In this document: in pieces, positions 1 to 64,000 of the stretch | Layout: every line of letters starts with the position of its first letter | Numbering within the stretch: position 1 is the first letter of the stretch | From: Chitinophagaceae bacterium | GTDB taxonomy: Bacteria; Bacteroidota; Bacteroidia; Chitinophagales; Chitinophagaceae | Direction of reading: 5' to 3' | Length of the DNA stretch: 64,000 bases | NCBI GenBank assembly: GCA_019745155.1 | Contig: JAIETM010000003.1 | Span: 124,001 to 188,000 of the forward strand | Position numbers and translations under genes: made by a program | The notes under the pieces: model-generated | What the model saw: only the letters and a program-made list of their open reading frames with translations | What the model was told of the DNA's origin: nothing | Databases searched by the model: none

Positions 1-515
1 TTGCCAATATAAAATGGGAAGCCGGTACCGGTTACTTTATTACCCAGTTCAAAATCGATCAGGTTAAACTGCTTAGCCAGATCCCAATGCGGTTTGGCAT
101 TGGCAGGTAATTGTGGCTGAGGGCCTCCTGTTTTTACCGTTAGGTTGTCTTCCGCAGCACGGCCTTCCGGAACGATATCTGCTGGCAGGTTAGGCAGTTG
201 CACCAAGGTTTGCTGTAGTTGCGCTTCTGTTTCAGCCGTCTTGGTTTTCAATGGCTCCAGCGCTGCTTTCCAGTTAGCTACTTGTGCCTTCAGTGCTTCT
301 GCAGCATCCTTCTCGCCTTTGCCCATCAGCATACCAATTTCCTTGGAAGAGCTGTTCACTTTGGCTTGAATCGCGTCGAACTCAGCCTGAATTTTCTTGC
401 GCTGATCATCCAACTCAATAATGCTATCTACCAAACCGAGATTCTGTACATGTTTCTTGGCCAGTCTTTTTTTAACGCCATCCGGATCGTTCCGCAGCAC
501 CGCTACCTGTAACAT
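1..515 (-). CDS. serS: serine--tRNA ligase, N-terminal part (runs off left edge)
   Basis: Charges tRNA-Ser with serine in the cytoplasm. About 171 codons are visible from the start codon at 515 to the window edge. The start MLQVAVLRNDPDGVKKRLAK is the usual SerS N-terminus. It is followed by a long charged helical region (about residues 30-105) that would form the tRNA-binding coiled-coil arm. The segment with HWDLAKQFNLIDFELGNKVTG then opens the catalytic domain. Class II motifs 1-3 lie outside the window, so the catalytic residues cannot be checked. The gene is divergent from the small gene at 574. Only the missing C-terminus is uncertain. Confidence 0.93.
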   Translation of the reverse strand, partial: MLQVAVLRNDPDGVKKRLAKKHVQNLGLVDSIIELDDQRKKIQAEFDAIQAKVNSSSKEIGMLMGKGEKDAAEALKAQVANWKAALEPLKTKTAETEAQLQQTLVQLPNLPADIVPEGRAAEDNLTVKTGGPQPQLPANAKPHWDLAKQFNLIDFELGNKVTGTGFPFYIG

Positions 516-560
516 ATCGACAATTTTGCGCAAAGATAACCCACGTGCAGCACAACCCTT

Positions 561-568
561 TACCTTTG
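561..568 (+). promoter_or_regulatory. -7 promoter element TACCTTTG of the small gene at 574
   Basis: Exact match to the Bacteroidota -7 consensus TAnnTTTG, ending 5 nt before the ATG at 574. Transcription would start only a few bases before the start codon. No TTG lies 17-23 nt upstream. Confidence 0.5.
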
Positions 569-573
569 CCCGC

Positions 574-918
574 ATGTTTGTATCAGATGATTTGCAGCAA
601 AGATGGTGGGCTTTGGAAGCCAAAATGTTGGAAAGGTTCGGTAAAAAGCCCGACCTGGAAGCAGTATTGTTCTTGATTGGGATGCAGGAAACAGGCTTTA
701 TCCAAGAGAAAATCTCCAAAGAACAGAAACAAGACTTGATGCATGTGGCGGTTTGCACGGTATTATCTGCCAGTGGTTATTACCAATTATCTGGTAAGGA
801 TGATGAGGGTTGGCCACATTTTGAACAAGTAAAAGCACTACCCGATATGCCCATGCCTGAACAGGAGAACTTTATCAAAGACCATGTGCTCCTCTATTTC
901 CAACAGCATGGATTTTAA
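574..918 (+). CDS. conserved-looking small protein of unknown function (114 aa)
   Basis: Not recognised. The ATG at 574 was chosen because a -7 promoter element lies just upstream and the protein MFVSDDLQQRWWALEAKMLE has normal amino-acid composition from there; the longer reading frame runs back through serS. It is a soluble, acidic, mostly helical protein with no signal peptide, membrane helix or known catalytic motif. It carries a hydrophobic stretch near residues 28-38 (EAVLFLIGMQE) and ends in QQHGF. It lies between serS and gcvH as a single gene with its own promoter. Confidence 0.7.
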   Translation: MFVSDDLQQRWWALEAKMLERFGKKPDLEAVLFLIGMQETGFIQEKISKEQKQDLMHVAVCTVLSASGYYQLSGKDDEGWPHFEQVKALPDMPMPEQENFIKDHVLLYFQQHGF

Positions 919-983
919 AAGCCGGATTTTACATTCAGATACGCGATTTTTATTCAATATTTGCAGGACTTAAAATCAAGATC

Positions 984-1361
984 ATGAACTTCCCTTCTGA
1001 CGTACGCTACACCAAAGACCACGAATGGATTAAGCTGGATGGCAATGTTGCTACCATTGGTATTACTGATTTTGCGCAGCATGAGCTGGGCGATATCGTA
1101 TATGTAGACATTTCTAGCGTTGGTAAAGCCATGAATGCGCACGAAGTGTTTGGTACAGTAGAAGCTGTGAAAACAGTGAGTGATCTTTTCCTCCCCGTTA
1201 GCGGAACCATTGCAGAAGTAAACAGTCTGCTCGAAAAACAGCCAGAATTGGTGAACAATGATCCTTATGGTGATGGCTGGATGATCAAAATGACTGTAAA
1301 CGACCCTGCAGAAGTGGCCGCCCTGATGGATAGCGCCGCTTATCAGGCCCTGGTTGGATAA
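984..1361 (+). CDS. gcvH: glycine cleavage system H protein
   Basis: Lipoyl carrier protein that shuttles the aminomethyl group between the P, T and L proteins of the glycine cleavage complex. At 125 aa it has the normal family length. It shows the typical N-terminus YTKDHEWIKLDG, the fold signature GITDFAQHELGDIVYVD and the lipoylation hairpin ETVEAVK-like GTVEAVKTVSDLFLPVSG, with Lys63 as the expected lipoylated residue. The C-terminal NDDPYGDGW-type segment is present as NNDPYGDGWMIK. No other gcv genes are next to it, which is common. Confidence 0.97.
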   Translation: MNFPSDVRYTKDHEWIKLDGNVATIGITDFAQHELGDIVYVDISSVGKAMNAHEVFGTVEAVKTVSDLFLPVSGTIAEVNSLLEKQPELVNNDPYGDGWMIKMTVNDPAEVAALMDSAAYQALVG

Positions 1362-1437
1362 TTTTTTCCGGTAAGTAAAACCGGACCTTATGCTTTTGCG
1401 TATATCAGTTAACATCTGAATACACAACCCCAACCGA

Positions 1438-1980
1438 TTGGAAGCAGTACAACAATACAGCGAGACAGAGCTGGTCTATCTGCTAAAACAACGCAGTGAG
1501 TCCGCATTCAGCTATCTGTACGATAATTACGCACAGTCGCTCAATGCAGTGATACTCAATATTGTGCCCGATCATGACCTCGTGCAGGACGTACTGCAGG
1601 AAGTATTTGTCAAGATCTGGAAGCAGATAGAAAGCTACGATGCACAGAAAGGAAGATTGTTCACTTGGATGCTGAACATAGCCCGAAATGCTGCCATTGA
1701 TTTGGTACGCAGCAAAGGTTATCGCAAACAACAGCAAAGTAGTGAGCTGACAGACCGCGCTGCTGAATCAGCAGGTACCAGTCAGGTAGCAACCGACCAC
1801 ATTGGCTTACGCAAACTGGTGTATCAATTGAAGGAAGAGCAACGCGTGCTAGTTGAGCTCTCCTATTTTCAAGGTTACACGCAGGATGAGATCGCACAGC
1901 TACTACAAATTCCGCTAAGCACCGTAAAAACACGTCTTCGCTCAGCATTAACCCAATTGAGATCATCTATCAAAGCATAA
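1438..1980 (+). CDS. ECF-type RNA polymerase sigma factor (SigK-like)
   Basis: Sigma-70 family extracytoplasmic-function factor, 180 aa. Region 2 covers about residues 25-90 (AQSLNAVILN, DVLQEVFVKIWKQ, GRLFTWMLNIARNAAIDLVR). Region 4 covers about 130-178 (LVELSYFQGYTQDEIAQLLQ then STVKTRLRSALTQLR, the helix-turn-helix). The start must be TTG at 1438: an in-frame TGA lies at 1417-1419 and the next in-frame Met is deep inside region 2. The stop overlaps the start of the next gene as TAATG, so the pair is translationally coupled. The partner is an RskA-type anti-sigma factor that would hold this factor at the membrane. Confidence 0.93.
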   Translation: MEAVQQYSETELVYLLKQRSESAFSYLYDNYAQSLNAVILNIVPDHDLVQDVLQEVFVKIWKQIESYDAQKGRLFTWMLNIARNAAIDLVRSKGYRKQQQSSELTDRAAESAGTSQVATDHIGLRKLVYQLKEEQRVLVELSYFQGYTQDEIAQLLQIPLSTVKTRLRSALTQLRSSIKA

Positions 1981-2756
1981 TGGATATACAGGCATACATA
2001 CAAAGCGGCATCATCGAAAGCTACGTGCTTGGCCTAGCTGATGCGGAAGAAATAGCAGAACTACTGCGTATGCGCGATCAGTATCCCGAAGTTGCAGCAG
2101 CTATTGAGCAATTTGAAGCAGCACTGAAGCAACAACTGGAAAATAGCGCACCGCCACCGCCACCGTCTATAAAAGCAGCATTGATGCAAGAACTGGCACC
2201 AGAATTCAGCAAGCCTGCTGTGGTTAAGCCAATGCGCACATGGTTACGCTATGCAGCCGCTGCATCCATTATTCTCTTAATCGGAAGCGCCAGTCTGAAT
2301 CTGTATTTGTATAATGAGGTAAACGAAACAAAAGGAAAATATCAAGCACTATTAGTTGAAAAGAACTCAGTAATAGCCGACAATAAAGTATACCAGACCA
2401 AAATGCAGGATATGCTCAATAGCCTGCAAATGATGAATGATCCGGCAATGAAAAAAGTAATGATGCCGGGGGTGAAAGGCAAGGAGCAAATGATGACAAC
2501 CGTGTATTGGGACAGCAGAAGTAAAGATGTGTATGTGTTCAGCAATAACATGCCTGCAGCACCAGCCGGTTTCTCTTATCAGCTATGGGCAATTGTAGAT
2601 GGCAAGCCAGTTGATGCAGGTGTAATGGATAACTGCTCAGGTTTATGCAGAATGAAGAATATTCCGAAAGCTGAAATGTTTGCTATTACGCTGGAAAAAG
2701 CAGGTGGTAGTCCCGTACCAACGCTTACACAGTTGCAAGTAGCAGGTAAGGTGTAA
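1980..2756 (+). CDS. anti-sigma factor, RskA (anti-sigma-K) type
   Basis: Membrane-bound partner of the preceding sigma factor; its ATG shares one base with that gene's stop codon. The N-terminal about 85 residues are the cytoplasmic anti-sigma domain (IESYVLGLADAEEIAELLRM) without a zinc HCC motif, as expected for the RskA branch. One membrane helix lies at about residues 90-112 (YAAAASIILLIGSASLNLYL). A short coiled coil (about 113-150) follows. The extracytoplasmic RskA C-terminal domain has the typical VYVFSNNMPAAPAGFSYQLW and AGVMD segments. The inducing signal cannot be seen from the sequence. Confidence 0.9.
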   Translation: MDIQAYIQSGIIESYVLGLADAEEIAELLRMRDQYPEVAAAIEQFEAALKQQLENSAPPPPPSIKAALMQELAPEFSKPAVVKPMRTWLRYAAAASIILLIGSASLNLYLYNEVNETKGKYQALLVEKNSVIADNKVYQTKMQDMLNSLQMMNDPAMKKVMMPGVKGKEQMMTTVYWDSRSKDVYVFSNNMPAAPAGFSYQLWAIVDGKPVDAGVMDNCSGLCRMKNIPKAEMFAITLEKAGGSPVPTLTQLQVAGKV

Positions 2757-2820
2757 ATCTGAATCAGGTTTTCAATCGTATATCATGTGTACGCTGCCTC
2801 CGGCAGATTGTATACAGATG

Positions 2821-2853
2821 GAGGGAGCTGGCAATGCCGGCTCCCTTATTTTT
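2821..2853 (+). terminator. rho-independent terminator of the sigma/anti-sigma operon
   Basis: Perfect stem GGGAGC/GCTCCC (2823-2828 and 2840-2845), extended by a wobble pair and GGC/GCC around a 3-nt loop, followed by TTATTTTT. Its T-tract also forms the -7 element of the next gene. Confidence 0.8.
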
Positions 2854-2854
2854 G
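2847..2854 (+). promoter_or_regulatory. -7 promoter element TATTTTTG of the VanZ-like gene
   Basis: Exact TAnnTTTG, 4 nt before the ATG at 2859 and made from the T-tract of the preceding terminator. Transcription of the VanZ-like gene would begin almost at its start codon. Confidence 0.5.
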
Positions 2855-2858
2855 TGCC

Positions 2859-3263
2859 ATGCCGCAAGTGCCTTATCGTTATTATATACCCGGATTGATT
2901 TGGTTTACTATTCTAACCATTCTGCTTATCATTCCAGGATCTACTTTACCCAAGAATCCATTTTTTGAAGCACTACAAATTGATAAATGGGTACATATTT
3001 TCCTGTTTGCCGGGCTGATTATTTTGTGGACACTGCCTGCGGCTTATGCAGGAGCTGATATCAGTACAAGGCGGAGTTGGAATCTCAGTATGCTATTGAT
3101 GGCGATCTGTTTTGGTATTGCCATGGAGTTTGTTCAAGATAATTGGATTCCGCACCGATCTTTTGAAGCAGCAGATATGCTGGCTGATAGTGCAGGGGCG
3201 ATCATTGGCTGGTTATTGAGCAATCAATACTGGCATAAGTGCCAAAAAAGAAAGCCCCTGTAG
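2859..3263 (+). CDS. VanZ-like integral membrane protein
   Basis: 134-aa protein with four predicted membrane helices (starting near IPGLIWFTILTILLIIPG, HIFLFAGLIILWTLPAAYA, LSMLLMAICFGIAMEFVQ and ADSAGAIIGWLLS). The spacing of DKWVHIFLFAGL, GIAMEFVQ and the RSFEAADMLADSAGAIIG end is that of VanZ-family proteins. The family is best known from low-level teicoplanin resistance, but most chromosomal members have no assigned role. The ATG at 2859 is preferred over an upstream in-frame start at 2787, because that one would translate through the terminator hairpin. Single gene. Confidence 0.85.
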   Translation: MPQVPYRYYIPGLIWFTILTILLIIPGSTLPKNPFFEALQIDKWVHIFLFAGLIILWTLPAAYAGADISTRRSWNLSMLLMAICFGIAMEFVQDNWIPHRSFEAADMLADSAGAIIGWLLSNQYWHKCQKRKPL

Positions 3264-3274
3264 AAACAGGGGCC
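3241..3274. terminator. hairpin, likely terminator after the VanZ-like gene and the cco operon
   Basis: Perfect 8-bp stem GCCCCTGT/ACAGGGGC with loop AGAA at 3254-3273, including the VanZ stop codon. Read on the minus strand it is followed by TTTCTTTTTT, so it would work best for transcripts arriving from the cco operon, which ends at 3482. On the plus strand it lacks a T-tract. Confidence 0.55.
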
Positions 3275-3454
3275 GCAACCAAAACTAACTGCTTATGAGA
3301 AAAATAACTTGCTTGTTTGTTCTCTGAAATGAATAATGCAAACTGGGTGCCAAACTTTTATCTGCTTTGTTAAAACCCTCTTAATAGATACCGTTCGTAT
3401 TATTCCCGTTGCCTACTGCAAATCTCCTACTTAAGACAAACTCCACTGTCATCA
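3275..3454. other. intergenic region with no gene recognised
   Basis: About 180 bases between a hairpin and the end of the cco operon. On the plus strand it contains a short frame starting ATGAGAAAAATAACTTGC at about 3295 that stops after 10 codons and resembles the beginning of a signal peptide. It may be a relic or chance. No RNA gene or other structure is evident. Confidence 0.4.
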
Positions 3455-3476
3455 GTTTAACACATTACTGTTAAAC
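3455..3476. repeat. 8-bp inverted repeat just downstream of the cco operon
   Basis: GTTTAACA (3455-3462) and TGTTAAAC (3469-3476) with a 6-nt spacer, 5 nt past the stop of the TauE/SafE-like gene. There is no T-tract on either side, so it may be an mRNA 3' end hairpin rather than a terminator. Confidence 0.45.
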
Positions 3477-3481
3477 ACCCG

Positions 3482-4192
3482 TTAATGACAGGATACAGCT
3501 GTATTTGCTGTGTTCTGCATCATGGGGCTGATATACGGAATACCCAAATTCATTCCCCGCAAAATCAACATCACTGCCATGCAAGCCACTACATACGGCA
3601 TTGCTTTTTTGATCATGTTTCTGGTACTGATACTCACCATCATACCAAAATAAGACAAGAGAAACATGGCTGGGAGTGTACCAATACCATAAGCCGCCAT
3701 AAAACCAACACCACCTTCAACTGTTCCTGCTGCCAATGCTCCTGTGATAGCCAGATACACCATGCCACAAGGCAATAAGCCATTGGCCATACCCAATACA
3801 AACAACCCAGGTATACTTTGTTGCTGTAAGCGCGCTGCAATAAAATCTTGCACAGCCAGTTGCAGTTTATCGAAACTGCGGATATGGACATAGTTCTTGC
3901 CTACGGAAGTTTGTACTAATATGAGTAACACAACAATACCCAGGGCAATAGAAAACCATTGTTGAAAGCCACCCAGATACACTGATCTGCCGGCAATACC
4001 AAACAACAAACCCATCAGTGCATAGGTGAACACCCTGCCCAGATTGTACAACAGAATACCTATTAATTTTTGCTGCTTGGGCAGAAAATGTACCGGTAAG
4101 GCAAAAGCAATTGGCCCGCACATACCAACACAGTGGAAACTACTCAAAGCGCCAAGCGCTAAACCAGACAATATGGTTTGCCAGATCAACAT
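3482..4192 (-). CDS. TauE/SafE / DsbD-like membrane protein of the cbb3 oxidase cluster
   Basis: 236-aa polytopic protein with about six membrane helices. The N-terminus has FHCVGMCGPIAFALP (Cys21 and Cys25), and a second motif GLLPCGMVYLAITGAL lies near the middle. This paired Cys/Pro pattern is that of the DsbD-like transmembrane family usually labelled sulfite exporter TauE/SafE. In Bacteroidota such a gene commonly follows ccoH, and a role in copper or thiol handling during cbb3 oxidase maturation is inferred from this position, not shown. Its ATG overlaps the ccoH stop by 1 base, so it is the last gene of the ccoS-to-ccoH operon. Confidence 0.85.
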   Translation of the reverse strand: MLIWQTILSGLALGALSSFHCVGMCGPIAFALPVHFLPKQQKLIGILLYNLGRVFTYALMGLLFGIAGRSVYLGGFQQWFSIALGIVVLLILVQTSVGKNYVHIRSFDKLQLAVQDFIAARLQQQSIPGLFVLGMANGLLPCGMVYLAITGALAAGTVEGGVGFMAAYGIGTLPAMFLLSYFGMMVSISTRNMIKKAMPYVVACMAVMLILRGMNLGIPYISPMMQNTANTAVSCH

Positions 4193-4632
4193 TATTCTAC
4201 AGAAAGATTTTCTTCCATATAATATTCCTTACCACCACTAGCCCATTTGATTTTTACAACAAAACGAGTATTGGCAACTACTTTCTTACTGATTTGCTGC
4301 AATCCATTTGCATCGGTTTGTACGGCTACACGATGGTCCAACTTACTGTTGGTAGGGCAATAGAAATATACCTCACCTTGTAAAGCCTGACCTTGCAGCT
4401 CTTTTGGATACTGAATCAATACAGCATCACTATTCTGCGAAATCATGATCTTACTAAGATCAGCGGCATTCTGCTTACCATCAATCTTTTCTTGATAGCG
4501 TAATTCTTCTTTATAATAATCCTTACTCACCAATTCGAAATTGGTCGTAACAGCTTTGTAAACAAGTGTAGCCATTAACAAAGCAAACACAATGAATACC
4601 AGTACCAGCTTATTTCCCCAGTTTAACTTCAT
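4192..4632 (-). CDS. ccoH: cbb3 oxidase assembly protein CcoH (FixH family)
   Basis: Single-span membrane protein of 146 aa needed for stability or assembly of cbb3-type cytochrome oxidase. The N-terminal helix (NKLVLVFIVFALLMATLVYK, about residues 7-26) is followed by VTTNFELVSKDYYKEELRYQ, the hallmark FixH segment with the DYYxxxLxYQ pattern. The rest is a periplasmic beta-rich domain. It follows ccoG with a 12-nt gap and precedes the TauE/SafE-like gene, the usual Bacteroidota order. Confidence 0.92.
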   Translation of the reverse strand: MKLNWGNKLVLVFIVFALLMATLVYKAVTTNFELVSKDYYKEELRYQEKIDGKQNAADLSKIMISQNSDAVLIQYPKELQGQALQGEVYFYCPTNSKLDHRVAVQTDANGLQQISKKVVANTRFVVKIKWASGGKEYYMEENLSVE

Positions 4633-4644
4633 AGCATAATTATT

Positions 4645-6069
4645 TTAGTTGGCAACAGGGCCCAGAAAACTAGACGTAGCAGTAGCTATTTTTCTGTCGC
4701 CTTCATATAATCCTAATCTAATCTTTGTTTTCCGCTCACGAATATTTTGTTTGGGTAACACCACAAAAAACGAACCTGACCCCTGTCCTTCTTTTACTAC
4801 CTGTATAAAAGGCTTACCAATTACTTGCACACTGCCTTCCATACCTTCCAATCGAATACTCAAAGGAATATCTTCGGTCGTTTTGTTCACCATTTTGATA
4901 TTGTACAAATTGGTGATACTATCTGTTCCTCTTTCCTGAAACAACATACCAGGCGTACGCATAATGGTGGCATCAACATCTGCTCTAGTTGCCAACAACA
5001 CAGACAACAAGATTACTACCACACCCAAAACACCTGTATACAATTTCATTCTTGTGGTATAACGCAGCGGCTCTCCGTTGGCGATTGAGTTTTCAGATGC
5101 ATATCTAATCAAGCCACGTGGCTTACCAATTTTATCCATGATACTATCGCAAGCATCAATACAAGCTGTACAACCAACACACTCCATTTGCACACCATTG
5201 CGGATATCAATACCGGTAGGACAAACACGCACACACTGATGACAATCGATACAATCGCCCAACGCTACATCATGACTCTTTTTAGCATTACCACGAGGTT
5301 CACCTCTTTTGTAGTCATATGCTACAATCATTGAGTTTTTATCCAACAACACACTTTGTAATCTACCATAGGGACATACCACAATGCAGGCTTGCTCGCG
5401 GAAGAAAGCATATACCGCATAAAACACTGCACTGAATACCAGAATGGCAGAGAAGCCTACTATGTGTTGACTTACAGGCTCGGTAATGATTTTTTCTAAT
5501 TCCTTGATACCAATGATATAAGCGAGAAAGAAATTAGCGATTACAAAAGCAAGCAAATAGAAAACCAAGTGCTTCAATCCTACTTTCGCAATCTTCTTAC
5601 CAGTCCAAGGTGCATTTTTCAGCAAGCGTTGCGCAGGCGCATCACCCAATATCCAATACTCAACTTTACGGAACATCATTTCCATGAAGTTGGTTTGGGG
5701 GCAGGCCCATCCGCAAAACAAGCGACCAAAAGCTGCAGTAAACAAAATAATGAATACCACAAATGTGATCATCGTGAGACCGAAGATGAAGAAGTCCTGA
5801 GGCCAGAACACTTTACCAAATAAGATAAAACGTGCATTAGGAATATTGAACAAAAAAAGTGGTCTTCCATCAATATGAACAAATGGCAAGCCGAAGAATA
5901 CAATAAAGTAGAAAACACTCAGAACGGTTCTGATATTGTAAAACTTACCCTTGGGCTTGTGCGCATAAATCCACTTACGCTTACCATGTTCATCTACTGT
6001 TCCTATCCTATCACGGAAAGCTTCCGTTTGAATCTCATTCAGGTGATCAATCTCACTAAACATAACCAC
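4645..6069 (-). CDS. ccoG: cytochrome c oxidase accessory protein CcoG (RdxA/FixG)
   Basis: Membrane iron-sulfur protein associated with copper reduction and assembly of cbb3 oxidase. It has 474 aa with membrane helices at about 48-66, 93-115, 168-188 and 205-223 and one near 345. A CGWACPQTNFMEMMF motif lies at 119-123. Two [4Fe-4S] ferredoxin motifs follow, with cysteines 273, 276, 279, 283 and 297, 300, 303, 307. The C-terminal about 100 residues form the periplasmic Ig-like FixG domain. An alternative start is the second Met (6063). It is separated from ccoP by a perfect hairpin. Confidence 0.95.
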   Translation of the reverse strand: MVMFSEIDHLNEIQTEAFRDRIGTVDEHGKRKWIYAHKPKGKFYNIRTVLSVFYFIVFFGLPFVHIDGRPLFLFNIPNARFILFGKVFWPQDFFIFGLTMITFVVFIILFTAAFGRLFCGWACPQTNFMEMMFRKVEYWILGDAPAQRLLKNAPWTGKKIAKVGLKHLVFYLLAFVIANFFLAYIIGIKELEKIITEPVSQHIVGFSAILVFSAVFYAVYAFFREQACIVVCPYGRLQSVLLDKNSMIVAYDYKRGEPRGNAKKSHDVALGDCIDCHQCVRVCPTGIDIRNGVQMECVGCTACIDACDSIMDKIGKPRGLIRYASENSIANGEPLRYTTRMKLYTGVLGVVVILLSVLLATRADVDATIMRTPGMLFQERGTDSITNLYNIKMVNKTTEDIPLSIRLEGMEGSVQVIGKPFIQVVKEGQGSGSFFVVLPKQNIRERKTKIRLGLYEGDRKIATATSSFLGPVAN

Positions 6070-6085
6070 TACTTTTAAAGTTTAA

Positions 6086-6112
6086 AATGCCTGTGGATAG
6101 TCCACAGGCATT
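6086..6112. terminator. perfect 12-bp hairpin between ccoP and ccoG
   Basis: AATGCCTGTGGA (6086-6097), loop of 3, TCCACAGGCATT (6101-6112). In the direction of transcription (minus) it is followed by TTTAAACTTTAAAAG, only a weak U-tract. It may be a partial terminator or an mRNA-stabilising 3' end for the structural subunits, lowering expression of the assembly genes ccoG and ccoH. Confidence 0.65.
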
Positions 6113-6116
6113 GATA

Positions 6117-7289
6117 TTATTGAAGCGCGGCAATCTTAGGCTTAGCCGAATCAGCAGCTGCGCCTCCGGGAGCGCTCTCCTCGAACAAACTACCCTGTGG
6201 TTCTTTAGGGTTAGCAGGCTTGGTGCCCCTCAAGCTTTTGATATAACTGGTTACCTGAGCAATTTGCACTGGAGAGAGATCATCTTTCCAGCTACGCATG
6301 CCTTTTTCAGGAACACCATACTTAATTGTTTTAAAAATATCTTTTACGCCTCCGCCATGTAGCCAATAATCATCTGTAAGATTAGGCCCTACACTACCTC
6401 CACCATCTGCAAGGTGACAAGCAGCGCAATTGGTAGCAAAAACATTTTTACCGGCCGCCATTGCTGAAGCATCTGTCAAGAGCACCACTGTGTTTTCATC
6501 AACGTTATTGGCAGACTTCTTCAGATATGCTTCTTTCTCTGCTTCTGCTTTTTGCATCGCGATAGCATATTCTTCACCACTGAGTGGTGCTGTATGCGTT
6601 ACGTGGTATCGCCACAAATAAATACCAGCAAAGACGATTGTTACATAGAAACCATATAACCACCAGGGTGGAAGACGATTGTCCAACTCACGAATACCAT
6701 CATAGTTATGGCCCAGATCAATCTTTGCTTCTTCCTTCATCGGACGGAAACTATTCAGCTTATCCCACCACTTTACCCAACTATTCTCTTCAGCAACAGC
6801 TTCAACAGCTGAGCTAGCTGTAGCAGCAGTCAATGCAGCTTCTTTCGCTAGCAAGAGTTTCAGGTTATACAATAAGCCAATCATGATGACCAACTCTAAT
6901 AAAATAACCGCCAGCAAAGAGTAAAAAGAAACTTGTGAAAGTCCAGCTATTAAAGTAACAGGCTCTGCTGCTGGTGCATCCTGTGCAATTGCTGCTGTGC
7001 TGAAAGTCAGGAATACAATAACAGATAATATCTTGGTTGTTGTACCAGCATTGGCATCCTTGTAGCGCTGCAGGTACATTTTTGCTGCACCAATCACCAC
7101 ATTAGCAAGCAACGCAATGGCCAGCAAAAGACCGAATACCACCACCAACATCACCACAGCTACCGGATTCGATAACTCTGATTGTTTTGGCGGGCCGGCT
7201 GCAAATGCACCTGCAGGGGCTATCAAGGCCGCAGTAACCACTACTGCTTTTTGTAACCAACTGTACACTGTATGAAGAAAAGATTTCAT
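6117..7289 (-). CDS. ccoP: cbb3-type cytochrome c oxidase subunit III (CcoP), single-heme form
   Basis: Membrane-anchored cytochrome c that feeds electrons to the oxidase. The ATG at 7289 (MKSFLHTVYSWLQKAVVV) is preferred; a start at 7349 would overlap the small ccoQ-like gene. There are 390 aa, with extra N-terminal membrane segments (about 12-31, 42-68, 88-103, 118-146). The CcoP N-terminal anchor follows (DNRLPPWWLYGFYVTIVFAG, about 203-222). One c-type heme site NCAACH has Cys288, Cys291 and His292, with Met331 as likely axial ligand. Proteobacterial CcoP normally has two CxxCH motifs; only one is seen here, a pattern also known in Bacteroidota. Confidence 0.93.
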   Translation of the reverse strand: MKSFLHTVYSWLQKAVVVTAALIAPAGAFAAGPPKQSELSNPVAVVMLVVVFGLLLAIALLANVVIGAAKMYLQRYKDANAGTTTKILSVIVFLTFSTAAIAQDAPAAEPVTLIAGLSQVSFYSLLAVILLELVIMIGLLYNLKLLLAKEAALTAATASSAVEAVAEENSWVKWWDKLNSFRPMKEEAKIDLGHNYDGIRELDNRLPPWWLYGFYVTIVFAGIYLWRYHVTHTAPLSGEEYAIAMQKAEAEKEAYLKKSANNVDENTVVLLTDASAMAAGKNVFATNCAACHLADGGGSVGPNLTDDYWLHGGGVKDIFKTIKYGVPEKGMRSWKDDLSPVQIAQVTSYIKSLRGTKPANPKEPQGSLFEESAPGGAAADSAKPKIAALQ

Positions 7290-7311
7290 ATTGGTTGTTT
7301 TAAGGGTTGGG

Positions 7312-7488
7312 TTATGATTTTGAATCGGAATGATCGAATGGGATTTCACTCAAATGGGTAATCAGTCTTTTATCTGCTTTGAATACCCATATTGCCATGA
7401 AGACAAAGAAGGTGAAGAAGAGCATAAAAGAACCTAATCCATAAATACTCACCCCAGTAGTCGATTCCAGATAATTGATAAATTTCAT
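7312..7488 (-). CDS. ccoQ: CcoQ/FixQ-like small membrane subunit (58 aa)
   Basis: Small frame between ccoNO and ccoP: ATG at 7488, stop at 7312, starting MKFINYLESTTGVSIYGLGS. It has one membrane helix (about residues 13-36, rich in Phe) followed by a charged tail (KADKRLITHL). CcoQ proteins are single-helix, about 50-60 aa, and encoded between ccoO and ccoP, where they stabilise the complex. It begins 10 nt after ccoNO ends, and ccoP starts 22 nt after it ends. The assignment rests on position, size and topology, not on a strong motif. Confidence 0.8.
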   Translation of the reverse strand: MKFINYLESTTGVSIYGLGSFMLFFTFFVFMAIWVFKADKRLITHLSEIPFDHSDSKS

Positions 7489-7498
7489 AGGTCTTCTT

Positions 7499-9634
7499 TT
7501 ATTTAAGTGATGCTACTTGTGCTTTTTGTTCGCCTTTGATATCAACACCTACACGCTGCAGGTATGCAATCAATGCAACGATCTCCGCATCAGCTGCTGT
7601 TTCAATCTTATCCTTCTTCAGGTTATCCTTGATCTTATTCGCCTGTGCCATTAACTCAGCATTAGCCTGTTGATCGTATCCTACAGGATAAGGCACACCC
7701 AATGTTTGCATGGCCCTAATCTTGGCTGGCGTAAGTGCTGTATCAATCTTGGCATCCATTAACCAAGGATATCTTGGCATGATAGAACCAGGTGACATGG
7801 TGCTTGGATCGAACATGTGGTTATAATGCCAGCTATCTGGATACTTACCACCAATACGTGCGAGATCCGGACCAGTACGCTTACTACCCCACTGGAATGG
7901 GTGATCATATACAAACTCACCAGCTTTACTATACTCGCCATAACGAGCTACTTCATCTCTGAATGGACGAACCATTTGTGAGTGACAGGTATAACAACCT
8001 TCTTTGATATAGATATCTCTACCCTGTAATTCAAGCGGAGTATATGGCTTCACAGAAGCGATGGTTGGAATATTACTCTTCACGAGGAAAGTAGGAATCA
8101 ACTCCAACAAACCACCAATAGCAACCAGTATAAAACTGTATACCAACATTTGAACAGGCTTACGCTCAATCCAACGGTGCCAGTATTCCTTACCATGTGT
8201 TTCAATCACTTTAGGCAATGGTGCAGCTTCTGCAGCTTCATCAGCAACCAGGCTTCCACTTTTCACTGTCTTCACCAAGTTATAGACCATGATGAATACG
8301 CCAGAAACATAGAGCAAACCACCAACACTTCTAGTGATGTACATCGGAATAATATGGGTAACAGTTTCCAGGAACTGGAATTTCAGCTGACCTTCTTCTG
8401 TAAACTGCTTCCACATCATCGCTTGAGTGAAACCAGCCCAATACAAAGGCAATGCATACAATACAATACCCATGGTACCCACCCAGAAATGGGTAGTCGC
8501 TAATTTCTTAGAATACAATTGCGTTCCGAAGATGCGTGGAATCATCCAGTACAACATACCGAAGGCGATAAAGCCGTTCCAACCCATAGCACCGATATGC
8601 ACGTGCGCAATTGTCCAGTCTGTAAAGTGTGAAATCGCGTTTACGTTTTTCAAACTCAGCAATGGACCTTCGAAAGTGGACATACCATAACAGGTTACAG
8701 CTACCACCATGAATTTCAACACAGGATCTTCTCTTACCTTATCCCAAGCACCGCGTAGGGTAAACAAACCATTCAGCATACCACCCCAGCTTGGCGCAAT
8801 CAGCATGATGCTGAATACTGTACCAAGGCTCTGTGCCCAATCAGGCAAAGCTGTGTATAACAAGTGGTGCGGACCAGCCCAGATATAGATAAAGATCAAA
8901 GCCCAGAAGTGGATGATTGACAGGCGATAACTATATACAGGTCTGTTCGCCGCTTTTGGCATGAAATAGTACATTAAACCCAGCACAGGTGTAGTTAAGA
9001 AGAAAGCCACAGCGTTGTGACCATACCACCACTGCACCAATGCATCTTGCACACCAGCATACCAGCTATAACTTTTTAATGGAGAGAAAGGAATTTCGAA
9101 AGAGTTCACGATATGCAGCATGGCTACTGTAACCCAAGTAGCGATATAAAACCAAATAGCTACATACAAATGACTTTCGCGACGGGTTAAGATGGTGCCG
9201 AACATATTGATACCGAATACTACCCATACAAGGGTGATGGCGATATCAATAGGCCATTCTAATTCTGCATACTCTTTACCAGTTGTATAACCCATAAACA
9301 GGGTTAAAGCGGCAGCAACAATAATCAGCTGCCAGCCCCAGAAGTGAATCTTACTGAGCAGATCGCTGAACATACGCGCTTTACACAAACGCTGCAAAGA
9401 GTAATAAATACCGGCAAAAATGCAGTTACCTACAAAGGCAAAGATCACTGCATTGGTATGCACTGGTCTTAAGCGACCAAACGTTGTTGGCGCAAAATTG
9501 AAACTTGCCGCAGGCAGATAAAACTGGATAGCTACCAGTAAACCGGCAAGCATACCTACAATACCCCACAAAACTGTGGCGTATGCAAAATTCTTCACCG
9601 TCCGGTTGTCGTAGTAAAATTGTTCTACTTGCAT
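7499..9634 (-). CDS. ccoNO: fused cbb3 cytochrome oxidase subunits I and II (CcoN-CcoO)
   Basis: Catalytic core of a high-affinity heme-copper oxygen reductase in the inner membrane. Residues 1 to about 475 are CcoN, with about 12 membrane helices and the expected histidines: His59 (RPVHTNAV), His206 (WYGHNAVAF), His256/His257 (GPHHLLY) and His344/His346 (AHVHIG). After a short linker, about 495-711 is CcoO: one anchor helix (MLVYSFILVAIGGLLELIPT) and a c-type heme site CYTCH at 547-551 followed by SQMVRPFRDEV. In Proteobacteria these are two proteins; the fusion is typical of Bacteroidota. It follows ccoS by 41 nt in the same operon. Confidence 0.97.
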   Translation of the reverse strand: MQVEQFYYDNRTVKNFAYATVLWGIVGMLAGLLVAIQFYLPAASFNFAPTTFGRLRPVHTNAVIFAFVGNCIFAGIYYSLQRLCKARMFSDLLSKIHFWGWQLIIVAAALTLFMGYTTGKEYAELEWPIDIAITLVWVVFGINMFGTILTRRESHLYVAIWFYIATWVTVAMLHIVNSFEIPFSPLKSYSWYAGVQDALVQWWYGHNAVAFFLTTPVLGLMYYFMPKAANRPVYSYRLSIIHFWALIFIYIWAGPHHLLYTALPDWAQSLGTVFSIMLIAPSWGGMLNGLFTLRGAWDKVREDPVLKFMVVAVTCYGMSTFEGPLLSLKNVNAISHFTDWTIAHVHIGAMGWNGFIAFGMLYWMIPRIFGTQLYSKKLATTHFWVGTMGIVLYALPLYWAGFTQAMMWKQFTEEGQLKFQFLETVTHIIPMYITRSVGGLLYVSGVFIMVYNLVKTVKSGSLVADEAAEAAPLPKVIETHGKEYWHRWIERKPVQMLVYSFILVAIGGLLELIPTFLVKSNIPTIASVKPYTPLELQGRDIYIKEGCYTCHSQMVRPFRDEVARYGEYSKAGEFVYDHPFQWGSKRTGPDLARIGGKYPDSWHYNHMFDPSTMSPGSIMPRYPWLMDAKIDTALTPAKIRAMQTLGVPYPVGYDQQANAELMAQANKIKDNLKKDKIETAADAEIVALIAYLQRVGVDIKGEQKAQVASLK

Positions 9635-9675
9635 ATCAGTTGGTTGATTTAGGGTGCTGGTTGAATAATGAATAA

Positions 9676-9828
9676 TTAATTACTAGGCTTTTTATCGTCA
9701 AATAGTATACGTACAGGAGGACTGGCTTCATCATCGTACTGACCGTTTTTCACGCTCCAGATAAAAGCTGCCAGGAACAGACCGGCAACAGAAATACTTG
9801 CGAGTAGCAGAACAATGATTACACTCAT
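9676..9828 (-). CDS. ccoS: cbb3-type oxidase assembly protein CcoS
   Basis: Single-helix membrane protein of 50 aa needed for cofactor (heme b and CuB) insertion into cbb3 oxidase. The start MSVIIVLLLASISVAGLFLA is a membrane helix. The CcoS signature WSVKNGQYDDEASPPVRILF follows, with the conserved GQYDD and R-I-L-F residues. ATG 9828 is chosen over a start at 9867, which would lie upstream of the predicted transcription start. It is the first gene of the operon behind an FNR-like box. Confidence 0.93.
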   Translation of the reverse strand: MSVIIVLLLASISVAGLFLAAFIWSVKNGQYDDEASPPVRILFDDKKPSN

Positions 9829-9848
9829 AGTGTGTAGAATAATAGGCT

Positions 9849-9856
9849 CAAAAATA
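9849..9856 (-). promoter_or_regulatory. -7 promoter element of the ccoS-ccoNOQP-GH operon
   Basis: Read on the minus strand this is TATTTTTG, an exact TAnnTTTG. It places the transcript start near 9846, about 18 nt before the ccoS ATG. The FNR-like box centre lies 55 bp upstream of the centre of this element. Confidence 0.6.
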
Positions 9857-9900
9857 TTTCGACACAAAAGCAGGGTAAATGATATAACTCAACCACCCTT

Positions 9901-9914
9901 ATGATTTTTGTCAT
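9901..9914. promoter_or_regulatory. FNR-like operator upstream of ccoS
   Basis: ATGATTTTTGTCAT fits the FNR/CRP-family pattern TGAT-N4-RTCA. The same 14 bases occur at 13001-13014. The centre is about 61-62 bp upstream of the predicted ccoS transcript start, the classical class I activator position. The likely binder is the Crp/Fnr protein encoded at 13038-13748. Confidence 0.65.
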
Positions 9915-9972
9915 GTTTTTGTCAGCTGTTTAACCAAGTGCTTGTCAATTACTTAAGACAGTGAACAGTTTC

Positions 9973-12369
9973 TTAGTTCAAACGCATTTTCCAAGCGAAG
10001 AAATTGCTGAGTCCATAAGTGATGAAAAGTATGCTGATGGTACTTGCCGGCATCAGGATAGCTGCAATCATCGGCGACAACTGCGCTGTAACCGCATAAA
10101 ACACACCAATAATGTTGTAAATGATGGATACCACAAAGGCCGACATCACCACATACTTGTTAGCGCGACACAAGCGGATAATTTGCAACAGCTTGGGCAA
10201 TTGCGCAGCTTCCATAATAGCATCGCTGGCAGGTGTGAAATTGTTGCTATTCTCAGTAACAGCGATACCAATATCGGCTTGTCTCAATGCACCCGCGTCA
10301 TTCAAGCCATCACCCACCATCATTACTTTATGACCTGCTTGTTGTAATTGCTTTACTACTTCTAACTTGTCTTCAGGCTTTTGGTTGAAGAGTATATGCG
10401 CTTGAAAGCCCAATAATTCCTGTAAGTATTGTTGCTCACCTGCATTATCACCACTGAGCACAGCTAAATCATAACGCTTGCGCAAATGACGAATCATGGC
10501 GGGCACTTGATCGCGATAATGATTCCTAACGGTGAATCTACCCAAGACTTCTTCTTCAATAGCGATGTATACAGCCGTATCAAACTCTCTGTCTTGTTGA
10601 TGTGTAACAAAAGCTTTAGATCCGATAGTTACCAATACACCATTCACAAATCCTTCAATACCCTTGCCTGTCTGTTCGCTGAAAGCGACTACCTCTAGCT
10701 TACGCATTTCACCCAAGCTGGCTACAATAGCGCGGCTCATGGGGTGTGTAGACTGTGCAGCTAGAGATACGATGAGCTGTTTCTGTTCTTTATTGAGTGA
10801 TTTGCCATCGAAACGAATATCCTGACCAGTACCTGTTGTTAAAGTGCCTGTCTTATCGAAAACGATATAATTGGCATTCGCCATTTCCTCGATGGCTTGC
10901 GCATTGCGCATGTATACTTGTTTACGACCAAGAATGCGCAGGATATGTCCATTGGTAAATGTATTGCTTAAGAGCAAAGCACAAGGGCAGGCAACAATCA
11001 GCACAGCAGTAACAGCAGGCCAGATATGCGCAGGATTATTGACATACCAGTAAGCCGCAGCACTTGCCGCGATGGCCAAAACAATCCAAGTGAAATAACG
11101 ACTCAATAGGTGTACAAAAGAGCGTTCCTCATAATGCTTGTCTTGCTTCAACTCATCTCTGTTCCACAAACGGGTTAAATAACTTTGCGAAACTTCCTTG
11201 ATAACGAGAATTTCGATATTACCGCCAATTTGCTTACCGCCTGCATACACAATCTCTCCCATTTCTTTTTCAACCGGTACACTTTCGCCTGTTACAAAGC
11301 TGTAATCGATCAATGCTTTGCCACGAGTGAGAATACCATCCGCAGGAATCAGTTCCTGATGATGAATCAAAAGCGTATCATCTAACTGCACAGCGGGCAG
11401 ACTAGCTGTCTCTTCTTTGCCATCGCGCAAGCGAGTAACAGCAATAGGGAAATAGGAAGTATAGTCACGTTCAAAAGAAAGCTGCTCATAGGTTTTGTCT
11501 TGTAGCACTCTGCCTACCAACATGAAGAATACGATTCCACTCATACTATCGAAATAGCCACTACCCGTATTGGAGAGTACTTCATATAAACTACGACCAA
11601 AGGTTACCCAAATAGCCAGCACAATCGGTGCATCAATATTCAGGAAACGATGTTTCAGGCTTTTCCAAGCACTACTGTAAAACTCTGTTGCACTGTAGAA
11701 AAATACAGGCAAGCTGAGTGCAAGATTCAAGTAGCGGAAAAGATTGACCAAGTGTTGCTCTTTCGTATCAATACCCAAATACTCAGGAAAACTCATGAGC
11801 ATGATATTGGCAAAACAAAATCCTGCAACACCCAGCTTGAAGATTTTGGACTTATCGAAAAAGTTTTTTCGCTTGGATAAATTCTGCAAACTGATATAAG
11901 GCTCATAGCCAATACTGGTAAGCAATTCAGCCACCTGACGCATGCTCATATCAGTATGCGCAAATACAATTTCAGCCTCTTTGCGTGTAAAATTGACTTT
12001 ACTGCTGATGATATACGGATTGATGCGATGCAGGTTTTCCAACAGCCACAAGCAGCTACTGCAATGCATTTGCGGCAAGTAGAAAGTGACATGGGTTTGC
12101 TGCTCATCCTGAAAACTGGTTAGCGATTGCTTGATACCCGCATCGTCCAGGAATGCAAACTTTCCTTCTCTTACTTTTATTTTCTGGCTATTACCCGGAT
12201 TGTTACTGATGGTATAGTAATCACACATCCCGCTTTTATTCAGGATTTCGAATACCATCTTACAGCCTTCGCAACAGAAAGCTTTTTCATGTGCATGAAT
12301 GGGTGCTATACCGCAGTCTTCTCCGCAGTGGTAACAACTGGTATGTTGAGCCGTTGTAGATGTAAGCAT
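9973..12369 (-). CDS. ccoI: copper-translocating P-type ATPase of the cbb3 cluster (CcoI/FixI)
   Basis: P1B-type ATPase that exports copper for insertion into cbb3 oxidase. The 798-aa protein begins with a cysteine-rich zinc-ribbon-like domain (Cys12, 15, 19, 32, 33, 36), typical of the FixI branch. A heavy-metal-associated domain with CSSC (103-106) follows. Transport and catalytic motifs are TGES (about 360), CPC (461-463), DKTGT (Asp505 phosphorylated) and GDGLNDAGAL. About eight membrane helices are expected. It lies 8 nt after the hemerythrin-like gene, so both are probably co-transcribed from the FNR-box promoter at about 13.0 kb. Confidence 0.95.
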   Translation of the reverse strand: MLTSTTAQHTSCYHCGEDCGIAPIHAHEKAFCCEGCKMVFEILNKSGMCDYYTISNNPGNSQKIKVREGKFAFLDDAGIKQSLTSFQDEQQTHVTFYLPQMHCSSCLWLLENLHRINPYIISSKVNFTRKEAEIVFAHTDMSMRQVAELLTSIGYEPYISLQNLSKRKNFFDKSKIFKLGVAGFCFANIMLMSFPEYLGIDTKEQHLVNLFRYLNLALSLPVFFYSATEFYSSAWKSLKHRFLNIDAPIVLAIWVTFGRSLYEVLSNTGSGYFDSMSGIVFFMLVGRVLQDKTYEQLSFERDYTSYFPIAVTRLRDGKEETASLPAVQLDDTLLIHHQELIPADGILTRGKALIDYSFVTGESVPVEKEMGEIVYAGGKQIGGNIEILVIKEVSQSYLTRLWNRDELKQDKHYEERSFVHLLSRYFTWIVLAIAASAAAYWYVNNPAHIWPAVTAVLIVACPCALLLSNTFTNGHILRILGRKQVYMRNAQAIEEMANANYIVFDKTGTLTTGTGQDIRFDGKSLNKEQKQLIVSLAAQSTHPMSRAIVASLGEMRKLEVVAFSEQTGKGIEGFVNGVLVTIGSKAFVTHQQDREFDTAVYIAIEEEVLGRFTVRNHYRDQVPAMIRHLRKRYDLAVLSGDNAGEQQYLQELLGFQAHILFNQKPEDKLEVVKQLQQAGHKVMMVGDGLNDAGALRQADIGIAVTENSNNFTPASDAIMEAAQLPKLLQIIRLCRANKYVVMSAFVVSIIYNIIGVFYAVTAQLSPMIAAILMPASTISILFITYGLSNFFAWKMRLN

Positions 12370-12377
12370 GTACTAAA

Positions 12378-12932
12378 TCAATGATGATGATGACCGTGAT
12401 GTGCTTTAGCAGGTTTACCGGTTACTTTTGGATAGAGCAGGTTTTGTTCTACATGAATCCATTGTAACACTTTTGTTTCCAGGGTGAATAGTTCGTTCAA
12501 ACATTCACGCCATTCCATGGAAGCATTGGGCGTAGGACTGAAATTATTCAGTAACTGGCGCAGTCGCTGCATCAGGTTAATGATGACTTGATGGGTATTA
12601 TGAATGTTCTCAAAAACTTTATGCTCCAAGCATGGACCAGCGCTATCCATTTTTACTGTGCCCTTATAGTTTCTTTTGATGCATGGGTACACAATGCCAG
12701 ATTGCTTCAAGAACAAATGCTTGATCTCATCTTCTAATTTCGAGAAAACCAATTGTACCAGTTCTGCAACTGAAACAGGGAGTTCTTTGATTTGAGGATT
12801 GGATAGCAGGTAAGACTCAATTTTACTACAAGAAGTATTGATCTCTGGCTGAAACTCAAATTGAATGAGATTACAGAGACCTTCAGGTGTGAGCGCTTCT
12901 TGTGAACGGGTTTCCAATCGATGCAGGAACAT
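12378..12932 (-). CDS. hemerythrin-like protein with natural His-rich tail
   Basis: About 184 aa, predicted all-helical. It carries histidine/glutamate segments of the hemerythrin HHE type (FSKLEDEIKHLFLKQ, LEHKVFENIHNTHQVI, and WIHVEQNLLYPK with the H-x-x-E-x-x-x-YP pattern). Such domains bind a di-iron site and serve in iron-sulfur repair (RIC/YtfE-like) or in O2/NO sensing. Which applies here is unknown. The C-terminus HHGHHHH is a natural metal-binding tail and fits the adjacent copper ATPase. An ATG at 12932 or a TTG at 12941 could be the start. Confidence 0.75.
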   Translation of the reverse strand: MFLHRLETRSQEALTPEGLCNLIQFEFQPEINTSCSKIESYLLSNPQIKELPVSVAELVQLVFSKLEDEIKHLFLKQSGIVYPCIKRNYKGTVKMDSAGPCLEHKVFENIHNTHQVIINLMQRLRQLLNNFSPTPNASMEWRECLNELFTLETKVLQWIHVEQNLLYPKVTGKPAKAHHGHHHH

Positions 12933-12948
12933 ACAACACAATTTACGT

Positions 12949-12956
12949 GCAAGGTA
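12949..12956 (-). promoter_or_regulatory. weak -7-like element of the hemerythrin-ccoI unit
   Basis: Minus-strand TACCTTGC matches TAnnTTTG at all but the last two positions. Its centre is exactly 55 bp from the centre of the FNR-like box, the same spacing as at ccoS, which supports it despite the mismatches. Confidence 0.4.
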
Positions 12957-13000
12957 TCCTCCTGAGCATCGCTTAACTATGACTCAACTCATTGTAACAC

Positions 13001-13014
13001 ATGATTTTTGTCAT
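13001..13014. promoter_or_regulatory. FNR-like operator upstream of the hemerythrin-ccoI unit
   Basis: ATGATTTTTGTCAT, identical to the box at 9901-9914, about 69 nt upstream of the ATG at 12932. It lies between the hemerythrin-like gene and the end of the Crp/Fnr regulator gene. Confidence 0.65.
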
Positions 13015-13037
13015 GTTTACCACGACAAGCTGTAGCA

Positions 13038-13748
13038 TTAATCCTGCAGATTAGCAGTGCGTACCAAATCCTTCACTTTCATGATACGGATGCGCTTACC
13101 ATCTAAATCGATGATACCATCTTTTTTGAACTCTGATAAGAGTCGGATAGTAGATTCTGTAGCAGTACCAACCAAGTTGGCAATTTCTTCTCTGGATAAA
13201 CGCACATTCAAGGTAGTGCCATCTTGCTCGAAGCCATAAGTCTCTTTGATGAAGAGTAGGGTTTCGGCCAAACGCTCACGTACTGGTTTTTGAGCGAGGT
13301 GGGTAATTTTTACTTCAGCTTTATGCAGCTCATCACTCAGCATCTTCATCATCTCGAAAGCCAAGCCTGCATCATGTTTCAGCGCGTGTACAAATAAATT
13401 TTTTGGTACAAAACAAACCTGTGTATCTTCTAATGCAATAGCTGATGAGCCATAACGATCTCCACTCAGCAAAGCTCTATAGCCCATGATATCACCACCC
13501 TTCAATAATCTAGTGATGTGTTCTTTACCATCATCGCCGAGATGGGATAACTTGATCTTTCCTTCATTGATACAATACACGCCAAAGGGATATGCACCTT
13601 CATGAAAAATCACTTGGCCCTTCTTATACGTATTACACACTTTCTGCATGTTGATCTCTTCCAAAAACTCGCTTTTCGCCTTACAGAGAACAGAGGTAAA
13701 GCGATGCGCGCAGTACTGACATTGTGAGTGATCAACTTCGGCTTTCAT
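13038..13748 (-). CDS. Crp/Fnr-family transcriptional regulator, possible oxygen sensor
   Basis: 236 aa. The cyclic-nucleotide-binding-like beta-roll covers about 30-150 (GQVIFHEGAYPFGVYCINEG, GGDIMGYRALLSGDRYGSSA). The C-terminal winged helix is at about 165-225, with the recognition segment SREEIANLVGTATESTIRLLSEFKKDG. The N-terminus carries Cys10, Cys13 and Cys22, with further cysteines at 38, 59 and about 111. This resembles the cluster-binding cysteines of FNR, though the spacing differs from E. coli FNR. It is next to the cbb3 genes and two identical FNR-like boxes, so control of oxidase expression is likely. Whether it really binds a [4Fe-4S] cluster is inference. Confidence 0.88.
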   Translation of the reverse strand: MKAEVDHSQCQYCAHRFTSVLCKAKSEFLEEINMQKVCNTYKKGQVIFHEGAYPFGVYCINEGKIKLSHLGDDGKEHITRLLKGGDIMGYRALLSGDRYGSSAIALEDTQVCFVPKNLFVHALKHDAGLAFEMMKMLSDELHKAEVKITHLAQKPVRERLAETLLFIKETYGFEQDGTTLNVRLSREEIANLVGTATESTIRLLSEFKKDGIIDLDGKRIRIMKVKDLVRTANLQD

Positions 13749-13767
13749 ATAAGAACAGTTGTTAATT

Positions 13768-13795
13768 CAAATCTAAGTATTTCAACGCGATCAAA
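13768..13795 (-). promoter_or_regulatory. promoter of the Crp/Fnr regulator
   Basis: Minus-strand TTTG (13792-13795), 16 nt, then TAGATTTG (13768-13775), an exact TAnnTTTG. The predicted leader is about 16 nt. No FNR-like box overlaps it. Confidence 0.55.
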
Positions 13796-13822
13796 ATGAT
13801 TTTTTCTTGTTTAAATTATTGA

Positions 13823-13840
13823 TTTACAACATTTTGTAAA
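13823..13840. repeat. small palindrome upstream of the Crp/Fnr gene
   Basis: TTTACA-N6-TGTAAA, about 30 bp upstream of the predicted -33 region. It could be an operator, or chance in an AT-rich gap. Apart from a hairpin at 13939, nothing else is evident in the 260-bp gap. Confidence 0.3.
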
Positions 13841-13931
13841 AGAATAGCACGGCTATATTAGAACAAAATAAAATCACTTTATGTAGAAAACGTAGCGAAA
13901 CTACAATCAAACAAATGAAAATCAATGAATT

Positions 13932-13960
13932 AAGATAAAAACCGACACCTAATTCGGTTT
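13932..13960 (-). terminator. terminator of the GH25 gene
   Basis: On the minus strand, stem AAACCGA/TCGGTTT (arms 13954-13960 and 13939-13945) is followed by TTTTTATCTT. It lies about 50 nt past the GH25 stop codon. Confidence 0.5.
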
Positions 13961-14008
13961 AATATACTTGCAAGATTAGTTCAACAGAAAAGTCCGCAAT
14001 CGTTTGTG

Positions 14009-14833
14009 TTAGGGTAATAAGAGTTGTTTTAGCTCCGCAGCATTCCCCGAGAAAACGTTAAAGTCAACACGCATGGTGATCCCACTTACCTGGCCCTGAT
14101 CACTATGCTGCCAGAAAGACCAGGGCCGATTAATTCTTGGCCTATCCGGCTGAAAATAATGCGCCACCCAGAGTGGATAAGCATTGAAGGCCGGTCCCAA
14201 CTCTTTTTCATAGAAATCAGCAAAGGTGTAGATGATGGGCTTCCTACCCGTTGCCATTTCTACTTCGTCTAACCACTCTTTCAAACGCTTTTGCATCAAT
14301 GCACGAGGCACTCTATGCAGTTTCTCAATATCTACCACAGGGGGTAAATCGCCCGATTGTAAGGATACTTGTTGTAAAAAGTGTTGTGCTTGTTTCTTTC
14401 CACTCTTTGTTGCCAGAAAATAATGATAGGCACCCCTGATCATCCCAGCTTTTCTGGCTTCAGCCCAGTTATACGCAAAGCGCTTGTCAACATCATTCAG
14501 GCCTTCTGTTGCCTTGATAAAAGCAAAACTGAGCGCAGATGTATCAGCTTTCATCTGCTTTACTCCGGGCCAATAGATAGCACCCTGATAACTGCTTACA
14601 TCAATGCCGTGAATACCATAATCAGCCGGCATGGTAATGCCAAAAGCTTCGTAATTCGTGCGCTTGGCGACTACTTCCTGCTGATCAGCTTTCCATTTCT
14701 GGTACACAAACCATCCATTACCAATCAACAAAACCGCAAGTATGGTCACTGGCACCCAAACTTTCCAAGCTTGCCTTTTAGCCGTGCTTTTCTTTTTAAC
14801 TACTACCTGTTTTACCGCTTTCCGCTTTGCCAT
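14009..14833 (-). CDS. glycoside hydrolase family 25 (lysozyme-like), membrane-anchored
   Basis: Predicted muramidase that cuts peptidoglycan between MurNAc and GlcNAc. 274 aa. A basic N-terminus (MAKRKAVKQVVVKKKSTAKR) and one membrane helix (about 25-44, VWVPVTILAVLLIGNGWFVY) anchor the enzyme with its domain outside. The GH25 domain runs from about residue 72. It shows GIHGIDVSSYQG (Asp78), AFIKATEG (Glu110), PPVVDIEK with the acidic pair, IIYTFADFYEK and a terminal RVDFNVFSG. The ATG at 14833 gives a complete anchor. It probably functions in cell-wall turnover. Confidence 0.92.
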   Translation of the reverse strand: MAKRKAVKQVVVKKKSTAKRQAWKVWVPVTILAVLLIGNGWFVYQKWKADQQEVVAKRTNYEAFGITMPADYGIHGIDVSSYQGAIYWPGVKQMKADTSALSFAFIKATEGLNDVDKRFAYNWAEARKAGMIRGAYHYFLATKSGKKQAQHFLQQVSLQSGDLPPVVDIEKLHRVPRALMQKRLKEWLDEVEMATGRKPIIYTFADFYEKELGPAFNAYPLWVAHYFQPDRPRINRPWSFWQHSDQGQVSGITMRVDFNVFSGNAAELKQLLLP

Positions 14834-14912
14834 CAGACTACAAAAATGCTGGAAAATCTGCCTAGATCAATGGTTGACATACACAAACATGGCGGATTCT
14901 GAATTACTCACT

Positions 14913-14920
14913 TATTTTTG
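14913..14920 (+). promoter_or_regulatory. -7 promoter element TATTTTTG of the radical SAM gene
   Basis: Exact TAnnTTTG, 4 nt before the ATG at 14925, giving a nearly leaderless transcript. No clear -33 TTG at normal spacing. Confidence 0.45.
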
Positions 14921-14924
14921 ACGC

Positions 14925-15956
14925 ATGCCGTACTTCAATTGGAACGACTCGCTTAACCTTATATCCAAACTAAACTTCTCAAAAGTTTGGAATGCGACCA
15001 AAGTATGGAGCAGTTATCAACTCAGTAAATTCACCGGCAAACCCATACAATGGGGTTTACCTATTTCTATTTCTTTTGAACCAACGACCAGTTGCAATCT
15101 GCGTTGCCCGGAATGTCCCAGTGGATTAAGAGAATTCACCCGTCCAACCGGCATGCTACAAAAAGATTTTTTCAGGCAAACCATTGATGATATACATAAG
15201 GAATTGCTCTATCTCATTTTTTACTTTCAGGGAGAGCCCTACCTCAATCCGGATTTTCTGGATATGGTGAAATATGCACACGACAAAGGCATTTATACCG
15301 CCACTTCTACCAACGCACATTATTTAACTGATGAGAAAGCGCGTAAGACTGTGGAAAGCGGATTAGACAGACTGATTATTTCCATTGATGGCACCACACA
15401 GGATGTCTACGAGCAATACCGAGTGGGCGGTAAATTGGAAAAAGTACTGGAGGGTGCCAGAAATATTGTTAAGTGGAAGAAAGCACTCAACAGCAAAACC
15501 CCATTTGTGTTTTTCCAGTTTTTGGTGGTAAAACCAAACGAACACCAGATTGAAGCAGTCAAACAATTAGGTAAAGAAATTGGTGTAGATCAGGTAAGGT
15601 TAAAGACAGCACAGGTCTACGATTATGAAAACGATCCCAATCAACTTATCCCTAGTCTAGAAAAATACAGCAGATACAAAAAGGACCGTAAAGGAAAAAT
15701 GCAGGTTAAAAGCGGACTACAGAATCATTGCTGGAAATTGTGGCACGCCAATGTAATTACTTGGGATGGCATTGTGGTGCCCTGCTGTTTTGATAAAGAT
15801 GCCATGCACCATTTAGGGAATCTTCAAATGCAAAGTTTTAAAGATGTGTGGCACAACGCCAATTACCAGCAGTTTCGAAAAGAGTTAATGACCAGCCGTA
15901 AAAACATTGATATCTGTGCTAATTGCAGCGAAGGCTTAAGCGTTTGGGAAGACTAG
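14925..15956 (+). CDS. radical SAM protein with SPASM domain
   Basis: 343 aa. The radical SAM motif is CNLRCPEC (Cys57, Cys61, Cys64), followed by the usual glycine-rich and FYFQGEPYLNP segments of the TIM barrel. The C-terminal SPASM region has Cys in NHCWKLWHANVITWDG, VPCCFDKDAMHHLGNL and DICANCSEG, for an auxiliary [4Fe-4S] cluster. Proteins of this form act as peptide-modifying, tungsten-cofactor or sugar/lipid enzymes. Nothing next to it identifies a substrate; there is no small precursor peptide. The start is fixed by the close -7 element. Confidence 0.88.
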   Translation: MPYFNWNDSLNLISKLNFSKVWNATKVWSSYQLSKFTGKPIQWGLPISISFEPTTSCNLRCPECPSGLREFTRPTGMLQKDFFRQTIDDIHKELLYLIFYFQGEPYLNPDFLDMVKYAHDKGIYTATSTNAHYLTDEKARKTVESGLDRLIISIDGTTQDVYEQYRVGGKLEKVLEGARNIVKWKKALNSKTPFVFFQFLVVKPNEHQIEAVKQLGKEIGVDQVRLKTAQVYDYENDPNQLIPSLEKYSRYKKDRKGKMQVKSGLQNHCWKLWHANVITWDGIVVPCCFDKDAMHHLGNLQMQSFKDVWHNANYQQFRKELMTSRKNIDICANCSEGLSVWED

Positions 15957-16051
15957 TACACCCTTAAGCTATGGGATTAAACGATTTGGTTGTAAAGAGA
16001 ATTTTTTTCTTGAAAATCACTTTCCTACCTTGTTCCAAGAAAGAAAACCCA

Positions 16052-16546
16052 ATGGCACTATCCACATCTATCATAGTTCGTTTACAAACCCAGCACCTAG
16101 ATTTACGCAAAATCTTAACTGATTTATCTGAGGAAGCACTGCACAAAAAGCAGGATCAATCATGGAGTATCTATGAGCACCTGATTCATTTGGCAGTCTA
16201 TCAACCAAGATTCATTCATCGCCTGAACGATATTGTACAAAATCAAGCATCGGTTTTTTCTGCATACGACACAAAGCAAGATCCTCTTTTTAAAGAATAC
16301 CACACGCTCAAGGTAATGGATATCTGGGATCGCATTCAGGAAAGACGAGAAGACCTCATCAGTATTGCTGAAAGTCTTACAGCCGAACAACTTAGCAAAA
16401 CGGGTACACACGCTTTATATGGAAGCGTTTCCGTTGGCGATTGGATCGACTTTTTCTTGCTCCATGAAGCGCATCATATGTACCGCATGCTCATGCTGAA
16501 ACTGGAACACAACCCTATTGCCCAGCAGAAGCAGGTAAAAGCCTAA
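16052..16546 (+). CDS. DinB-superfamily protein (putative metal-dependent hydrolase/transferase)
   Basis: 164-aa four-helix-bundle protein. The family's metal-ligand histidines are plausible in WSIYEHLIHLAVYQPRFIHR (near residues 40-55) and LLHEAHHMYRMLML (near 140). It begins MALSTSIIVRLQTQHLDLRK at 16052. The in-frame extension to 15971 has a signal-like but unconserved sequence and was not used. DinB/YfiT-like proteins include thiol-dependent transferases and uncharacterised members; no substrate can be named. Single gene, ending in a hairpin. Confidence 0.82.
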   Translation: MALSTSIIVRLQTQHLDLRKILTDLSEEALHKKQDQSWSIYEHLIHLAVYQPRFIHRLNDIVQNQASVFSAYDTKQDPLFKEYHTLKVMDIWDRIQERREDLISIAESLTAEQLSKTGTHALYGSVSVGDWIDFFLLHEAHHMYRMLMLKLEHNPIAQQKQVKA

Positions 16547-16568
16547 TGTGTATTCCTTAGGCTAATTT
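16540..16568 (+). terminator. probable terminator of the DinB gene
   Basis: Stem AGCCTAA/TTAGGCT (16540-16546 and 16557-16563) followed by AATTTTC; the left arm includes the stop codon. Confidence 0.45.
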
Positions 16569-16609
16569 TCTGAATCATCCACATAGATACGCTGTAAGTC
16601 AGACTGACT

Positions 16610-16617
16610 TATCTTCG
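16610..16617 (+). promoter_or_regulatory. -7-like element TATCTTCG of the GHL10 gene
   Basis: One mismatch to TAnnTTTG, 4 nt before the ATG. The same octamer, at the same distance, precedes recR (24406-24413), and it also precedes the glycosyltransferase gene (38627-38634). Confidence 0.4.
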
Positions 16618-16621
16618 ACTG

Positions 16622-18082
16622 ATGAAGCAGCTGTTATTACCTACCATATTGTCGCTGTTTGTTACAGCCTTGTTCGCACAACCCAATCCTAACTATGAGT
16701 TTAGAGGTGTTTGGGTAGCAACGGTAGAAAATATCGACTGGCCCAGTCGTAAGGGTCTTTCTGTGGAAGAACAAAAAGCAGAATATATCCGCCTGCTCGA
16801 TATGCATCAACGCAATGGCATGAATGCCATCGTCTTTCAGGTGCGCCCTGTTGCAGATGCATTCTACCCTTCGCAATACGAGCCATGGAGTGAGTACCTC
16901 ACGGGCGTTCAGGGACAACCACCATCACCCTACTATGATCCTTTGGCTTTCATGATTGAAGAGACACACAAAAGAGGTATGGAGTTTCATGCTTGGCTCA
17001 ACCCATATCGTGCAGTATTCAACATCAATAAATCTAAAATTGCTCCATCCCATATCACCAAAGTACACCCTGAATGGTTTGTGGTGTATGGTGATAAAAA
17101 ATATTTTGATCCAGGCATACCTGAAGCAAGAGATCATGTAAACCGCGTAGTGCGTGATCTGGTGAGCAGATACGATTTGGACGGTATTCACATGGATGAT
17201 TATTTCTATCCCTATCGTATTGCTGGCAAAGAGTTTCCTGATGAAAAAAGCTTTGCTGCATACGGCAAAGGCATGAATAAAGATGACTGGCGTAGAAGCA
17301 ACTGTGATACCATCATCAAGCAACTCTATGAAACCATCAAACAAACTAATCTGCGCGTGAAGTTTGGTATCAGTCCCTTTGGTGTTTGGCGAAACCAGGA
17401 TAAGGATCCACTCGGTAGTGCCACCAAAGCAGGCCAAACCAATTACGACGATTTATACGCAGATATTCGTCTCTGGTTAGAAAAAGGCTGGATGGATTAT
17501 GTAGTACCACAATTGTACTGGGAAAGAGGTTTTAAAGTAGCCGACTATGATGTGTTGCTTGAGTGGTGGAATAAACACACTTATGGCAAACACTTGTATA
17601 TAGGCCAAGGTATTTATCGCGCAGGCACAACTGCTGCATGGAAAAGCCCGGATCAAATACCTGATCAGATTCGCTTGCTCCGTAATTACAATACCACACA
17701 AGGCAGTGTATACTTTAGCAGTAAGAGTTTCGTAAAGAATCCAAATGGCTGGAATGATAGTCTGCGCAATAACTATTATGCTGTACCTGCACTAATACCT
17801 CCTATGCCATGGTTAGATAACGTAAAACCAGCACCACCCAGTGCCAGAAAAAAAACAACCGATCAATACACATTGGTTTACGAAGGCAAGAAACCCATCA
17901 AACAATATGTAGTAATGTCTGATAAAGGGATCAAGGGTGGTAATCCTATTATCGTGCAGTGGATTATGCAAAGCGGTAATACGGAGATTAATGTGGCCAG
18001 CTTACGACAAACAGGACACAATCTGTTTGTTGCAGCAGTTGACAAGAACAACAACATGAGTAACCTGATAGAGTTAAACTAA
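16622..18082 (+). CDS. exported glycosyl hydrolase, GHL10 / DUF187 (YngK-like) family
   Basis: 486 aa with signal peptide MKQLLLPTILSLFVTALFAQ. The hydrolase-like TIM barrel starts at about residue 25 with EFRGVWVATVENIDWPSRKG. It continues with MNAIVFQVRPVADAFYPS, GMEFHAWLNPYRA, DGIHMDDYFYPYR, KFGISPFGVWRNQ and VPQLYWERGF, the conserved GHL10 segments. Acidic residues in HMDDYF and QLYWERG are candidate catalytic groups. A C-terminal fibronectin-like segment follows from about 400. The family acts on glycans, probably cell-wall related, outside the cytoplasm. Strong match; exact substrate unknown. Confidence 0.9.
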   Translation: MKQLLLPTILSLFVTALFAQPNPNYEFRGVWVATVENIDWPSRKGLSVEEQKAEYIRLLDMHQRNGMNAIVFQVRPVADAFYPSQYEPWSEYLTGVQGQPPSPYYDPLAFMIEETHKRGMEFHAWLNPYRAVFNINKSKIAPSHITKVHPEWFVVYGDKKYFDPGIPEARDHVNRVVRDLVSRYDLDGIHMDDYFYPYRIAGKEFPDEKSFAAYGKGMNKDDWRRSNCDTIIKQLYETIKQTNLRVKFGISPFGVWRNQDKDPLGSATKAGQTNYDDLYADIRLWLEKGWMDYVVPQLYWERGFKVADYDVLLEWWNKHTYGKHLYIGQGIYRAGTTAAWKSPDQIPDQIRLLRNYNTTQGSVYFSSKSFVKNPNGWNDSLRNNYYAVPALIPPMPWLDNVKPAPPSARKKTTDQYTLVYEGKKPIKQYVVMSDKGIKGGNPIIVQWIMQSGNTEINVASLRQTGHNLFVAAVDKNNNMSNLIELN

Positions 18083-18089
18083 ACTTATA

Positions 18090-18113
18090 AGAGGAGGCAA
18101 CTCCTCTTTTTTT
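18090..18113 (+). terminator. terminator (or attenuator) abutting the next start codon
   Basis: Perfect stem AGAGGAG/CTCCTCT with loop GCAA (18090-18107) and a run of seven T that ends directly before the ATG at 18114. The left arm contains an AGGAGG Shine-Dalgarno-like sequence that would be masked in the folded state. Confidence 0.7.
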
Positions 18114-19163
18114 ATGCGCCACTTTTTTATCATAGCGAGCATCTTTAGTGTTTTGTTGGTTCGTGCGCAAACCGACTCTACGAAATCTCGCTTTAGTTGG
18201 GATGCTTATGCAGGCTTCTACTACAATCACGATTTCAATCAACCCATCAATAAAGAAAGACCTGCTTTTACGTATAACCACAAGCAAACAGCCACGCCCG
18301 CACTTAACCTGCTTTTTCTAAAGGGCATGTATCAGTCGGAAAAGTTCAGAAGCACTGTTGCACTAATGATGGGCGATTACGCGAAATACAATTTAGCTGC
18401 CGAACCACAAGTCTGGCAACATGTGTATGAAATGAATGCAGGCATCAAACTCAGCAAAAAGCTGCAACTCTGGCTGGATGCTGGTGTATTCGCTTCACAT
18501 ATCGGATTTGAAAGTGCAGAGAGTATTAACTGCTGGACATTAACCCGTAGCATCGTTGCAGAAAATTCACCTTACTTCGAGTCGGGTTTTAAACTTGGCT
18601 ATACCAGTACAAACGGCGTATGGCAACTGAATGCATTACTGGTTCGCGGATGGCAAAATATCCAACAGCCTTTGGCCAATGCAGCATTAACGCCAGCATT
18701 TCAAATAAGCTATACGAAAGGGAACAATCTCTTCAACTATAGCAACTTCTTTGGCAGAATGGGTTTGGGTAACAATCGCCCTTTCAGACAATATCATAAC
18801 TGGTACTGGATGCATACCACGAAAACCCTGAGTTGGATTCTTGGTTTGGATTTGGGCGTAGACCATTATAGTAGTCTGCAGCGTAGCTGGATTACGCCAG
18901 TTGGTATCCTGCGCTATCAAGTACATCCAAAATGGAAGATTGCTGCACGCTATGAATATTTTGCAGATACAAAAAATGCCTTAGGCTATGGTGCTTTACA
19001 AACAAGCGGTTACAGTTTGAATACAGATTATACAATCAATCACTATTTAACACTGCGTGCAGAGTGGAAACATTTCAATGACCAACAGGCAATTTTCCTG
19101 AAAGATGCCACGAACAGTAACCGCAACAATAATCTGGCTTTCGGCTTAATACTCGCGCGTTAA
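18114..19163 (+). CDS. outer membrane beta-barrel protein, OmpL-like porin-2 type
   Basis: 349 aa, signal peptide MRHFFIIASIFSVLLVRAQ. The mature part is a chain of alternating aromatic beta-strands (FSWDAYAGFYYNHDFNQPIN, LQLWLDAGVFASHIGFES, WKIAARYEYFAD) and ends LAFGLILAR, a barrel-type C-terminus. The layout fits the putative beta-barrel porin-2 (BBP2) family. The start codon directly follows a hairpin with a T-tract, so expression must depend on read-through or an unusual promoter. It may form a unit with the GHL10 hydrolase. Confidence 0.78.
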   Translation: MRHFFIIASIFSVLLVRAQTDSTKSRFSWDAYAGFYYNHDFNQPINKERPAFTYNHKQTATPALNLLFLKGMYQSEKFRSTVALMMGDYAKYNLAAEPQVWQHVYEMNAGIKLSKKLQLWLDAGVFASHIGFESAESINCWTLTRSIVAENSPYFESGFKLGYTSTNGVWQLNALLVRGWQNIQQPLANAALTPAFQISYTKGNNLFNYSNFFGRMGLGNNRPFRQYHNWYWMHTTKTLSWILGLDLGVDHYSSLQRSWITPVGILRYQVHPKWKIAARYEYFADTKNALGYGALQTSGYSLNTDYTINHYLTLRAEWKHFNDQQAIFLKDATNSNRNNNLAFGLILAR

Positions 19164-19657
19164 CCGAATACCACCTCATTCACATCACCTGGCCATACAC
19201 CAAATTTTTCTTGCACTGCTTTGAAACGGTGTGTAAAAATGCCCCTGAGCTGCGCTTTCACAAAAAGAGTGTTAGCGATATCTCCTAGAAAGAAAAGGGG
19301 TAGTTTGTAGTGTACAATATCCGTCATTTCAACACCGCCGTCGATTGCTTTAAAATGGTGTTGGTGATGCCACATGGTATATGGACCAAAACGTTGCTCA
19401 TCAACAAAAAACTGTTTGTCGGCTACATGCGTGATTTCTGTCATCCAATACATGGGTATACCTAAAACAGGGCTCACTTTGTATTCAATGATTTGTCCGG
19501 CATACATTCTTTCACCATGGTGCTTTGAAACAATATTGAATCCCAGATTAGAAGGGGTAATATCTTTTAAATTATCCGGCTTGCTGAAGAAATCCCAGGC
19601 GCTCGCTAAATCAATAGGGATACGCTGAACTGTCTTGATAGAATAAACCTTGCTCAT
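19160..19657 (-). CDS. SRPBCC-family ligand-binding protein
   Basis: 165 aa, START/Bet v1-like fold. Typical opening IKTVQRIPIDLASAWDFFSK followed by PDNLKDITPSNLGF, then AGQIIEYKVSPVLGIPMYWM and GPYTMWHHQHHFKAIDGGVE. The 165-residue length is normal. ATG 19657 was chosen; a longer version to 19687 adds unconserved residues. Members bind lipids or other hydrophobic ligands; no partner is evident. The stop overlaps the end of the upstream convergent gene by 4 bases. Confidence 0.82.
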   Translation of the reverse strand: MSKVYSIKTVQRIPIDLASAWDFFSKPDNLKDITPSNLGFNIVSKHHGERMYAGQIIEYKVSPVLGIPMYWMTEITHVADKQFFVDEQRFGPYTMWHHQHHFKAIDGGVEMTDIVHYKLPLFFLGDIANTLFVKAQLRGIFTHRFKAVQEKFGVWPGDVNEVVFG

Positions 19658-19706
19658 GGTGTTCTTTTCTATACAACACATCTGCAATTAAAAGGTTGGG
19701 AAACTG

Positions 19707-19714
19707 TAGCTTTG
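19707..19714 (+). promoter_or_regulatory. -7 promoter element TAGCTTTG of the helicase gene
   Basis: Exact TAnnTTTG, 5 nt before the ATG at 19720; this supports that start over the TTG at 19696. Confidence 0.5.
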
Positions 19715-19719
19715 AAAGC

Positions 19720-22700
19720 ATGACAAGGGCAGAACAAGAAGCAAATTTTCGCTCCATTTACGCGGGATTGAACCCACAACAGCAAAAAGCAGTAGACACC
19801 ATTGAAGGTCCGGTAATGGTGATTGCGGGCCCGGGCACGGGCAAAACCCAGATTCTTTCGGCCAGAATTGGGAAGATTTTGCTGGAAACAGATGTGTTAC
19901 CGGAAAATATTCTTTGTCTTACTTATACCGATGCCGGTGTGGTAGCCATGCGCAAAAGATTACAGCAATTCATCGGTCCGGATTCTTACAAGGTAAATAT
20001 TTACACATTTCATGCTTTTTGTAACGATATCATCCAAGAGAACCTATCCTTGTTTGAGAAAAACGCGCTGGACCCTATTTCTGATCTGGAAAGAATTGCA
20101 CTGTTTAAAGAACTCATCAATGCATTCCCAAAAAATCATCCACTAAAAAGGTATCGCGGTGATGTGTATTATGAGATCAACAACTTGCAGAACCTATTCA
20201 GCACCATGAAGCGCGAAGGTTGGAGCAGTCAGCAGATTGAAACTGCGATTGATGCCTACATCAATGACCTGCCCAACAGAGATGAATTTGTGTACAAGAA
20301 AAAGTTTCGTGATAAACAAGCAGGCGATCTGAAAGAAGATAAAATCAATGAAGAAAAAGAGCGCATGGAAAAACTGCGCGCAGCAGTGAAAGAGTTTGAT
20401 CGCTTTCAGGAAATGATGCGCAAGCGCAATCGCTACGATTTTGATGACATGATCAATTGGGTAATTCGCGCTTTTGAAACCAATAGCAGCTTACTCTCCC
20501 GCTATCAGGAACAATTTCAATACATCTTGGTGGATGAATACCAGGATACCAGCGGAACGCAGAACCGATTGGTGGAATTACTCATCAGCTTTTGGGATGC
20601 CCCAAACGTGTTTGTGGTAGGCGATGATGACCAGAGTATCTATCGCTTTCAAGGTGCCAACGTGGCCAACATGCTTTCCTTCGCGCAGCAATACCAGAAA
20701 GATTTGCTGACAGTAGTGCTAACGCAGAACTATCGTTCTACGCAGCCTATTCTGGATGCTTCCAAAACCATCATTGATAAAAATGATGAGCGATTGGTGA
20801 AGCAAATGCCCGGACTCAGCAAAGAATTACAATCTGCCAATACCAAAATCAATCAACTTACCCATACACCTGTGCTGGAACTATACAATAACCAGCACGA
20901 AGAAATGATGGGCATCACACAACGCATTGAGCAGCTACTGCAAGAAAGTATTGCGCCAGGCAAGATTGCCGTCATCTACAAAGAGAACAAGTATGGCGAA
21001 GAATTGGCGCGCTATTTCAGACTGAAGCAGATACCATTTTATAGCAAGCGTCATGTAAACATTTTGGAGCAGCCATTAGGCAGGCAATTGGTACTGATGT
21101 TGCAGTTTTTAGCTGCAGAGCACGATACGCCCTATGGTGGCGATGAAATGTTATTCGAAATTTTACACTTCGAATGGTTCCACGCCAAACCAATTGATAT
21201 TGCCCGATTATCGGTAGAAGTAGCTGCCAAACAGTTCAGTGATCAGAAAACCTCATTACGTGAACTACTCTATACCAAAGCACAGCAACCAGCCAAGGAC
21301 TTGTTTAGTCAGGCCATTGATCCAGCACTCAAACAGGCAAGCAATGTGTTGGAGAACCTGATTGCTGCTGTGCCCAACAATACATTACAGCAGGTTTTTG
21401 AATTGATGATTCAACAAGCTGGGGTATTGAAATACATCATGCAGCATCCGGAAAAGCATTGGTTGTTACGAGTACTTACTGGCTTGTTTGATTTCATCAA
21501 GGAAGAAACCCGTCGCAACCCCATGCTCACACTAGCCGATCTGGTAGGCATTTTGGAATTGATGGAAGAAGAAGATTTACCATTACCACTTGTGCAGATT
21601 AATGGCAATGATAGCGGCGTCAATCTCTTAACTGCACACGGATCAAAAGGACTAGAATTCAAATATGTTTTCTTCGCGGGTTGCAATGCAGGCGCTTGGG
21701 AAAAGAAAAGAAAACCAGGCGGCGGATATCGCTTACCAGATACCCTACTTGGCACAACAGTAAGTTCCACACAAGCAGATGCAGAAGAATTGAGACGTTT
21801 ATTCTACGTAGCACTCACAAGAGCCGAGCAACACCTCATCCTCTCTTACAGCCGATTCAATATGGATGGCAAGGAAATAGAGCCCAGCATGTTTGTTGCC
21901 GAGTTGCAAGACCAGCATGGATATACAGCGGAAACCATCATACTGCCTGCAGAAACTTTGGATACTTTCCGCGCATTGCAGTTCATGGAACAAGCCAGAC
22001 CGGAAATCAGCGCAGCTGAAGAAGCATTTGTGGCACCATTGCTGGATAAGTTTGTCATGAACGTAACCGCACTCAATAATTACTTGAAGTGTCCGCTTAA
22101 CTTCTATTTCAATAATCTCGTACGCGTTCCATCAGGTAAATCAGAAGCTACTGAATTTGGTTCTGCCGTGCACCATGCATTGCAGAAGCTTTTCGAAAAT
22201 ATGCAGCAGAACAACAATGCATTTGCTGATAAAGCTGCATTCATCGAAGATTTCAACTGGTATATGCATCGCCATCGCGAAAACTTTACCAAAGAACAAT
22301 TCGATCGCCGCATAGAATATGGCCATGAAGTCTTGAGCAATTACTACGACACCTATATCAATCAGTGGAATAAAATTGTGGCTGTTGAAAGAAGTATCCG
22401 CAATGTGGTGGTGAAAGGCGTCCCCATCAAGGGTAAGTTGGATAAGTTAGAGTTCAATGGCAAACAAGTAAATGTGGTGGATTACAAGACAGGTGATATT
22501 GATAAAGCCAAGAACAAACTCAAGCCGCCGCACGATAAAGATCCCAATGGAGGCGATTACTGGCGCCAGGCCGTCTTTTATAAACTACTAGTAGATAATT
22601 ATCAGCAGAAAGACTGGCAAGTGGTGAGTACCGAGTTTGATTTTATTGAGCCAGATAAGAAAAAGCAATACCAAAAAGCCAAAGTGGTGATTACACCGGA

Positions 22701-22872
22701 AGATACCACTACCGTAAGCGAGCAGATTGTGACCGTTTGGAATAAGATCCAAGCTCGAGAATTTTATACCGGCTGCGGCAAAGCTGATTGCCACTGGTGC
22801 AATTTTGTGAAGACAAACGAATTGGCCATTGCACTGCATGAAGCACAGGAGCCAGACGCAGAAACAGATTGA
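19720..22872 (+). CDS. UvrD-family ATP-dependent helicase with C-terminal RecB/AddB-like Fe-S nuclease
   Basis: 1050-aa superfamily 1A helicase. Walker A is GPGTGKT (37-43); later motifs include DFDDMI, VDEYQDTSG (motif II), GDDDQSIYRFQGAN, LTQNYRST, LLTAHGSKGLEFKYVF and RLFYVALTRAEQHL. From about residue 780 a PD-(D/E)xK nuclease follows, with VVDYKTGD as its core. It also has Cys in NYLKCPLNFYFNN plus a terminal GCGKADCHWC, the pattern that holds a [4Fe-4S] staple in AddB-type nucleases. It resembles a one-chain helicase-nuclease for double-strand break processing. Confidence 0.92.
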   Translation: MTRAEQEANFRSIYAGLNPQQQKAVDTIEGPVMVIAGPGTGKTQILSARIGKILLETDVLPENILCLTYTDAGVVAMRKRLQQFIGPDSYKVNIYTFHAFCNDIIQENLSLFEKNALDPISDLERIALFKELINAFPKNHPLKRYRGDVYYEINNLQNLFSTMKREGWSSQQIETAIDAYINDLPNRDEFVYKKKFRDKQAGDLKEDKINEEKERMEKLRAAVKEFDRFQEMMRKRNRYDFDDMINWVIRAFETNSSLLSRYQEQFQYILVDEYQDTSGTQNRLVELLISFWDAPNVFVVGDDDQSIYRFQGANVANMLSFAQQYQKDLLTVVLTQNYRSTQPILDASKTIIDKNDERLVKQMPGLSKELQSANTKINQLTHTPVLELYNNQHEEMMGITQRIEQLLQESIAPGKIAVIYKENKYGEELARYFRLKQIPFYSKRHVNILEQPLGRQLVLMLQFLAAEHDTPYGGDEMLFEILHFEWFHAKPIDIARLSVEVAAKQFSDQKTSLRELLYTKAQQPAKDLFSQAIDPALKQASNVLENLIAAVPNNTLQQVFELMIQQAGVLKYIMQHPEKHWLLRVLTGLFDFIKEETRRNPMLTLADLVGILELMEEEDLPLPLVQINGNDSGVNLLTAHGSKGLEFKYVFFAGCNAGAWEKKRKPGGGYRLPDTLLGTTVSSTQADAEELRRLFYVALTRAEQHLILSYSRFNMDGKEIEPSMFVAELQDQHGYTAETIILPAETLDTFRALQFMEQARPEISAAEEAFVAPLLDKFVMNVTALNNYLKCPLNFYFNNLVRVPSGKSEATEFGSAVHHALQKLFENMQQNNNAFADKAAFIEDFNWYMHRHRENFTKEQFDRRIEYGHEVLSNYYDTYINQWNKIVAVERSIRNVVVKGVPIKGKLDKLEFNGKQVNVVDYKTGDIDKAKNKLKPPHDKDPNGGDYWRQAVFYKLLVDNYQQKDWQVVSTEFDFIEPDKKKQYQKAKVVITPEDTTTVSEQIVTVWNKIQAREFYTGCGKADCHWCNFVKTNELAIALHEAQEPDAETD

Positions 22873-22910
22873 TTTATGAACTATTTCACAGCCTTGCTGC
22901 CGAAACATCC

Positions 22911-22918
22911 TAAGTTTG
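22911..22918 (+). promoter_or_regulatory. -7 promoter element TAAGTTTG of the Ig-like lipoprotein gene
   Basis: Exact TAnnTTTG, 7 nt before the ATG at 22926. Confidence 0.5.
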
Positions 22919-22925
22919 CACACGC

Positions 22926-24365
22926 ATGTATCAGAGAATATTTCAGCAAGGATTGACACAGTTTATTTGCATAAGCATCTGTTTATTACTGCTCAGCAGT
23001 TGTGCCAATATCATTCCACCCGGTGGCGGACCCAGGGATACCATTGCCCCCAAGCTGGTGATGGCTGTGCCAAAAGATTCTGCAACCGGCGTTACGGCTG
23101 ATCGCATCACACTCACTTTCGATGAGTTTGTAGACATCAAGCAGTTGAACGAAAACCTGATTGTATCGCCTAACCCCAAAACACAACCTGTTGTTGATTA
23201 TCGTCTGCGCAACGTGTATATCCGCCTGCGCGATAGCCTCCTACCCAATACGACTTATGCATTCAATTTTGGCAATGCCATTATAGATGTGAATGAAGGC
23301 AATCCGGCTAAAGGCTTTACCTATGCCTTTACCACAGGAAAGGTATTGGACGACAATACCTTTAAAGGAAAAGTACAACTGGCCGAAACAGGCAAAATAG
23401 ACAGCACATTAATTGTGCTATTACACCGTAACCTGAATGATACAGCGGTAGTAAAAGAAAGACCTCTATACTATACCAAAATCAACGGTAAGGGCGAATT
23501 CACTTTTCGTTATTTACCATCCGGCAGATTCAATGTATTTGTATTACCCAATGATTATGGCAAAAAGTATGACGATAGCACCAAAATGTTTGCCTTTCTC
23601 CCTGAACCAATCAATATCATAAGCACAGGTACATCACCGGTAATACTATATGCATTTGAGGAAGCCAAGCGCAAGGAAAAACCCAAGCCTGTTGTAACCA
23701 ATGATGCAGAGCCAGCAATAAAAGGCAATAACCCAGAAAGAAAACCTAGTCCCTACATTAGAACCCTACCCAATTTAGAGAATGGTGCACAAGATGTATT
23801 GAGTAATATGCAAATTAACCTGAGCAAGAAAATTACCTACTTAGATACCAATGGCATTCGCCTGACAGATACCTTGTTCAAACCATTCAGCGGTTTTACA
23901 CTCCAATTAGATAGTAACAGAAGCAGTATCACTGTAAAGTATCCTTGGAAGACCGATCAGCAAATGGTACTCCTCATTGCAAAAGAGGCATTGAAAGATA
24001 GTCTGGGTAATACTTTGGCCAAAACAGATACCATTCGTTTTCGTACCAAAAAAGAAAGTGAGTATGGTGCTATTAAAATACGCATCACCAATCTGGATCT
24101 GAATCGAAACCCTGTATTGCAATTTGTACAAAACGATAAGCTGGTAGAATCTGTTCCTATGCGCAGTAAAGAATTGGTGCGCAAACTCTATAAGCCAGGC
24201 GAATACGAATTACGTATTCTATATGACCGCAATCAAAATGGCATTTGGGATAGTGGTAATTACCGCACCAAGCAACAACCGGAAATCGTAGTACAGCTTG
24301 CAAAAAGATTGGCTGTTAGACCAAACTGGGATAATGAAGTGGATCTCTCACTCAACAATGAGTAA
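22926..24365 (+). CDS. Ig-like-domain lipoprotein (Big_5 type)
   Basis: 479 aa. A lipoprotein signal ends in LLLLSSC (Cys26), and the mature protein starts CANIIPPGGGPRDTIAPKLV. An SbsA-type Ig-like domain follows (VPKDSATGVTADRITLTFDE, residues about 45-140), with LPNTTYAFNFGNAIIDVNEG. Further beta-rich regions include a carboxypeptidase-regulatory-like segment (about 150-230), and the protein ends ILYDRNQNGIWDSGNY. This is a common conserved Bacteroidota lipoprotein. Its role is unproven; it is probably a cell-envelope structural protein. Single gene with its own promoter. Confidence 0.85.
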   Translation: MYQRIFQQGLTQFICISICLLLLSSCANIIPPGGGPRDTIAPKLVMAVPKDSATGVTADRITLTFDEFVDIKQLNENLIVSPNPKTQPVVDYRLRNVYIRLRDSLLPNTTYAFNFGNAIIDVNEGNPAKGFTYAFTTGKVLDDNTFKGKVQLAETGKIDSTLIVLLHRNLNDTAVVKERPLYYTKINGKGEFTFRYLPSGRFNVFVLPNDYGKKYDDSTKMFAFLPEPINIISTGTSPVILYAFEEAKRKEKPKPVVTNDAEPAIKGNNPERKPSPYIRTLPNLENGAQDVLSNMQINLSKKITYLDTNGIRLTDTLFKPFSGFTLQLDSNRSSITVKYPWKTDQQMVLLIAKEALKDSLGNTLAKTDTIRFRTKKESEYGAIKIRITNLDLNRNPVLQFVQNDKLVESVPMRSKELVRKLYKPGEYELRILYDRNQNGIWDSGNYRTKQQPEIVVQLAKRLAVRPNWDNEVDLSLNNE

Positions 24366-24405
24366 AAACATTTCAACCAGCACTTTCCCATCAGCTTGCA
24401 TATAA

Positions 24406-24413
24406 TATCTTCG
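24406..24413 (+). promoter_or_regulatory. -7-like element TATCTTCG of recR
   Basis: One mismatch to TAnnTTTG, 4 nt before the recR ATG; identical to the element before the GHL10 gene. Confidence 0.4.
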
Positions 24414-24417
24414 CGGC

Positions 24418-25032
24418 ATGCAATTGCCCTCTACCCTCTTGGAAAATGCCGTAGCCGAATTTGCCAAACTCCCGGGCATTGGTAAAAAAACAGCTTTAAG
24501 ATTGGTGCTTCACCTACTAAAAAAAGAAGTAGAAGAAGTACAGCATTTTGGAGAGACTGTTGCCAAGATGCGCAGAGATATTCGATTTTGCAATCGCTGC
24601 CACAATATTTCGGATGGCGATATCTGTGCCACTTGCGCTAATACCATGCGTAACCAAAAGCTCATCTGTGTAGTAGAAAATATCCGCGATGTGATTGCTA
24701 TCGAGAGCACACAACAATACAATGGTATCTATCATGTACTGGGCGGCATCATTTCACCCCTTGATGGTGTGGGCCCAGACCAGCTCAATATTGAAAGTCT
24801 GGTGAACCGCATTGGCAAAGAAGGCACGGAAGAACTGCTTTTTGCTCTAAACCCCACCATTCAGGGCGATACCACCATCTACTATATCCAGAAAAAGATT
24901 CAGCACCTGCCCTGCCGGGTAACCACCATTGCCCGAGGCATTGCTTTTGGCGGCGAACTCGAATTCGCTGATGAAATGACCCTTGCCCGCAGTATCGCTA
25001 ACCGACTACCCGTTCAACAATACGTGAAGTAG
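24418..25032 (+). CDS. recR: recombination protein RecR
   Basis: RecFOR pathway protein that helps load RecA at gaps. 204 aa, full length. It has the N-terminal helix-hairpin-helix (FAKLPGIGKKTALRLVLHLL), a four-Cys zinc finger (Cys58, 61, 70, 73: FCNRCHNISDGDICATCAN), the Toprim domain (ICVVENIRDVIAIESTQQYN, GGIISPLDGVGPDQLNI) and the C-terminal Walker-B-like region (TTIARGIAFGGELEFADEMT). A normal housekeeping copy. Confidence 0.97.
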   Translation: MQLPSTLLENAVAEFAKLPGIGKKTALRLVLHLLKKEVEEVQHFGETVAKMRRDIRFCNRCHNISDGDICATCANTMRNQKLICVVENIRDVIAIESTQQYNGIYHVLGGIISPLDGVGPDQLNIESLVNRIGKEGTEELLFALNPTIQGDTTIYYIQKKIQHLPCRVTTIARGIAFGGELEFADEMTLARSIANRLPVQQYVK

Positions 25033-25132
25033 CCGTTTCAAGGTAAAACCCTGTTAATTTTTCCCTTTTTGAACAATTCATGTACATACATGTAATTATG
25101 GTATTACTATCTTTACAACTCAATTCAAGCAC

Positions 25133-25549
25133 ATGAAAAAGAATTTGATACTCGGATTTCTGGCTGTTATAGCGCTGGGCATTATTGGTGTTTGGTATTT
25201 CATTTTCTATCGCCCAACACACAATAAGAGAGATGTAGCAGACGAACAAGGTATTGCCGTAACAGCCGCTGCGCTGGTAAAAGCCTATCAGGAGAATGAA
25301 GCTAATGCCAATACACAGTATTTAGATAAAGCGGTTGAAATCACGGGAGAAGTAAGCGACACAACAAGAGACGCAGCAGGTAAACCAAGTATTACACTTA
25401 AAAGCGAAGATGCTTTTTCCAATGTGTCTTGCACCCTGAAGCAAGATGCGCCAGGTATAGTACTAGGGAAGACTATTACCATCAAGGGTGTGTGCACCGG
25501 CTATTTAAGTGATGTCATCGTGATAGACGCCATTGTAACCAAACAATAA
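25133..25549 (+). CDS. OB-fold (tRNA_anti-like) exported protein
   Basis: 138 aa. An N-terminal membrane anchor (about 4-26, LILGFLAVIALGIIGVWYFI) is followed by a small OB-fold with the segments LVKAYQENEANANTQYLDKA, VEITGEVSD, SITLKSEDAFSNVSCTLKQD and VLGKTITIKGVCTGYLSDV. This is the pattern of the tRNA_anti-like family found in many Bacteroidota as membrane or lipoproteins of unknown role. It lies 8 nt upstream of the YceI gene, so the two are an operon. Confidence 0.8.
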   Translation: MKKNLILGFLAVIALGIIGVWYFIFYRPTHNKRDVADEQGIAVTAAALVKAYQENEANANTQYLDKAVEITGEVSDTTRDAAGKPSITLKSEDAFSNVSCTLKQDAPGIVLGKTITIKGVCTGYLSDVIVIDAIVTKQ

Positions 25550-25557
25550 GATCAATT

Positions 25558-26094
25558 ATGTATAAGCAAGTATGGATGGGCCTTTTACTTATGGCCGTAA
25601 CAACAACAGTTCAAGCACAGGTATTACAAACCAAGGCAGGACAAATCCGCTTCTTTTCTTCTACCCCAACAGAAGACATTGAAGCCACCAACAACCAGGC
25701 AGTCTCAAAGCTAGACACCAAGACAGGCGCTATGCAGTTTATGGTGCTCATCAAAGGTTTTCGTTTTGAAAACGAATTGATGCAGCAACACTTCAACGAT
25801 GATTATTTAGAGAGCAGTAAGTTCCCCAAGGGTGAGTTCAAAGGCAAGATCACCAACATTGCTGCCATCAATTTCGCCAAAGACGGTACTTATCCTGCTA
25901 TTGCAGAAGGCGACCTCATCATCCATGGCGTAACTAAAAAAACAAAAGCTACCGGTAGCATCACCGTAGCCAAGGGTAAAGTATCGCTTAAGAGCGTGTT
26001 CAAGATTAAGATAACGGACTTCAATATCAACGGCAGTGAGATTGGCAAAGCCATTGCCAAAGAGCTGGAAATCACCGTTGCAGCAGCATATTAA
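25558..26094 (+). CDS. YceI-family periplasmic lipid-binding-like protein
   Basis: 178 aa, signal peptide MYKQVWMGLLLMAVTTTVQAQ. The YceI/lipocalin-like barrel shows LQTKAGQIRFFSSTPTEDIE, FENELMQQHFNDDYLESSKF, GEFKGKITNI, AEGDLIIHGVTKKTKATGSI and FKIKITDFNINGS. YceI relatives bind polyisoprenoids in the periplasm. Here the cargo is unknown. It ends the two-gene operon with the OB-fold protein, before a strong terminator. Confidence 0.88.
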   Translation: MYKQVWMGLLLMAVTTTVQAQVLQTKAGQIRFFSSTPTEDIEATNNQAVSKLDTKTGAMQFMVLIKGFRFENELMQQHFNDDYLESSKFPKGEFKGKITNIAAINFAKDGTYPAIAEGDLIIHGVTKKTKATGSITVAKGKVSLKSVFKIKITDFNINGSEIGKAIAKELEITVAAAY

Positions 26095-26138
26095 TACCCC
26101 CAAGTATTGGCTGTTCTGCACAAACAGCCTAATTTCGC

Positions 26139-26181
26139 AACCGGAAGGCGGATTTGTTTATTGTTCGGCCTTCCGGTTTTT
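26139..26181 (+). terminator. terminator of the OB-fold/YceI operon
   Basis: Perfect 11-bp stem AACCGGAAGGC/GCCTTCCGGTT (26139-26149 and 26168-26178) with an 18-nt loop and a T-tract. A second hairpin (GGCTGTT/AACAGCC, 26109-26129) lies just before it. Confidence 0.8.
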
Positions 26182-26265
26182 CATGGTTGTACCGCAACCA
26201 ACAGAACTAATAAACGCCCGACTACTGCTCCCCCATCAGTTTCCTGCGTTAATTAGGTTCTATTT

Positions 26266-26327
26266 GGTTGCCAGCTGAACAGCATGGCCCAACACCTGTT
26301 GTGTCACTCACTGCATCGGCAACAACC
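26266..26327 (+). promoter_or_regulatory. possible structured leader of the methionine synthase operon
   Basis: GTTGCC (26267-26272) can pair with GGCAAC (26318-26323), with extra pairing GGTTG/CAACC. The consensus cores of SAM-I, SAM-II and cobalamin riboswitches were looked for by eye and not found. Function unknown; the pairing could be fortuitous. Confidence 0.3.
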
Positions 26328-26352
26328 AGCCCAGCTAAATACAAACGAATGA
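26284..26352 (+). CDS. possible 22-aa leader peptide overlapping the metH N-terminal gene start
   Basis: Short frame ATG at 26284 to TGA at 26350-26352. Its stop overlaps the next ATG (26349) as ATGA, a classical translational-coupling arrangement. The peptide starts [14 protein letters not shown] and is rich in Gln and His, with no Met codon except the first. No ribosome binding site is evident. It may be a true upstream ORF or a coincidence. Confidence 0.35.
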
Positions 26353-27368
26353 ACATCAGAGAAGAACTGAGTAAACGCATTCTGGTCATAGATGGTGCCA
26401 TGGGTACCATGATCCAGCGACACAAACTGGAAGAAGCCGATTACCGCGGCGAGCGTTTCCAAAATTGGCATTGCGATGTAAAAGGCAATAACGACTTGCT
26501 ATGCATCACCAATCCCCGTATCATCATCGATATCCATAAGCAATACTTGTCTGCAGGTGCCGATATCATCGAAACCAACACCTTCAGCAGCACCTTCATC
26601 GCGCAAGCAGATTATGATATGCAGGAGCTGGCTTATGAACTCAATGTAGCTGCTGCACAATGCGCCAAAACTGCTGTGGCTGAATTCTTTGCTAATGGTC
26701 CAGTTGAAGGCAGAACCCACGCTTATGTAGCAGGTGCTATCGGTCCGCTCAACAAAACACTGAGCCTTTCACCAGACGTCAACAATCCCGGCTTCCGTGC
26801 AGTTAGTTTCGATGAAGTAGTAAAAGCTTATACAGAACAGATCCGCGGACTGGTTGACGGTGGTGCAGATATTTTACTGATTGAAACCATCTTCGATACC
26901 CTCAACGCCAAAGCGGCCATCTTCGCTATCAAACAATTCTTCCGCGAAACAGGTAAGCCTGAGCTACCCATCATGATCAGCGGTACCATCACCGATGCAT
27001 CGGGTAGAACATTGAGCGGACAAACACTCGAAGCTTTCTATGTATCTGTCATGCACGCCAAACCATTGAGTGTTGGTCTCAACTGTGCACTCGGTGCCAA
27101 GGAAATGCGTAGCCATATTGAGGAGTTATCGCAAATTGCCTCATGCTATGTATCCGCTTATCCCAATGCCGGTTTACCTAACGCCATGGGCGAGTACGAT
27201 GAAGAACCGCATCAAACTGGCCATTTCTTAGAAGAATGGGCCAAAGAAGGCTTTGTAAATATTGTAGGCGGTTGCTGCGGCACTACGCCAGACCATATTC
27301 GCCACATCGCACAGCATGTGCGCACTATTACACCAAGACCATTACCTGTTGTAGAAACTGCTTATTAG
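26349..27368 (+). CDS. metH: homocysteine S-methyltransferase module of a split methionine synthase
   Basis: 339 aa, corresponding to the N-terminal homocysteine-binding domain of Met[81 protein letters not shown], then zinc-ligand cysteines in [10 protein letters not shown] and [13 protein letters not shown]. In most organisms this is fused to the folate, cobalamin and activation domains. Here it stops and the rest starts 1 nt later as a separate gene. ATG 26349 was chosen because the family N-terminus starts there; a TTG at 26268 would add unconserved residues. Confidence 0.93.
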
Positions 27369-27369
27369 T

Positions 27370-30081
27370 ATGCCAACAACAATCAAACCATACCTGCGCC
27401 TCTCCGGACTTGAACCACTAATTGTTCGCCCAGAGACCAATTTTGTGAACGTAGGTGAAAGAACCAATGTAACCGGTTCCAAGAAATTTGCACGCCTCAT
27501 TAAAGAGAACAAATACGAAGAAGCTTTATCTGTTGCCCGCCAGCAAGTAGAGAACGGTGCACAGGTATTAGATGTGAATATGGACGATGCACTACTTGAT
27601 GGTGTACAAGCCATGACCACATTTCTCAACCTCTTGCAGAGCGAACCAGATATTGCCCGTATTCCGATCATGATCGACAGCTCTAAGTTCGAGATCATTG
27701 AAGCAGGATTGAAATGTGTGCAGGGTAAATGTATCGTGAACTCCATCTCCATGAAGGAAGGTGAAGCCAAATTCATTGAACAGGCATTTATCTGTAAAGC
27801 ATTTGGCGCATCGGTGATCGTGATGGCTTTTGATGAAAAAGGCCAGGCAGATACCAAAGAAAGAAAAGTAGAAATCTGCCACAGGGCGTATAAAATTCTG
27901 ACGGAGCAAGTAGGCTACGATCCGCAAGACATCATTTTCGACCCCAATATTTTCGCTGTTGCCACAGGCTTGGAAGAGCACAATAACTATGGTGTTGATT
28001 TTATTGAAGCTACCCGCGAGATCAAACAATTGATGCCGCTGACCAAAGTGAGTGGTGGTGTCAGCAACCTCTCTTTCTCTTTCCGGGGTAACGATCATGT
28101 ACGCGAAGCCATGCATGCGGTATTTCTCTTCCATGCCATCAAAGCAGGCATGGATATGGGTATTGTGAATGCTGGTCAATTACAAGTCTATGATGAAATT
28201 GAACCACAACTGCGTAATCTCTGCGAAGATGTGATCCTCAACCGCAATAACGACAACAACGAAGCCACTGAGAAACTGATTGCTTTTGCTGAAACCGTAA
28301 AAGCAAAAGGCAAGGAAGAAAAGAAAGATGAAGCTTGGCGTAGTGAGCCTGTTGAAAAACGATTAGCACACGCACTCATCAATGGTATTACGGAACATAT
28401 TGATGCTGATACAGAAGAAGCCAGACTCAAATACCCCAGACCATTAGACGTGATTGAAGGTCCGCTCATGGATGGTATGAATATCGTGGGTGATCTCTTC
28501 GGCAGTGGTAAAATGTTTCTGCCTCAGGTAGTGAAGAGTGCACGTGTAATGAAGAAAGCTGTTGCTGTCTTAACGCCTTTTATCGAGGCTGAGAAAGAAG
28601 AACGACGCGCTGCACACGAAGCTGCAGGAACCACCAATACAGAAAGTGCAGGTGCAGCTAAGATTCTGCTCGCCACCGTTAAAGGTGATGTACACGATAT
28701 TGGCAAGAACATCGTAGGTGTAGTATTGGGCTGTAATGGCTACGATATCATCGATATGGGTGTGATGGTGCCTGCCGATAAGATTCTGGATACAGCAGAA
28801 AAAGAAAATGTAGATATCATTGGCCTGAGTGGTTTAATTACACCTTCACTGGATGAAATGGTCCATATTGCCAAGGAGATGAAGCGCCGCAACATGACGC
28901 AGCCTTTGTTGATTGGTGGCGCTACTACTTCACGCATGCACACTGCAGTGAAAATTGCACCTGAATACGCCAATGGCGTGATACATGTATTGGATGCCAG
29001 CCGTAGCGTAACCGTTGCTGGTTCATTGCTCAATAAGGAACAGAAAGGTGGATTTTTAACTGAACTGAAAACAGAATACACCAAGCTCAAGGAGAGTTTC
29101 GACAATAAGAAATCAGTGAAGAACTATCTGCCCTACGCAGATGCTTTACAAAAGAAAGTTGCGATTGATTGGGCGAACTTTCAACCGGTACAGCCGCAGT
29201 TTACCGGCACCAAATTAATGGAAGGTGTTACTGTAGAAACACTGCGCCCATATATCGATTGGAAGCCATTCTTTATCGCTTGGGAAATGCATGGCAATTT
29301 CCCTGATATCTTGAATGATGCAGTTGTTGGCGCAGAAGCAACCAAATTGTACAATGATGCCAACGCTTTATTGGATAGAATCAGCAAAGAAAACTGGTTA
29401 ACACCCAAAGGTGTGATTGGCTTCTGGCAAGCAGCCAGCGATGGCGATTCAGTACTAGTAAATACTGGCTCTGAAACAACAAGCCTACAGTTCCTGCGCC
29501 AGCAGATTCAGAAAGCGGCAGATCAACCCAATTTATCATTGGCAGATTTCATTGCACCTGTATCAGCCAATAAGCAAGACCACATCGGCGCATTTGCTGT
29601 AACCATTCATGGCATTGAACCACATGTGAAAGCTTTTGAAGCACAGCATGATGATTACAATAAGATCATGTTGCAGGCATTAGCTGATCGTTTGGCAGAA
29701 GCTTTTGCAGAATACCTGCACGAAGCAGTGCGTAAGCAATATTGGGGTTATGTACCTGATGAAGCACTGAGCAATGAAGCTTTGATCAAAGAAGCGTATC
29801 AGGGTATTCGTCCAGCACCGGGCTATCCTGCGTGCCCTGATCATACAGAGAAATACAAACTCTTTGCTTTACTGGATGCCACTAACCAAACGGGGATTTC
29901 ATTAACGGAATCTTTGGCCATGTTCCCCGCTTCTTCGGTGTGCGGTTGGTATTTTGCACATCCACAAAGCCAGTATTTTGGTATTGGTAAAATTCAACGC
30001 GATCAGTTAGAAGATTATGCTAAGCGAAAAGGTATGCCGCTAGAGTTAGTAGAAAGATGGCTAAGCTCAAACATCGAATAA
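27370..30081 (+). CDS. metH: methionine synthase, folate/cobalamin/activation modules (split MetH)
   Basis: 903 aa. Pterin-binding domain at about 20-290 ([55 protein letters not shown]). Cap and cobalamin-binding domains at about 310-570, with the base-off B12 motif [20 protein letters not shown] (DxHxxG) and [13 protein letters not shown]. AdoMet activation domain in the last about 300 residues ([54 protein letters not shown]). It transfers methyl from methyl-tetrahydrofolate via cobalamin to homocysteine held by the preceding protein. The 1-nt gap implies co-translation in equal amounts. Confidence 0.95.
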
Positions 30082-30126
30082 AAAAATCCCCACAGTCCCG
30101 ATACATCGGGATGTGGGGATTTTTTT
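30081..30126. terminator. strong bidirectional terminator between metH and the LOG gene
   Basis: Stem AATCCCCACA/TGTGGGGATT with inner stem CCCGAT/ATCGGG, A-tract before and T-tract after, so it works in both directions. Confidence 0.85.
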
Positions 30127-30141
30127 ATGTAGACTAAATCA

Positions 30142-30882
30142 TTATCTCTTTTCAAACAACCACCACAACTTTGTTCTGGGCTTTACTTGATAGTTTTTGC
30201 GTACATACTTCTGAATATGCAGCATGGCTTCGTCAATATTGTCTGTTACCAGAATCAAGTTCATGTCTTCAGGCGAGATGGTGCCTTCTTTCTCCATCAA
30301 ATGGATATAATCCAACAAAGGTTTATGGTATTCTTTCCCGTAAATCACCACAGGGAAATCATTGATCACCTTAGTTTGAATAAGGGTCAGGGTTTCAAAT
30401 AACTCATCCATGGTTCCCCAGCCGCCCGGCATAATGATGAAAGCGTAAGAATATTTAACCAACAATACCTTTCTGATGAAGAAATAATTAAGCGTGAAGG
30501 ATTTGTGTACCCAAGGATTGGCATGCTGCTCAAATGGTAATTGAATATTGACACCTACTGATTGTCCCCCATGCTCAAAAGCCCCTCTATTGGCAGCTTC
30601 CATGATGCCGGGACCTCCACCTGTCATTGTTGTAAAGCCTAGATCAGCAATATGCTTACCGAAGTGCATGGCTGCTTGGTAATATTTATGATCTTCTTTA
30701 AAGCGTGCTGAACCAAAAACGGTGATACAAGGTCCTATAAAATGTAAGTGTCTGAATCCCTTGATAAACTGCCAAAAGATTTCCCAGGCAAAAGCCAACT
30801 CATTGATTCTTGGTTTTGGACCATCTAAATACACAGATGTACTGGCTGGAATGATGCGCTTAATCTTATGCTTTTTACTCAT
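30142..30882 (-). CDS. LOG-family protein (TIGR00730-type)
   Basis: 246 aa Rossmann-fold protein. The family motifs are MTGGGPGIMEAANRGAFEHG and IIMPGGWGTMDELFETLTLI (the PGGxGTxxE catalytic motif), plus SVGVNIQLPFEQHANPW. Family members are cytokinin-activating phosphoribohydrolases acting on nucleotide monophosphates or related N-glycosides; the bacterial role is often unclear. ATG 30882 was chosen rather than 30939, which would overlap the divergent gene's start. Confidence 0.9.
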   Translation of the reverse strand: MSKKHKIKRIIPASTSVYLDGPKPRINELAFAWEIFWQFIKGFRHLHFIGPCITVFGSARFKEDHKYYQAAMHFGKHIADLGFTTMTGGGPGIMEAANRGAFEHGGQSVGVNIQLPFEQHANPWVHKSFTLNYFFIRKVLLVKYSYAFIIMPGGWGTMDELFETLTLIQTKVINDFPVVIYGKEYHKPLLDYIHLMEKEGTISPEDMNLILVTDNIDEAMLHIQKYVRKNYQVKPRTKLWWLFEKR

Positions 30883-30902
30883 GCCGAAAAAGTAGTACAA
30901 AA

Positions 30903-30934
30903 TTTGATTGTATCTTGTTAATAAGATAAGTTTA
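30903..30934 (+). promoter_or_regulatory. promoter of the 463-aa exported protein gene
   Basis: TTTG (30903-30906), 20 nt, TAAGTTTA (30927-30934), one mismatch to TAnnTTTG, 4 nt before the ATG at 30939. Confidence 0.5.
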
Positions 30935-30938
30935 TACA

Positions 30939-32330
30939 ATGCGGCTATTCCGATTGATTGCTTTTATCATTTTTTTCTGCACTTCCAGCAATGCTCAGTC
31001 ATTTGTCATTTCAGATATTACCGGAATTAGCTTCCGGAATGAAAACTATATAGGAACCATTAATAAAACATTGGAGTACTTAAAGTACACGCCGGTTCAG
31101 CAAAAGCTGCTGAAAGAGTTGTATACAGTTTGTAGTAAAAAATGGAATCTGCTACCCGACACCAGCTTTACCACACAATTTCAAGTACTAAAAAGAGGCA
31201 GTGTACCCAATATCCAAAAAACGAAAAACCAATCTGCATTTAGCATAGAGCTCATGGAAATTGCAGCTGCTGAGTTATTGGATGCTGTTGCCAAAGACGT
31301 GGAAGATGTACAAAAAATTAATGCCTTCTTGCGCAGTACTACTGCAACCTACCAAATAAGTATTCAATACACTCCGCTGGAAGGAAGCCCAATGCAAAAA
31401 AGTGGTTATTTTCTTGTACAACGCAGACCTGGCATTGGCTTTGGCTTATACAGCCCTGAATACGATACTTCTCCCTCAGGTTTTCAAAGTTTGCTACAAA
31501 AGGCTGTTGAAATACTACTAGATACAACTACCGCAAGCAGCACTATACAAGTTGTAGGCGCTCAACCTGCTGTTTATGCGGATAATTTCATGATGTCATA
31601 TTATGCAGGTAAAACAGCCATTCAAACAACAAAGAACAATGCATATGTACAGCTAAAGCTCGCTACTGATAACATGCTTTTATTGCGTTTTGATAGTAGC
31701 CGTTTTTTTGGCCTGAATATAGAAGCTAAGAAGATTGATCATTTTCCCGAGCAAATCAGGAAGGCCATAGAGATGGGTAGAAAAAACAGGAGTTATCAGT
31801 TTGCTGCGCGACAGCAGGAATTCAGAAGTGTATTGTCCGACAATAATTATTTCAGCTCTATCATCGAAATGGCAGATCCTGTTTTTCTGGATGGCTATAG
31901 CAGCTACCTGAAATATTTGCCAGATAATCAACATGTATTGCTGCGTAATAATGATACGATAGCACGCTTTAAAATCACTGTCTGGAAGGCCTATCCGGAA
32001 AGGAAGTTCTACTACAATAAATTGTATAACGGTGTAGATACCAATTTAATGTTGGAAGTAGAGATGCCTAAACTACGCACCACGGAATATCAAACACCAC
32101 AGGAATTTGAAGGTGTCATTTTCGAAAAACCGTTCAAGGTAATTGCTGCACCGGCATTTACTTACCGCGAAATTTATTTCAATAACCATTTGGTGATGCT
32201 GGCAAAAGGCTTCAGCTATCCTGAATACATGATTCTATTTGATACAAAACTTTCTGCCGCAGAGATAGAAGCTTTACTTATTTTGGCCTTTATTGAAACT
32301 GAACCCATGATGGGTTTTAAAAATTTATAA
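30939..32330 (+). CDS. exported protein of unknown function (463 aa)
   Basis: Not recognised. Signal peptide MRLFRLIAFIIFFCTSSNAQ, then a long soluble protein with mixed helices and strands. There are no Cys pairs, lipobox, repeats or membrane helices after the signal. Notable segments are GISFRNENYIGTINKTLEYL, YTPVQQKLLKELYTVCSKKW, FDSSRFFGLNIEAKKIDHFP and APAFTYREIYFNNHLVMLAK. It looks like a periplasmic or surface protein. It lies 1 nt upstream of the exonuclease III gene and probably shares its transcript. Confidence 0.8.
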   Translation: MRLFRLIAFIIFFCTSSNAQSFVISDITGISFRNENYIGTINKTLEYLKYTPVQQKLLKELYTVCSKKWNLLPDTSFTTQFQVLKRGSVPNIQKTKNQSAFSIELMEIAAAELLDAVAKDVEDVQKINAFLRSTTATYQISIQYTPLEGSPMQKSGYFLVQRRPGIGFGLYSPEYDTSPSGFQSLLQKAVEILLDTTTASSTIQVVGAQPAVYADNFMMSYYAGKTAIQTTKNNAYVQLKLATDNMLLLRFDSSRFFGLNIEAKKIDHFPEQIRKAIEMGRKNRSYQFAARQQEFRSVLSDNNYFSSIIEMADPVFLDGYSSYLKYLPDNQHVLLRNNDTIARFKITVWKAYPERKFYYNKLYNGVDTNLMLEVEMPKLRTTEYQTPQEFEGVIFEKPFKVIAAPAFTYREIYFNNHLVMLAKGFSYPEYMILFDTKLSAAEIEALLILAFIETEPMMGFKNL

Positions 32331-32331
32331 G

Positions 32332-33102
32332 ATGCGTATCATCTCCTATAATACCAATGGTATTCGTGCAGCTATTAACAAAGGTTTACTGGATTGGCTG
32401 AAAACGGATGCTGCTGATATCATTTGCATACAAGAAACCAAAGCACACGTAAAAGATATTGATACAGCAGCTTTTGAAGCACTGGGCTTTCATGCTTACT
32501 GGTTTTCGGCAGAGAAGAAAGGCTATAGCGGTGTGGGTGTGCTAACCAAAATCAAACCTGATCAGGTAATTACAGGTACTGGCCATACAATGAGCGATCA
32601 GGAAGGAAGGGTTATCCGACTTGACTTTGGAAAAATCACCCTCATCAACGCTTATTTTCCTTCCGGCACAAGTGGGGATGAAAGACAAACGTATAAATAC
32701 CAATGGCTGGATGAGTTCTTCGATTTTGTACAGGAACTGCGTAAGACAAGACCACAAATCATTGTAACGGGCGATTATAACATAGCACACAAAGAAGTGG
32801 ATATTCATGATCCAAAAGGCAATAAAAAATCATCAGGCTTCTTACCTGAAGAAAGAGCATGGATGGATAAATGGGTTGCCAATGGCTGGGTAGACAGCTT
32901 TCGCCACCTGAACCCTGATGCTACAGGTGCTTACAGTTGGTGGAGTCAACGCTTTCCCAGCGTACGCCTGCAAAACAAGGGCTGGCGTATTGATTACATC
33001 AGCGTTACGGATAGTTTAGCGAAAAAACTGGTGGCAGCGAGCATCTATCCTGATGTAAAACACAGTGATCACTGCCCAATTTATTGCGAATTAAAAGCTT
33101 AG
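32332..33102 (+). CDS. xth: exodeoxyribonuclease III (AP endonuclease)
   Basis: 256 aa, Mg-dependent base-excision-repair nuclease. Motifs in order: MRIISYNTNGIRAAINKG (catalytic Asn), DIICIQETKA (metal-binding Glu), GYSGVGVLTK, RQTYKYQWLDEFFDF, IIVTGDYNIAHKEVDIHDPK (catalytic GDxN), GAYSWWSQRF, GWRIDYISVT and VKHSDHCPIYCEL (catalytic His). Normal length and all active-site residues present. Confidence 0.96.
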   Translation: MRIISYNTNGIRAAINKGLLDWLKTDAADIICIQETKAHVKDIDTAAFEALGFHAYWFSAEKKGYSGVGVLTKIKPDQVITGTGHTMSDQEGRVIRLDFGKITLINAYFPSGTSGDERQTYKYQWLDEFFDFVQELRKTRPQIIVTGDYNIAHKEVDIHDPKGNKKSSGFLPEERAWMDKWVANGWVDSFRHLNPDATGAYSWWSQRFPSVRLQNKGWRIDYISVTDSLAKKLVAASIYPDVKHSDHCPIYCELKA

Positions 33103-33104
33103 TC

Positions 33105-33410
33105 ATGTTTATCTATAATGTTACAATAATGGTCAAATGGAGCATCCATGATGGATGGGTAAAATGGATGCGGGAAAAACATATTCCCGATGTAATGGCC
33201 ACAGGATGTTTCGAAAAGTTTCAATTTGTACGTCTTTTAGATACAGATGAAACTGAAGGGCCCACTTATGCTACGCAGTATTATGCAGCATCAAAAGCAG
33301 ATTATAATCGCTACATAGCGCAACATGCGCAAGTTTTGCGCAAAGACGGCACTGATACATGGGGTGATAATTTTGTAGGATTCCGCTCTTTAATGCAAGT
33401 TGTGAATTGA
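33105..33410 (+). CDS. DUF4286-family small protein
   Basis: 101 aa, start MFIYNVTIMVKWSIHDGWVK at 33105, 2 nt after the exonuclease III stop. The WSIHDGWVKWMREKHIPDVM segment with MATGCFEKFQFVRLL and GPTYATQYYAASKADYNRYI matches DUF4286, a dimeric alpha-beta (ferredoxin-like) domain common in Bacteroidota. Biochemical role unknown. Confidence 0.85.
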   Translation: MFIYNVTIMVKWSIHDGWVKWMREKHIPDVMATGCFEKFQFVRLLDTDETEGPTYATQYYAASKADYNRYIAQHAQVLRKDGTDTWGDNFVGFRSLMQVVN

Positions 33411-33468
33411 TTGTGGATAGTTTTGAATCTTCACACAGTGCTATCAAAAACTTCCCTATATTCCTTTC

Positions 33469-33609
33469 AAACGCTTATCCTGCCTGCATTTCAGCGAATA
33501 TACCCTGAAACCCTTTACAGCAAAGGATTTCAGCGATTTGCATTCAAAATTTGATTTTTTCACAAAATGACGATTTCGTGTAAAACCCTTTCTGTACAAG
33601 GTTTTCAGC
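33469..33609. repeat. 27-nt hairpin repeats upstream of the HU gene
   Basis: Copies at 33508-33534 and 33583-33609 match at 20 of 27 bases. The arms (AAACCCTTT and AAGG-TTTCAGC) are kept while the loop differs, and the arms can pair. A weaker third copy, sharing AAAC, CTT and TTTCAGC, lies at 33469-33495. They occupy the 296-bp gap ahead of the HU promoter. Confidence 0.45.
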
Positions 33610-33643
33610 CAATCATGCCAAACAGAAAAATGACAAAAAATAT

Positions 33644-33673
33644 TTTGCTGGTAAGCGAAAGCGAATAAATTTG
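33644..33673 (+). promoter_or_regulatory. promoter of the HU gene
   Basis: TTTG (33644-33647), 18 nt, TAAATTTG (33666-33673): exact Bacteroidota promoter form TTG-N17-23-TAnnTTTG. The leader to the ATG at 33707 is about 27 nt. Confidence 0.75.
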
Positions 33674-33706
33674 TTGACGTTAATTCAAACAATTAAAAAA
33701 TCATCT

Positions 33707-33976
33707 ATGAACAAAGCTGAATTGATCGCCCAGATCGCTGACGATGCAGGCATCACCAAGACACAGGCTAACGCCGCTCTGGATTCTTTTGTTGATGCAG
33801 TAACCAAGACCCTGAAGAAAGGTGACAAAGTAACCCTGGTTGGTTTCGGTACTTTCTCAGTTTCTAAGCGTGCTGCCCGTACAGGCCGCAATCCTCAGAC
33901 TGGTGAAACTATCAAGATCAAGGCTAAGAAGGTTGCTCGCTTCAAGGCTGGTAAAGAATTAAGCGCCAAGCTCTAA
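33707..33976 (+). CDS. hup: HU-family DNA-binding protein
   Basis: 89-aa histone-like dimeric protein that bends DNA and compacts the nucleoid. [20 protein letters not shown], then [20 protein letters not shown] and [20 protein letters not shown], the beta-arm with the invariant RNP. Codon use is strongly biased (e.g. ctg, aag, gct), as expected for an abundant protein. It is followed by a strong terminator. Confidence 0.97.
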
Positions 33977-33990
33977 GGCTTTAAAGAATT

Positions 33991-34030
33991 AAAAAGTCCC
34001 GTCTCAGCTGATGTTGAGCGGGATTTTTTT
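33991..34030 (+). terminator. terminator of the HU gene
   Basis: Stem TCCCG/CGGGA (33997-34001 and 34019-34023) continued by CTCA/TGAG with one bulge, then a run of seven T. The end of the T-run is also part of the next -7 element. Confidence 0.75.
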
Positions 34031-34037
34031 ATTTTTG
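34030..34037 (+). promoter_or_regulatory. -7 promoter element TATTTTTG of the THX gene
   Basis: Exact TAnnTTTG, built into the terminator T-tract of the HU gene; about 18 nt of leader to the ATG at 34062. Confidence 0.5.
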
Positions 34038-34061
34038 CCCTTCACAAATAAATCTACAACC

Positions 34062-34175
34062 ATGGGCAGAGGCGATAAAAAGACTGCAAAAGGAAAAAGA
34101 TTCAAAGGTTCTTTCGGTAAAAGCAGACCTGCTAAAACCAAAAAAGCAACCAAGAAAGCAGAAAAAGCTGCTTAA
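34062..34175 (+). CDS. 30S ribosomal protein THX
   Basis: 37-aa, very basic protein: MGRGDKKTAKGKRFKGSFGK followed by a Lys/Ala tail. The GDKKTAKGKRFxGSFG core is the THX (bTHX/S31e-like) signature, a peptide that sits in the head of the 30S subunit in Thermus and Bacteroidota. It is flanked by terminators on both sides, so it is a single-gene transcript. Confidence 0.9.
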   Translation: MGRGDKKTAKGKRFKGSFGKSRPAKTKKATKKAEKAA

Positions 34176-34197
34176 TCAAGATCTTTCTAGCAATAGA

Positions 34198-34230
34198 AAG
34201 TCCCGTACAAATTGTACGGGACTTTTTTGC
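34198..34230. terminator. bidirectional terminator after THX
   Basis: Perfect 13-bp inverted repeat AAGTCCCGTACAA / TTGTACGGGACTT (34198-34210 and 34212-34224; a few central bases form the loop) followed by a T-run. It also serves the convergent aldo/keto reductase gene. Confidence 0.8.
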
Positions 34231-34246
34231 TTTATGTATCAGCAGA

Positions 34247-35236
34247 TTAATACTCAGGCAAAACCGGCTTTGTACCGAAAATGCTATCAATCTTGGTCAT
34301 AATCTCTTCAGTCAGCAAAGGCAATACATTTAATGCCTTCAGGTTCTCTTCCAACTGGTGACGTTTGGTAGCACCCAAAATTGCTGTTGTTACATTGGGA
34401 TTCTTCACACACCAAGCAATGCTAAGGGCAGCCATACTGCAACCCAGTTCATCTGCCAACTGTTGGTATGCGCGAACCTTATTCAGCTTCTCCTCTACAA
34501 ATGTTCTATCCTTCAGCCATTCAAAACCAGGAATCGATAAGCGTGCATCTTCAGGAATGCCGTTATTGTATTTACCGGTAAGTAAGCCACTGGCCAGCGG
34601 GCTCCAAATAGTAGTGCCCAAACCCACATTCTTAAACACCTGCAGGTAATCATTCTCCAGTTTATACCTGTTAAACAAGTTGTATTCGGGTTGTTCTACA
34701 GACGGACCAATTAATCTATAATCAGCTGCTACGCGATGTGCTTCCATGATTTCCACACCACTCCACTCACTCGTACCCCAATACAAAATCTTACCCTGCT
34801 GAATTAAGGTATTCATGGTTTGCACCACTTCTTCAATCGGCGTGTTTTTATCAGGTCTGTGACAGAAATACAAATCCAGGTAATCCGTTTGCAAACGCTG
34901 CAAAGCTTCATGACAGGCTTCTGTGAGATGTTTACGGCTTAAGCCGGTCTGGTTGGGCTTATTGTTCTTACCTCGCCAACCAAAGAAGGCTTTGGAAGAA
35001 ACTGTATAGGATGTACGGTCCCATCCTTTCTTCTTCAACACACGCCCCATCATTTTCTCACTTTCACCCAATGCGTATACTTCTGCATTGTCGAAGAAAT
35101 TAATACCGCTGTCATAAGCCACACCCATTAATTCATCGGCTATGCTGTCATCAATCTGCTTGTGAAAAGTAACCCAGCTACCATAGCTGAGTACGCTCAA
35201 TTGCAGGCCCGTTCTGCCCATTCTTCTATATTCCAT
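34247..35236 (-). CDS. aldo/keto reductase (Kv-beta / YghZ-like branch)
   Basis: 329 aa NADPH-dependent oxidoreductase, (beta/alpha)8 barrel. MEYRRMGRTGLQLSVLSYGS, DSGINFFDNAEVYALGESEK (catalytic Asp, Tyr), VSSKAFFGWRGKNNKPNQTG (catalytic Lys), DYLDLYFCHRPD (catalytic His) and AILGATKRHQLEENLKAL (cofactor binding). This is the voltage-gated potassium channel beta-subunit-like branch; the substrate is probably a small aldehyde. Single gene. Confidence 0.93.
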   Translation of the reverse strand: MEYRRMGRTGLQLSVLSYGSWVTFHKQIDDSIADELMGVAYDSGINFFDNAEVYALGESEKMMGRVLKKKGWDRTSYTVSSKAFFGWRGKNNKPNQTGLSRKHLTEACHEALQRLQTDYLDLYFCHRPDKNTPIEEVVQTMNTLIQQGKILYWGTSEWSGVEIMEAHRVAADYRLIGPSVEQPEYNLFNRYKLENDYLQVFKNVGLGTTIWSPLASGLLTGKYNNGIPEDARLSIPGFEWLKDRTFVEEKLNKVRAYQQLADELGCSMAALSIAWCVKNPNVTTAILGATKRHQLEENLKALNVLPLLTEEIMTKIDSIFGTKPVLPEY

Positions 35237-35286
35237 GTTGTGTGATTTAGTACTGCAATATTACCAACAAAAAGCCCGCTTGTTCA

Positions 35287-35862
35287 CTAATAGTAAGTGC
35301 TGTCAGGCAGAATCATGGTACCGCTGGATTGGAAGATGGTAATGTTGCTGAAAGACTGATCAGCCTGCATACCATTGGTACCATATTTTAATTGCCAAGG
35401 GTTGGCATATTTAATCTTGACAGGCTTGTCTGTATAAAACAATTGCCGATTTTGATCCCACCATAACTCTTTACACCATAGCGTATCACCCATACGGTTA
35501 AATACCACTACGCTATCGCGCAAGAAGACTTTGCTTTGATTTTCTACATAGCGGCCATAGCGGGCGTTCAACTGACTCTCTACTTGTTTTAAGCTATCGT
35601 AAAAATCGACATGCAAAGTTTTAGGAAACTCCACCATGGTGGAATCCAGCTGATATCGCAACATCAATGGTGCTGTAAGCCGGGCTTTGATTCGGCCACC
35701 CTGGCTCATAAAGCTCTCTATTTGCTTCCCTTCTTCTACACCAAGCCTGGCTGTACTCAATCCCCGAACCTCATTAATATCATTCTCACAACTGTAAAGA
35801 AAAAAGCAGCCCATAATCAGAGCTGCCAAAAATCTTTTGCTATGGAAGCATGCATTAATCAT
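35287..35862 (-). CDS. lptC: LPS export protein LptC-like lipoprotein
   Basis: 191 aa. N-terminal MINACFHSKRFLAALIMGCF with lipobox-like LYSC (Cys near residue 21). The LptC domain follows (LSTARLGVEEGKQIESFMSQ, RLTAPLMLRYQLDSTMVEFP, LHVDFYDSLKQVESQLNARY, TDKPVKIKYANPWQLKYGTN). LptC connects the inner-membrane LptBFG with LptA in LPS transport. The gene overlaps the end of the upstream barrel-protein gene by 8 bases, so the cluster is co-translated. Confidence 0.85.
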   Translation of the reverse strand: MINACFHSKRFLAALIMGCFFLYSCENDINEVRGLSTARLGVEEGKQIESFMSQGGRIKARLTAPLMLRYQLDSTMVEFPKTLHVDFYDSLKQVESQLNARYGRYVENQSKVFLRDSVVVFNRMGDTLWCKELWWDQNRQLFYTDKPVKIKYANPWQLKYGTNGMQADQSFSNITIFQSSGTMILPDSTYY

Positions 35863-37234
35863 ACTTACGCTTCTGGAACCAGATATCACTTAAGCTAACA
35901 CCAACTGCAACACGGAAGAAATTCTCAGTTACAACACTGTTGTTGCCACCACGTCTGCCATATTCCAAAGTAGTATTCAAAATAGTGAACTGATAATCAT
36001 AAGAACGCCATTTTCTGATCGGCATACCTGCACCCATGCTTACAGACCAAATATTCAACTGGTTTCCATTAGCGTTAATGTAATCCTTACCATAGTTAAA
36101 TCCTAAGCGATAATTCACCGCACTCCAGTAAGAACGACCTGTAACGGGATCAGGACAAAACTGTCCGCCCATTCTTGCCATCCAACTATTAAAGGGACGG
36201 TCATTGGGCTCGAAATCTGAACGGTAACTGCTCCACTGTGTGCTGCTATACTCTGCACCGAAGCTCCATCTTTCAAAAAGGCCACGTGAGTTGGATGATC
36301 TGCCTATCAACATAAAGCCTGCAGCATAACTCACCGGTAAAGCAATCTTACCTCTAACGCCGGTAACACCTAAAACACTATCCAATCTGCTGAAGCCGCC
36401 GTTATTATCGTACAATATGGTTTCCTTTCTGATATCCTGTGTGCCGGAAAGCGATTGACCCAGTGAGACTGTTGCACCAAACCTTAAAGCAACAGTTTGT
36501 GTGAGACCAGCTTTGGTATCATCCTTACTGCTGATATTCGTTTCGTACTGTGTACCAGCATTTACAAATGGAGCAGAGAATGAGATAAGTGACTGAGAGT
36601 TGGATGAATAGTAGAAAGCAGTATCGTTCACAAAATCTTTACGCGTATTGGTTTCTTTACGACCGAAATTGTATCCGGTATTTACACCCAAACTAAACTT
36701 GCCCCAGCGCTTGCCAATACCAATAAACGCCTGGTTTAAACCGCCACTGCCTTTGTATGTGGTGATCAGGCTATCGATGCCACCTACTTTTTCTCCATTC
36801 TGTATATCGTAATTAATGCGGCTTAATTGACGCATACCAAAAGCAAAGCCGATTTTCTTCTTCTTGCTCAATGGAACACCCAAAGCAACATATGCTGGAG
36901 TGAAGTTGACAGAGTTAAATGAGCTTGCACCACCCTGGCTACGCAATGTTCTGCTATCAATTGACAAACCCAAGTCATAGGAGGTAACAAAGAAATTACT
37001 GTATGAAGCAGGGTTATTAAAGTTGATGGTCTGGCCATTGTTATTGGTTAACCCATCTGCATAAGCAGCCGACATGCCACCCATGGCTTTATGGATAAAA
37101 TGCTGGCCGTAGAAATAGTCGCCAATACCGTAACGAGAGTAAGGAGAGTTCTCCTGGGCAGTCAGGGAGGCAACAGCCAACAATGACAGGAAAAGTGCAG
37201 TTGTTCTAATGGTTGTTTTGCTCACTGATCGCAT
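35855..37234 (-). CDS. outer membrane beta-barrel protein (unassigned)
   Basis: 459 aa, signal peptide MRSVSKTTIRTTALFLSLLA ending near LTAQ. The mature start ENSPYSRYGIGDYFYGQHFI with MGGMSAAYADG is a frequent Bacteroidota envelope-protein opening with FadL-like features. It continues in alternating strands to FFRVAVGVSLSDIWFQKRKY. The gene overlaps coaX by 29 bases upstream and lptC by 8 bases downstream. Its position suggests a role in outer membrane or LPS assembly, but this is inference. Confidence 0.8.
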   Translation of the reverse strand: MRSVSKTTIRTTALFLSLLAVASLTAQENSPYSRYGIGDYFYGQHFIHKAMGGMSAAYADGLTNNNGQTINFNNPASYSNFFVTSYDLGLSIDSRTLRSQGGASSFNSVNFTPAYVALGVPLSKKKKIGFAFGMRQLSRINYDIQNGEKVGGIDSLITTYKGSGGLNQAFIGIGKRWGKFSLGVNTGYNFGRKETNTRKDFVNDTAFYYSSNSQSLISFSAPFVNAGTQYETNISSKDDTKAGLTQTVALRFGATVSLGQSLSGTQDIRKETILYDNNGGFSRLDSVLGVTGVRGKIALPVSYAAGFMLIGRSSNSRGLFERWSFGAEYSSTQWSSYRSDFEPNDRPFNSWMARMGGQFCPDPVTGRSYWSAVNYRLGFNYGKDYINANGNQLNIWSVSMGAGMPIRKWRSYDYQFTILNTTLEYGRRGGNNSVVTENFFRVAVGVSLSDIWFQKRKYD

Positions 37235-37934
37235 ACAAACCCTTGAAGATTAAATAAGGGTCGGCAAATATCTTGTTTTTCAGGTGAGGCACAAAAAAAG
37301 GCATATCCCCCCCGGTTAACAGCACGTTAAAGTTGCTGTATTTCAATGCGTAAGCATCAATAATACCATCAATTTCCTTGGCCATACCCAGGATTACCCC
37401 ACTCAGGAGGTTGGTTCGGGTATCGTAACCAATTAGTGGAAAATCGCTGGCAGCTTCCACCAATGGCAGCAGAGCTGTTTGTTCGTGCATGGCCCGGAAA
37501 CGCATTTGCATACCGGGAGAAATGCTACCACCGAGGAATTCGTGGCGATTATTGGTGTAATTATAGGTGATACAGGTTCCCAAACCAATGGCCAGGGTAT
37601 GTGTGCCCGGAAATTGATCTACAGCTGCAGAACAGATGGCTAAACGGTCTGCCCCAATGGTTTCAGGCTTTCCCACTGGTGTGGTAATGGGTAGTTTACT
37701 GGAAGCGCTCAGCAGGTGAAATCTTGTTGTTTTGGCCAACAATATTTCTATTTCCGGATTATGGGCAATCACGGAAGAGAGAATCGATTTTTTAGGCTGA
37801 AAGCGGGTAATTAAATCCTGAATCGTATCTGTATGATCATCTGCCAATACCACCACTTCATGCACTTCGCGCCCTGCGAAAACCGCACATTTCTTTCTGG
37901 AATTGCCAAAATCAAAACAAAGGGTTACTTCCAT
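37206..37934 (-). CDS. coaX: type III pantothenate kinase
   Basis: First step of coenzyme A synthesis (ATP-dependent phosphorylation of pantothenate). 242 aa, ASKHA fold. MEVTLCFDFGNSRKKCAVFA (phosphate 1), KPETIGADRLAICSAAVDQF, LAIGLGTCITYNYTNNRHEF, GGSISPGMQMRFRAMHEQTA and NVLLTGGDMPFF. Full length with all CoaX motifs. Start ATG 37934. Confidence 0.93.
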   Translation of the reverse strand: MEVTLCFDFGNSRKKCAVFAGREVHEVVVLADDHTDTIQDLITRFQPKKSILSSVIAHNPEIEILLAKTTRFHLLSASSKLPITTPVGKPETIGADRLAICSAAVDQFPGTHTLAIGLGTCITYNYTNNRHEFLGGSISPGMQMRFRAMHEQTALLPLVEAASDFPLIGYDTRTNLLSGVILGMAKEIDGIIDAYALKYSNFNVLLTGGDMPFFVPHLKNKIFADPYLIFKGLYAISEQNNH

Positions 37935-37941
37935 AGCACAA

Positions 37942-38583
37942 TTATAGGTCAAAGTTGAAACCTTTCAGCTCACGAAAATGCCCGTTTAGCTGAATTTTCT
38001 CTTTCAGGCTTTCGGTACCTGCTACCACCTGAATGGTTTTTTGCAAATGTCGCTTCAGGTATTCCAGTCGCTGCTCTTCCCGCATCAAGCCTAGCAACTC
38101 ATACTCTTCGTCTAAAGTAAGGCCGGTATGATGGGCAACATCATAACTGATTAAGTCTGCATCCGGCTTCTTGAAATCTTTCTGTACTTGCAAGAGACGA
38201 TGTAATTCACGTACCTGATTCAATACCTGCTGCATCATAGCCGCAAACTGGGCTGTTTGATTGGGCATATAATCTACAATGGCACCGCTGTATAATTTAT
38301 CCGGAATCTGCTTGATGTATTCCAATGCCCTAAAGATGCGCAGCCCTTTGCAGCGGATATCCATCTTACCATCTTCGTACACTTCTACAATCTCAGATAC
38401 TTCTACCAATGTACCCAACTCAGCAATACCATTCGCTAAAACAACTGGCATACCAAAGGGCTTGGCTTCAGCATAAGATTCCTGAATGAGTTGTTTATAG
38501 CGGGGTTCAAAGATGTGCAGGTTCAATGTTTCACCGGGGTAAACCACGATGCCCAAAGGAAAAATGGGAACAAAATTCATCAT
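37942..38583 (-). CDS. LON peptidase N-terminal (substrate-binding) domain protein
   Basis: 213 aa stand-alone Lon N-domain: FVPIFPLGIVVYPGETLNLH, IFEPRYKQLIQESYAEAKPF, GTLVEVSEIVEVYEDGKMDI and RCKGLRIFRALEYIKQ. A helical C-terminal half follows, including LDEEYELLGLMREEQRLEYL. It lacks AAA and protease domains. Function unknown. It is the first gene of the minus-strand run with coaX, the barrel protein and lptC (gap of 7 nt to coaX). Two adjacent Met codons at 38583 and 38580 can start it. Confidence 0.88.
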   Translation of the reverse strand: MMNFVPIFPLGIVVYPGETLNLHIFEPRYKQLIQESYAEAKPFGMPVVLANGIAELGTLVEVSEIVEVYEDGKMDIRCKGLRIFRALEYIKQIPDKLYSGAIVDYMPNQTAQFAAMMQQVLNQVRELHRLLQVQKDFKKPDADLISYDVAHHTGLTLDEEYELLGLMREEQRLEYLKRHLQKTIQVVAGTESLKEKIQLNGHFRELKGFNFDL

Positions 38584-38626
38584 GCAACAAATGTAGTCTT
38601 TGACTGCATTTGTGCAAGAGCCTTGT

Positions 38627-38634
38627 TATCTTCG
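38627..38634 (+). promoter_or_regulatory. -7-like element TATCTTCG of the glycosyltransferase gene
   Basis: One mismatch to TAnnTTTG, 16 nt before the ATG at 38651; third occurrence of this octamer in promoter position in the window. Confidence 0.4.
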
Positions 38635-38650
38635 ATTCGAAATCTTGTTC

Positions 38651-39415
38651 ATGTCTGCACTCTCAATTGTGATCATCACCTTCAACGAAGAAAAAAATAT
38701 TGCACGCTGTTTGCAGTCGGTGCAGTCTATTGCAGATGAAATTGTAGTGGTTGATTCGCTATCAACGGATGCGACCAAGACTATTGCAGCTGGCTTTCCT
38801 AATGTGCGCATCATTGATCAGGCGTTTCTGGGGTATATTGAACAAAAAAATCTGGCACTCGGTCTGGCAACACATACACATGTGCTGATGCTGGATGCAG
38901 ACGAGGCATTGAGTGATGCGTTGCTGGAATCCATTGTTGCAGAAAAGCAACAGGGCTTTCCATCTGCGGCTTATGCTATGAATCGTTGTACACATTTTAA
39001 CGGCACATGGATCAAACATGGTACCTGGTATCCCGATACCAAAATTAGGTTGATACGAAAAGATGCAGGTAAATGGGGTGGCATCAATCCGCATGATAGT
39101 ATTGTTCTAAATCAAGGTATTCGCACAAGTAAACTAAAAGGCGATATTCTGCATTACAGTTATAACAGTATGGATGAAGTTGTGGCGCAGAATAATCGAT
39201 TTACTACGATTCAGGCTAAAGCCATGTTTGAAAGAGGTAAGCGTTCTAACTGGTTCAAGATTTTATTCAGTCCGCTTGTTGCATTTGTATCAGGCTATTT
39301 TTTTAAGCTGGGTTTTTTAGATGGCATGAATGGATTCTTTATCGCAAGAGCTGTCGCTTACCATACATTTCTCAAATACATCAAGCTTTACGATCTGCAG
39401 CAGAAAGCTGTATGA
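38651..39415 (+). CDS. family 2 glycosyltransferase (WaaE/KdtX-like)
   Basis: 254 aa GT-A enzyme. MSALSIVIITFNEEKNIARC, ADEIVVVDSLSTDATKTIA, NLALGLATHTHVLMLDADEA (DxD) and FNGTWIKHGTWYPDTKIRLI. A C-terminal hydrophobic stretch, FKILFSPLVAFVSGYFFKLG, is followed by FLDGMNGFFIARAVAYHTFL. Similar to LPS-core beta-1,4-glucosyltransferases. It overlaps the convergent O-antigen ligase-like gene by 35 bases at the 3' end. Confidence 0.9.
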   Translation: MSALSIVIITFNEEKNIARCLQSVQSIADEIVVVDSLSTDATKTIAAGFPNVRIIDQAFLGYIEQKNLALGLATHTHVLMLDADEALSDALLESIVAEKQQGFPSAAYAMNRCTHFNGTWIKHGTWYPDTKIRLIRKDAGKWGGINPHDSIVLNQGIRTSKLKGDILHYSYNSMDEVVAQNNRFTTIQAKAMFERGKRSNWFKILFSPLVAFVSGYFFKLGFLDGMNGFFIARAVAYHTFLKYIKLYDLQQKAV

Positions 39416-40577
39416 AGACTGATGCGCTAAGTGCGAAAATCACCACACCAAACTGCCCTTCCAAACTATCATCTGTAATCAGGGGTAATACTAACACGAG
39501 TATCGCTGGCAAATACCGAAACGATAGCTGACGCAACAGGAATATCAGACCAAGTGTACAACTCAATACTCCCAATAAACCCGCGCCGGCAAAATAGATC
39601 ACCCATTGATTGGTGGGCAGGAAACGTTCTGCCTGTAATGTATGCGGAAAGTATTGCTGATGCCAGGCATCTATAGCAGTACGAATATCACCAAAACCCA
39701 CACCCAGCAAAGGATTTTCGCTGCCAATAGCCCAGCCCGCTTTCCAAGATAATACCCTGGCACCATCTGAGGAACCTTGCTGAAAAATACCATTGGTGTA
39801 ATGACTCAAATCGTACAATACGTATTGTACACGCATCTGCAGTGTAGGCAAAAATGCATAAGCTGCAACTGCGATGAATATTAAGAACACCAATAACTGA
39901 ACCGCTTGTATGCGATACGTTTTTTGCAAGAGTGCTTGTACAATCCAAACACCCGCAGCAAGATACAAGGCTAACAAGCCGGTCTTTGCAGCCAGAAAAT
40001 GTAAAAAGATAGTTTCAACCGCAACAACTGCATAAGCTATATAACGCTGTTGCATAGAGGCCAATTGATGTACACTGTAGAGCAAAGCCAACATACACAA
40101 CACCATCCACCAGCTCAGGCGAATGTGATCGCTATCCATTGGTACGGGCATCACTTTGGCAAACTGATAACTGGCATTGATAGCAGCAGGATCAGCCGCA
40201 TACTGAACCAAGGTGTACACAATCGCACTTAGCAGAAAGCCATGCATGACCCAAATCAACTGGAATAGCTGCCGCTTATTCAGTGATACAGCTGCAAAAG
40301 CCAATCCAATACTCAACAAAGGTAGTTTCACTTCCACGCTGCGCCAGAGCAGGTCTGTATGTGTTGTCCAAATCAATGAAATCACCACTGGCAGGATTAG
40401 CAGTAACCCACCAATTAGCCAATATTTATACGCGCGCAATTGCAAAAGCAATGGAAGCACAATCAAGATACTACCAACAGATAAAAGTGCCCTGCTGTAC
40501 AACAAACCTGCACATAGCAGTATTGTGCAGCAAAGCAGCCAGTAAACAGCGGATTTATTTTTCAACAGCTGGGCCAT
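39381..40577 (-). CDS. O-antigen ligase-like polytopic membrane protein
   Basis: 398 aa with about 10-12 membrane helices. The large periplasmic loop carries the WaaL/Wzy-type signature: SSDGARVLSWKAGWAIGSEN then PLLGVGFGDIRTAIDAWHQQ and QAERFLPTNQWVIYFAGAGL. It would ligate O-antigen or polymerise a glycan on the periplasmic face. The start at 40577 is preferred; a longer frame overlaps the divergent meaB start. Its end overlaps the glycosyltransferase gene, consistent with a shared surface-glycan role. Confidence 0.85.
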   Translation of the reverse strand: MAQLLKNKSAVYWLLCCTILLCAGLLYSRALLSVGSILIVLPLLLQLRAYKYWLIGGLLLILPVVISLIWTTHTDLLWRSVEVKLPLLSIGLAFAAVSLNKRQLFQLIWVMHGFLLSAIVYTLVQYAADPAAINASYQFAKVMPVPMDSDHIRLSWWMVLCMLALLYSVHQLASMQQRYIAYAVVAVETIFLHFLAAKTGLLALYLAAGVWIVQALLQKTYRIQAVQLLVFLIFIAVAAYAFLPTLQMRVQYVLYDLSHYTNGIFQQGSSDGARVLSWKAGWAIGSENPLLGVGFGDIRTAIDAWHQQYFPHTLQAERFLPTNQWVIYFAGAGLLGVLSCTLGLIFLLRQLSFRYLPAILVLVLPLITDDSLEGQFGVVIFALSASVFIQLSAADRKA

Positions 40578-40618
40578 GTGGTCCCGAAATTCGTACTTCA
40601 GCACTACTTTAGCAAAGT

Positions 40619-41515
40619 ATGTGGCAGGAACTATTGATTGAACTGCAGGCAGGCAACAGAAAAGCACTGGCACGCGCCATTTCTCTGGTAGAAAATGCGC
40701 ATGAAGGTTATTATGATTTTCTGAAGCAATTACCCAACGCCCATACCAATGTAATCGGCATTACTGGTCCGCCGGGTGCTGGTAAAAGCACTTTAGTGGA
40801 TGCGTTGATTGCAGCACTCACAGCGCAATCGAAAAAAGTGGGTGTACTCTGTGTAGACCCCTCTTCTCCATTTAATCTCGGCGCTTTGCTCGGCGATCGT
40901 ATTCGTATGAATGAATGGTATACCCATCCGGATGTATTTATACGTTCCTTAGCTACCAGAGGCAGTTTGGGTGGATTACATCCCAAGATTATTGAGATCA
41001 CTGATGTGATGAAAGCAGCGGGTTTTGACCATATAATCGTAGAAACGGTTGGTGTAGGGCAAAGTGAGATTGAAATTGCCGGCCTTGCGGATACAACAGT
41101 GGTGGTAGTGGTACCTGAAGCAGGCGATGAAGTGCAGACCATGAAGGCTGGACTGATGGAGATAGCCGACATCTTTGTGGTGAACAAGGCCGACAGGCCC
41201 GATGCGGATATGTTTGTCCGCAATCTTCGCTTGATGATGGCCCCAGCTTTTCAGACAGCAAAGCACGAGATTGCGATTGTAAAAACAGTGGCATCTAGGA
41301 AGGAAGGAACGAATGAATTGTATGCTGCATTATTGGCACATCAGCACGTAGCCAAACAAAACGAACGTAAATTCTGGTTATTGGCAGAGCGCGCCTACCA
41401 CATTATTCAGCAGGATCGAATGAAGGATATTGACAAAGCTGTATTAAAGAAAAGTATTGCTGCCCAATACAATGATCAGTTCAACTTGTATGCACTGATA
41501 GAACAATTTCAATAA
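40619..41515 (+). CDS. meaB: methylmalonyl-CoA mutase-associated GTPase MeaB (ArgK family)
   Basis: 298 aa G3E P-loop GTPase that protects and reloads B12-dependent methylmalonyl-CoA mutase. Walker A GPPGAGKSTLVDALIAALTA, SPFNLGALLGDRIRMNEW, LATRGSLGGLHPKI, DHIIVETVGVGQSEIEIAGL (switch II) and FVVNKADRPDAD (NKxD). The mutase is not in the window. It shares the cobalamin theme with the split metH, but they are not linked. Confidence 0.93.
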   Translation: MWQELLIELQAGNRKALARAISLVENAHEGYYDFLKQLPNAHTNVIGITGPPGAGKSTLVDALIAALTAQSKKVGVLCVDPSSPFNLGALLGDRIRMNEWYTHPDVFIRSLATRGSLGGLHPKIIEITDVMKAAGFDHIIVETVGVGQSEIEIAGLADTTVVVVVPEAGDEVQTMKAGLMEIADIFVVNKADRPDADMFVRNLRLMMAPAFQTAKHEIAIVKTVASRKEGTNELYAALLAHQHVAKQNERKFWLLAERAYHIIQQDRMKDIDKAVLKKSIAAQYNDQFNLYALIEQFQ

Positions 41516-41532
41516 ACCAATGTTTTTAAGTT

Positions 41533-41805
41533 ATGACCGAACCAACAATTGCACAAAAATTTCCCGCAGCTGTAAAAGTAGAGAAAGGCAAAACTTATGC
41601 CTGGTGTACCTGCGGCCTCAGTGAGAAACAGCCTTTATGCGATGGCAAACACAAAACCTTGGCCCGCGAAGAAAATGGTGAAACCATTATGCCTTTCAAG
41701 AGTTTAAAGTTTACAGCAGAAGAAGATGGTGAAGTATGGCTCTGCCAATGTAAGCAAACCAAGAACCCGCCTTTCTGTGATGGCAGTCATATGATTCTAG
41801 ATTAG
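41533..41805 (+). CDS. double CDGSH iron-sulfur protein
   Basis: 90 aa with two CDGSH-type [2Fe-2S] motifs: CTCGLSEKQPLCDGKHK and CQCKQTKNPPFCDGSHM, each with three Cys and one His. Such small proteins (mitoNEET-like) act in redox or Fe-S handling. It starts 17 nt after meaB. Its stop overlaps the stop of the convergent gene by 3 bases. Confidence 0.93.
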   Translation: MTEPTIAQKFPAAVKVEKGKTYAWCTCGLSEKQPLCDGKHKTLAREENGETIMPFKSLKFTAEEDGEVWLCQCKQTKNPPFCDGSHMILD

Positions 41806-42695
41806 AAATAATTTAGCTCTATCACTTTATTTGAATAATTAGACCTTATTTCCTTTATTAAATCAGTTCTGATCTTTTCCATTCTCAATCTATCTTTCAT
41901 TATTTTTTTACTGATATCAATATTTTGATCCATGAGTTTATACTCGTTGTACCAAGTACGAACCCTACGATAAGTGTATAGAGAAGGATCTATATTTGGA
42001 AAATTTTTATTTCTTGTTTGTGTAGCTAAATAAACCCCTACACAATAAAATTTGTCTCCAAGTGATGCTTCAGGTTTATTGGCATAAAGACAGAAGAATT
42101 TAGGATCAGATGCCAAATTGAGGATATTTGCATTTGCTATTTTTGAAAAATCAAAAACTTCACTTATATAATATTCATTCTCAAGAACTTCTTTACCATC
42201 AATAAATTTAGAACTACCCAAATAATCAACTACGAAAACGTAAATACTATTTTCATCTCCTTTTGGATTTTTCTTTAGTGTATTCTTGAATTTAGATTGA
42301 TACTCTTTAATCATTAAATCCTTTTTTTTACGTGCAACTTCTATTTCTAACTCAATGACTCTTTTTTGAATATCATATTCATCTTGACACTTTTTTAGTT
42401 TATTTTCATATTCTTTTTCAATTCTTGACTCCTCCTCTGATAATATTCTTTGACAAATTGTACAACCTTCTTTACGATGAGCTTTACACTGAGGAGACAC
42501 CCTAGCCGCATTTGACTCAACCCATATACTTTTTGAATATAAATTTTCTAACGCTTTTTCTTTCTGATCATGTGCTTCCTTAGTACAATTATTTTTTATA
42601 TAATAAATTTTCTCAAATCGCTCGCTAAATGTTTGTGCACTTAACTCAAGACTTAGTACACTAATAAAGAAAAATGAGAGAATACTTTTAAACAT
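41802..42695 (-). CDS. exported coiled-coil protein of unknown function (AT-rich block)
   Basis: Not recognised. 297 aa with signal peptide MFKSILSFFFISVLSLELSA. Residues about 75-140 are a charged coiled coil (EEESRIEKEYENKLKKCQDE and following), preceded by cysteines in CKAHRKEGCTIC that could bind metal or form disulfides. The C-terminal half is mixed alpha/beta. The gene is visibly AT-rich with A/T-ending codons, unlike its left neighbours. It follows the lipoprotein gene by about 23 nt. Confidence 0.78.
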   Translation of the reverse strand: MFKSILSFFFISVLSLELSAQTFSERFEKIYYIKNNCTKEAHDQKEKALENLYSKSIWVESNAARVSPQCKAHRKEGCTICQRILSEEESRIEKEYENKLKKCQDEYDIQKRVIELEIEVARKKKDLMIKEYQSKFKNTLKKNPKGDENSIYVFVVDYLGSSKFIDGKEVLENEYYISEVFDFSKIANANILNLASDPKFFCLYANKPEASLGDKFYCVGVYLATQTRNKNFPNIDPSLYTYRRVRTWYNEYKLMDQNIDISKKIMKDRLRMEKIRTDLIKEIRSNYSNKVIELNYF

Positions 42696-42718
42696 AAAAT
42701 CAGTAATAAGATTAAAGA

Positions 42719-43318
42719 CTATGGTACAACTGGAGGATTTATTGTTTGAAAAAAATATTCACCAAAACGAACTTCTAAGTTTGTAGATGTGATTTTCAAC
42801 CAACCATAAACATCCTCTCTTTTTGAGTTTTGGAATCGAAGGGCATAATAAAAAGTACCGGGTATCCTATTCGACCAACTAGTTTGACCTCGTGGTTTAA
42901 CAAACTCGACTGATCCTGAGGTTGTGGTTAAAAAAGTCCAAGGAACTACCGCCCCACTATTATAACGAGCTGCCAAATTTCCGTTATTCTCCCTTATAAA
43001 GAATCCAAATCCTGGATTACCAGAAGATGTAATACTTATACCAATAGATGCAATAGAATCACTCACAAATAGCCTTTTCCCAAAGCCGGTTGCCGCAATA
43101 AGGCTCACCCCTTCAATTGAAAAGCTCCTACTTGTTTGTCTGAAGCTATTGAATTCATTACTAGTAAAAACCAAATCTAAACTTCCCTTTACTTGACTTG
43201 ATATTCTTCCCTCAACAAGTGTTTCCTTATTACAAGAAGCAATTACAAATAAAGTAATTGTGAATAAGATAAACTTAAGTACTCCAAAAACCACTTTTTT
43301 AATGCCCAAAAAGTCCAT
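42719..43318 (-). CDS. putative lipoprotein of unknown function (AT-rich block)
   Basis: Not recognised. 199 aa. N-terminal hydrophobic signal ends in FVIASC (lipobox), then NKETLVEGRISSQ. The rest is beta-rich with several Ser/Thr/Gly turns (SGNPGFGFFIREN, YALRFQNSKREDVYGWLKIT). Its start overlaps the end of the upstream 643-aa gene by 20 bases, so the two are translated together. Confidence 0.75.
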   Translation of the reverse strand: MDFLGIKKVVFGVLKFILFTITLFVIASCNKETLVEGRISSQVKGSLDLVFTSNEFNSFRQTSRSFSIEGVSLIAATGFGKRLFVSDSIASIGISITSSGNPGFGFFIRENNGNLAARYNSGAVVPWTFLTTTSGSVEFVKPRGQTSWSNRIPGTFYYALRFQNSKREDVYGWLKITSTNLEVRFGEYFFQTINPPVVP

Positions 43319-45230
43319 TTTTCAAAATTGTAAGGTTAAAGAAATTTTTATTTGAATGGGAAAAAGATGAAGGATACTTAATACTGCCGGCGGCAGCATA
43401 ATTAACACTATAAGAAAAATCAACAGTTACAAAACTGAAAAGATTCGCCTGAATATTCAACACGCCAAGTGGCTTAGTTGAGGGTTTAAAAAAACTTGGC
43501 TTTTCAAAAAAATAACCTGCTTTAATTGTAGTTTCCTTATCTCCATCACTCAAGTCCAACAGTGCCCCTGCTCCATATCTTAAAACCGAATAATCGTAAG
43601 AGGACTCTAAGACGAGATTACTAAAACCTAATCCTAAATTGGCAGTGCTAGCATCAAAATCATGCTCCCAAGTACCACTTCGCTTTTCCCAGCCAAATTC
43701 AAGATAACCTTTAAACTTAGAATCACGCTTCTTGCCTGCACGTACCTCAAAATTTCCTCCATAAACAGTATGATCTCCAGTAACACCTGCTGAAAGCGCA
43801 TTTAAACCATAAATGAACCTCGGTGTTACATTGATATTAAAAAATTTATCGTTGAAAAAAGTAGCTTGTAATGCCAAATTAAATGTAGGATGCGATGTTT
43901 TCTCAATAGAAGTCTTTGAAGTAGAACCACTATATTTTGTGTTTGCTATCAAAGGTATTTCCATCATACCCAAACCTAGAAAGTATCTAACCACAATAGG
44001 ATCATCCGAGTATTCATCCTGCATCAAAGAGCCCAATGCCAATACAGAAGCAGCCGCAGCGATAAATGCATCATCCTCTGCCTTATCTAATTTTTGAACA
44101 TTTTCTACTCGTTTTCTTGATAGTTCGTTTTGAATAGAATCGTTTACTCTTTTTTCCTCCGCTTTTCTTTTTCTTTCCTCAGCCTCCGCCTTAGCGAAAT
44201 CATATTTCTCAGGTTCAACTTCATTGCCGACCTTACTGTTTGAACTAGATTGAGAAGTATTTACTTCTGCACCATTATTTGTGCTGTTGTGATTATTGAC
44301 TTGAGGCTTTCTATTTTGAATATCGGTGTTTGTATTTTCTGTGTTTATTTCATCAGGATATTCAAACTCTTCAAATGATATTGACATTGATTTTATTCTA
44401 CTAGTTCCAATTTTTTTGCCGTTTTCCATAACTGGCTTTCCCTCACACAATTCTTCATCAGCAGAACTAATTAAACCCGTAGCATCGGTTAAAAAGTTTA
44501 CATTAAAAGTTCCTAAATCAGCCTTTATTAGTGTTTCATTAGGCTTTAAAATGAAATCTATTTTTGAAGTTTCCGTATTCCCACAAATTAAATTGGCAAC
44601 TAATTTCCCCTTTATTTTAATTCTTTTAGAAGTATAATTTTTAATGTTAGCTGCAAAAAATTGCTGCCCAAGCCCCCAAGATAATCTAGCAGCAAACAAT
44701 TGATAACTAATTACGTTTTTATACATTGTTTCTTGGCCATATCTTATCCATCTATTCTTACTGGTAGTTTTTTCTCCGTCTTGGTTTTCTTCATTTTTTT
44801 TATTTTGAAAAAAATATACAGTTAACCTTCCCCCTTTGGGGGTATTAGTAAAAACAAGGTAGTCCGTCCTAACTTCTCCACTTTTGATATAAGAAAACGC
44901 TCCAGTTGACCTTGCTTGTTCAAAGCTTTCACCATAATTCCCAACCTTGTAAGAAATAGAAATTTCTTCCTTAGAATTATTTTTAACCTCTAAAGCCCAA
45001 ACATGTGGAGGTCGGCCTTGTCTTTTTGAGCTTTGATTCTCATACTTATAACCCACTCTAAATGAGAGATAAGGAAAACCATTAATAGGTTGCCAACTAC
45101 CCCAATAAGGATTGGAATTGTATGCTGTTACATCTTGTGAATATATATAACCTAATTTTAAGGTTAAGCCTAACATTAATAAAACTAATCTTCCAGCTTT
45201 CATAATTTTAAACAATAAAGTATTTCTCAA
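43299..45230 (-). CDS. three-part exported protein with C-terminal beta-barrel-like region (643 aa)
   Basis: Not recognised as a named family. Signal peptide MRNTLLFKIMKAGRLVLLML followed by LGLTLKLGYIYSQ. Residues about 30-300 form a beta-rich domain. About 325-385 is a highly charged coiled coil (AKAEAEERKRKAEEKRVNDS), followed by a short hydrophobic AAAASVLALGSLM stretch. About 410-643 has aromatic alternating strands typical of an outer-membrane barrel (YLEFGWEKRSGTWEHDFDAS, FVTVDFSYSVNYAAAGSIKY) ending in LKNGLFGH. This suggests an outer-membrane protein with an external or periplasmic N-domain. It heads the three-gene minus-strand unit. Confidence 0.8.
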   Translation of the reverse strand: MRNTLLFKIMKAGRLVLLMLGLTLKLGYIYSQDVTAYNSNPYWGSWQPINGFPYLSFRVGYKYENQSSKRQGRPPHVWALEVKNNSKEEISISYKVGNYGESFEQARSTGAFSYIKSGEVRTDYLVFTNTPKGGRLTVYFFQNKKNEENQDGEKTTSKNRWIRYGQETMYKNVISYQLFAARLSWGLGQQFFAANIKNYTSKRIKIKGKLVANLICGNTETSKIDFILKPNETLIKADLGTFNVNFLTDATGLISSADEELCEGKPVMENGKKIGTSRIKSMSISFEEFEYPDEINTENTNTDIQNRKPQVNNHNSTNNGAEVNTSQSSSNSKVGNEVEPEKYDFAKAEAEERKRKAEEKRVNDSIQNELSRKRVENVQKLDKAEDDAFIAAAASVLALGSLMQDEYSDDPIVVRYFLGLGMMEIPLIANTKYSGSTSKTSIEKTSHPTFNLALQATFFNDKFFNINVTPRFIYGLNALSAGVTGDHTVYGGNFEVRAGKKRDSKFKGYLEFGWEKRSGTWEHDFDASTANLGLGFSNLVLESSYDYSVLRYGAGALLDLSDGDKETTIKAGYFFEKPSFFKPSTKPLGVLNIQANLFSFVTVDFSYSVNYAAAGSIKYPSSFSHSNKNFFNLTILKNGLFGH

Positions 45231-45380
45231 AAATTTAAACCTAACTCAACTACAAATAGGTAGTCCGTTACCCAAAGACTATTTAGCTACTTCCAAGCAT
45301 TTAGAAGAACTCTGTGTTAGTATGCCGAATAAGCTAGAATGAAGCTCAGTCACTCTTTTATATGAAAAAAATAGATTTCT

Positions 45381-45417
45381 ACGTGTTTTTATAATGTATT
45401 AGTATGTAAAAACACGT
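45381..45417. repeat. 11-bp perfect inverted repeat upstream of TCS module 1
   Basis: ACGTGTTTTTA (45381-45391) and TAAAAACACGT (45407-45417), spacer 15 nt, in the gap between the divergent 643-aa gene and the membrane-protein gene at 45454. Candidate regulator operator. Confidence 0.5.
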
Positions 45418-45435
45418 ACTCATTTTTAGTGAGTA
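45417..45435. repeat. second inverted repeat next to the promoter of TCS module 1
   Basis: TACTCA (45417-45422) and TGAGTA (45430-45435), 7-nt spacer. It abuts the longer repeat and lies just before the -7-like element. Confidence 0.4.
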
Positions 45436-45439
45436 GTAT

Positions 45440-45447
45440 TATCTTTA
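45440..45447 (+). promoter_or_regulatory. -7-like element TATCTTTA of TCS module 1
   Basis: One mismatch to TAnnTTTG, 6 nt before the ATG at 45454, directly downstream of the two inverted repeats. Confidence 0.45.
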
Positions 45448-45453
45448 GAATAT

Positions 45454-46137
45454 ATGGAAGAGTTATTATTTAAGCATCGCGACTCCATAGAGATACTTAC
45501 AGAATTAATAACACTATGTGTTTTACTATGTGCGCGTAAATGTATACATCCTTTTTTCTGGAATTGCGTCTTTACAAACATTACTTGTTCGACAATCTTC
45601 GCTTTATTCAAAAATACATTTATAAATAATCCTCAAATTGGCACTATTGCAATAAGACTTATAATTACCATTGATATCTTTATCACTCTACTATGTGGAG
45701 CTTTTTTACTTAGATATTACTTTAAAAATATCTGGCCAATATTAATACCAATTGTATACTTTCTTTTACAAATAGCAAACTTGTTTACATATTCTATTCC
45801 ATTATCTATTAACTCTTCTATATCAGAATGCTTGCTGATAATATATACGCTAGCAATTTTCTTTTTTTTGCTAAAAAATCCTCGAAAGGAACTCATCAAA
45901 ACAATTGAATTTAAACTGTTTATTGTTTTTATTGCAATACACTTTATATTTTCTGTACTTAATTTTCATTTATATTTTCTAGATTATTCAAAAAGAGAAG
46001 TAAAAATAGCACTCAACTTAATCTATGACTATTTATGGCCCATAGGCTTACTTTGCATTTCTTACATGGCAATTAGAACCGCACTTAAAGTAAGACATAA
46101 AAAGGGGATTGTTGATCCTCTTACAAACCTTTCATAG
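45454..46137 (+). CDS. polytopic membrane protein of TCS module 1 (227 aa)
   Basis: Not recognised. About seven predicted membrane helices (e.g. LIITIDIFITLLCGAFLLRY, WPILIPIVYFLLQIANLFTY, LFIVFIAIHFIFSVLNFHLY, YLWPIGLLCISYMAIRTALK) and short loops. There is no transporter or catalytic motif. It is AT-rich. It lies 89 nt upstream of a histidine kinase that lacks a sensory domain, and a protein of similar size and topology precedes the second kinase at 48408. A role as membrane sensor for the kinase is inferred from this repeated layout. Confidence 0.75.
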   Translation: MEELLFKHRDSIEILTELITLCVLLCARKCIHPFFWNCVFTNITCSTIFALFKNTFINNPQIGTIAIRLIITIDIFITLLCGAFLLRYYFKNIWPILIPIVYFLLQIANLFTYSIPLSINSSISECLLIIYTLAIFFFLLKNPRKELIKTIEFKLFIVFIAIHFIFSVLNFHLYFLDYSKREVKIALNLIYDYLWPIGLLCISYMAIRTALKVRHKKGIVDPLTNLS

Positions 46138-46226
46138 TAAGTTAAAATACGTTTCTATCTATCAAAAACTCAGTTTAGATTTACATACTCGCACTTTCAC
46201 GCAAATGTTAGGCGAATCTTTTATGC

Positions 46227-47000
46227 ATGTATAGAATCGAATCTATAATCGAAATAATACTAGTAACAATAAGTGTTTTCTTACCCGTTTTCTTTCTAAT
46301 AGGGTTATTATTTTCTTATTATAAACAATTACAAAAACAACAACAATTAAAGAACGAATTCGAAAAGGAGTTATTAAAAGTTGAGGCTGAAGTCAAAGAG
46401 AAGACATTACAAATATTAGCAATTGAGATACATGATAATGTGGGTCAGATTTTAAGCTTAGCAAAAGCGACACTAGGCAGCATAACATTATCAAATGTAG
46501 AAAGCACTAATAGTAAAATCTTAAACGCCCAACAACTTATTGAGAAGTCACTTAATGATTTAAGGCAAATCAGCAGAACATTACAAGGTCAAGACATATT
46601 GGAAAAAGGAATTGAAGATGCAGTTATTAAAGAGATTGATTATCTAAAAAGAGAGTACAACATTCATATTGAATTTGAATTTGATTCTAAAATAAATCTG
46701 TACAAAGAGCCACAGAAAGAATTATTTGTATTTAGGATTATGCAAGAAGCAATTTCAAATATTATAAAACACTCAGAAGCCACTTCAGTTATAATTCAAT
46801 TTAAATTAATTAACGGCATTTTAAATATAAAATTGATAGACAACGGGAAGGGTTTCTCTGATTCGCTTGTTTCAAATACGGGATTAGGTATTAATAACAT
46901 GCGCAAACGCGCGTCTTACCTGAATGGACACCTATCAATCAAATCTGAATTAGAAAAGGGAACTTCTATAGAAATTAATATACCCCATGCAACAACTTAA
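46227..47000 (+). CDS. histidine kinase, NarX/NreB-like (HisKA_3), TCS module 1
   Basis: 257 aa. One N-terminal membrane helix (about 7-30) and a short coiled coil join directly to the dimerisation/phosphoacceptor helix with His69 (LQILAIEIHDNVGQILSLAK). The HATPase_c domain follows, with QEAISNIIKHSEAT (N box), LIDNGKGFSDSLVSNTGLGI (G1) and MRKRASYLNGHLSIKSELEK. There is no periplasmic or PAS sensory domain, so the input must come from another protein. It overlaps the response regulator by 14 bases. Confidence 0.9.
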   Translation: MYRIESIIEIILVTISVFLPVFFLIGLLFSYYKQLQKQQQLKNEFEKELLKVEAEVKEKTLQILAIEIHDNVGQILSLAKATLGSITLSNVESTNSKILNAQQLIEKSLNDLRQISRTLQGQDILEKGIEDAVIKEIDYLKREYNIHIEFEFDSKINLYKEPQKELFVFRIMQEAISNIIKHSEATSVIIQFKLINGILNIKLIDNGKGFSDSLVSNTGLGINNMRKRASYLNGHLSIKSELEKGTSIEINIPHATT

Positions 47001-47646
47001 GTCACAGAGCATTAACATAGCCATCGCCGACGATCATTCCTTATTCAGATCAGGTATTGTAAGCCTACTTGAAGAATTTGGCGATATACATGTTGAGTTT
47101 GAAGCTAATAATGGGAAAGAATTACAAGAAAAAATCGCCAGACACCCTCAAATCAGTGTGATTTTGATGGATATAAATATGCCTATAGTAAATGGCTTTT
47201 CCGCCACAACATGGATAAAGGAAAACTACCCCGAAATTTCTGTTTTAGCACTAAGCATGCATAACGAAGACGAAGCAATTATTAAAATGATTAAGGCTGG
47301 TGCAAAAGGGTATATCTTAAAAGAGTCTAATGCCAAGGAATTGCATAAAGCAATTCATGATATTTATGTACATGGCTTTTACAGCAACGAGTATGTATCA
47401 GGAAAACTATTACGTTCATTTCAAAATGAAAATGAAAAAAAACAGAAACCTTTATTCTCACAAAAAGAGATAAGATTCATGCAACTAAGTGCTTCAGAAT
47501 TAACCTATAAAGAGATTGCCAAAGAAATGGGTCTGGCAGATAGATCCGCTGATAATTATAGACAGGCATTATTTGAAAGACTAGGTATTAAAACCCGTGT
47601 AGGGCTAGTGCTATATGCTATCAAGGAAGGAATTATTAAAGTTTAA
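46987..47646 (+). CDS. response regulator, NarL/FixJ family, TCS module 1
   Basis: 219 aa. Receiver domain with acidic pair DD (residues 15-16, IAIADDHSLF), phosphoacceptor Asp62 (VILMDINMPIVNG), LALSMHNEDE and the Lys in YILKESNAKEL. The C-terminal LuxR-type helix-turn-helix is about 150-215 (SASELTYKEIAKEMGLADRS, ERLGIKTRVGLVLYAIKEG). It forms a pair with the overlapping kinase. Confidence 0.93.
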   Translation: MQQLKSQSINIAIADDHSLFRSGIVSLLEEFGDIHVEFEANNGKELQEKIARHPQISVILMDINMPIVNGFSATTWIKENYPEISVLALSMHNEDEAIIKMIKAGAKGYILKESNAKELHKAIHDIYVHGFYSNEYVSGKLLRSFQNENEKKQKPLFSQKEIRFMQLSASELTYKEIAKEMGLADRSADNYRQALFERLGIKTRVGLVLYAIKEGIIKV

Positions 47647-47680
47647 CCGGCTCCAATTGGAACCGGTTTATTGTTTGAAG
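47645..47680 (+). terminator. probable terminator after TCS module 1
   Basis: Stem AACCGG/CCGGTT (47645-47650 and 47663-47668) with inner TCCA/TGGA pairs, then TTTATTGTTTG. The left arm overlaps the stop codon of the regulator gene. Confidence 0.5.
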
Positions 47681-47702
47681 CCCCCAATGTTATTATTGAT
47701 TA

Positions 47703-47760
47703 GGATTCAAGAGCGCGGCCCTACCCCCGTTTGACCGCGCCGGCTTTCGCCTTTGAATCC
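47703..47760. repeat. 58-nt three-way-junction palindromic element
   Basis: The outer 8-bp stem GGATTCAA/TTGAATCC encloses two hairpins: GCGCGG/CCGCGC with a 16-nt loop, and a small one that on the minus strand reads GGC-GAAA-GCC with a GNRA tetraloop. It is GC-rich in an AT-rich gap. No ORF-like conservation is evident. It could be a structured RNA (minus strand more likely) or a REP-like mobile palindrome. Confidence 0.55.
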
Positions 47761-47800
47761 ATCACTGAGAAAACTCCTCAGGGTCGTTATCGTGAGTGAT
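47761..47800. repeat. adjoining inverted repeat of the palindromic element
   Basis: ATCACT (47761-47766) pairs with AGTGAT (47795-47800), enclosing a competing hairpin CTGAG/CTCAG (47765-47781). It directly abuts the 58-nt element, so both may be one unit. Confidence 0.5.
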
Positions 47801-47814
47801 TTTGCAATCAGAAT

Positions 47815-47835
47815 TTGTACAACAAATATGTACAA
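47815..47835. repeat. 7-bp inverted repeat TTGTACA/TGTACAA
   Basis: TTGTACA (47815-47821) and TGTACAA (47829-47835), 7-nt spacer. Candidate operator upstream of TCS module 2. Confidence 0.4.
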
Positions 47836-47852
47836 GGCAGGAATATCAAACA

Positions 47853-47890
47853 ATGGGAAATTTCCCATTTTTTTACGGGAAATTTCCCAT
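47853..47890. repeat. two tandem palindromes GGGAAATTTCCC
   Basis: ATGGGAAATTTCCCAT (47853-47868) is a perfect 16-bp palindrome. A second GGGAAATTTCCC lies at 47877-47888, 22 bp downstream centre to centre, i.e. about two helical turns. Located 45-80 bp before the first gene of TCS module 2. Confidence 0.6.
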
Positions 47891-47934
47891 AGGCAAAGCC
47901 AGTAAAAGAACGGAGATTGCCAAAAAACCCTCTT

Positions 47935-48408
47935 ATGCGCAGACTCTCCCCAATACTCATGCTTTTGGCATTTTTTGGTATTCACTACGGCTTAACCAGT
48001 TTTATTGAACGCCCTCAACACACAAGCGAAAAAGTAAGTCCAATTAGCCCTGAAGCAGCAGATCGTTATATTCAAAATTTTCAACAATCCGCAGCCTATA
48101 AAGCCATGAATGAAGTTGATAAAGATGCTACCAAAGCCATTTATTTTGATGCTGCCACCATTAACAATATGGCTGCTTTGGTACAATCCGGTCAAATTGA
48201 TGGCATGTGGGCTTATTTTGCCAAGTATGATTCATCCAATAAAGATCCCAAACATGTTTACAATAATCAATACACCATTATTTTGTGGGGCGCCAAACAA
48301 CCTGTAGAAGGAAAATCATTGGGCAAAACCATTGTGCGCAATCAACAAGGAGAAGCAACCAATATTGAGAACTACGGCAAACCCTGTCCGCCATTTATTT
48401 GTAACTAA
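47935..48408 (+). CDS. exported small protein of TCS module 2 (157 aa)
   Basis: Not recognised. The N-terminal membrane anchor or signal (about 4-22, LSPILMLLAFFGIHYGLT) is followed by a soluble domain: PEAADRYIQNFQQSAAYKAM, KAIYFDAATINNMAALVQSG, IDGMWAYFAKYDSS and YTIILWGAKQP. It ends KPCPPFICN with two cysteines in a CPPFIC motif. ATG 47935 gives a clean anchor. Its stop overlaps the next gene's start (TAATG), so it is coupled to the membrane protein of the module. Confidence 0.75.
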   Translation: MRRLSPILMLLAFFGIHYGLTSFIERPQHTSEKVSPISPEAADRYIQNFQQSAAYKAMNEVDKDATKAIYFDAATINNMAALVQSGQIDGMWAYFAKYDSSNKDPKHVYNNQYTIILWGAKQPVEGKSLGKTIVRNQQGEATNIENYGKPCPPFICN

Positions 48409-49052
48409 TGCTACCAGATTATTCTCAAGCACTACATTTTCTCGAAATCAGCGCGCTGATTGTTGGACTGATTCGCTGGAAGCAAATACAACCAACTGCT
48501 TTTCGCTGGCTCATTCTATTGCTATTCCTAACAGTCTTGAACGAAACCATTTTAACAGACCATCGCATTCCTGCTTTAAGGCTCAATAACAATTTACTGT
48601 ACAATGTTTTTTCGCTGATAGATATGTGTGTGATTCAATACATGCTTTTTCGAATTGAGGCTTTTCAAAAAATCAAACGCATTATCTTACTTTCCATTGC
48701 CGTTAACCTTATTGCAAGTATTGTTGAATTACAATTTTATTCTGGCTGGTTACAGTTTCATACGCAGAGCTTTCGCCTGCTCAATATCAGCAATATGCTG
48801 ATTTGCTTGTTTTACTTCAGAAAAGTGATTGTAGAGCACAAAATCTCCTTAAGAAAAGACACCATTTTCATTTTCTGTACAGGACTGTTCATGTACCACG
48901 CACTGCTCTTCATCAACTTTACCACAGTGAGTATCCCAAGCTATTGGCAACTCCCTTCTGCTATGCTCATCTTTCAACTCCTGCACTTATCTGCCAACCT
49001 CATCTATTACACATCCATCATTATGCTCTTTTTGATGTCCAGAAAATCGTAA
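48408..49052 (+). CDS. polytopic membrane protein of TCS module 2 (214 aa)
   Basis: Not recognised. About six or seven membrane helices (WLILLLFLTVLNETILT, IILLSIAVNLIASIVELQFY, ISNMLICLFYFRKVIV, TIFIFCTGLFMYHALLFINF, LIYYTSIIMLFLMSRK). Similar in size, topology and position to the protein at 45454. It lies between an exported protein and a kinase without a sensor domain (9-nt gap to the kinase). The likely role is signal input for the kinase, inferred from layout only. Confidence 0.75.
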   Translation: MLPDYSQALHFLEISALIVGLIRWKQIQPTAFRWLILLLFLTVLNETILTDHRIPALRLNNNLLYNVFSLIDMCVIQYMLFRIEAFQKIKRIILLSIAVNLIASIVELQFYSGWLQFHTQSFRLLNISNMLICLFYFRKVIVEHKISLRKDTIFIFCTGLFMYHALLFINFTTVSIPSYWQLPSAMLIFQLLHLSANLIYYTSIIMLFLMSRKS

Positions 49053-49061
49053 AGTTGCAGT

Positions 49062-49805
49062 ATGGGCATTTTACCACAGATCGTAGGGGCTATTGGTTTC
49101 CTAATCATTTTTTTAGGATTTGTGCTCTTGCTAATTATTTCTACTAGCAAGAAAAAACAAACAGAATTAACGCAAGCCTACCAAACACAGGTAGCCACCA
49201 TCCGACATGAAGTGCAGGAACAAACTTATCAGGCTATTGCGATGGAATTGCACGACAATGTTGGCCAATTACTCAGCAGTAGCAAAATGATGATCAATGC
49301 TGCAATGCTGCAGTCGCCTGAAACAGCCCAATCACTAGATGAAGCGCAAGCTACCTTAGGCAAAGCCATTCAGGAAGTGCGCAGCCTCAGCAAAATGATG
49401 AATGCAAAATGGCTGGAACAATTCAGTCTTAGAGAAAACTTGCAACAGGAAATTTCCAGACTTCAGCATGTGGTAGCAGTACAAGCAGATCTTGATGCAC
49501 TTGAAACAATCAGTTTACACAATGACCAGCAACTTATCATTTTCCGTGTAGCACAGGAAGCCATGCAGAATGCTATGAAGCATGCAGCAGCTACCGTGAT
49601 GACGCTCGAATGCATGGAAAAAACAGGCTCTTTGGTCATCCGTATTGCAGACAATGGGAAAGGAATGACAGATTCCGTAAAATCCGAAACAGGAAGTGGT
49701 TTATTACACATGCGTGAAAGAATTGCTTTGTTAAAAGGCAATATTCAATGGCAGAACAATGTACCTTCGGGTACGATTGTGGAGTTAGACATCCCCCTGC
49801 GTTGA
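49062..49805 (+). CDS. histidine kinase, HisKA_3 type, TCS module 2
   Basis: 247 aa. One N-terminal membrane helix (about 7-27), a short coil, then the phosphoacceptor helix with His64 (YQAIAMELHDNVGQLLSSSK). The HATPase_c domain follows, with VAQEAMQNAMKHAAATVMTL, IADNGKGMTDSVKSETGSGL and MRERIALLKGNIQWQNNVPS. No separate sensory domain. It has the same architecture as the kinase at 46227. The regulator gene starts 2 nt after its stop. Confidence 0.92.
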   Translation: MGILPQIVGAIGFLIIFLGFVLLLIISTSKKKQTELTQAYQTQVATIRHEVQEQTYQAIAMELHDNVGQLLSSSKMMINAAMLQSPETAQSLDEAQATLGKAIQEVRSLSKMMNAKWLEQFSLRENLQQEISRLQHVVAVQADLDALETISLHNDQQLIIFRVAQEAMQNAMKHAAATVMTLECMEKTGSLVIRIADNGKGMTDSVKSETGSGLLHMRERIALLKGNIQWQNNVPSGTIVELDIPLR

Positions 49806-49807
49806 CC

Positions 49808-50455
49808 ATGAAACCAAAGAAATCTACTATCCGTATCGGTATTGCAGACGATCACCAGCTTTTTGTTAAATCTGTCTCCTCTTTACTTAGTGCTATTGGT
49901 GGCTTTGAAGTGGTATTGGAAGCAGCTAACGGCAAAGACTTACTTCAACAACTCAGTCGAACCAAAGATCTTCCTGATATCATTTTACTGGATGTGAATA
50001 TGCCCATCATGAATGGGATGGAAACAGCTGCAGCATTGCTCAAAGACTATCCCTTGTTAAAACTTGTGGCATTGAGCATGAATACAGATGATATGAGTCT
50101 GATTGGTATGATTCGCAATGGCTGTTGTTCTTATTTAATGAAAGATATCAGTCCGGCTGAATTGCAAAAAGCCTTACACGAAGTACACGAAAAAGGCTAT
50201 TACAACACGGATACCATGCAGCTGAACATGCATAAGCTGATTACTCAAAACACGAATGATCTTTTCTCTGAAAAAGAGTTACAGTTTATTCGAATGGCTT
50301 GCAGCGATGATACATATCGGGAGATTGCTGTAAAAATGAGCGTATCTGAACGTTCGGTAGATATGTACCGGGAAAAAGTATTTGAGAAGCTGGGTGTTAA
50401 TACCCGCACAGGTATGGCTTTAGAAGCCGTAAGAAGAAAAATCTACTCGCTTTAA
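49808..50455 (+). CDS. response regulator, NarL/FixJ family, TCS module 2
   Basis: 215 aa. Receiver with IGIADDHQLFVKS (acidic pocket), Asp62 in ILLDVNMPIMNGME, LALSMNTDDM and the Lys in YLMKDISPAEL. LuxR-type HTH at the end (MACSDDTYREIAVKMSVSER, SVDMYREKVFEKLGVNTRTG). The start MKPKKSTIRIGIADDH at 49808 follows the kinase stop directly. Paralogue of the regulator at 46987. Confidence 0.93.
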   Translation: MKPKKSTIRIGIADDHQLFVKSVSSLLSAIGGFEVVLEAANGKDLLQQLSRTKDLPDIILLDVNMPIMNGMETAAALLKDYPLLKLVALSMNTDDMSLIGMIRNGCCSYLMKDISPAELQKALHEVHEKGYYNTDTMQLNMHKLITQNTNDLFSEKELQFIRMACSDDTYREIAVKMSVSERSVDMYREKVFEKLGVNTRTGMALEAVRRKIYSL

Positions 50456-50682
50456 ATTTCTCCGGCATCAGCCAGTTCCTTTTCGCGCTTCCACCAGCGC
50501 CAGCCTACCACGCCAATCAGCGCTAATGGCGCAATCATCAGGTAAACAATCCCTGAATTCATGCCCTTAGCAGGACCCTCACCCAGCTGAGACGCTGTCT
50601 TTGTACAGATGGAACACTGCGCTTCACTCGAAAGAGGAGCAATAAGACACAAAACGATTATCACCATCCACAGTTGCTTCAT
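50452..50682 (-). CDS. small exported membrane protein with CxxC
   Basis: 76 aa. Signal-like N-terminus MKQLWMVIIVLCLIAPLSSE, then QCSICTKTASQLGEGPAKGM with a CxxC. A membrane helix (IVYLMIAPLALIGVVGWRWW) and a short charged tail follow. Small conserved-looking Bacteroidota protein; the CxxC may be redox active or bind metal. Its 3' end overlaps the response regulator's stop by 4 bases (convergent). Confidence 0.75.
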   Translation of the reverse strand: MKQLWMVIIVLCLIAPLSSEAQCSICTKTASQLGEGPAKGMNSGIVYLMIAPLALIGVVGWRWWKREKELADAGEI

Positions 50683-50758
50683 ACACAAAATTTCTACGCA
50701 AATATATAACCGAATCCGGCCTGAAAAGTTTTACCTTAATAGCCCTTAAATACCACAT

Positions 50759-52063
50759 GTGAGTCAGAGAAGAGTTTTCCTGAAGCAATTGGGTCTGATG
50801 ACCAGTGCTTTTACTGCCAACAACCTGTTTCAGCAGGCTTATGCAGCAGATATTGAACGTGCACAACAGGCCATTTCTGGTTTCAGCCCGGAACAAGCTG
50901 CTGCCGATGAGGATTTTTGGTCGGTGATTAGTCAGGCATATACTGTTAACCCAAGTATCATTAACCTGAATAATGGCGGTGTTTCTCCCTCACCTAAAGT
51001 GGTGCAGGATGCTGTTGAACGATTTAATAAATTATCCAATGAAGCGCCTTCCTACTATATGTGGCGTATTCTGGATCAGGGACGTGAACCCTTGCGCATG
51101 AAACTCGCCAATCTAGCTGGTGCTGACCCAGAAGAAATTGCTGTGAACAGAAATGCTACTGAAGCACTCAATACGGTCATTTTTGGCTTAGACCTCAAAT
51201 CAGGTGATGAAGTCATCGGCACCAAGCAAGATTATCCCAACATGATCCAGGCTTGGCGCCAGCGCGAAATGCGGGAAGGCATCAAGTACACACAAATCAG
51301 TTTTAATTTTCCCATAGAAGATGATGCAGCCATCGTAGATGCTTTTGCCAAAGCCATCACACCCAAGACCAAAGTGCTGCACATCACACATGTTATCAAC
51401 TGGGTAGGACAAATTCTACCGGTACGCAAGATCTGCGATATGGCCCGCAGCAAAGGCATTACCACCATCGTAGATGGAGCGCATTCCTTTGGACTATTGG
51501 ATTTCAAGATACCGGAACTGGGTTGCGACTACTTCGGAACCAGCCTACATAAATTCTTAAGTGCGCCTATCGGCAGCGGTATGCTCTGGATCAAAAAAGA
51601 CAAGATTGTCAATATTTGGCCGCTGGTATGTAATGATAAGCCCCGCAGCACAGATATCCGCAAGTTTGAAACCTTGGGCACACGCAGTTTCCCTATTGAA
51701 CAAGGTATTGGCGAAGCCATTAATTTCCATGAAGCCATTGGCAGCAAAAGAAAAGAAGCCCGTATTCGCTACCTCAAGGATTATTGGGCAACAAAGGTGA
51801 AAGAAGTACCAGGCGTAAAGATTCACACCTCTTTCAAACCTGAATATGCCTGCTCGATTTGCGGGGTAAGTATCGATGGCATGACGCCCGGAGAACTGGA
51901 CAGTGCCTTGTTTAGCAAATACAAGATTCATACAGTGGGCATTGTCTGGGAAAACATCAGTTGTGTACGCATCACACCGCATGTATACACCAGAACCATT
52001 GATCTAGATAGGCTGGTTAAAGCCATTACAGAGATCGCTACCACAAAAAAGACCAAAGCTTAG
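50759..52063 (+). CDS. Tat-exported class V aminotransferase-like PLP enzyme
   Basis: 434 aa. A GTG start at 50759 is required to keep the twin-arginine signal SQRRVFLKQLGLMTSAF. The fold-type I PLP domain then shows IINLNNGGVSPSPKVVQDAV, NRNATEALNTVIFGLDLKSG, HITHVINWVGQILPVRKICD, TTIVDGAHSFGLLDFKIPE and FGTSLHKFLSAPIGSGMLWI, whose Lys binds PLP. It resembles the isopenicillin-N epimerase/cysteine-desulfurase-like group. Export means it acts in the periplasm; the substrate is unknown. tatC is encoded in the same window. Confidence 0.9.
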   Translation: MSQRRVFLKQLGLMTSAFTANNLFQQAYAADIERAQQAISGFSPEQAAADEDFWSVISQAYTVNPSIINLNNGGVSPSPKVVQDAVERFNKLSNEAPSYYMWRILDQGREPLRMKLANLAGADPEEIAVNRNATEALNTVIFGLDLKSGDEVIGTKQDYPNMIQAWRQREMREGIKYTQISFNFPIEDDAAIVDAFAKAITPKTKVLHITHVINWVGQILPVRKICDMARSKGITTIVDGAHSFGLLDFKIPELGCDYFGTSLHKFLSAPIGSGMLWIKKDKIVNIWPLVCNDKPRSTDIRKFETLGTRSFPIEQGIGEAINFHEAIGSKRKEARIRYLKDYWATKVKEVPGVKIHTSFKPEYACSICGVSIDGMTPGELDSALFSKYKIHTVGIVWENISCVRITPHVYTRTIDLDRLVKAITEIATTKKTKA

Positions 52064-52190
52064 GCAAGTATTGCTGTTTTTCAGCGTTTTAAGCTGGGCA
52101 AGCCGATGCCATCCGGCCCGGATTAGCATTTTTTTGCGCCAATCTTCCAACCTTTTGCTGCTGCAACACTCTTAATACCGGAATCAGCTT

Positions 52191-52742
52191 TTGGAACAGG
52201 CAAACCACATACTGACGGCTGTAGTGAGAAAAGCCCGCCACGGCGACGGTGCTGCGCAGGCATGGCTCTATGAGCAGTTCAGTACAGCCATGTTTAACAC
52301 CTGTATTCGTATGACGGGCAATAGAAGCGATGCGGAGGATTTGTTACAGGAAGCATTCATTCAGGCTTTTAAAAACCTGCACCAGCTGAAAGAAGAAGTG
52401 CAGTTTGGCGGTTGGTTGAAAAGAATTGTGGTGAATGCCTGTATACAACACAGTAAAAAAAGTTTTTACTGGAGTGAATGGGATGAACAATGGCATGATG
52501 TAGCAGAGGACACACAAGTGGCTTGGTGGAAAACGGTTGACCTGCAAATGGTACACAAAGCCATCAAGAATCTGCCCGATGGTTGCCGACAAGTATTCAC
52601 CTTGTTTGTACTGGAAGATTTCAGCCACAAACAAATTGCAGAAAACCTAGGTATCAGCGAAAGCACCAGCAAAAGCCAATACCATCGCGCCAAACAACTG
52701 TTGAGAGAACGTATCACTCAAGAAATGCAAACACATGGATGA
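52191..52742 (+). CDS. ECF-type RNA polymerase sigma factor
   Basis: 183 aa. Region 2 at about 24-90 (AWLYEQFSTAMFNTCIRMTG, NRSDAEDLLQEAFIQAFKNL, FGGWLKRIVVNACIQHSKKS). Region 4 at about 120-178 (IKNLPDGCRQVFTLFVLEDF, SHKQIAENLGISESTSKSQY, HRAKQLLRERI). The start is TTG at 52191: an in-frame TAA lies at 52173-52175 and no ATG or GTG precedes region 2. It overlaps the next gene, a membrane protein that is probably its anti-sigma factor, by 8 bases. Confidence 0.93.
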   Translation: MEQANHILTAVVRKARHGDGAAQAWLYEQFSTAMFNTCIRMTGNRSDAEDLLQEAFIQAFKNLHQLKEEVQFGGWLKRIVVNACIQHSKKSFYWSEWDEQWHDVAEDTQVAWWKTVDLQMVHKAIKNLPDGCRQVFTLFVLEDFSHKQIAENLGISESTSKSQYHRAKQLLRERITQEMQTHG

Positions 52743-53466
52743 GTTCAAACAATACTTGCAAGACAATCGCGAAGCACTGGATGCAGATACACCTAGGCCC
52801 AAAGTATGGAAAGCCATACAGGCAGAAGTGAAACCGGCTGGCAAAGTGCTGACGATAACAACCCTAATCAAATGGGCAGCTGCTGCCTGTGTGGTAGCCC
52901 TTGCTGGTGTTGGTATCTGGAGCATGACCAAACAGGATAACAATCCAGAACAGGTAGCGATCAACACTCCAAAAGCTATTCCACCTGCTGTAAAAAGTAT
53001 TGTACCAGATAGTATACCTGTTGAACAGAAAATCAATGTTGCTAATGCAACTGCTGAGCCGCTATATGCAACAACTAAAAAACCTCTCTACAAAAGCAAA
53101 GCAGCAAATAATACTCAAGCAACAGATCCTTCGCAAGTATTGGACCAGTTAGCAGGAAGTTTTGTACAAGTCATCAATCTGCAAAGGAGCCGCATCAGCA
53201 CAACCCCGCTGTTTGCTGAAAGCCCTGCTTATTTCGATGATTTTATCAAACAGTTGAATCAGATGGATAAAGATGAAAAGCAAATCAGGACAGATATCCG
53301 TAAACAAGGATTACAAACTGAGATGATTGATCAGCTCATCAATATCTATCAGCAAAAATTAGATGTACTGAAACAGATGCAACTGGAAATGAACAAACTC
53401 AATAATCGCTATAAACAAAACCGCGGACCGGTGGATACCACCAAAACCTATTTCATCAATATTTAA
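52735..53466 (+). CDS. probable anti-sigma factor (membrane protein, 243 aa)
   Basis: Soluble N-terminal about 40 residues (MDEFKQYLQDNREALDADTP, RPKVWKAIQAEVK), one membrane helix (about 42-62, TLIKWAAAACVVALAGVGIW), then a long extracytoplasmic part. Its C-terminal half is a coiled coil (DDFIKQLNQMDKDEKQIRTD, QKLDVLKQMQLEMNKLNNRY). There is no ZAS-type HCC motif. The overlap with the sigma gene and this topology support an anti-sigma role. It is followed 13 nt later by a DUF4097-like gene. Confidence 0.75.
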   Translation: MDEFKQYLQDNREALDADTPRPKVWKAIQAEVKPAGKVLTITTLIKWAAAACVVALAGVGIWSMTKQDNNPEQVAINTPKAIPPAVKSIVPDSIPVEQKINVANATAEPLYATTKKPLYKSKAANNTQATDPSQVLDQLAGSFVQVINLQRSRISTTPLFAESPAYFDDFIKQLNQMDKDEKQIRTDIRKQGLQTEMIDQLINIYQQKLDVLKQMQLEMNKLNNRYKQNRGPVDTTKTYFINI

Positions 53467-53479
53467 AATCAAGTTCATT

Positions 53480-54739
53480 ATGTATAGATCAGTTAAAACA
53501 ATCATCGCCTGTGCCAGTATACTCATCGGCACTTCGCTTGCTGCACAACAATATCGCGGCACTTCCCCTAAACCTCCAAAAGAGCCTTTAGCGCCGCAAA
53601 ACGCCACTGAACCACTAACGGTTTTTGGCTATAAAAAAGATAGCAGAGATATCAAAGACCTCAATAGTAAAGAGGTAAGCCAGGAAGTGGCTGCACCTAA
53701 GGGTGGAGAGATTTTTCTGGAAAACAATAACCGCCCAATTGTGGTAAAGACATGGGCAGAGCAAAAAGTGAAAGTAGTTACCACAGTTTTTTTTGAAGGC
53801 GAAGGCAAACTGAGTGATGAAGAGTGGTTTGAAAAACTCAATCTCTCTTTACGCACTTTGGGCAACTCTGTAAAAATTAAATCAGGCAATGTAAGTGGCG
53901 GCAGTTATACGGTTATGGGTAATACCTATGGCTGGAACTGGGGTAGTGATGGTGTTGCTGTATTTAACGGACAGGGGCAAAACATCGGTACCAAAAGCAA
54001 TGCACGTCGCGTAGTCACTATCTATGTACCTGCCAACAGCAAAATGGATGTTGAAACCCGCTATGCAGACATTGAATTAGGTGATATGGCAAGTCTTAAT
54101 CTGGATATCACCAATGGCAATGTGGAAGGTGGTAATGTGAATGAACTGAAATTGCGTGCACGCTACGGCAATGCCAACTTTGGTAACAGCAAGTATGCTG
54201 AAGTAGAGTTTACCAATGGCAGACTGACTATGGCTGGCGCTGATGAGTTAGATATCGACAGCAAATATGCAACCATTGAAATAGGTAGCAGCAAGAAAAT
54301 TACCATGCGCAGCACCAACGATGAATACGAATTAGAAGAAGTAGGCAGTTTAAGTGGCAGAAAAAATTATGGTAACCTGCGTATTACGAAGCTGAACACT
54401 TCATTGGAAATGGATGGCACCAATGCTGATATCAAAGTGCGCAACGTGAGCGCTTCAGTAGACAATATTACCATCGATAATAAGTATGCTGATATCCGCA
54501 TCCCGATGCGTAATGTAAAAAATTATGCGGTGGACTTTACCGGACCGTATAGTACTGTGTATGGCAATTTTGAGAAAAAGCCAATGCCAATCGCCGATGA
54601 TAAAACGAAAACCGAGAACAATCAATTACGCTGGGCTGAAGTTGACAGCAATAACCCCAGCCGCTTCACCGCCAAAGTGGGTGATGGTGGCGCCAAACTG
54701 GTGTTAAAATGCCAGAATTGTACGGTTGACCTGAAATAA
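53480..54739 (+). CDS. exported DUF4097-like beta-helix protein
   Basis: 419 aa, signal peptide MYRSVKTIIACASILIGTSL ending LAAQ. After about residue 170 it is built of short repeating strands, e.g. VETRYADIELGDMASLNLDI, GNVNELKLRARYGNANFGNS, KYAEVEFTNGRLTMAGADEL and IDNKYADIRIPMRNVKNYAV. This is the pattern of DUF4097 (putative auto-transporter adhesin head). It ends in LVLKCQNCTVDLK, with a CxxC. It is the third gene of the sigma/anti-sigma operon and a likely regulon member. Confidence 0.82.
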   Translation: MYRSVKTIIACASILIGTSLAAQQYRGTSPKPPKEPLAPQNATEPLTVFGYKKDSRDIKDLNSKEVSQEVAAPKGGEIFLENNNRPIVVKTWAEQKVKVVTTVFFEGEGKLSDEEWFEKLNLSLRTLGNSVKIKSGNVSGGSYTVMGNTYGWNWGSDGVAVFNGQGQNIGTKSNARRVVTIYVPANSKMDVETRYADIELGDMASLNLDITNGNVEGGNVNELKLRARYGNANFGNSKYAEVEFTNGRLTMAGADELDIDSKYATIEIGSSKKITMRSTNDEYELEEVGSLSGRKNYGNLRITKLNTSLEMDGTNADIKVRNVSASVDNITIDNKYADIRIPMRNVKNYAVDFTGPYSTVYGNFEKKPMPIADDKTKTENNQLRWAEVDSNNPSRFTAKVGDGGAKLVLKCQNCTVDLK

Positions 54740-54795
54740 GCATATTTCTCATGTGCATATATCTCACACAGTTGTTGTTTGTGCAATGACTGCAC

Positions 54796-54826
54796 GGTCC
54801 CGCTCTTCAGCGGGACCTCTTTATTT
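54796..54826 (+). terminator. terminator of the ECF/anti-sigma/DUF4097 operon
   Basis: Perfect stem GGTCCCGCT/AGCGGGACC (54796-54804 and 54809-54817), loop CTTC, then TCTTTATTT. Confidence 0.85.
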
Positions 54827-54829
54827 CTG

Positions 54830-54837
54830 TAGCTTTG
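54830..54837 (+). promoter_or_regulatory. -7 promoter element TAGCTTTG of the CNNM/CorC gene
   Basis: Exact TAnnTTTG right after the preceding terminator; about 18-nt leader to the ATG at 54861. Confidence 0.5.
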
Positions 54838-54860
54838 CACAGATTTCGTAAGTTAGTACT

Positions 54861-56120
54861 ATGAGTGAGTTGTATACCATTGGCTGGATTTTCGTGACAT
54901 TATTATTCATTGCTTTTTTTGCAGGGTATGAAATTGCTTTTGTAAGCGGTAACAGACTCAATATTGAGCTACGCAAAAAACAAGGCAAAAGAAGCGGTAT
55001 CATCATTGCCGGATTTTTGGAACATCCTGCACGTTTCATTGGCACCTGTTTGATTGGGCTCAATTTCTTTCTGGTTATTTATGGCTTGTTGGTAGATGAA
55101 CTGCTGAAGAAAACTTTATGGAACCCTTTCCATATTCAGAATGAATACCTCAAGCTTTTTGTTGCTACTCTTTTCTCAACGCTGATTGTATTGGTTTTGG
55201 GCGAATTCATACCTAAAGCCATTTTCAGGGGTAAGAACGATACTTTACTACACTTCTTCGCACCATTGGCAAATTTCTTTCACACCCTGTTTCAACCATT
55301 AGCTAGGTTTTTCGTGAATGTTTCTCAGTGGATTTTAAAGTACTTATTCAATGTACGTGTTGATGAGAAAAGCGAAGCATTCAGCAAAGTAGATCTGGAG
55401 CATTTCTTTCAACAAACAAGAAATCAGGACGAAGAAAGTACTGAGCTAAATACAGAACTCTTCGAAAATGCACTCAGTCTGCCCATGGTAAAAATTCGTC
55501 AGTGCTTAGTGCCTAGAACAGAAATTGAAGCAGTAGAATTAGATACCCCATTGGAAACCATCCGACAAAGATTCATTCAGACCAAACTCAGCAAATTGAT
55601 TGTCTACAAAGACAGCATCGACGATTTGCAAGGGTATATTCATCAGTTGGACTTCTTCAAAAAACCCACAGATGTCGCATCCATCATCAAACCACTGATT
55701 GCCGTTCCGGAAAGTATGAGCGCTACGGATTTGATGAACAAGTTTACCAAGGAACGCAAGAGCATTGCTTGGGTGGTGGACGAATTTGGCGGCACTGCCG
55801 GTATTGTGACCATGGAAGATGTGCTGGAAGAAATCTTTGGCGAGATTCAGGATGAATATGATACAGAAGAATTCGTAGACAAGCAATTGGCAGAAGACGA
55901 ATACATCTTTAGCGGCCGACTGGAACTAGATTACCTGAATGAGAAATACCAACTGGATTTCCCTGAGCATGAATCTGAGACTTTATCTGGCTATATCATC
56001 AATGAACATGGCAGCATTCCTGAAGCCAAGGCAGCCATCATCATTCAACATTACAAGTTTGATGTACTCAGCGTAAGCGATACACGCATTGAGATGGTGA
56101 AAATGAAGCTGTTAAGATAA
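54861..56120 (+). CDS. CNNM/CorC-family membrane protein with CBS pair (GldE-like)
   Basis: 419 aa. N-terminal CNNM (DUF21) membrane domain at about 1-170 (LFIAFFAGYEIAFVSGNRLN, FIGTCLIGLNFFLVIYGLLV, LVLGEFIPKAIFRGK). A Bateman module of two CBS domains follows at about 200-330 (MVKIRQCLVPRTEIEAVELD, RKSIAWVVDEFGGTAGIVTM, EDVLEEIFGEIQDEYDTEEF), then a CorC_HlyC domain. The family is linked to Mg/Co efflux. In Bacteroidota the branch includes GldE, associated with gliding/type IX secretion, and which branch this is cannot be decided here. Confidence 0.9.
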   Translation: MSELYTIGWIFVTLLFIAFFAGYEIAFVSGNRLNIELRKKQGKRSGIIIAGFLEHPARFIGTCLIGLNFFLVIYGLLVDELLKKTLWNPFHIQNEYLKLFVATLFSTLIVLVLGEFIPKAIFRGKNDTLLHFFAPLANFFHTLFQPLARFFVNVSQWILKYLFNVRVDEKSEAFSKVDLEHFFQQTRNQDEESTELNTELFENALSLPMVKIRQCLVPRTEIEAVELDTPLETIRQRFIQTKLSKLIVYKDSIDDLQGYIHQLDFFKKPTDVASIIKPLIAVPESMSATDLMNKFTKERKSIAWVVDEFGGTAGIVTMEDVLEEIFGEIQDEYDTEEFVDKQLAEDEYIFSGRLELDYLNEKYQLDFPEHESETLSGYIINEHGSIPEAKAAIIIQHYKFDVLSVSDTRIEMVKMKLLR

Positions 56121-56145
56121 TTTGCAGTAAGCAGGCTTAAGCCAT

Positions 56146-56153
56146 TAACTTTG
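56146..56153 (+). promoter_or_regulatory. -7 promoter element TAACTTTG of tatC
   Basis: Exact TAnnTTTG. It overlaps a possible TTG start at 56151, which makes the ATG at 56175 the likely tatC start. Confidence 0.5.
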
Positions 56154-56174
56154 GCACCGCAAAAGCAGCACTGG

Positions 56175-57029
56175 ATGGCATTACCCTTTCGCAAAAAACA
56201 GGAGGAACCAAAAGCCGAGATGACCTTTGTGGATCATCTGGAAGAGCTGCGCTGGCATGTGATCCGTTCTGTTTTGGCTGTTTTTATCATGGGCGGGGTC
56301 ATTTTTGTGTACCGCGACTGGATTTTTGACAATATCATCTTTGGGCCGGTTAACCCCGATTTCGTTAGCTATAAATTCTTCTGCGACCTCAGCCATTGGC
56401 TGCATCTGGGCAATGCACTCTGTATGCCGCCAGTAAGCGTGAGCATGCAGACCACCACTTTTGGCGGCCAGTTTGTTAGCAGTATCACTGTGGCCATTGT
56501 AGGTGGATTTATCGTTGCCTTCCCCTATGTATTTTGGGAATTCTGGCGCTTTGTAAAGCCTGCTTTAAAGGATAATGAACTCAAGGGAACACGCTTTGTA
56601 ATATTCTGGGTTACCTTCTTTTTCCTGCTCGGTATTTCCTTTGGCTATTTTGTATTGGGGCCATTCACCTTCAATTTCCTCGCCAATTTCAATATTGGTA
56701 CGCGTCATTTCCTGGAAACCAAGCCAACATTGAACGATTTCCTCGATAACCTCATCAATATCCTTGTAGGCTGTGGTATTGCATTTGAACTACCTGTATT
56801 GGCTTATGCTTTTACCAAGATCGGCCTGATCACACCCATGTTCCTGAAGAACAGTCGCAGATATGCCATTGTGATTATTCTGGTAGTTGCGGCAATCATC
56901 ACTCCCAGCCCCGACTGGATTAGTCAGTTATTGGTGTTTATTCCATTATTCCTGCTCTACCAGCTGAGTATTCTGGTATCTGCACGTGTGTACAAGCAAG
57001 AAGAGAAGAAGATGGAAGAATGGAGCTAA
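56175..57029 (+). CDS. tatC: twin-arginine translocase subunit TatC
   Basis: 284 aa, six membrane helices. Receptor component for twin-arginine signals. TFVDHLEELRWHVIRSVLAV is the classical cytoplasmic start (HLxELRxR). FPYVFWEFWRFVKPALKDNE, LGISFGYFVLGPFTFNFLAN, GIAFELPVLAYAFTKIGLIT and AAIITPSPDWISQLLVFIPL follow. A longer than usual loop after helix 1 (about residues 55-95, with Cys) is seen in many Bacteroidota TatC proteins. tatA/B are not in the window. One likely client is encoded at 50759. Confidence 0.96.
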   Translation: MALPFRKKQEEPKAEMTFVDHLEELRWHVIRSVLAVFIMGGVIFVYRDWIFDNIIFGPVNPDFVSYKFFCDLSHWLHLGNALCMPPVSVSMQTTTFGGQFVSSITVAIVGGFIVAFPYVFWEFWRFVKPALKDNELKGTRFVIFWVTFFFLLGISFGYFVLGPFTFNFLANFNIGTRHFLETKPTLNDFLDNLINILVGCGIAFELPVLAYAFTKIGLITPMFLKNSRRYAIVIILVVAAIITPSPDWISQLLVFIPLFLLYQLSILVSARVYKQEEKKMEEWS

Positions 57030-57082
57030 TCTCCGTTCATCCAAGAATTGCTGCTTCAGCAGGCTGATACAGGGGATAGCCC

Positions 57083-57090
57083 TACATTTA
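57083..57090 (+). promoter_or_regulatory. -7-like element TACATTTA of rpiB
   Basis: One mismatch to TAnnTTTG, 4 nt before the rpiB ATG. Confidence 0.4.
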
Positions 57091-57094
57091 CAGC

Positions 57095-57547
57095 ATGAAT
57101 ACGTTTGACTTAAGTAAACCCATCGCCCTTGGTTGCGATCATGCGGGTGTTACCTACAAAGAAGCCGTTAAGCAATGGCTGAAAGAAAAAGGCCATGAGG
57201 TATTGGATTTTGGTACTCATGGTGATGCTTCTGTTGATTACCCAGATTTTGCCCACCCAACAGCCAGTGCTGTTGAAAATGGTGAAGCTGCTTTTGGCAT
57301 TCTGTTTTGTGGCAGCGCCAACGGCGTGAACATTACCGCCAATAAGCATCAAGGTATTCGCGCAGCACTATGTTGGCAAAATGATATCGCCATCTTAGCC
57401 AGACAACACAACGATGCCAATATCATTTCTATTCCTGCACGCTTTGTGGCTTTACCCCTGGCGCAGCAGATGATTGAACATTTTATGCAAACCCCATTTG
57501 AAGGAGGTAGGCATAGTAACCGTGTTGGAAAAATAGCTTGTTCATAA
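57095..57547 (+). CDS. rpiB: ribose-5-phosphate isomerase B
   Basis: 150 aa. Interconverts ribose 5-phosphate and ribulose 5-phosphate. PIALGCDHAGVTYKEAVKQW (Asp/His substrate binding), VLDFGTHGDASVDYPDFA, FGILFCGSANGVNITANKHQ (catalytic Cys and anion hole), GIRAALCWQNDIAILARQHN and a C-terminal RHSNRVGKI. Normal length; all catalytic residues present. Confidence 0.96.
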   Translation: MNTFDLSKPIALGCDHAGVTYKEAVKQWLKEKGHEVLDFGTHGDASVDYPDFAHPTASAVENGEAAFGILFCGSANGVNITANKHQGIRAALCWQNDIAILARQHNDANIISIPARFVALPLAQQMIEHFMQTPFEGGRHSNRVGKIACS

Positions 57548-57564
57548 AACCCCTGAGTATACAC

Positions 57565-59088
57565 ATGAAACAACAATTGCTTGCAGGCATGCTCCTGCTG
57601 AGTTCAGGTTTGTTCGCACAAGACGAAACAGCAGTAAAATATGCTGCTACTGTTACCGCAGTAGATTTGAAAACACATCTCACCATTGTAGCTGGCAAAG
57701 AGATGGAAGGCCGCGAGACCGCAACAGAAGGTCAGCGCAAAGCCGCTGCTTATATCGAGAATCATTTCAGAAGCCTCGGCTTAAAGCCTGGTAACGGCAG
57801 CAGCTATCAACAGATGTATCCTGTTTATCAGGATCAGCTGACAGAAAAAAAATTATCTGTAAATGGTCGCGTATTTGAATGGGATAAAGACTATGTAATT
57901 AGTCTGCAAAGCGCAGCCAGTGGCAATTGGACAATCAATGAAACAGTATTTGTTGGTTATGGTCTAGTTGACTCTTTGAATAACGATTACAAAGGCTTGG
58001 ATGTAAAAGGTAAAATCGTTGTTGCGTTAGAAGGTGCTCCCGGTAGTGGTAATGCCACTAACCTGCGTATGAATAATCCTGCATCATTAGGTGGCAAGAT
58101 TACTGCCGCACGTAATAATGGTGCTATTGGTTTATTGCTGGTGAGCAAAGATTTTCCAAAGCGCAATGCTAGTCCCGTTACAGGCAATATGTATTTCGCT
58201 CAGCAATCTGCTACTGCGAATAGTTTTATTACAGCCAATATTTCTGAAGCAGTGGCTTCTGCTTTACTGGGCAGAACAAGTATACAGACTACAGCTTCAT
58301 TATTGGAATCAAAGAAAGCTACTTACAAAGCTGAGCTGAAACTGGTAGCCAAGAAAGAAACCCTGAATCTGGAGAGCTCTAACGTATTAGGTGTTATTGA
58401 AGGAACAGACAAGAAGGATGAATACTTGTTTATCACAGCGCACTATGATCATTTGGGCAAACGTGATACAGTGATCTATTATGGTGCAGATGATGATGGT
58501 TCCGGTACGGTAAGTGTGTTAGAGTTAGCAGAAGCATTTGTACAAGCCAAGAAAAAAGGAAAAGGCCCACGCAGAACAATTGTCTTCATGACAGTTTCTG
58601 GTGAAGAAAAAGGCTTGAGAGGTTCTGCTTACTACGGCAATAATCCAACTTACCCATTGGCTAAAACAACTGCCAACCTCAATATTGACATGGTGGGTAG
58701 AATTGATCCTTCTTACAAAGGCGATAGCACCAACTATGTGTATGTGATTGGTGAAGACAAGCTGAGCAGTGACTTAATGAAGATTACTGATGCAGTGAAT
58801 AACAAGTTTATCAAGATGGAGCTGGATAGAAGATACAATGATCCCAAAGATCCGAACCGTTTCTACTATCGCAGCGACCACTACAATTTCGCAGCAAAAG
58901 GTGTACCCATCATTTTCTACTTCAATGGCGTACACAGAGATTACCACAGACCAACCGACACTGTTGACAAGATCAATTTTGATGTGATGGAAAAGCGTGC
59001 AAGACTGGTCTTTCACACAGCATGGGAAATGGCCAACAGAGATGAAATGTTGAAGCGCGATATGCCGCTGAACATGCCTCCGAGATAA
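57565..59088 (+). CDS. exported M28-family zinc metallopeptidase with PA domain
   Basis: 507 aa, signal peptide MKQQLLAGMLLLSSGLFAQ. The PA-like insert covers about 120-215 (VFVGYGLVDSLNNDYKGLDV, KGKIVVALEGAPG). The peptidase domain carries the M28 zinc ligands ITAHYDHLG (His), GADDDGSGTVS (Asp), MTVSGEEKGLRGS (catalytic and metal Glu), NIDMVGRIDP (Asp) and YRSDHYNFAAKGVP (His). It is predicted to be an aminopeptidase in the periplasm or outside the cell. ATG 57565 starts the signal peptide; the rpiB stop is 17 nt upstream. Confidence 0.93.
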   Translation: MKQQLLAGMLLLSSGLFAQDETAVKYAATVTAVDLKTHLTIVAGKEMEGRETATEGQRKAAAYIENHFRSLGLKPGNGSSYQQMYPVYQDQLTEKKLSVNGRVFEWDKDYVISLQSAASGNWTINETVFVGYGLVDSLNNDYKGLDVKGKIVVALEGAPGSGNATNLRMNNPASLGGKITAARNNGAIGLLLVSKDFPKRNASPVTGNMYFAQQSATANSFITANISEAVASALLGRTSIQTTASLLESKKATYKAELKLVAKKETLNLESSNVLGVIEGTDKKDEYLFITAHYDHLGKRDTVIYYGADDDGSGTVSVLELAEAFVQAKKKGKGPRRTIVFMTVSGEEKGLRGSAYYGNNPTYPLAKTTANLNIDMVGRIDPSYKGDSTNYVYVIGEDKLSSDLMKITDAVNNKFIKMELDRRYNDPKDPNRFYYRSDHYNFAAKGVPIIFYFNGVHRDYHRPTDTVDKINFDVMEKRARLVFHTAWEMANRDEMLKRDMPLNMPPR

Positions 59089-59104
59089 TTGAACATGATT
59101 ACAC

Positions 59105-59136
59105 ATAAAAAAGGGCTGCAGTTGCAGCTCTTTTTG
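59105..59136. terminator. bidirectional terminator between the M28 gene and the transporter gene
   Basis: Stem AGGGCTGCA/TGCAGCTCT (59112-59120 and 59123-59131, one wobble pair), A-tract on one side and T-tract on the other. Confidence 0.8.
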
Positions 59137-59156
59137 TTTCAGGTCTATTCATCTCA

Positions 59157-60824
59157 TTAAGCGAAGAGTAAAATCAATAATTGTGCTGCAATGATTCTCA
59201 GAATCATAGTCAGCGGATACACTGTTGCATAAGTAATTGAAGGAATATCCGTTTTGGCAGTCTGCATCGCAAAAGCCAATGCCGGAGGATCTGTACTGGC
59301 ACCTGCTAACAGGCCGCAGATTTCAAAATAGGTTTTACGAAAAGCATAGTGCGCAACTAATCCAACAATCAACAAAGGCAAGATTGTAATTGCAGCACCC
59401 ATCATCATCCATTGCCAACCTGTACCACCAGCAAATGCATCATGCAGTCCATGTCCGCTACTTAAACCAACGCTAGCTAAGAACAAGGTGATACCCAATT
59501 CACGAATCATCAAATTCGCGCTATTGGTGGTATAATTATTCAAATACAGTTTACTACCAAATCGGCTCAGCAACAAAGCCACAATTAATGGTCCGCCTGC
59601 CAAACCAATCTTCACAGCCACAGGCATATTGGCTACGTGGAAAGGAATACTACCCAACACCACACCTAATACAATACCGATAAAGATAGGCGCCAAATCA
59701 GGCACTTCCAATCGTTTCAAAGAATTGCCCAAAGCCTGTGTTACCATGGATACACCTTCTGCAGTACCCACTACTTTGATATTATCGCCCAACTGCAACA
59801 CAATATCGCCGTGTGGCACCATTTCAATGCCGGAACGACTCAATCTGGTTAAAGTAAACTCCTGTTGATGCAATTCGGGGATATCACCCAATCTTCTGTG
59901 TGTTACTTCTGGCCTTGTAACTACAATGATGCGCGAAATCAATTCACTTTCTTTGGCTTCTTTCAAATTCACATCGGCCTCATCCCCAATAATCAGCTTT
60001 AATTGTGCTACTGCTTCCTTCGGCGCAACCACCAACAATACATCACCTTCGTGCATAGTCGTGTCCGGCGTTGGTGTAATAATTTCTTTATCATGTAGCA
60101 TACGAGAAACAACGATCGGCTGCTTCATCATTTGTAGCACACTGCGTAATGGCTGACCAATCATTTGCGGATTATCCAGTTTCAAGTGAACTGATACTGG
60201 GCGATTCGATTTGATGATACTCAGCTTACGATGTAATTCTCTTTCCTTCTCGAGATCAGTACCAAAAATTTTTCGTAGTAAAATCAATACGATGATGATA
60301 CCAAAAACCCCGAAAGGATAGGCAACTGCATAAGCCAGTGTAAGCGTGGCACTGTTGTCTTTTGCCAAATGCAAATCGGTAATTGCAGCTTGGGCCGCAC
60401 CTAAGCCCGGTGTATTGGTTACTGCACCACTCATGACACCTGTCATTGCAGCAATATCATTATGGCTGAAATAAAAAAGTCCGATAGTCGTGAGCACACC
60501 AATCAACACAACAGATGCAGCAAGCCCATTTGCCACCAAAGCATTTTTCTTCAGTGAAGCAAAGAAACCCGGACCTACCTGCAAGCCTATTGAGTACACA
60601 AATAAGATCAGTCCAAACTCTTTGAGAAAATGTTCTGCTTCTTTGTTCACGCTGATACCCCAGTATGAAGCAGCTAGTCCCATAAAAAGCACCCAGGTAA
60701 CACCCAGTGAAATGCCTTTGAAAGAAATGCGCCCTAACCAGATGCCTATTGCAATCACCAAACCATATACTGCTACAGTTTGCGGAATACCCGGAACAAA
60801 AAACAAATCAATAAACCATTGCAT
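59157..60824 (-). CDS. AspT/YidE-type transporter (aspartate-alanine exchanger family)
   Basis: 555 aa. Two halves of about five membrane helices flank two cytoplasmic RCK_C (TrkA-C) domains. First half: VAVYGLVIAIGIWLGRISFK, KEFGLILFVYSIGLQVGPGF and MSGAVTNTPGLGAAQAAITD. RCK_C: about 215-380 (LDNPQMIGQPLRSVLQMMKQ, GDNIKVVGTAEGVSMVTQAL). Second half: IFIGIVLGVVLGSIPFHVAN, RELGITLFLASVGLSSGHGL and GLLAGASTDPPALAFAMQTA. The transported substrate is unknown. ATG 60824 was chosen; the longer frame passes through the predicted -7 element. It has a palindrome-rich promoter. Confidence 0.92.
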   Translation of the reverse strand: MQWFIDLFFVPGIPQTVAVYGLVIAIGIWLGRISFKGISLGVTWVLFMGLAASYWGISVNKEAEHFLKEFGLILFVYSIGLQVGPGFFASLKKNALVANGLAASVVLIGVLTTIGLFYFSHNDIAAMTGVMSGAVTNTPGLGAAQAAITDLHLAKDNSATLTLAYAVAYPFGVFGIIIVLILLRKIFGTDLEKERELHRKLSIIKSNRPVSVHLKLDNPQMIGQPLRSVLQMMKQPIVVSRMLHDKEIITPTPDTTMHEGDVLLVVAPKEAVAQLKLIIGDEADVNLKEAKESELISRIIVVTRPEVTHRRLGDIPELHQQEFTLTRLSRSGIEMVPHGDIVLQLGDNIKVVGTAEGVSMVTQALGNSLKRLEVPDLAPIFIGIVLGVVLGSIPFHVANMPVAVKIGLAGGPLIVALLLSRFGSKLYLNNYTTNSANLMIRELGITLFLASVGLSSGHGLHDAFAGGTGWQWMMMGAAITILPLLIVGLVAHYAFRKTYFEICGLLAGASTDPPALAFAMQTAKTDIPSITYATVYPLTMILRIIAAQLLILLFA

Positions 60825-60845
60825 GCGGCTGGATTTGTTGAGGCA

Positions 60846-60853
60846 CAAAGCTA
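60846..60853 (-). promoter_or_regulatory. -7 promoter element of the AspT/YidE-type gene
   Basis: Minus-strand TAGCTTTG, an exact TAnnTTTG, about 18 nt of leader to the ATG at 60824. No TTG at -33; two palindromes occupy that region instead. Confidence 0.55.
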
Positions 60854-60880
60854 ATCATATTCAATTCCATTGAATATGAT
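60854..60880. repeat. 12-bp perfect inverted repeat abutting the -7 element
   Basis: ATCATATTCAAT (60854-60865), spacer TCC, ATTGAATATGAT (60869-60880). It begins immediately upstream of the TAGCTTTG element, so a bound protein would cover the spacer and -33 region. No T-tract, so it is not a terminator. Confidence 0.65.
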
Positions 60881-60889
60881 GATTATCAT
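60876..60889. promoter_or_regulatory. FNR-like palindrome ATGATGATTATCAT
   Basis: Fits TGAT-N4-ATCA, the same half-sites as the boxes near the cbb3 genes. Its centre is about 40 bp upstream of the predicted transcript start, the class II activator position. It overlaps the longer inverted repeat by 5 bases. Confidence 0.45.
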
Positions 60890-60892
60890 AAC

Positions 60893-62935
60893 TTATTCAC
60901 CGGGATGATAGGTGCGCACCGCCTGCTTCAACACCATTGCCTTATCCAAAGTCATGGGCTTGGTCTTCTGCGCCAAGAACAAAGGCACCTGATCATCAAA
61001 ATGCTTGCTGCCTTGCTTGGCAGAAGCGCCATAAGTGTTCACTGTTTCAATAATAGGTAGTCCTTCTTTGGGGAAACGCACATAGGCTACATAGGCATCA
61101 CCGCCGGTTACTTTACGCTTACCATCTTTATAAGGTACGGACCATTCTGGCGCCAATAAATCAGGCAAACCACTAGACGGATATTCTTTATCGCCACGCA
61201 CCAATTTTTGAATATCACCTAGTACGAGATCAGTTCTACCAAAATACTGCTGCATATAATTCTTTACATAGCGATATATCTCTACGCACTCGGCAGTCGT
61301 CATTTGCCTGGCATCTTGTCCGTCCATTTTCTTGGCTACATATTCGTATACCAACAAGAAGATAGCTGCACCCTTACTATCGGCATCACCTCTCCTATTC
61401 CAGCTTTGCAGCGTATTAATCTGTTCTGCAATATCTGGGTAAGCATCTGCCTTTAACAAGAATAAAGTGTCAACCGGATAGATGTACTGCAGCTTTTGCG
61501 GCAATTGTCTATCGAACTTAATGGTCTTGAACTGCTCATAACCCACTGCTCCCTCTTTCGGGAACAATTGCATGAAGCGTACACTTCTATTATTCTGATT
61601 ATTCTCCCACCCATCTTCTCTTGGGAAACTGCTAAACTTCAAATTATCTTTTGGTGCTGTAGCAGCGAAAGGCGAATGATTCGTATTGAATAAAAAGCCA
61701 CTGGAAGGATTTATGTACTGTGGCAATTGTTTGATATTGCGAAACTCCGTCCACAAAGTCTTCGCTGTATTGCCTGGCACAGTTCTTCTCCAGTTATAGG
61801 CGGGATCAGGATTGCGTACCGGCATCAAAGCATTGTTTACATAGAAAATGGTATCATGCTTGTCTGCATACACCATATTGAACATAGATAAGCCCTGTAA
61901 GCTGATGGCATCGTAAAACTGCGTGAAATTCTTCGCCTTATTCATGCGATACCACTGCTCTAGTGCACGTATCTCCATATTCGCACCCAAACGAATAGCA
62001 AAAGCACCCTGTTCATTCAGCATGGTAGCACCATACTTACTCCAGTAAACTGTTCTGTTTACCGCAATAGGAATACCCTTGATGCGCAGCTTTATTTTTT
62101 TCTTCTCCAGATTCACCCACTGTCCATCAAATAAATACTGCTCCTTATTATCCGGATTCATTTGTAATTGGAAGATGTCAACCCTATCGCAAAGATTCAC
62201 TGTATGTGCCCAGCCCAAATATTCGTTTACACCATGCAAAATGCAGGGACCACCAGCGAGTAATCCGCCCAAAGCATTCCAACCTTCTTCGCTGGCCACA
62301 TGTGCTTCGTAAAAAGCTTGCGGACCTTCATTCGGCTGATGCGCGTTGATCGCAAGAAATGCTTCACCCGTTGCAGTTCGAGAAGGATGTACCGCAATAC
62401 CGTTGGAGCCTTTCTTTTCAAACTCAATTAATGGGTATACCCTGTTAGCGAAAATGGTGCGCAATGCCCGATCGCCGCCATTGAAAACAGTTAATGCCAA
62501 TACCGAAGAAGCCACATAATCTTCAATAGTGATAGGAAAGAGTTGTTTCACCAATACTTCTTCAGGATGCGCTTTGGCATAATCATTTAACCCTTGCACA
62601 TAACCTTCGATCAAACGAATAAACTCAGGTGATAAAGTATGCCATTTTTCTTCGGTGATTTCTCGACAACGAAACAGCGCAAATGCATAATCGCCCGCTG
62701 CACCTTCCTTGCCCAAAGCTTTACCCATTAAACCCTTTGCAGGCAAAGCTACCATTTGCAGACTATTGAAATCATCTTCTGCATGTGCCCAAGCCAAGCC
62801 ATAAGACACTTCCGGATCTGTCTTCGCGAAAATATGCGGCACACCAAAGCTATCACGAGCAATGGTTACATTTTTAGGATTGATCTGGGCTGAAGCTGAG
62901 TATCCAATCAGCAAGAAGAGGACAAGCAATCGCAT
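60893..62935 (-). CDS. penicillin acylase-family (Ntn-hydrolase) enzyme
   Basis: 680 aa, signal peptide MRLLVLFLLIGYSASAQ. The alpha chain includes VTIARDSFGVPHIFAKTDPE and VSYGLAWAHAEDDFNSLQMV. The likely autoprocessing site is KKG-Ser177-NGIAVHPSRTATGE, whose Ser becomes the N-terminal nucleophile of the beta chain. FLAINAHQPNEGPQAFYEAH, LAGGPCILHGVNEYLGWAHT and a C-terminal PLFLAQKTKPMTLDKAMV follow. Relatives cleave amide bonds of penicillins, acyl-homoserine lactones or lipopeptides in the periplasm. This one resembles acylases of the AHL-acylase branch, but the substrate is not determinable. Confidence 0.92.
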   Translation of the reverse strand: MRLLVLFLLIGYSASAQINPKNVTIARDSFGVPHIFAKTDPEVSYGLAWAHAEDDFNSLQMVALPAKGLMGKALGKEGAAGDYAFALFRCREITEEKWHTLSPEFIRLIEGYVQGLNDYAKAHPEEVLVKQLFPITIEDYVASSVLALTVFNGGDRALRTIFANRVYPLIEFEKKGSNGIAVHPSRTATGEAFLAINAHQPNEGPQAFYEAHVASEEGWNALGGLLAGGPCILHGVNEYLGWAHTVNLCDRVDIFQLQMNPDNKEQYLFDGQWVNLEKKKIKLRIKGIPIAVNRTVYWSKYGATMLNEQGAFAIRLGANMEIRALEQWYRMNKAKNFTQFYDAISLQGLSMFNMVYADKHDTIFYVNNALMPVRNPDPAYNWRRTVPGNTAKTLWTEFRNIKQLPQYINPSSGFLFNTNHSPFAATAPKDNLKFSSFPREDGWENNQNNRSVRFMQLFPKEGAVGYEQFKTIKFDRQLPQKLQYIYPVDTLFLLKADAYPDIAEQINTLQSWNRRGDADSKGAAIFLLVYEYVAKKMDGQDARQMTTAECVEIYRYVKNYMQQYFGRTDLVLGDIQKLVRGDKEYPSSGLPDLLAPEWSVPYKDGKRKVTGGDAYVAYVRFPKEGLPIIETVNTYGASAKQGSKHFDDQVPLFLAQKTKPMTLDKAMVLKQAVRTYHPGE

Positions 62936-62984
62936 AAGTCGGTTTTATTAGGTAAAACGATATTACAACGATTCTGTTCAGCAA

Positions 62985-63010
62985 CAAAAAAGCCGCTGAT
63001 GACAGCGGCT
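62985..63010 (-). terminator. terminator of the deoxyhypusine synthase-like gene
   Basis: Minus-strand stem AGCCGCTG/CAGCGGCT (arms 63003-63010 and 62991-62998), 4-nt loop, followed by a T-run. Confidence 0.8.
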
Positions 63011-63031
63011 TAAATGAATATATTGATACGA

Positions 63032-64000
63032 TTACCAACCAAGTATATACGCGAAGATCAACGGTGCCACGATGGTTGCATCGCTCTCCACGATAAACTT
63101 AGGTGTATGGATGTCCAGCTTACCCCAGGTGATTTTCTCGTTAGGTACAGCACCTGAGTAAGAACCATAAGAAGTAGTAGAATCACTGATCTGACAGAAA
63201 TAACTCCAGAAAGGCACATCATGCCATTCCAGATCCTGGTACATCATCGGTACAACACAAATAGGGAAGTCACCAGCAATACCACCACCAATCTGGAAGA
63301 AACCAACGCCCTTGCCACCGCTGTTCGCACGATACCATTCAGACAGGTAAACCATGTACTCAATACCGCTCTTTACTGTATCTGCTTTCAGTTCACCCTT
63401 GATGACATAAGAAGCAAAGATGTTACCAGTAGTACTGTCTTCCCATCCTGGTACAACGATAGGCAGGTTTTTCTCCGCAGCAGCTATAATCCAGCTGTCT
63501 TTGGGATCAATCTCATAGTACTGCTGCAGTTCACCGCTCAATACAGTCTTGTATAAAAACTCATGCGGGAAATATCGCTCACCATTGGCTTCTGCATCTT
63601 TCCACTGCTTTACGAGGTGCTTTTGCAAGCGACGAAAAGCTTCTTCTTCAGGAATACAAGTATCCGTTACACGGTTATAATGGTTCTCTAACAGATCCCA
63701 CTCTTCCTGCGGTGTTAAATCGCGGTAGTTGGGAATACGCTTATAATGACTGTGTGCTACCAGATTCATCACATCTTCTTCCAGGTTGGCACCGGTACAG
63801 CTGATTATGGCCACTTTGTCCTGACGGATCATTTCCGCAAGGCTTACACCCAATTCAGCAGTACTCATGGCACCAGCCAGACTCACCAGCATTTTACCAC
63901 CTTCCAGCAAATGTGTTTCATAACCCTTGGCTGCATCTACCAACGCCGCAGCGTTAAAATGGCGATAATGATGCGTAATGAACTGTGATACAGGACCTTT
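63032..64000 (-). CDS. deoxyhypusine synthase-like protein (runs off right edge)
   Basis: About 322 codons visible. The reading frame stays open to the window edge: before VDAAKGYETHLLEGGKMLVS it reads KGPVSQFITHHYRHFNAA, so the start codon lies just outside. Motifs include SLAGAMSTAELGVSLAEMIR, ISCTGANLEEDVMNLVAHSH, LPIVVPGWEDSTTGNIFASY, GFFQIGGGIAGDFPICVVPM and ATIVAPLIFAYILGW. The fold binds NAD. Bacteria have no eIF5A, and bacterial homologues are thought to act as homospermidine synthase-like polyamine enzymes. The true product here is unknown. Confidence 0.92.
   Translation of the reverse strand, partial: KGPVSQFITHHYRHFNAAALVDAAKGYETHLLEGGKMLVSLAGAMSTAELGVSLAEMIRQDKVAIISCTGANLEEDVMNLVAHSHYKRIPNYRDLTPQEEWDLLENHYNRVTDTCIPEEEAFRRLQKHLVKQWKDAEANGERYFPHEFLYKTVLSGELQQYYEIDPKDSWIIAAAEKNLPIVVPGWEDSTTGNIFASYVIKGELKADTVKSGIEYMVYLSEWYRANSGGKGVGFFQIGGGIAGDFPICVVPMMYQDLEWHDVPFWSYFCQISDSTTSYGSYSGAVPNEKITWGKLDIHTPKFIVESDATIVAPLIFAYILGW

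Follow-up and report, generated by a model that had tools for sequence, protein, structure and literature searches.

Two sets of signalling genes and their surroundings

The window, which is the whole stretch of 64,000 nucleotides that was analysed, carries two consecutive sets of genes for a membrane protein, a small histidine kinase and a response regulator, the second of which also includes a gene for a small protein of a separate family. The membrane protein family and the small protein family are termed MP and EX here. All seven open reading frames that the first-pass annotation had placed in this region exist there, and they are given below together with the sequence elements that surround them.

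41784..47644, no strand: accessory segment of low GC content, absent from the sister species (genome G066)
45380..45418, no strand: inverted repeat TACGTGTTTTTA-15-TAAAAACACGTA, a putative operator between the divergent halves of the accessory segment
45454..46137, + strand: mp1, membrane protein with seven hydropathy peaks at the MP position of a set that has no EX (227 aa)
46227..47000, + strand: hk1, sensor-less HisKA_3 kinase that falls inside a clade of module kinases (257 aa)
46987..47646, + strand: rr1, NarL/LuxR-type response regulator (219 aa)
47855..47866, no strand: first copy of the paired palindrome GGGAAATTTCCC, a putative operator
47877..47888, no strand: second copy of the paired palindrome GGGAAATTTCCC, 22 bp on from the first, also a putative operator
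47935..48408, + strand: ex (157 aa from ATG; 163 aa from an alternative TTG start at 47917)
48370..48405, + strand: codons for the conserved C-terminal tail NYGKPCPPFICN of ex, seen in an alignment and in tail statistics
48408..49052, + strand: mp2, 7TM receptor-like membrane protein of the MP family (214 aa)
49062..49805, + strand: hk2, sensor-less HisKA_3 histidine kinase with one TM helix (247 aa)
49808..50455, + strand: rr2, NarL/LuxR-type response regulator (215 aa; frame open from 49748)

Both kinases carry HisKA_3 and HATPase_c domains, and both regulators carry Response_reg and GerE domains, in each case above the curated cut-offs of Pfam; when the seven genes were compared with NCBIfam, kinase and regulator families were matched below their cut-offs. 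Hydropathy profiles display a single hydrophobic peak in each kinase, located at its start, which agrees with the original description of both enzymes as small kinases with one membrane helix and no sensory domain. Neither mp1, mp2 nor ex matches a Pfam family at a curated cut-off (for mp1 and mp2, none even at E values up to 1), and ex has no family in either Pfam or NCBIfam; in the latter collection mp1 is also unmatched, and mp2 has one match at E 0.04. The hydropathy profiles of mp1 and mp2 contain seven and six peaks respectively, and the model of the MP family has seven helices. The product of ex is a small EX-family protein with a hydrophobic segment at its N-terminus and NYGKPCPPFICN as its last residues, and the stop codon of its gene, which directly precedes mp2, is overlapped by the mp2 ATG at 48408.

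A conserved module and its two unnamed families

The genes ex-mp2-hk2-rr2 (47935-50455) represent one copy of a conserved unit in which EX, MP, a sensor-less HisKA_3 kinase and a NarL-type regulator are encoded in that order. Matches to MP are present in 122 of 395 genomes of the class. For MP genes collected with the family profile, a kinase gene comes next in 103/118 cases and a recognised EX gene comes before in 101/118, and a search from mp2 alone found both neighbours in 28 of 30 loci; conversely, in three sets anchored on EX, MP comes next in 72/74, 57/63 and 30/30 loci and the kinase follows in 67/74, 53/63 and 24/30, the co-occurrence being partly conditioned, because module members had supplied the profiles with which MP and EX were found. 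The co-occurrence of the membrane protein with HisKA_3 kinases, put forward earlier as a check, is thereby found across the class for the family of mp2, and the coupled exported protein of the original description is as regular a part of the unit. Five modules place the regulator first (RR-EX-MP-HK), and two loci (L157 and L159) contain EX and MP with no kinase next. A search of open-licence papers found no description of such a module, which is widespread in Bacteroidota and seemingly undescribed.

The structure of one MP-family member was predicted with seven helices and a pLDDT of 93; the modelled protein is a relative of mp2, which occupies row 2 of its alignment and is 21% identical to it. 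When the model was compared with known structures, 925 of 1000 chains reached at least Z 8, and the 50 matches listed (Z 12.0-13.3, 195-218 residues aligned) were nearly all GPCRs or rhodopsins, although for helical bundles a Z near 13 may reflect a common arrangement. In 112 of 116 MPs, lysine and arginine are more numerous on the loops taken to be internal, which by charge places the N-terminus outside and the C-terminus inside. The MP family is thus predicted, from this member, to adopt a seven-helix, N-out/C-in fold as in the GPCR/rhodopsin superfamily.

Sequence comparisons gave no corresponding match: Pfam returned no GPCR or rhodopsin family for MP, no 7TMR-DISM or 5TM-5TMR_LYT domain for mp1, mp2 or 56 aligned MPs, and among those 56 (E up to 0.01) nothing other than a weak Acyl_transf_3 match in one member, and a search of PDB sequences found nothing credible (the best match being a sodium pump at E 0.021, with a GPCR-like chain at E 0.36). 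A retinal-binding lysine is absent from TM7 of the modelled protein and from the matching segment of mp2. The most conserved MP positions are E45, F155, W156, N197 and Y201, among which no protease-like set of residues stands out. The motif N197xxxY201 has a spacing like that of the NPxxY motif of GPCRs; homology to GPCRs by way of E45 and this motif was set aside, as the likeness of spacing may be due to chance.

The EX proteins share a short C-terminal tail, resembling NxGxxCPPxC (consensus [YL]-[ND]-x-G-x-[PL]-C-P-P-x-C), preceded by variable linkers and, in some loci, by N-terminal parts that escape the EX profiles; according to the alignment, the EX of the window carries the full tail. 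By a simple hydropathy rule, 132 of 172 distinct EX proteins have neither a signal peptide nor an N-terminal helix, 20 are lipoprotein-like and a further 20, the EX of the window among them, have an N-terminal hydrophobic segment. The cysteine pair is present in 147/172. Judged by eye from their tails, the 25 proteins that miss the searched motif comprise 15 with neither cysteine (most of them keeping an NxG..P(P) core), five with CPP and no second cysteine, two with a CxPPC variant and three fragments. The predicted fold of EX is uncertain (pLDDT 76); structural searches with Foldseek and VIA gave no match better than Z 2.3 or E 0.17, and a search of PDB sequences gave nothing credible.

Co-variation, candidate operators and a possible pathway

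Partial correlations of distances across 111 modules amount to 0.60 for EX-MP, 0.30 for MP-HK and 0.70 for HK-RR, as against 0.145, 0.10 and 0.036 for the non-neighbouring pairs EX-HK, MP-RR and EX-RR; the gene distances therefore fit a chain EX-MP-HK-RR. An alternative source of this co-divergence may be the shared history of neighbouring genes by linkage, and the five modules in which the regulator comes first display no chain (with an EX-MP partial correlation of 0.00, from these few modules).

With 116-162 modules, noise kept direct coupling analysis from placing contacts, and with 213 modules the spatial pattern alone was informative. The top 20 couplings between the EX tail and MP had a mean depth of +0.48, in the outer half of MP, a value that 1 of 3000 random draws of 14 kinase columns attained and none of 12 permutations did; the idea for this depth test had come from an earlier run that used some of these data. 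This outer bias was stable over nine settings (0.40-0.48) and falls to 0.18 in the top 40. With whole EX against MP in 116 modules, the depth was 0.26 for the top 20 but 0.05 for the top 50; the top 50 of the MP-RR control reached 0.19. Of the top 30 couplings between the kinase TM helix and MP, 12 fell on TM6, which holds 21 of 210 MP columns, with no orientation trend (r 0.08); pairs between the MP C-terminus and the kinase N-terminus, which are probably due to overlapping reading frames, were left out.

The palindrome pair upstream of ex is also present in the sister species. The genome of the window contains 14 exact GGGAAATTTCCC sites, not all of them independent (several lie in repeated stretches), as against none for the reversed control. 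Arrays of at least three repeats at 21-25 bp occur in 70 of 243 module upstream regions and in 23 of 213 controls, and their reading as operators is weakened by the fact that control regions also carry them.

The reading that we prefer, with a probability of roughly 0.55, is that ex-mp2-hk2-rr2 encodes a four-component pathway in gene order, in which the EX tail serves as ligand or gate of MP. MP would be a seven-helix receptor with a GPCR/rhodopsin-like fold, its N-terminus out and its C-terminus in, and the EX tail would occupy a cavity that the bundle forms in its outer half, or be capable of being pulled from it, thereby acting as its intrinsic ligand or gate. A change in occupancy would be transmitted inside the membrane, probably via TM6, to the one helix of the kinase; the kinase, sensor-less itself, would phosphorylate the NarL-type regulator; the regulator would in turn bind tandem palindromes (with a spacing of about 22 bp) upstream of ex and other genes, the output being autoregulation and a target set that includes exported proteins. 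Of this, computation shows the module with its conservation, the 7TM model, the chain-like co-divergence and the palindrome arrays, whereas the contact between EX tail and MP, the driving of the kinase by MP and the binding of the palindromes by the regulator are inferences. The earlier suggestion that the polytopic protein is the receptor of a sensor-less kinase is supported for the second set by the conserved placement of MP beside such kinases; that MP itself does the sensing is what we infer.

Several known systems resemble parts of this arrangement. In HbpS-SenS-SenR a small extra protein (HbpS, of another family than EX) acts on a kinase-regulator pair; the module differs in interposing a 7TM protein. 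VraTSR is of the same type as LiaFSR, and the kinases of both have no large sensor domain. LiaFSR (PMC3543457) combines a polytopic accessory protein with a kinase and a regulator in the same gene order as the module, LiaF being an accessory inhibitor. Unlike these two systems, the module has a fourth conserved gene (EX) before MP, a membrane protein that is predicted to have seven helices and matches no LiaF-type domain, and a kinase with one helix. Receptors of the 7TMR-DISM/LytS type share seven helices, a periplasmic N-terminus and kinase output with the module, and three helices of BtsS carry residues critical for pyruvate on their periplasmic side (PMC10653868); in the module, however, receptor and kinase are encoded by separate genes and a dedicated partner protein is added. 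To GPCRs and microbial rhodopsins the MP model aligns over nearly its whole length (Z 12-13) with the same N-out/C-in topology, but MP has no family sequence match and no TM7 lysine, and its output is a histidine kinase.

The likeness to LiaFSR gives rise to the strongest competing explanation, which we regard as rather unlikely: MP would be a polytopic inhibitor, keeping the kinase inactive and itself sensing envelope stress, and EX would be a target or feedback protein whose tail serves folding, metal binding or disulfide formation. The order of membrane protein, kinase and regulator, the occurrence of EX both with and without an export signal, and the prevalence of the cysteine pair are all consistent with such control; however, EX is nearly as constant a neighbour of MP as the kinase and co-diverges most with MP, Pfam finds no LiaF-type match in MP, and EX proteins that keep the tail core with no cysteine pair weaken a role of CPPxC in metal or redox chemistry only.

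The main doubt about the preferred pathway is how the tail of most EX proteins would come to lie outside, because 132/172 have no export signal. That number would be expected if EX were a protein of the cytoplasm that serves coupling or feedback at the inner face, the covariation with the outer half being an artefact, an explanation that we consider unlikely. The coupling scores are compatible with it, being no higher for tail-MP than for the kinase control (top z 6.4 versus 7.1 for tail-HK), with 1 of 12 permutations exceeding the top tail-MP score and EX-RR couplings as high as EX-MP ones in the 116-module run; furthermore, the 61 signal-bearing modules, in which an outside site should make the outer bias clearest, have a value of only 0.13, as compared with 0.34 for the 152 without a signal, and this counts against such a site. 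Against a cytoplasmic location stand the rarity of the outer bias in controls, the lipoprotein-like and hydrophobic-segment members of the same family, and the full tail of the window's own EX behind a hydrophobic N-terminus. A further possibility is that EX is a precursor from which the tail is cleaved off to become a peptide signal, MP being either its AgrB-like processing or export protein or the receptor of the free peptide. This would suit a short conserved tail behind variable linkers and unrecognised N-terminal parts and a general scarcity of signal peptides (if MP moves the tail outwards), but is improbable in view of the lack of an evident protease-like set at the conserved MP positions, the absence of an AgrB match in Pfam, the existence of lipoprotein-like EX proteins that need no exporter, and a tail core found across the phylum, when pheromones diversify.

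To our knowledge, the inputs of Bacteroidota sensor-less HisKA_3 kinases are mostly unknown; for many of them, MP would supply a family of receptors throughout the class. EX adds a second unnamed family with a testable tail, and the same genome contains candidate operators and targets. Should the tail indeed bind a 7TM cavity, bacteria would offer an example of a 7TM receptor whose ligand is an intrinsic protein and whose kinase is a separate one, which bears on how 7TM folds signal without G proteins. In its widest and decidedly tentative form, the idea is that Bacteroidota possess a large family of GPCR-fold receptors split from their kinases, each with the C-terminal tail of a dedicated protein in an outer ligand cavity and its own operator code upstream of the module, as a bacterial counterpart of tethered-peptide receptors.

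The first set and its low-GC segment

The first set lies on an accessory segment of 5.9 kb (32% GC over 41600-47650) that contains three uncharacterised genes on the - strand and mp1-hk1-rr1 on the + strand. The contrast in base composition between the sets is real (GC3 of 0.23-0.30 in the first set and 0.34-0.47 in ex and the second), and the acquisition of one copy, which it had been taken to suggest, is supported for the first set by the sister species, which has no counterpart of 41784-47644. A search of plasmids with hk1 returned 253 records, none covering 80% of it.

The description of the two sets as tandem paralogous modules stands in part. Their kinases (31.5% identical, E 2e-40) and regulators (38% identical, E 2e-57) are paralogous; however, hk1 falls in a group of 91 module kinases (support 0.943), its nearest groups in the tree are all module kinases, and it does not group with hk2. 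No EX gene precedes mp1 among + strand open reading frames of at least 20 aa that overlap 45150-45520, which are mp1 itself and two others (27 and 35 aa), neither of them EX-like. Kinship of the membrane proteins could not be demonstrated: the best local match between mp1 and mp2 has an E value of 1.2, two comparisons of mp1 with the MP family gave HMM E values of 0.86 and 0.036 and hhalign probabilities of 1.1 and 4.6, and none of these three comparisons linked mp1 to the family. Among 294 genomes of the taxonomic family, the sole match to mp1 outside its own genome covers 46 residues (E 8.5e-4, in G023), and by sequence comparison mp1 has no convincing relatives. Because the first set lies on a segment missing from the sister species, has no EX and includes an mp1 with no convincing relative, it is not a tandem duplicate of the second; it would instead be an acquired, EX-less descendant of the module that probably controls the divergent genes on its own segment.

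Conservation of the four-gene module

All seven reading frames proposed by the first-pass annotation (ex, mp2, hk2 and rr2 at 47935-50455; mp1, hk1 and rr1 at 45454-47646) were found as it described them. The kinases hk1 and hk2 are HisKA_3/HATPase_c proteins, each with a single, N-terminal hydrophobic peak, in agreement with the one membrane helix that had been assigned to them, and rr1 and rr2 are Response_reg/GerE regulators; mp1, mp2 and ex reached no curated family cut-off in a profile search of Pfam and NCBIfam. The description of the two sets as 'tandem paralogous modules' stands for the kinases and regulators, which are clear paralogues, but not for mp1 and mp2, whose kinship is undetectable.

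Searched with mp2 as sole query, and thus free of conditioning on module membership, 98 genomes from the same family yielded 28 that carry relatives. At 28 of the 30 loci examined from this search, a gene of a small-protein family with a conserved C-terminal tail (EX) lies directly upstream of the membrane protein (MP) and a kinase (HK) directly downstream; a regulator (RR) is present at 25. Of the two exceptions, L025 is without the module and L028 carries, before MP, a 79-aa reading frame with a CPCPPC tail that the EX profiles missed.

Profile searches extended this picture, with rates that are partly conditioned because both profiles were built from module members. EX matches occurred in 73 of the 98 genomes; at 74 loci that were read, MP (called by a profile match or at least five hydropathy peaks, as in all EX-anchored counts) came next in 72, then a kinase in 67 and then a regulator in 56. 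The corresponding figures for 63 loci of named genomes (29 of the titles naming Chitinophagaceae, the rest groups or genera of Bacteroidota) were 57, 53 and 51. A phylum-wide draw gave EX in 44 of 247 genomes, with MP next at all 30 loci, a kinase at 24 and a regulator at none, the flanks being mostly too short to show regulators. Departures from the canonical order EX-MP-HK-RR reflect contig ends, a regulator gene placed first, tandem MPs, and gaps or overlaps beyond the adjacency rule used; individual cases include other reading frames between EX and MP (L100, L166), the order MP-HK-RR-EX (L127) and a regulator on the opposite strand or not seen (L117, L080). At L157 and L159, no kinase stands next to EX and MP (at L157 MP is followed by a 705-aa product which, from its sequence, we take to resemble FeoB); here EX and MP may act without a kinase, or the kinase may have been lost.

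In the reverse direction, MP was found in 122 of 395 class genomes (at most seven candidates scored per genome). The co-occurrence with HisKA_3 kinases that the first-pass annotation had proposed to look for is borne out for the MP family: among 118 MP genes at 110 loci, weak and partial ones counted, 103 have a kinase next to them and 101 a recognised EX before them. In front of six more stands an unrecognised reading frame that has PP or CP..C close to the C-terminus; tails like FATPCPPLCN occur among them, and one of the six (L348) looks unrelated. The window's own genome holds a second complete module (G000:C2:242154, L062), with a signal-less EX; three MP genes stand in a row in one genome (L327, G258:C1:2383816-2386104), and two in several other loci.

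No description of an EX-MP-HK-RR module was found in the open-licence literature searched. We regard it as a multi-component form of two-component signalling with two seemingly undescribed families, EX and MP. Its nearest counterpart in organisation is LiaFSR, and among receptors the closest in shape to MP are 7TM kinases of bacteria, BtsS being one example. It has been proposed that bacterial 7TM receptors could have arisen from rhodopsins that lost their retinal (PMC4608122).

The two families and a proposed signalling chain

EX proteins comprise a variable domain whose core is GxRxYFG, followed by a tail of consensus [YL]-[NDE]-x-G-x-[PL]-C-P-P-x-C; no covering Pfam family was found for 41 members searched. 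Relative to an anchor proline that is invariant by construction, 191 of 213 tails have C immediately before it, 126 a second proline after it, 168 C at +3 and 190 N/D/E at -6. By a simple hydropathy rule, 132 of 172 distinct EX lack a signal or N-terminal helix, 20 are lipoprotein-like and 20, in the class of the window's ex, have an N-terminal hydrophobic segment. Four long EX (L107, L112, L012, L020; 287-332 aa) apparently contain two EX-type domains and one tail.

For MP, 56 members searched gave no covering Pfam family and one weak Acyl_transf_3 match. A model of family member L149 (mp2, 21% identical, is row 2 of its alignment) has seven helices at pLDDT 93, and basic residues favour an N-out/C-in orientation in 112 of 116 MP. 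Conservation across the family is highest at E45 (TM2), F155-W156 (TM6) and N197-xxx-Y201 (TM7). Of 506 Foldseek matches (E up to 10), the best 50, with E from 0.0075 to 0.33, comprise GPCRs and a single rhodopsin; none of the 506 reached 0.001 or less. VIA-align gave its own best 50 matches, which include a designed GPCR-like fold and a rhodopsin, Z of 12.0-13.3 and rmsd of 3.8-5.0 over 195-218 residues, and Z of 8 or more for 925 of 1000 chains. Because helical bundles can reach Z of about 13 without kinship, and GPCRs are numerous in the PDB, the modelled fold is claimed to be similar to those of GPCRs and rhodopsins, and homology is not claimed.

Partial correlations of pairwise distances over 111 complete modules were 0.60 for EX-MP, 0.30 for MP-HK and 0.70 for HK-RR, against 0.145 for EX-HK, 0.10 for MP-RR and 0.036 for EX-RR. 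The same three pairs rank first in 54 canonical and 62 other modules separately; the pattern is absent from five modules with the regulator first. It fits a chain EX-MP-HK-RR, and linkage of neighbours could explain part of it.

In a direct coupling analysis of 213 modules, the strongest tail-MP pair (6.4) did not exceed the kinase control (7.1), and one of 12 tail permutations gave a single score above the real one. The top 20 tail-MP couplings gather in MP's outer half, at a mean depth of +0.48, a value reached by 1 of 3000 random sets of 14 kinase columns and by none of 12 permuted tails; for the top 40 the mean depth is only 0.18. MP residues in the top couplings are 69, 61, 66, 1, 52, 164, 73, 186, 128, 122, 172, 170, 137, 206, 192 and 11. 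The outer bias was 0.40-0.48 across nine settings, 0.25 in canonical and 0.37 in other modules, 0.34 in 152 signal-less and 0.13 in 61 signal-bearing modules, and 0.39 by mutual information (matched by 10 of 3000 controls). This depth test was prompted by an earlier run on part of the same data; an analysis of 116 modules showed a smaller bias (0.26), and there the MP-RR control leaned outwards as well. For the kinase TM helix, 12 of the top 30 couplings fall on TM6, which holds 21 of 210 columns, with no orientation trend. We infer a mechanism in which the EX tail would occupy or gate an outer cavity of MP, and MP would move the kinase TM helix; a tail in the outer cavity leaves the absent signal peptides of most EX unexplained.

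Origin of the first set

In the sister species (G066), flanks 93% and 91.5% identical to the window's meet within about 25 bases at the place of 41784-47644. The segment, in a region of 32% GC (41600-47650), carries mp1-hk1-rr1 and, divergent from them, three function-unassigned genes that are possible targets of rr1:

41802-45230, - strand: three genes, encoding a 297-aa exported-looking, a 199-aa lipoprotein-like and a 643-aa exported-looking protein

The tree places hk1 within a group of 91 module kinases (support 0.943), apart from eight other tested HisKA_3 kinases of the genome and 26 further module kinases; its closest neighbours (support 0.81) are five kinases from modules with EX tails that have no Cys pair. 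Its single relative at E 1e-45 or better among 395 phylum genomes (at most six candidates scored per genome) sits in a full EX-MP-HK-RR module. Given the gap in the sister species and the placement of hk1 among kinases of other modules, the first set is probably an acquired, EX-less derivative and not a tandem copy. The earlier suggestion that one set may have been acquired gains from this: composition favours gain here over loss in the sister species, as does the lack of mp1 in the two remaining genomes of the genus, although the two events are not separable with certainty.

Upstream palindromes and candidate targets

Canonical ex genes are preceded by arrays of ACGGT half-sites: ACGGTTTT occurs in 42 of 66 such upstream regions (0.6 expected), and 66 of 87 contain two or more ACGGT, with 125 spacings of 22-25 bp. 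Other modules carry different palindromes, similarly spaced. Repeats 21-25 bp apart, set against the mean of other 5-bp bins, numbered 419 versus 36, 115 versus 22 and 110 versus 22 in three sets. Three or more of them are present in 70 of the 243 regions from modules, against 23 of the 213 other upstream regions at these loci. The window has the following before ex:

47812-47835: AATTTGTACAA / AATATGTACAA, a short direct repeat lying upstream of both palindromes
47855 and 47877: a pair of exact GGGAAATTTCCC palindromes spaced by 22 bp, shared with the sister species

Exact GGGAAATTTCCC sites number 14 in the window's genome (reversed control 0; composition expectation 0.16), a count to which repeats may contribute because one repeated 42-base stretch holds three of them and two pairs sit in duplicated surroundings. 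These palindromes are putative regulator sites. Several precede genes for exported or lipoprotein-like products, there is a second 22-bp pair, and another site falls between a TetR-like gene and a short kinase with its regulator (labels by reading). That kinase-regulator pair, the genome's fourth (G000:C2:110362; L091, L362), has the site upstream and no adjoining MP. An identical stretch, AGTCAACCCGTTAAACAACGGTATTTTAATGGGAAATTTCCC, combining both palindrome types, occurs at three places in the same genome (L364, L366, L368) and may be a repeated element.
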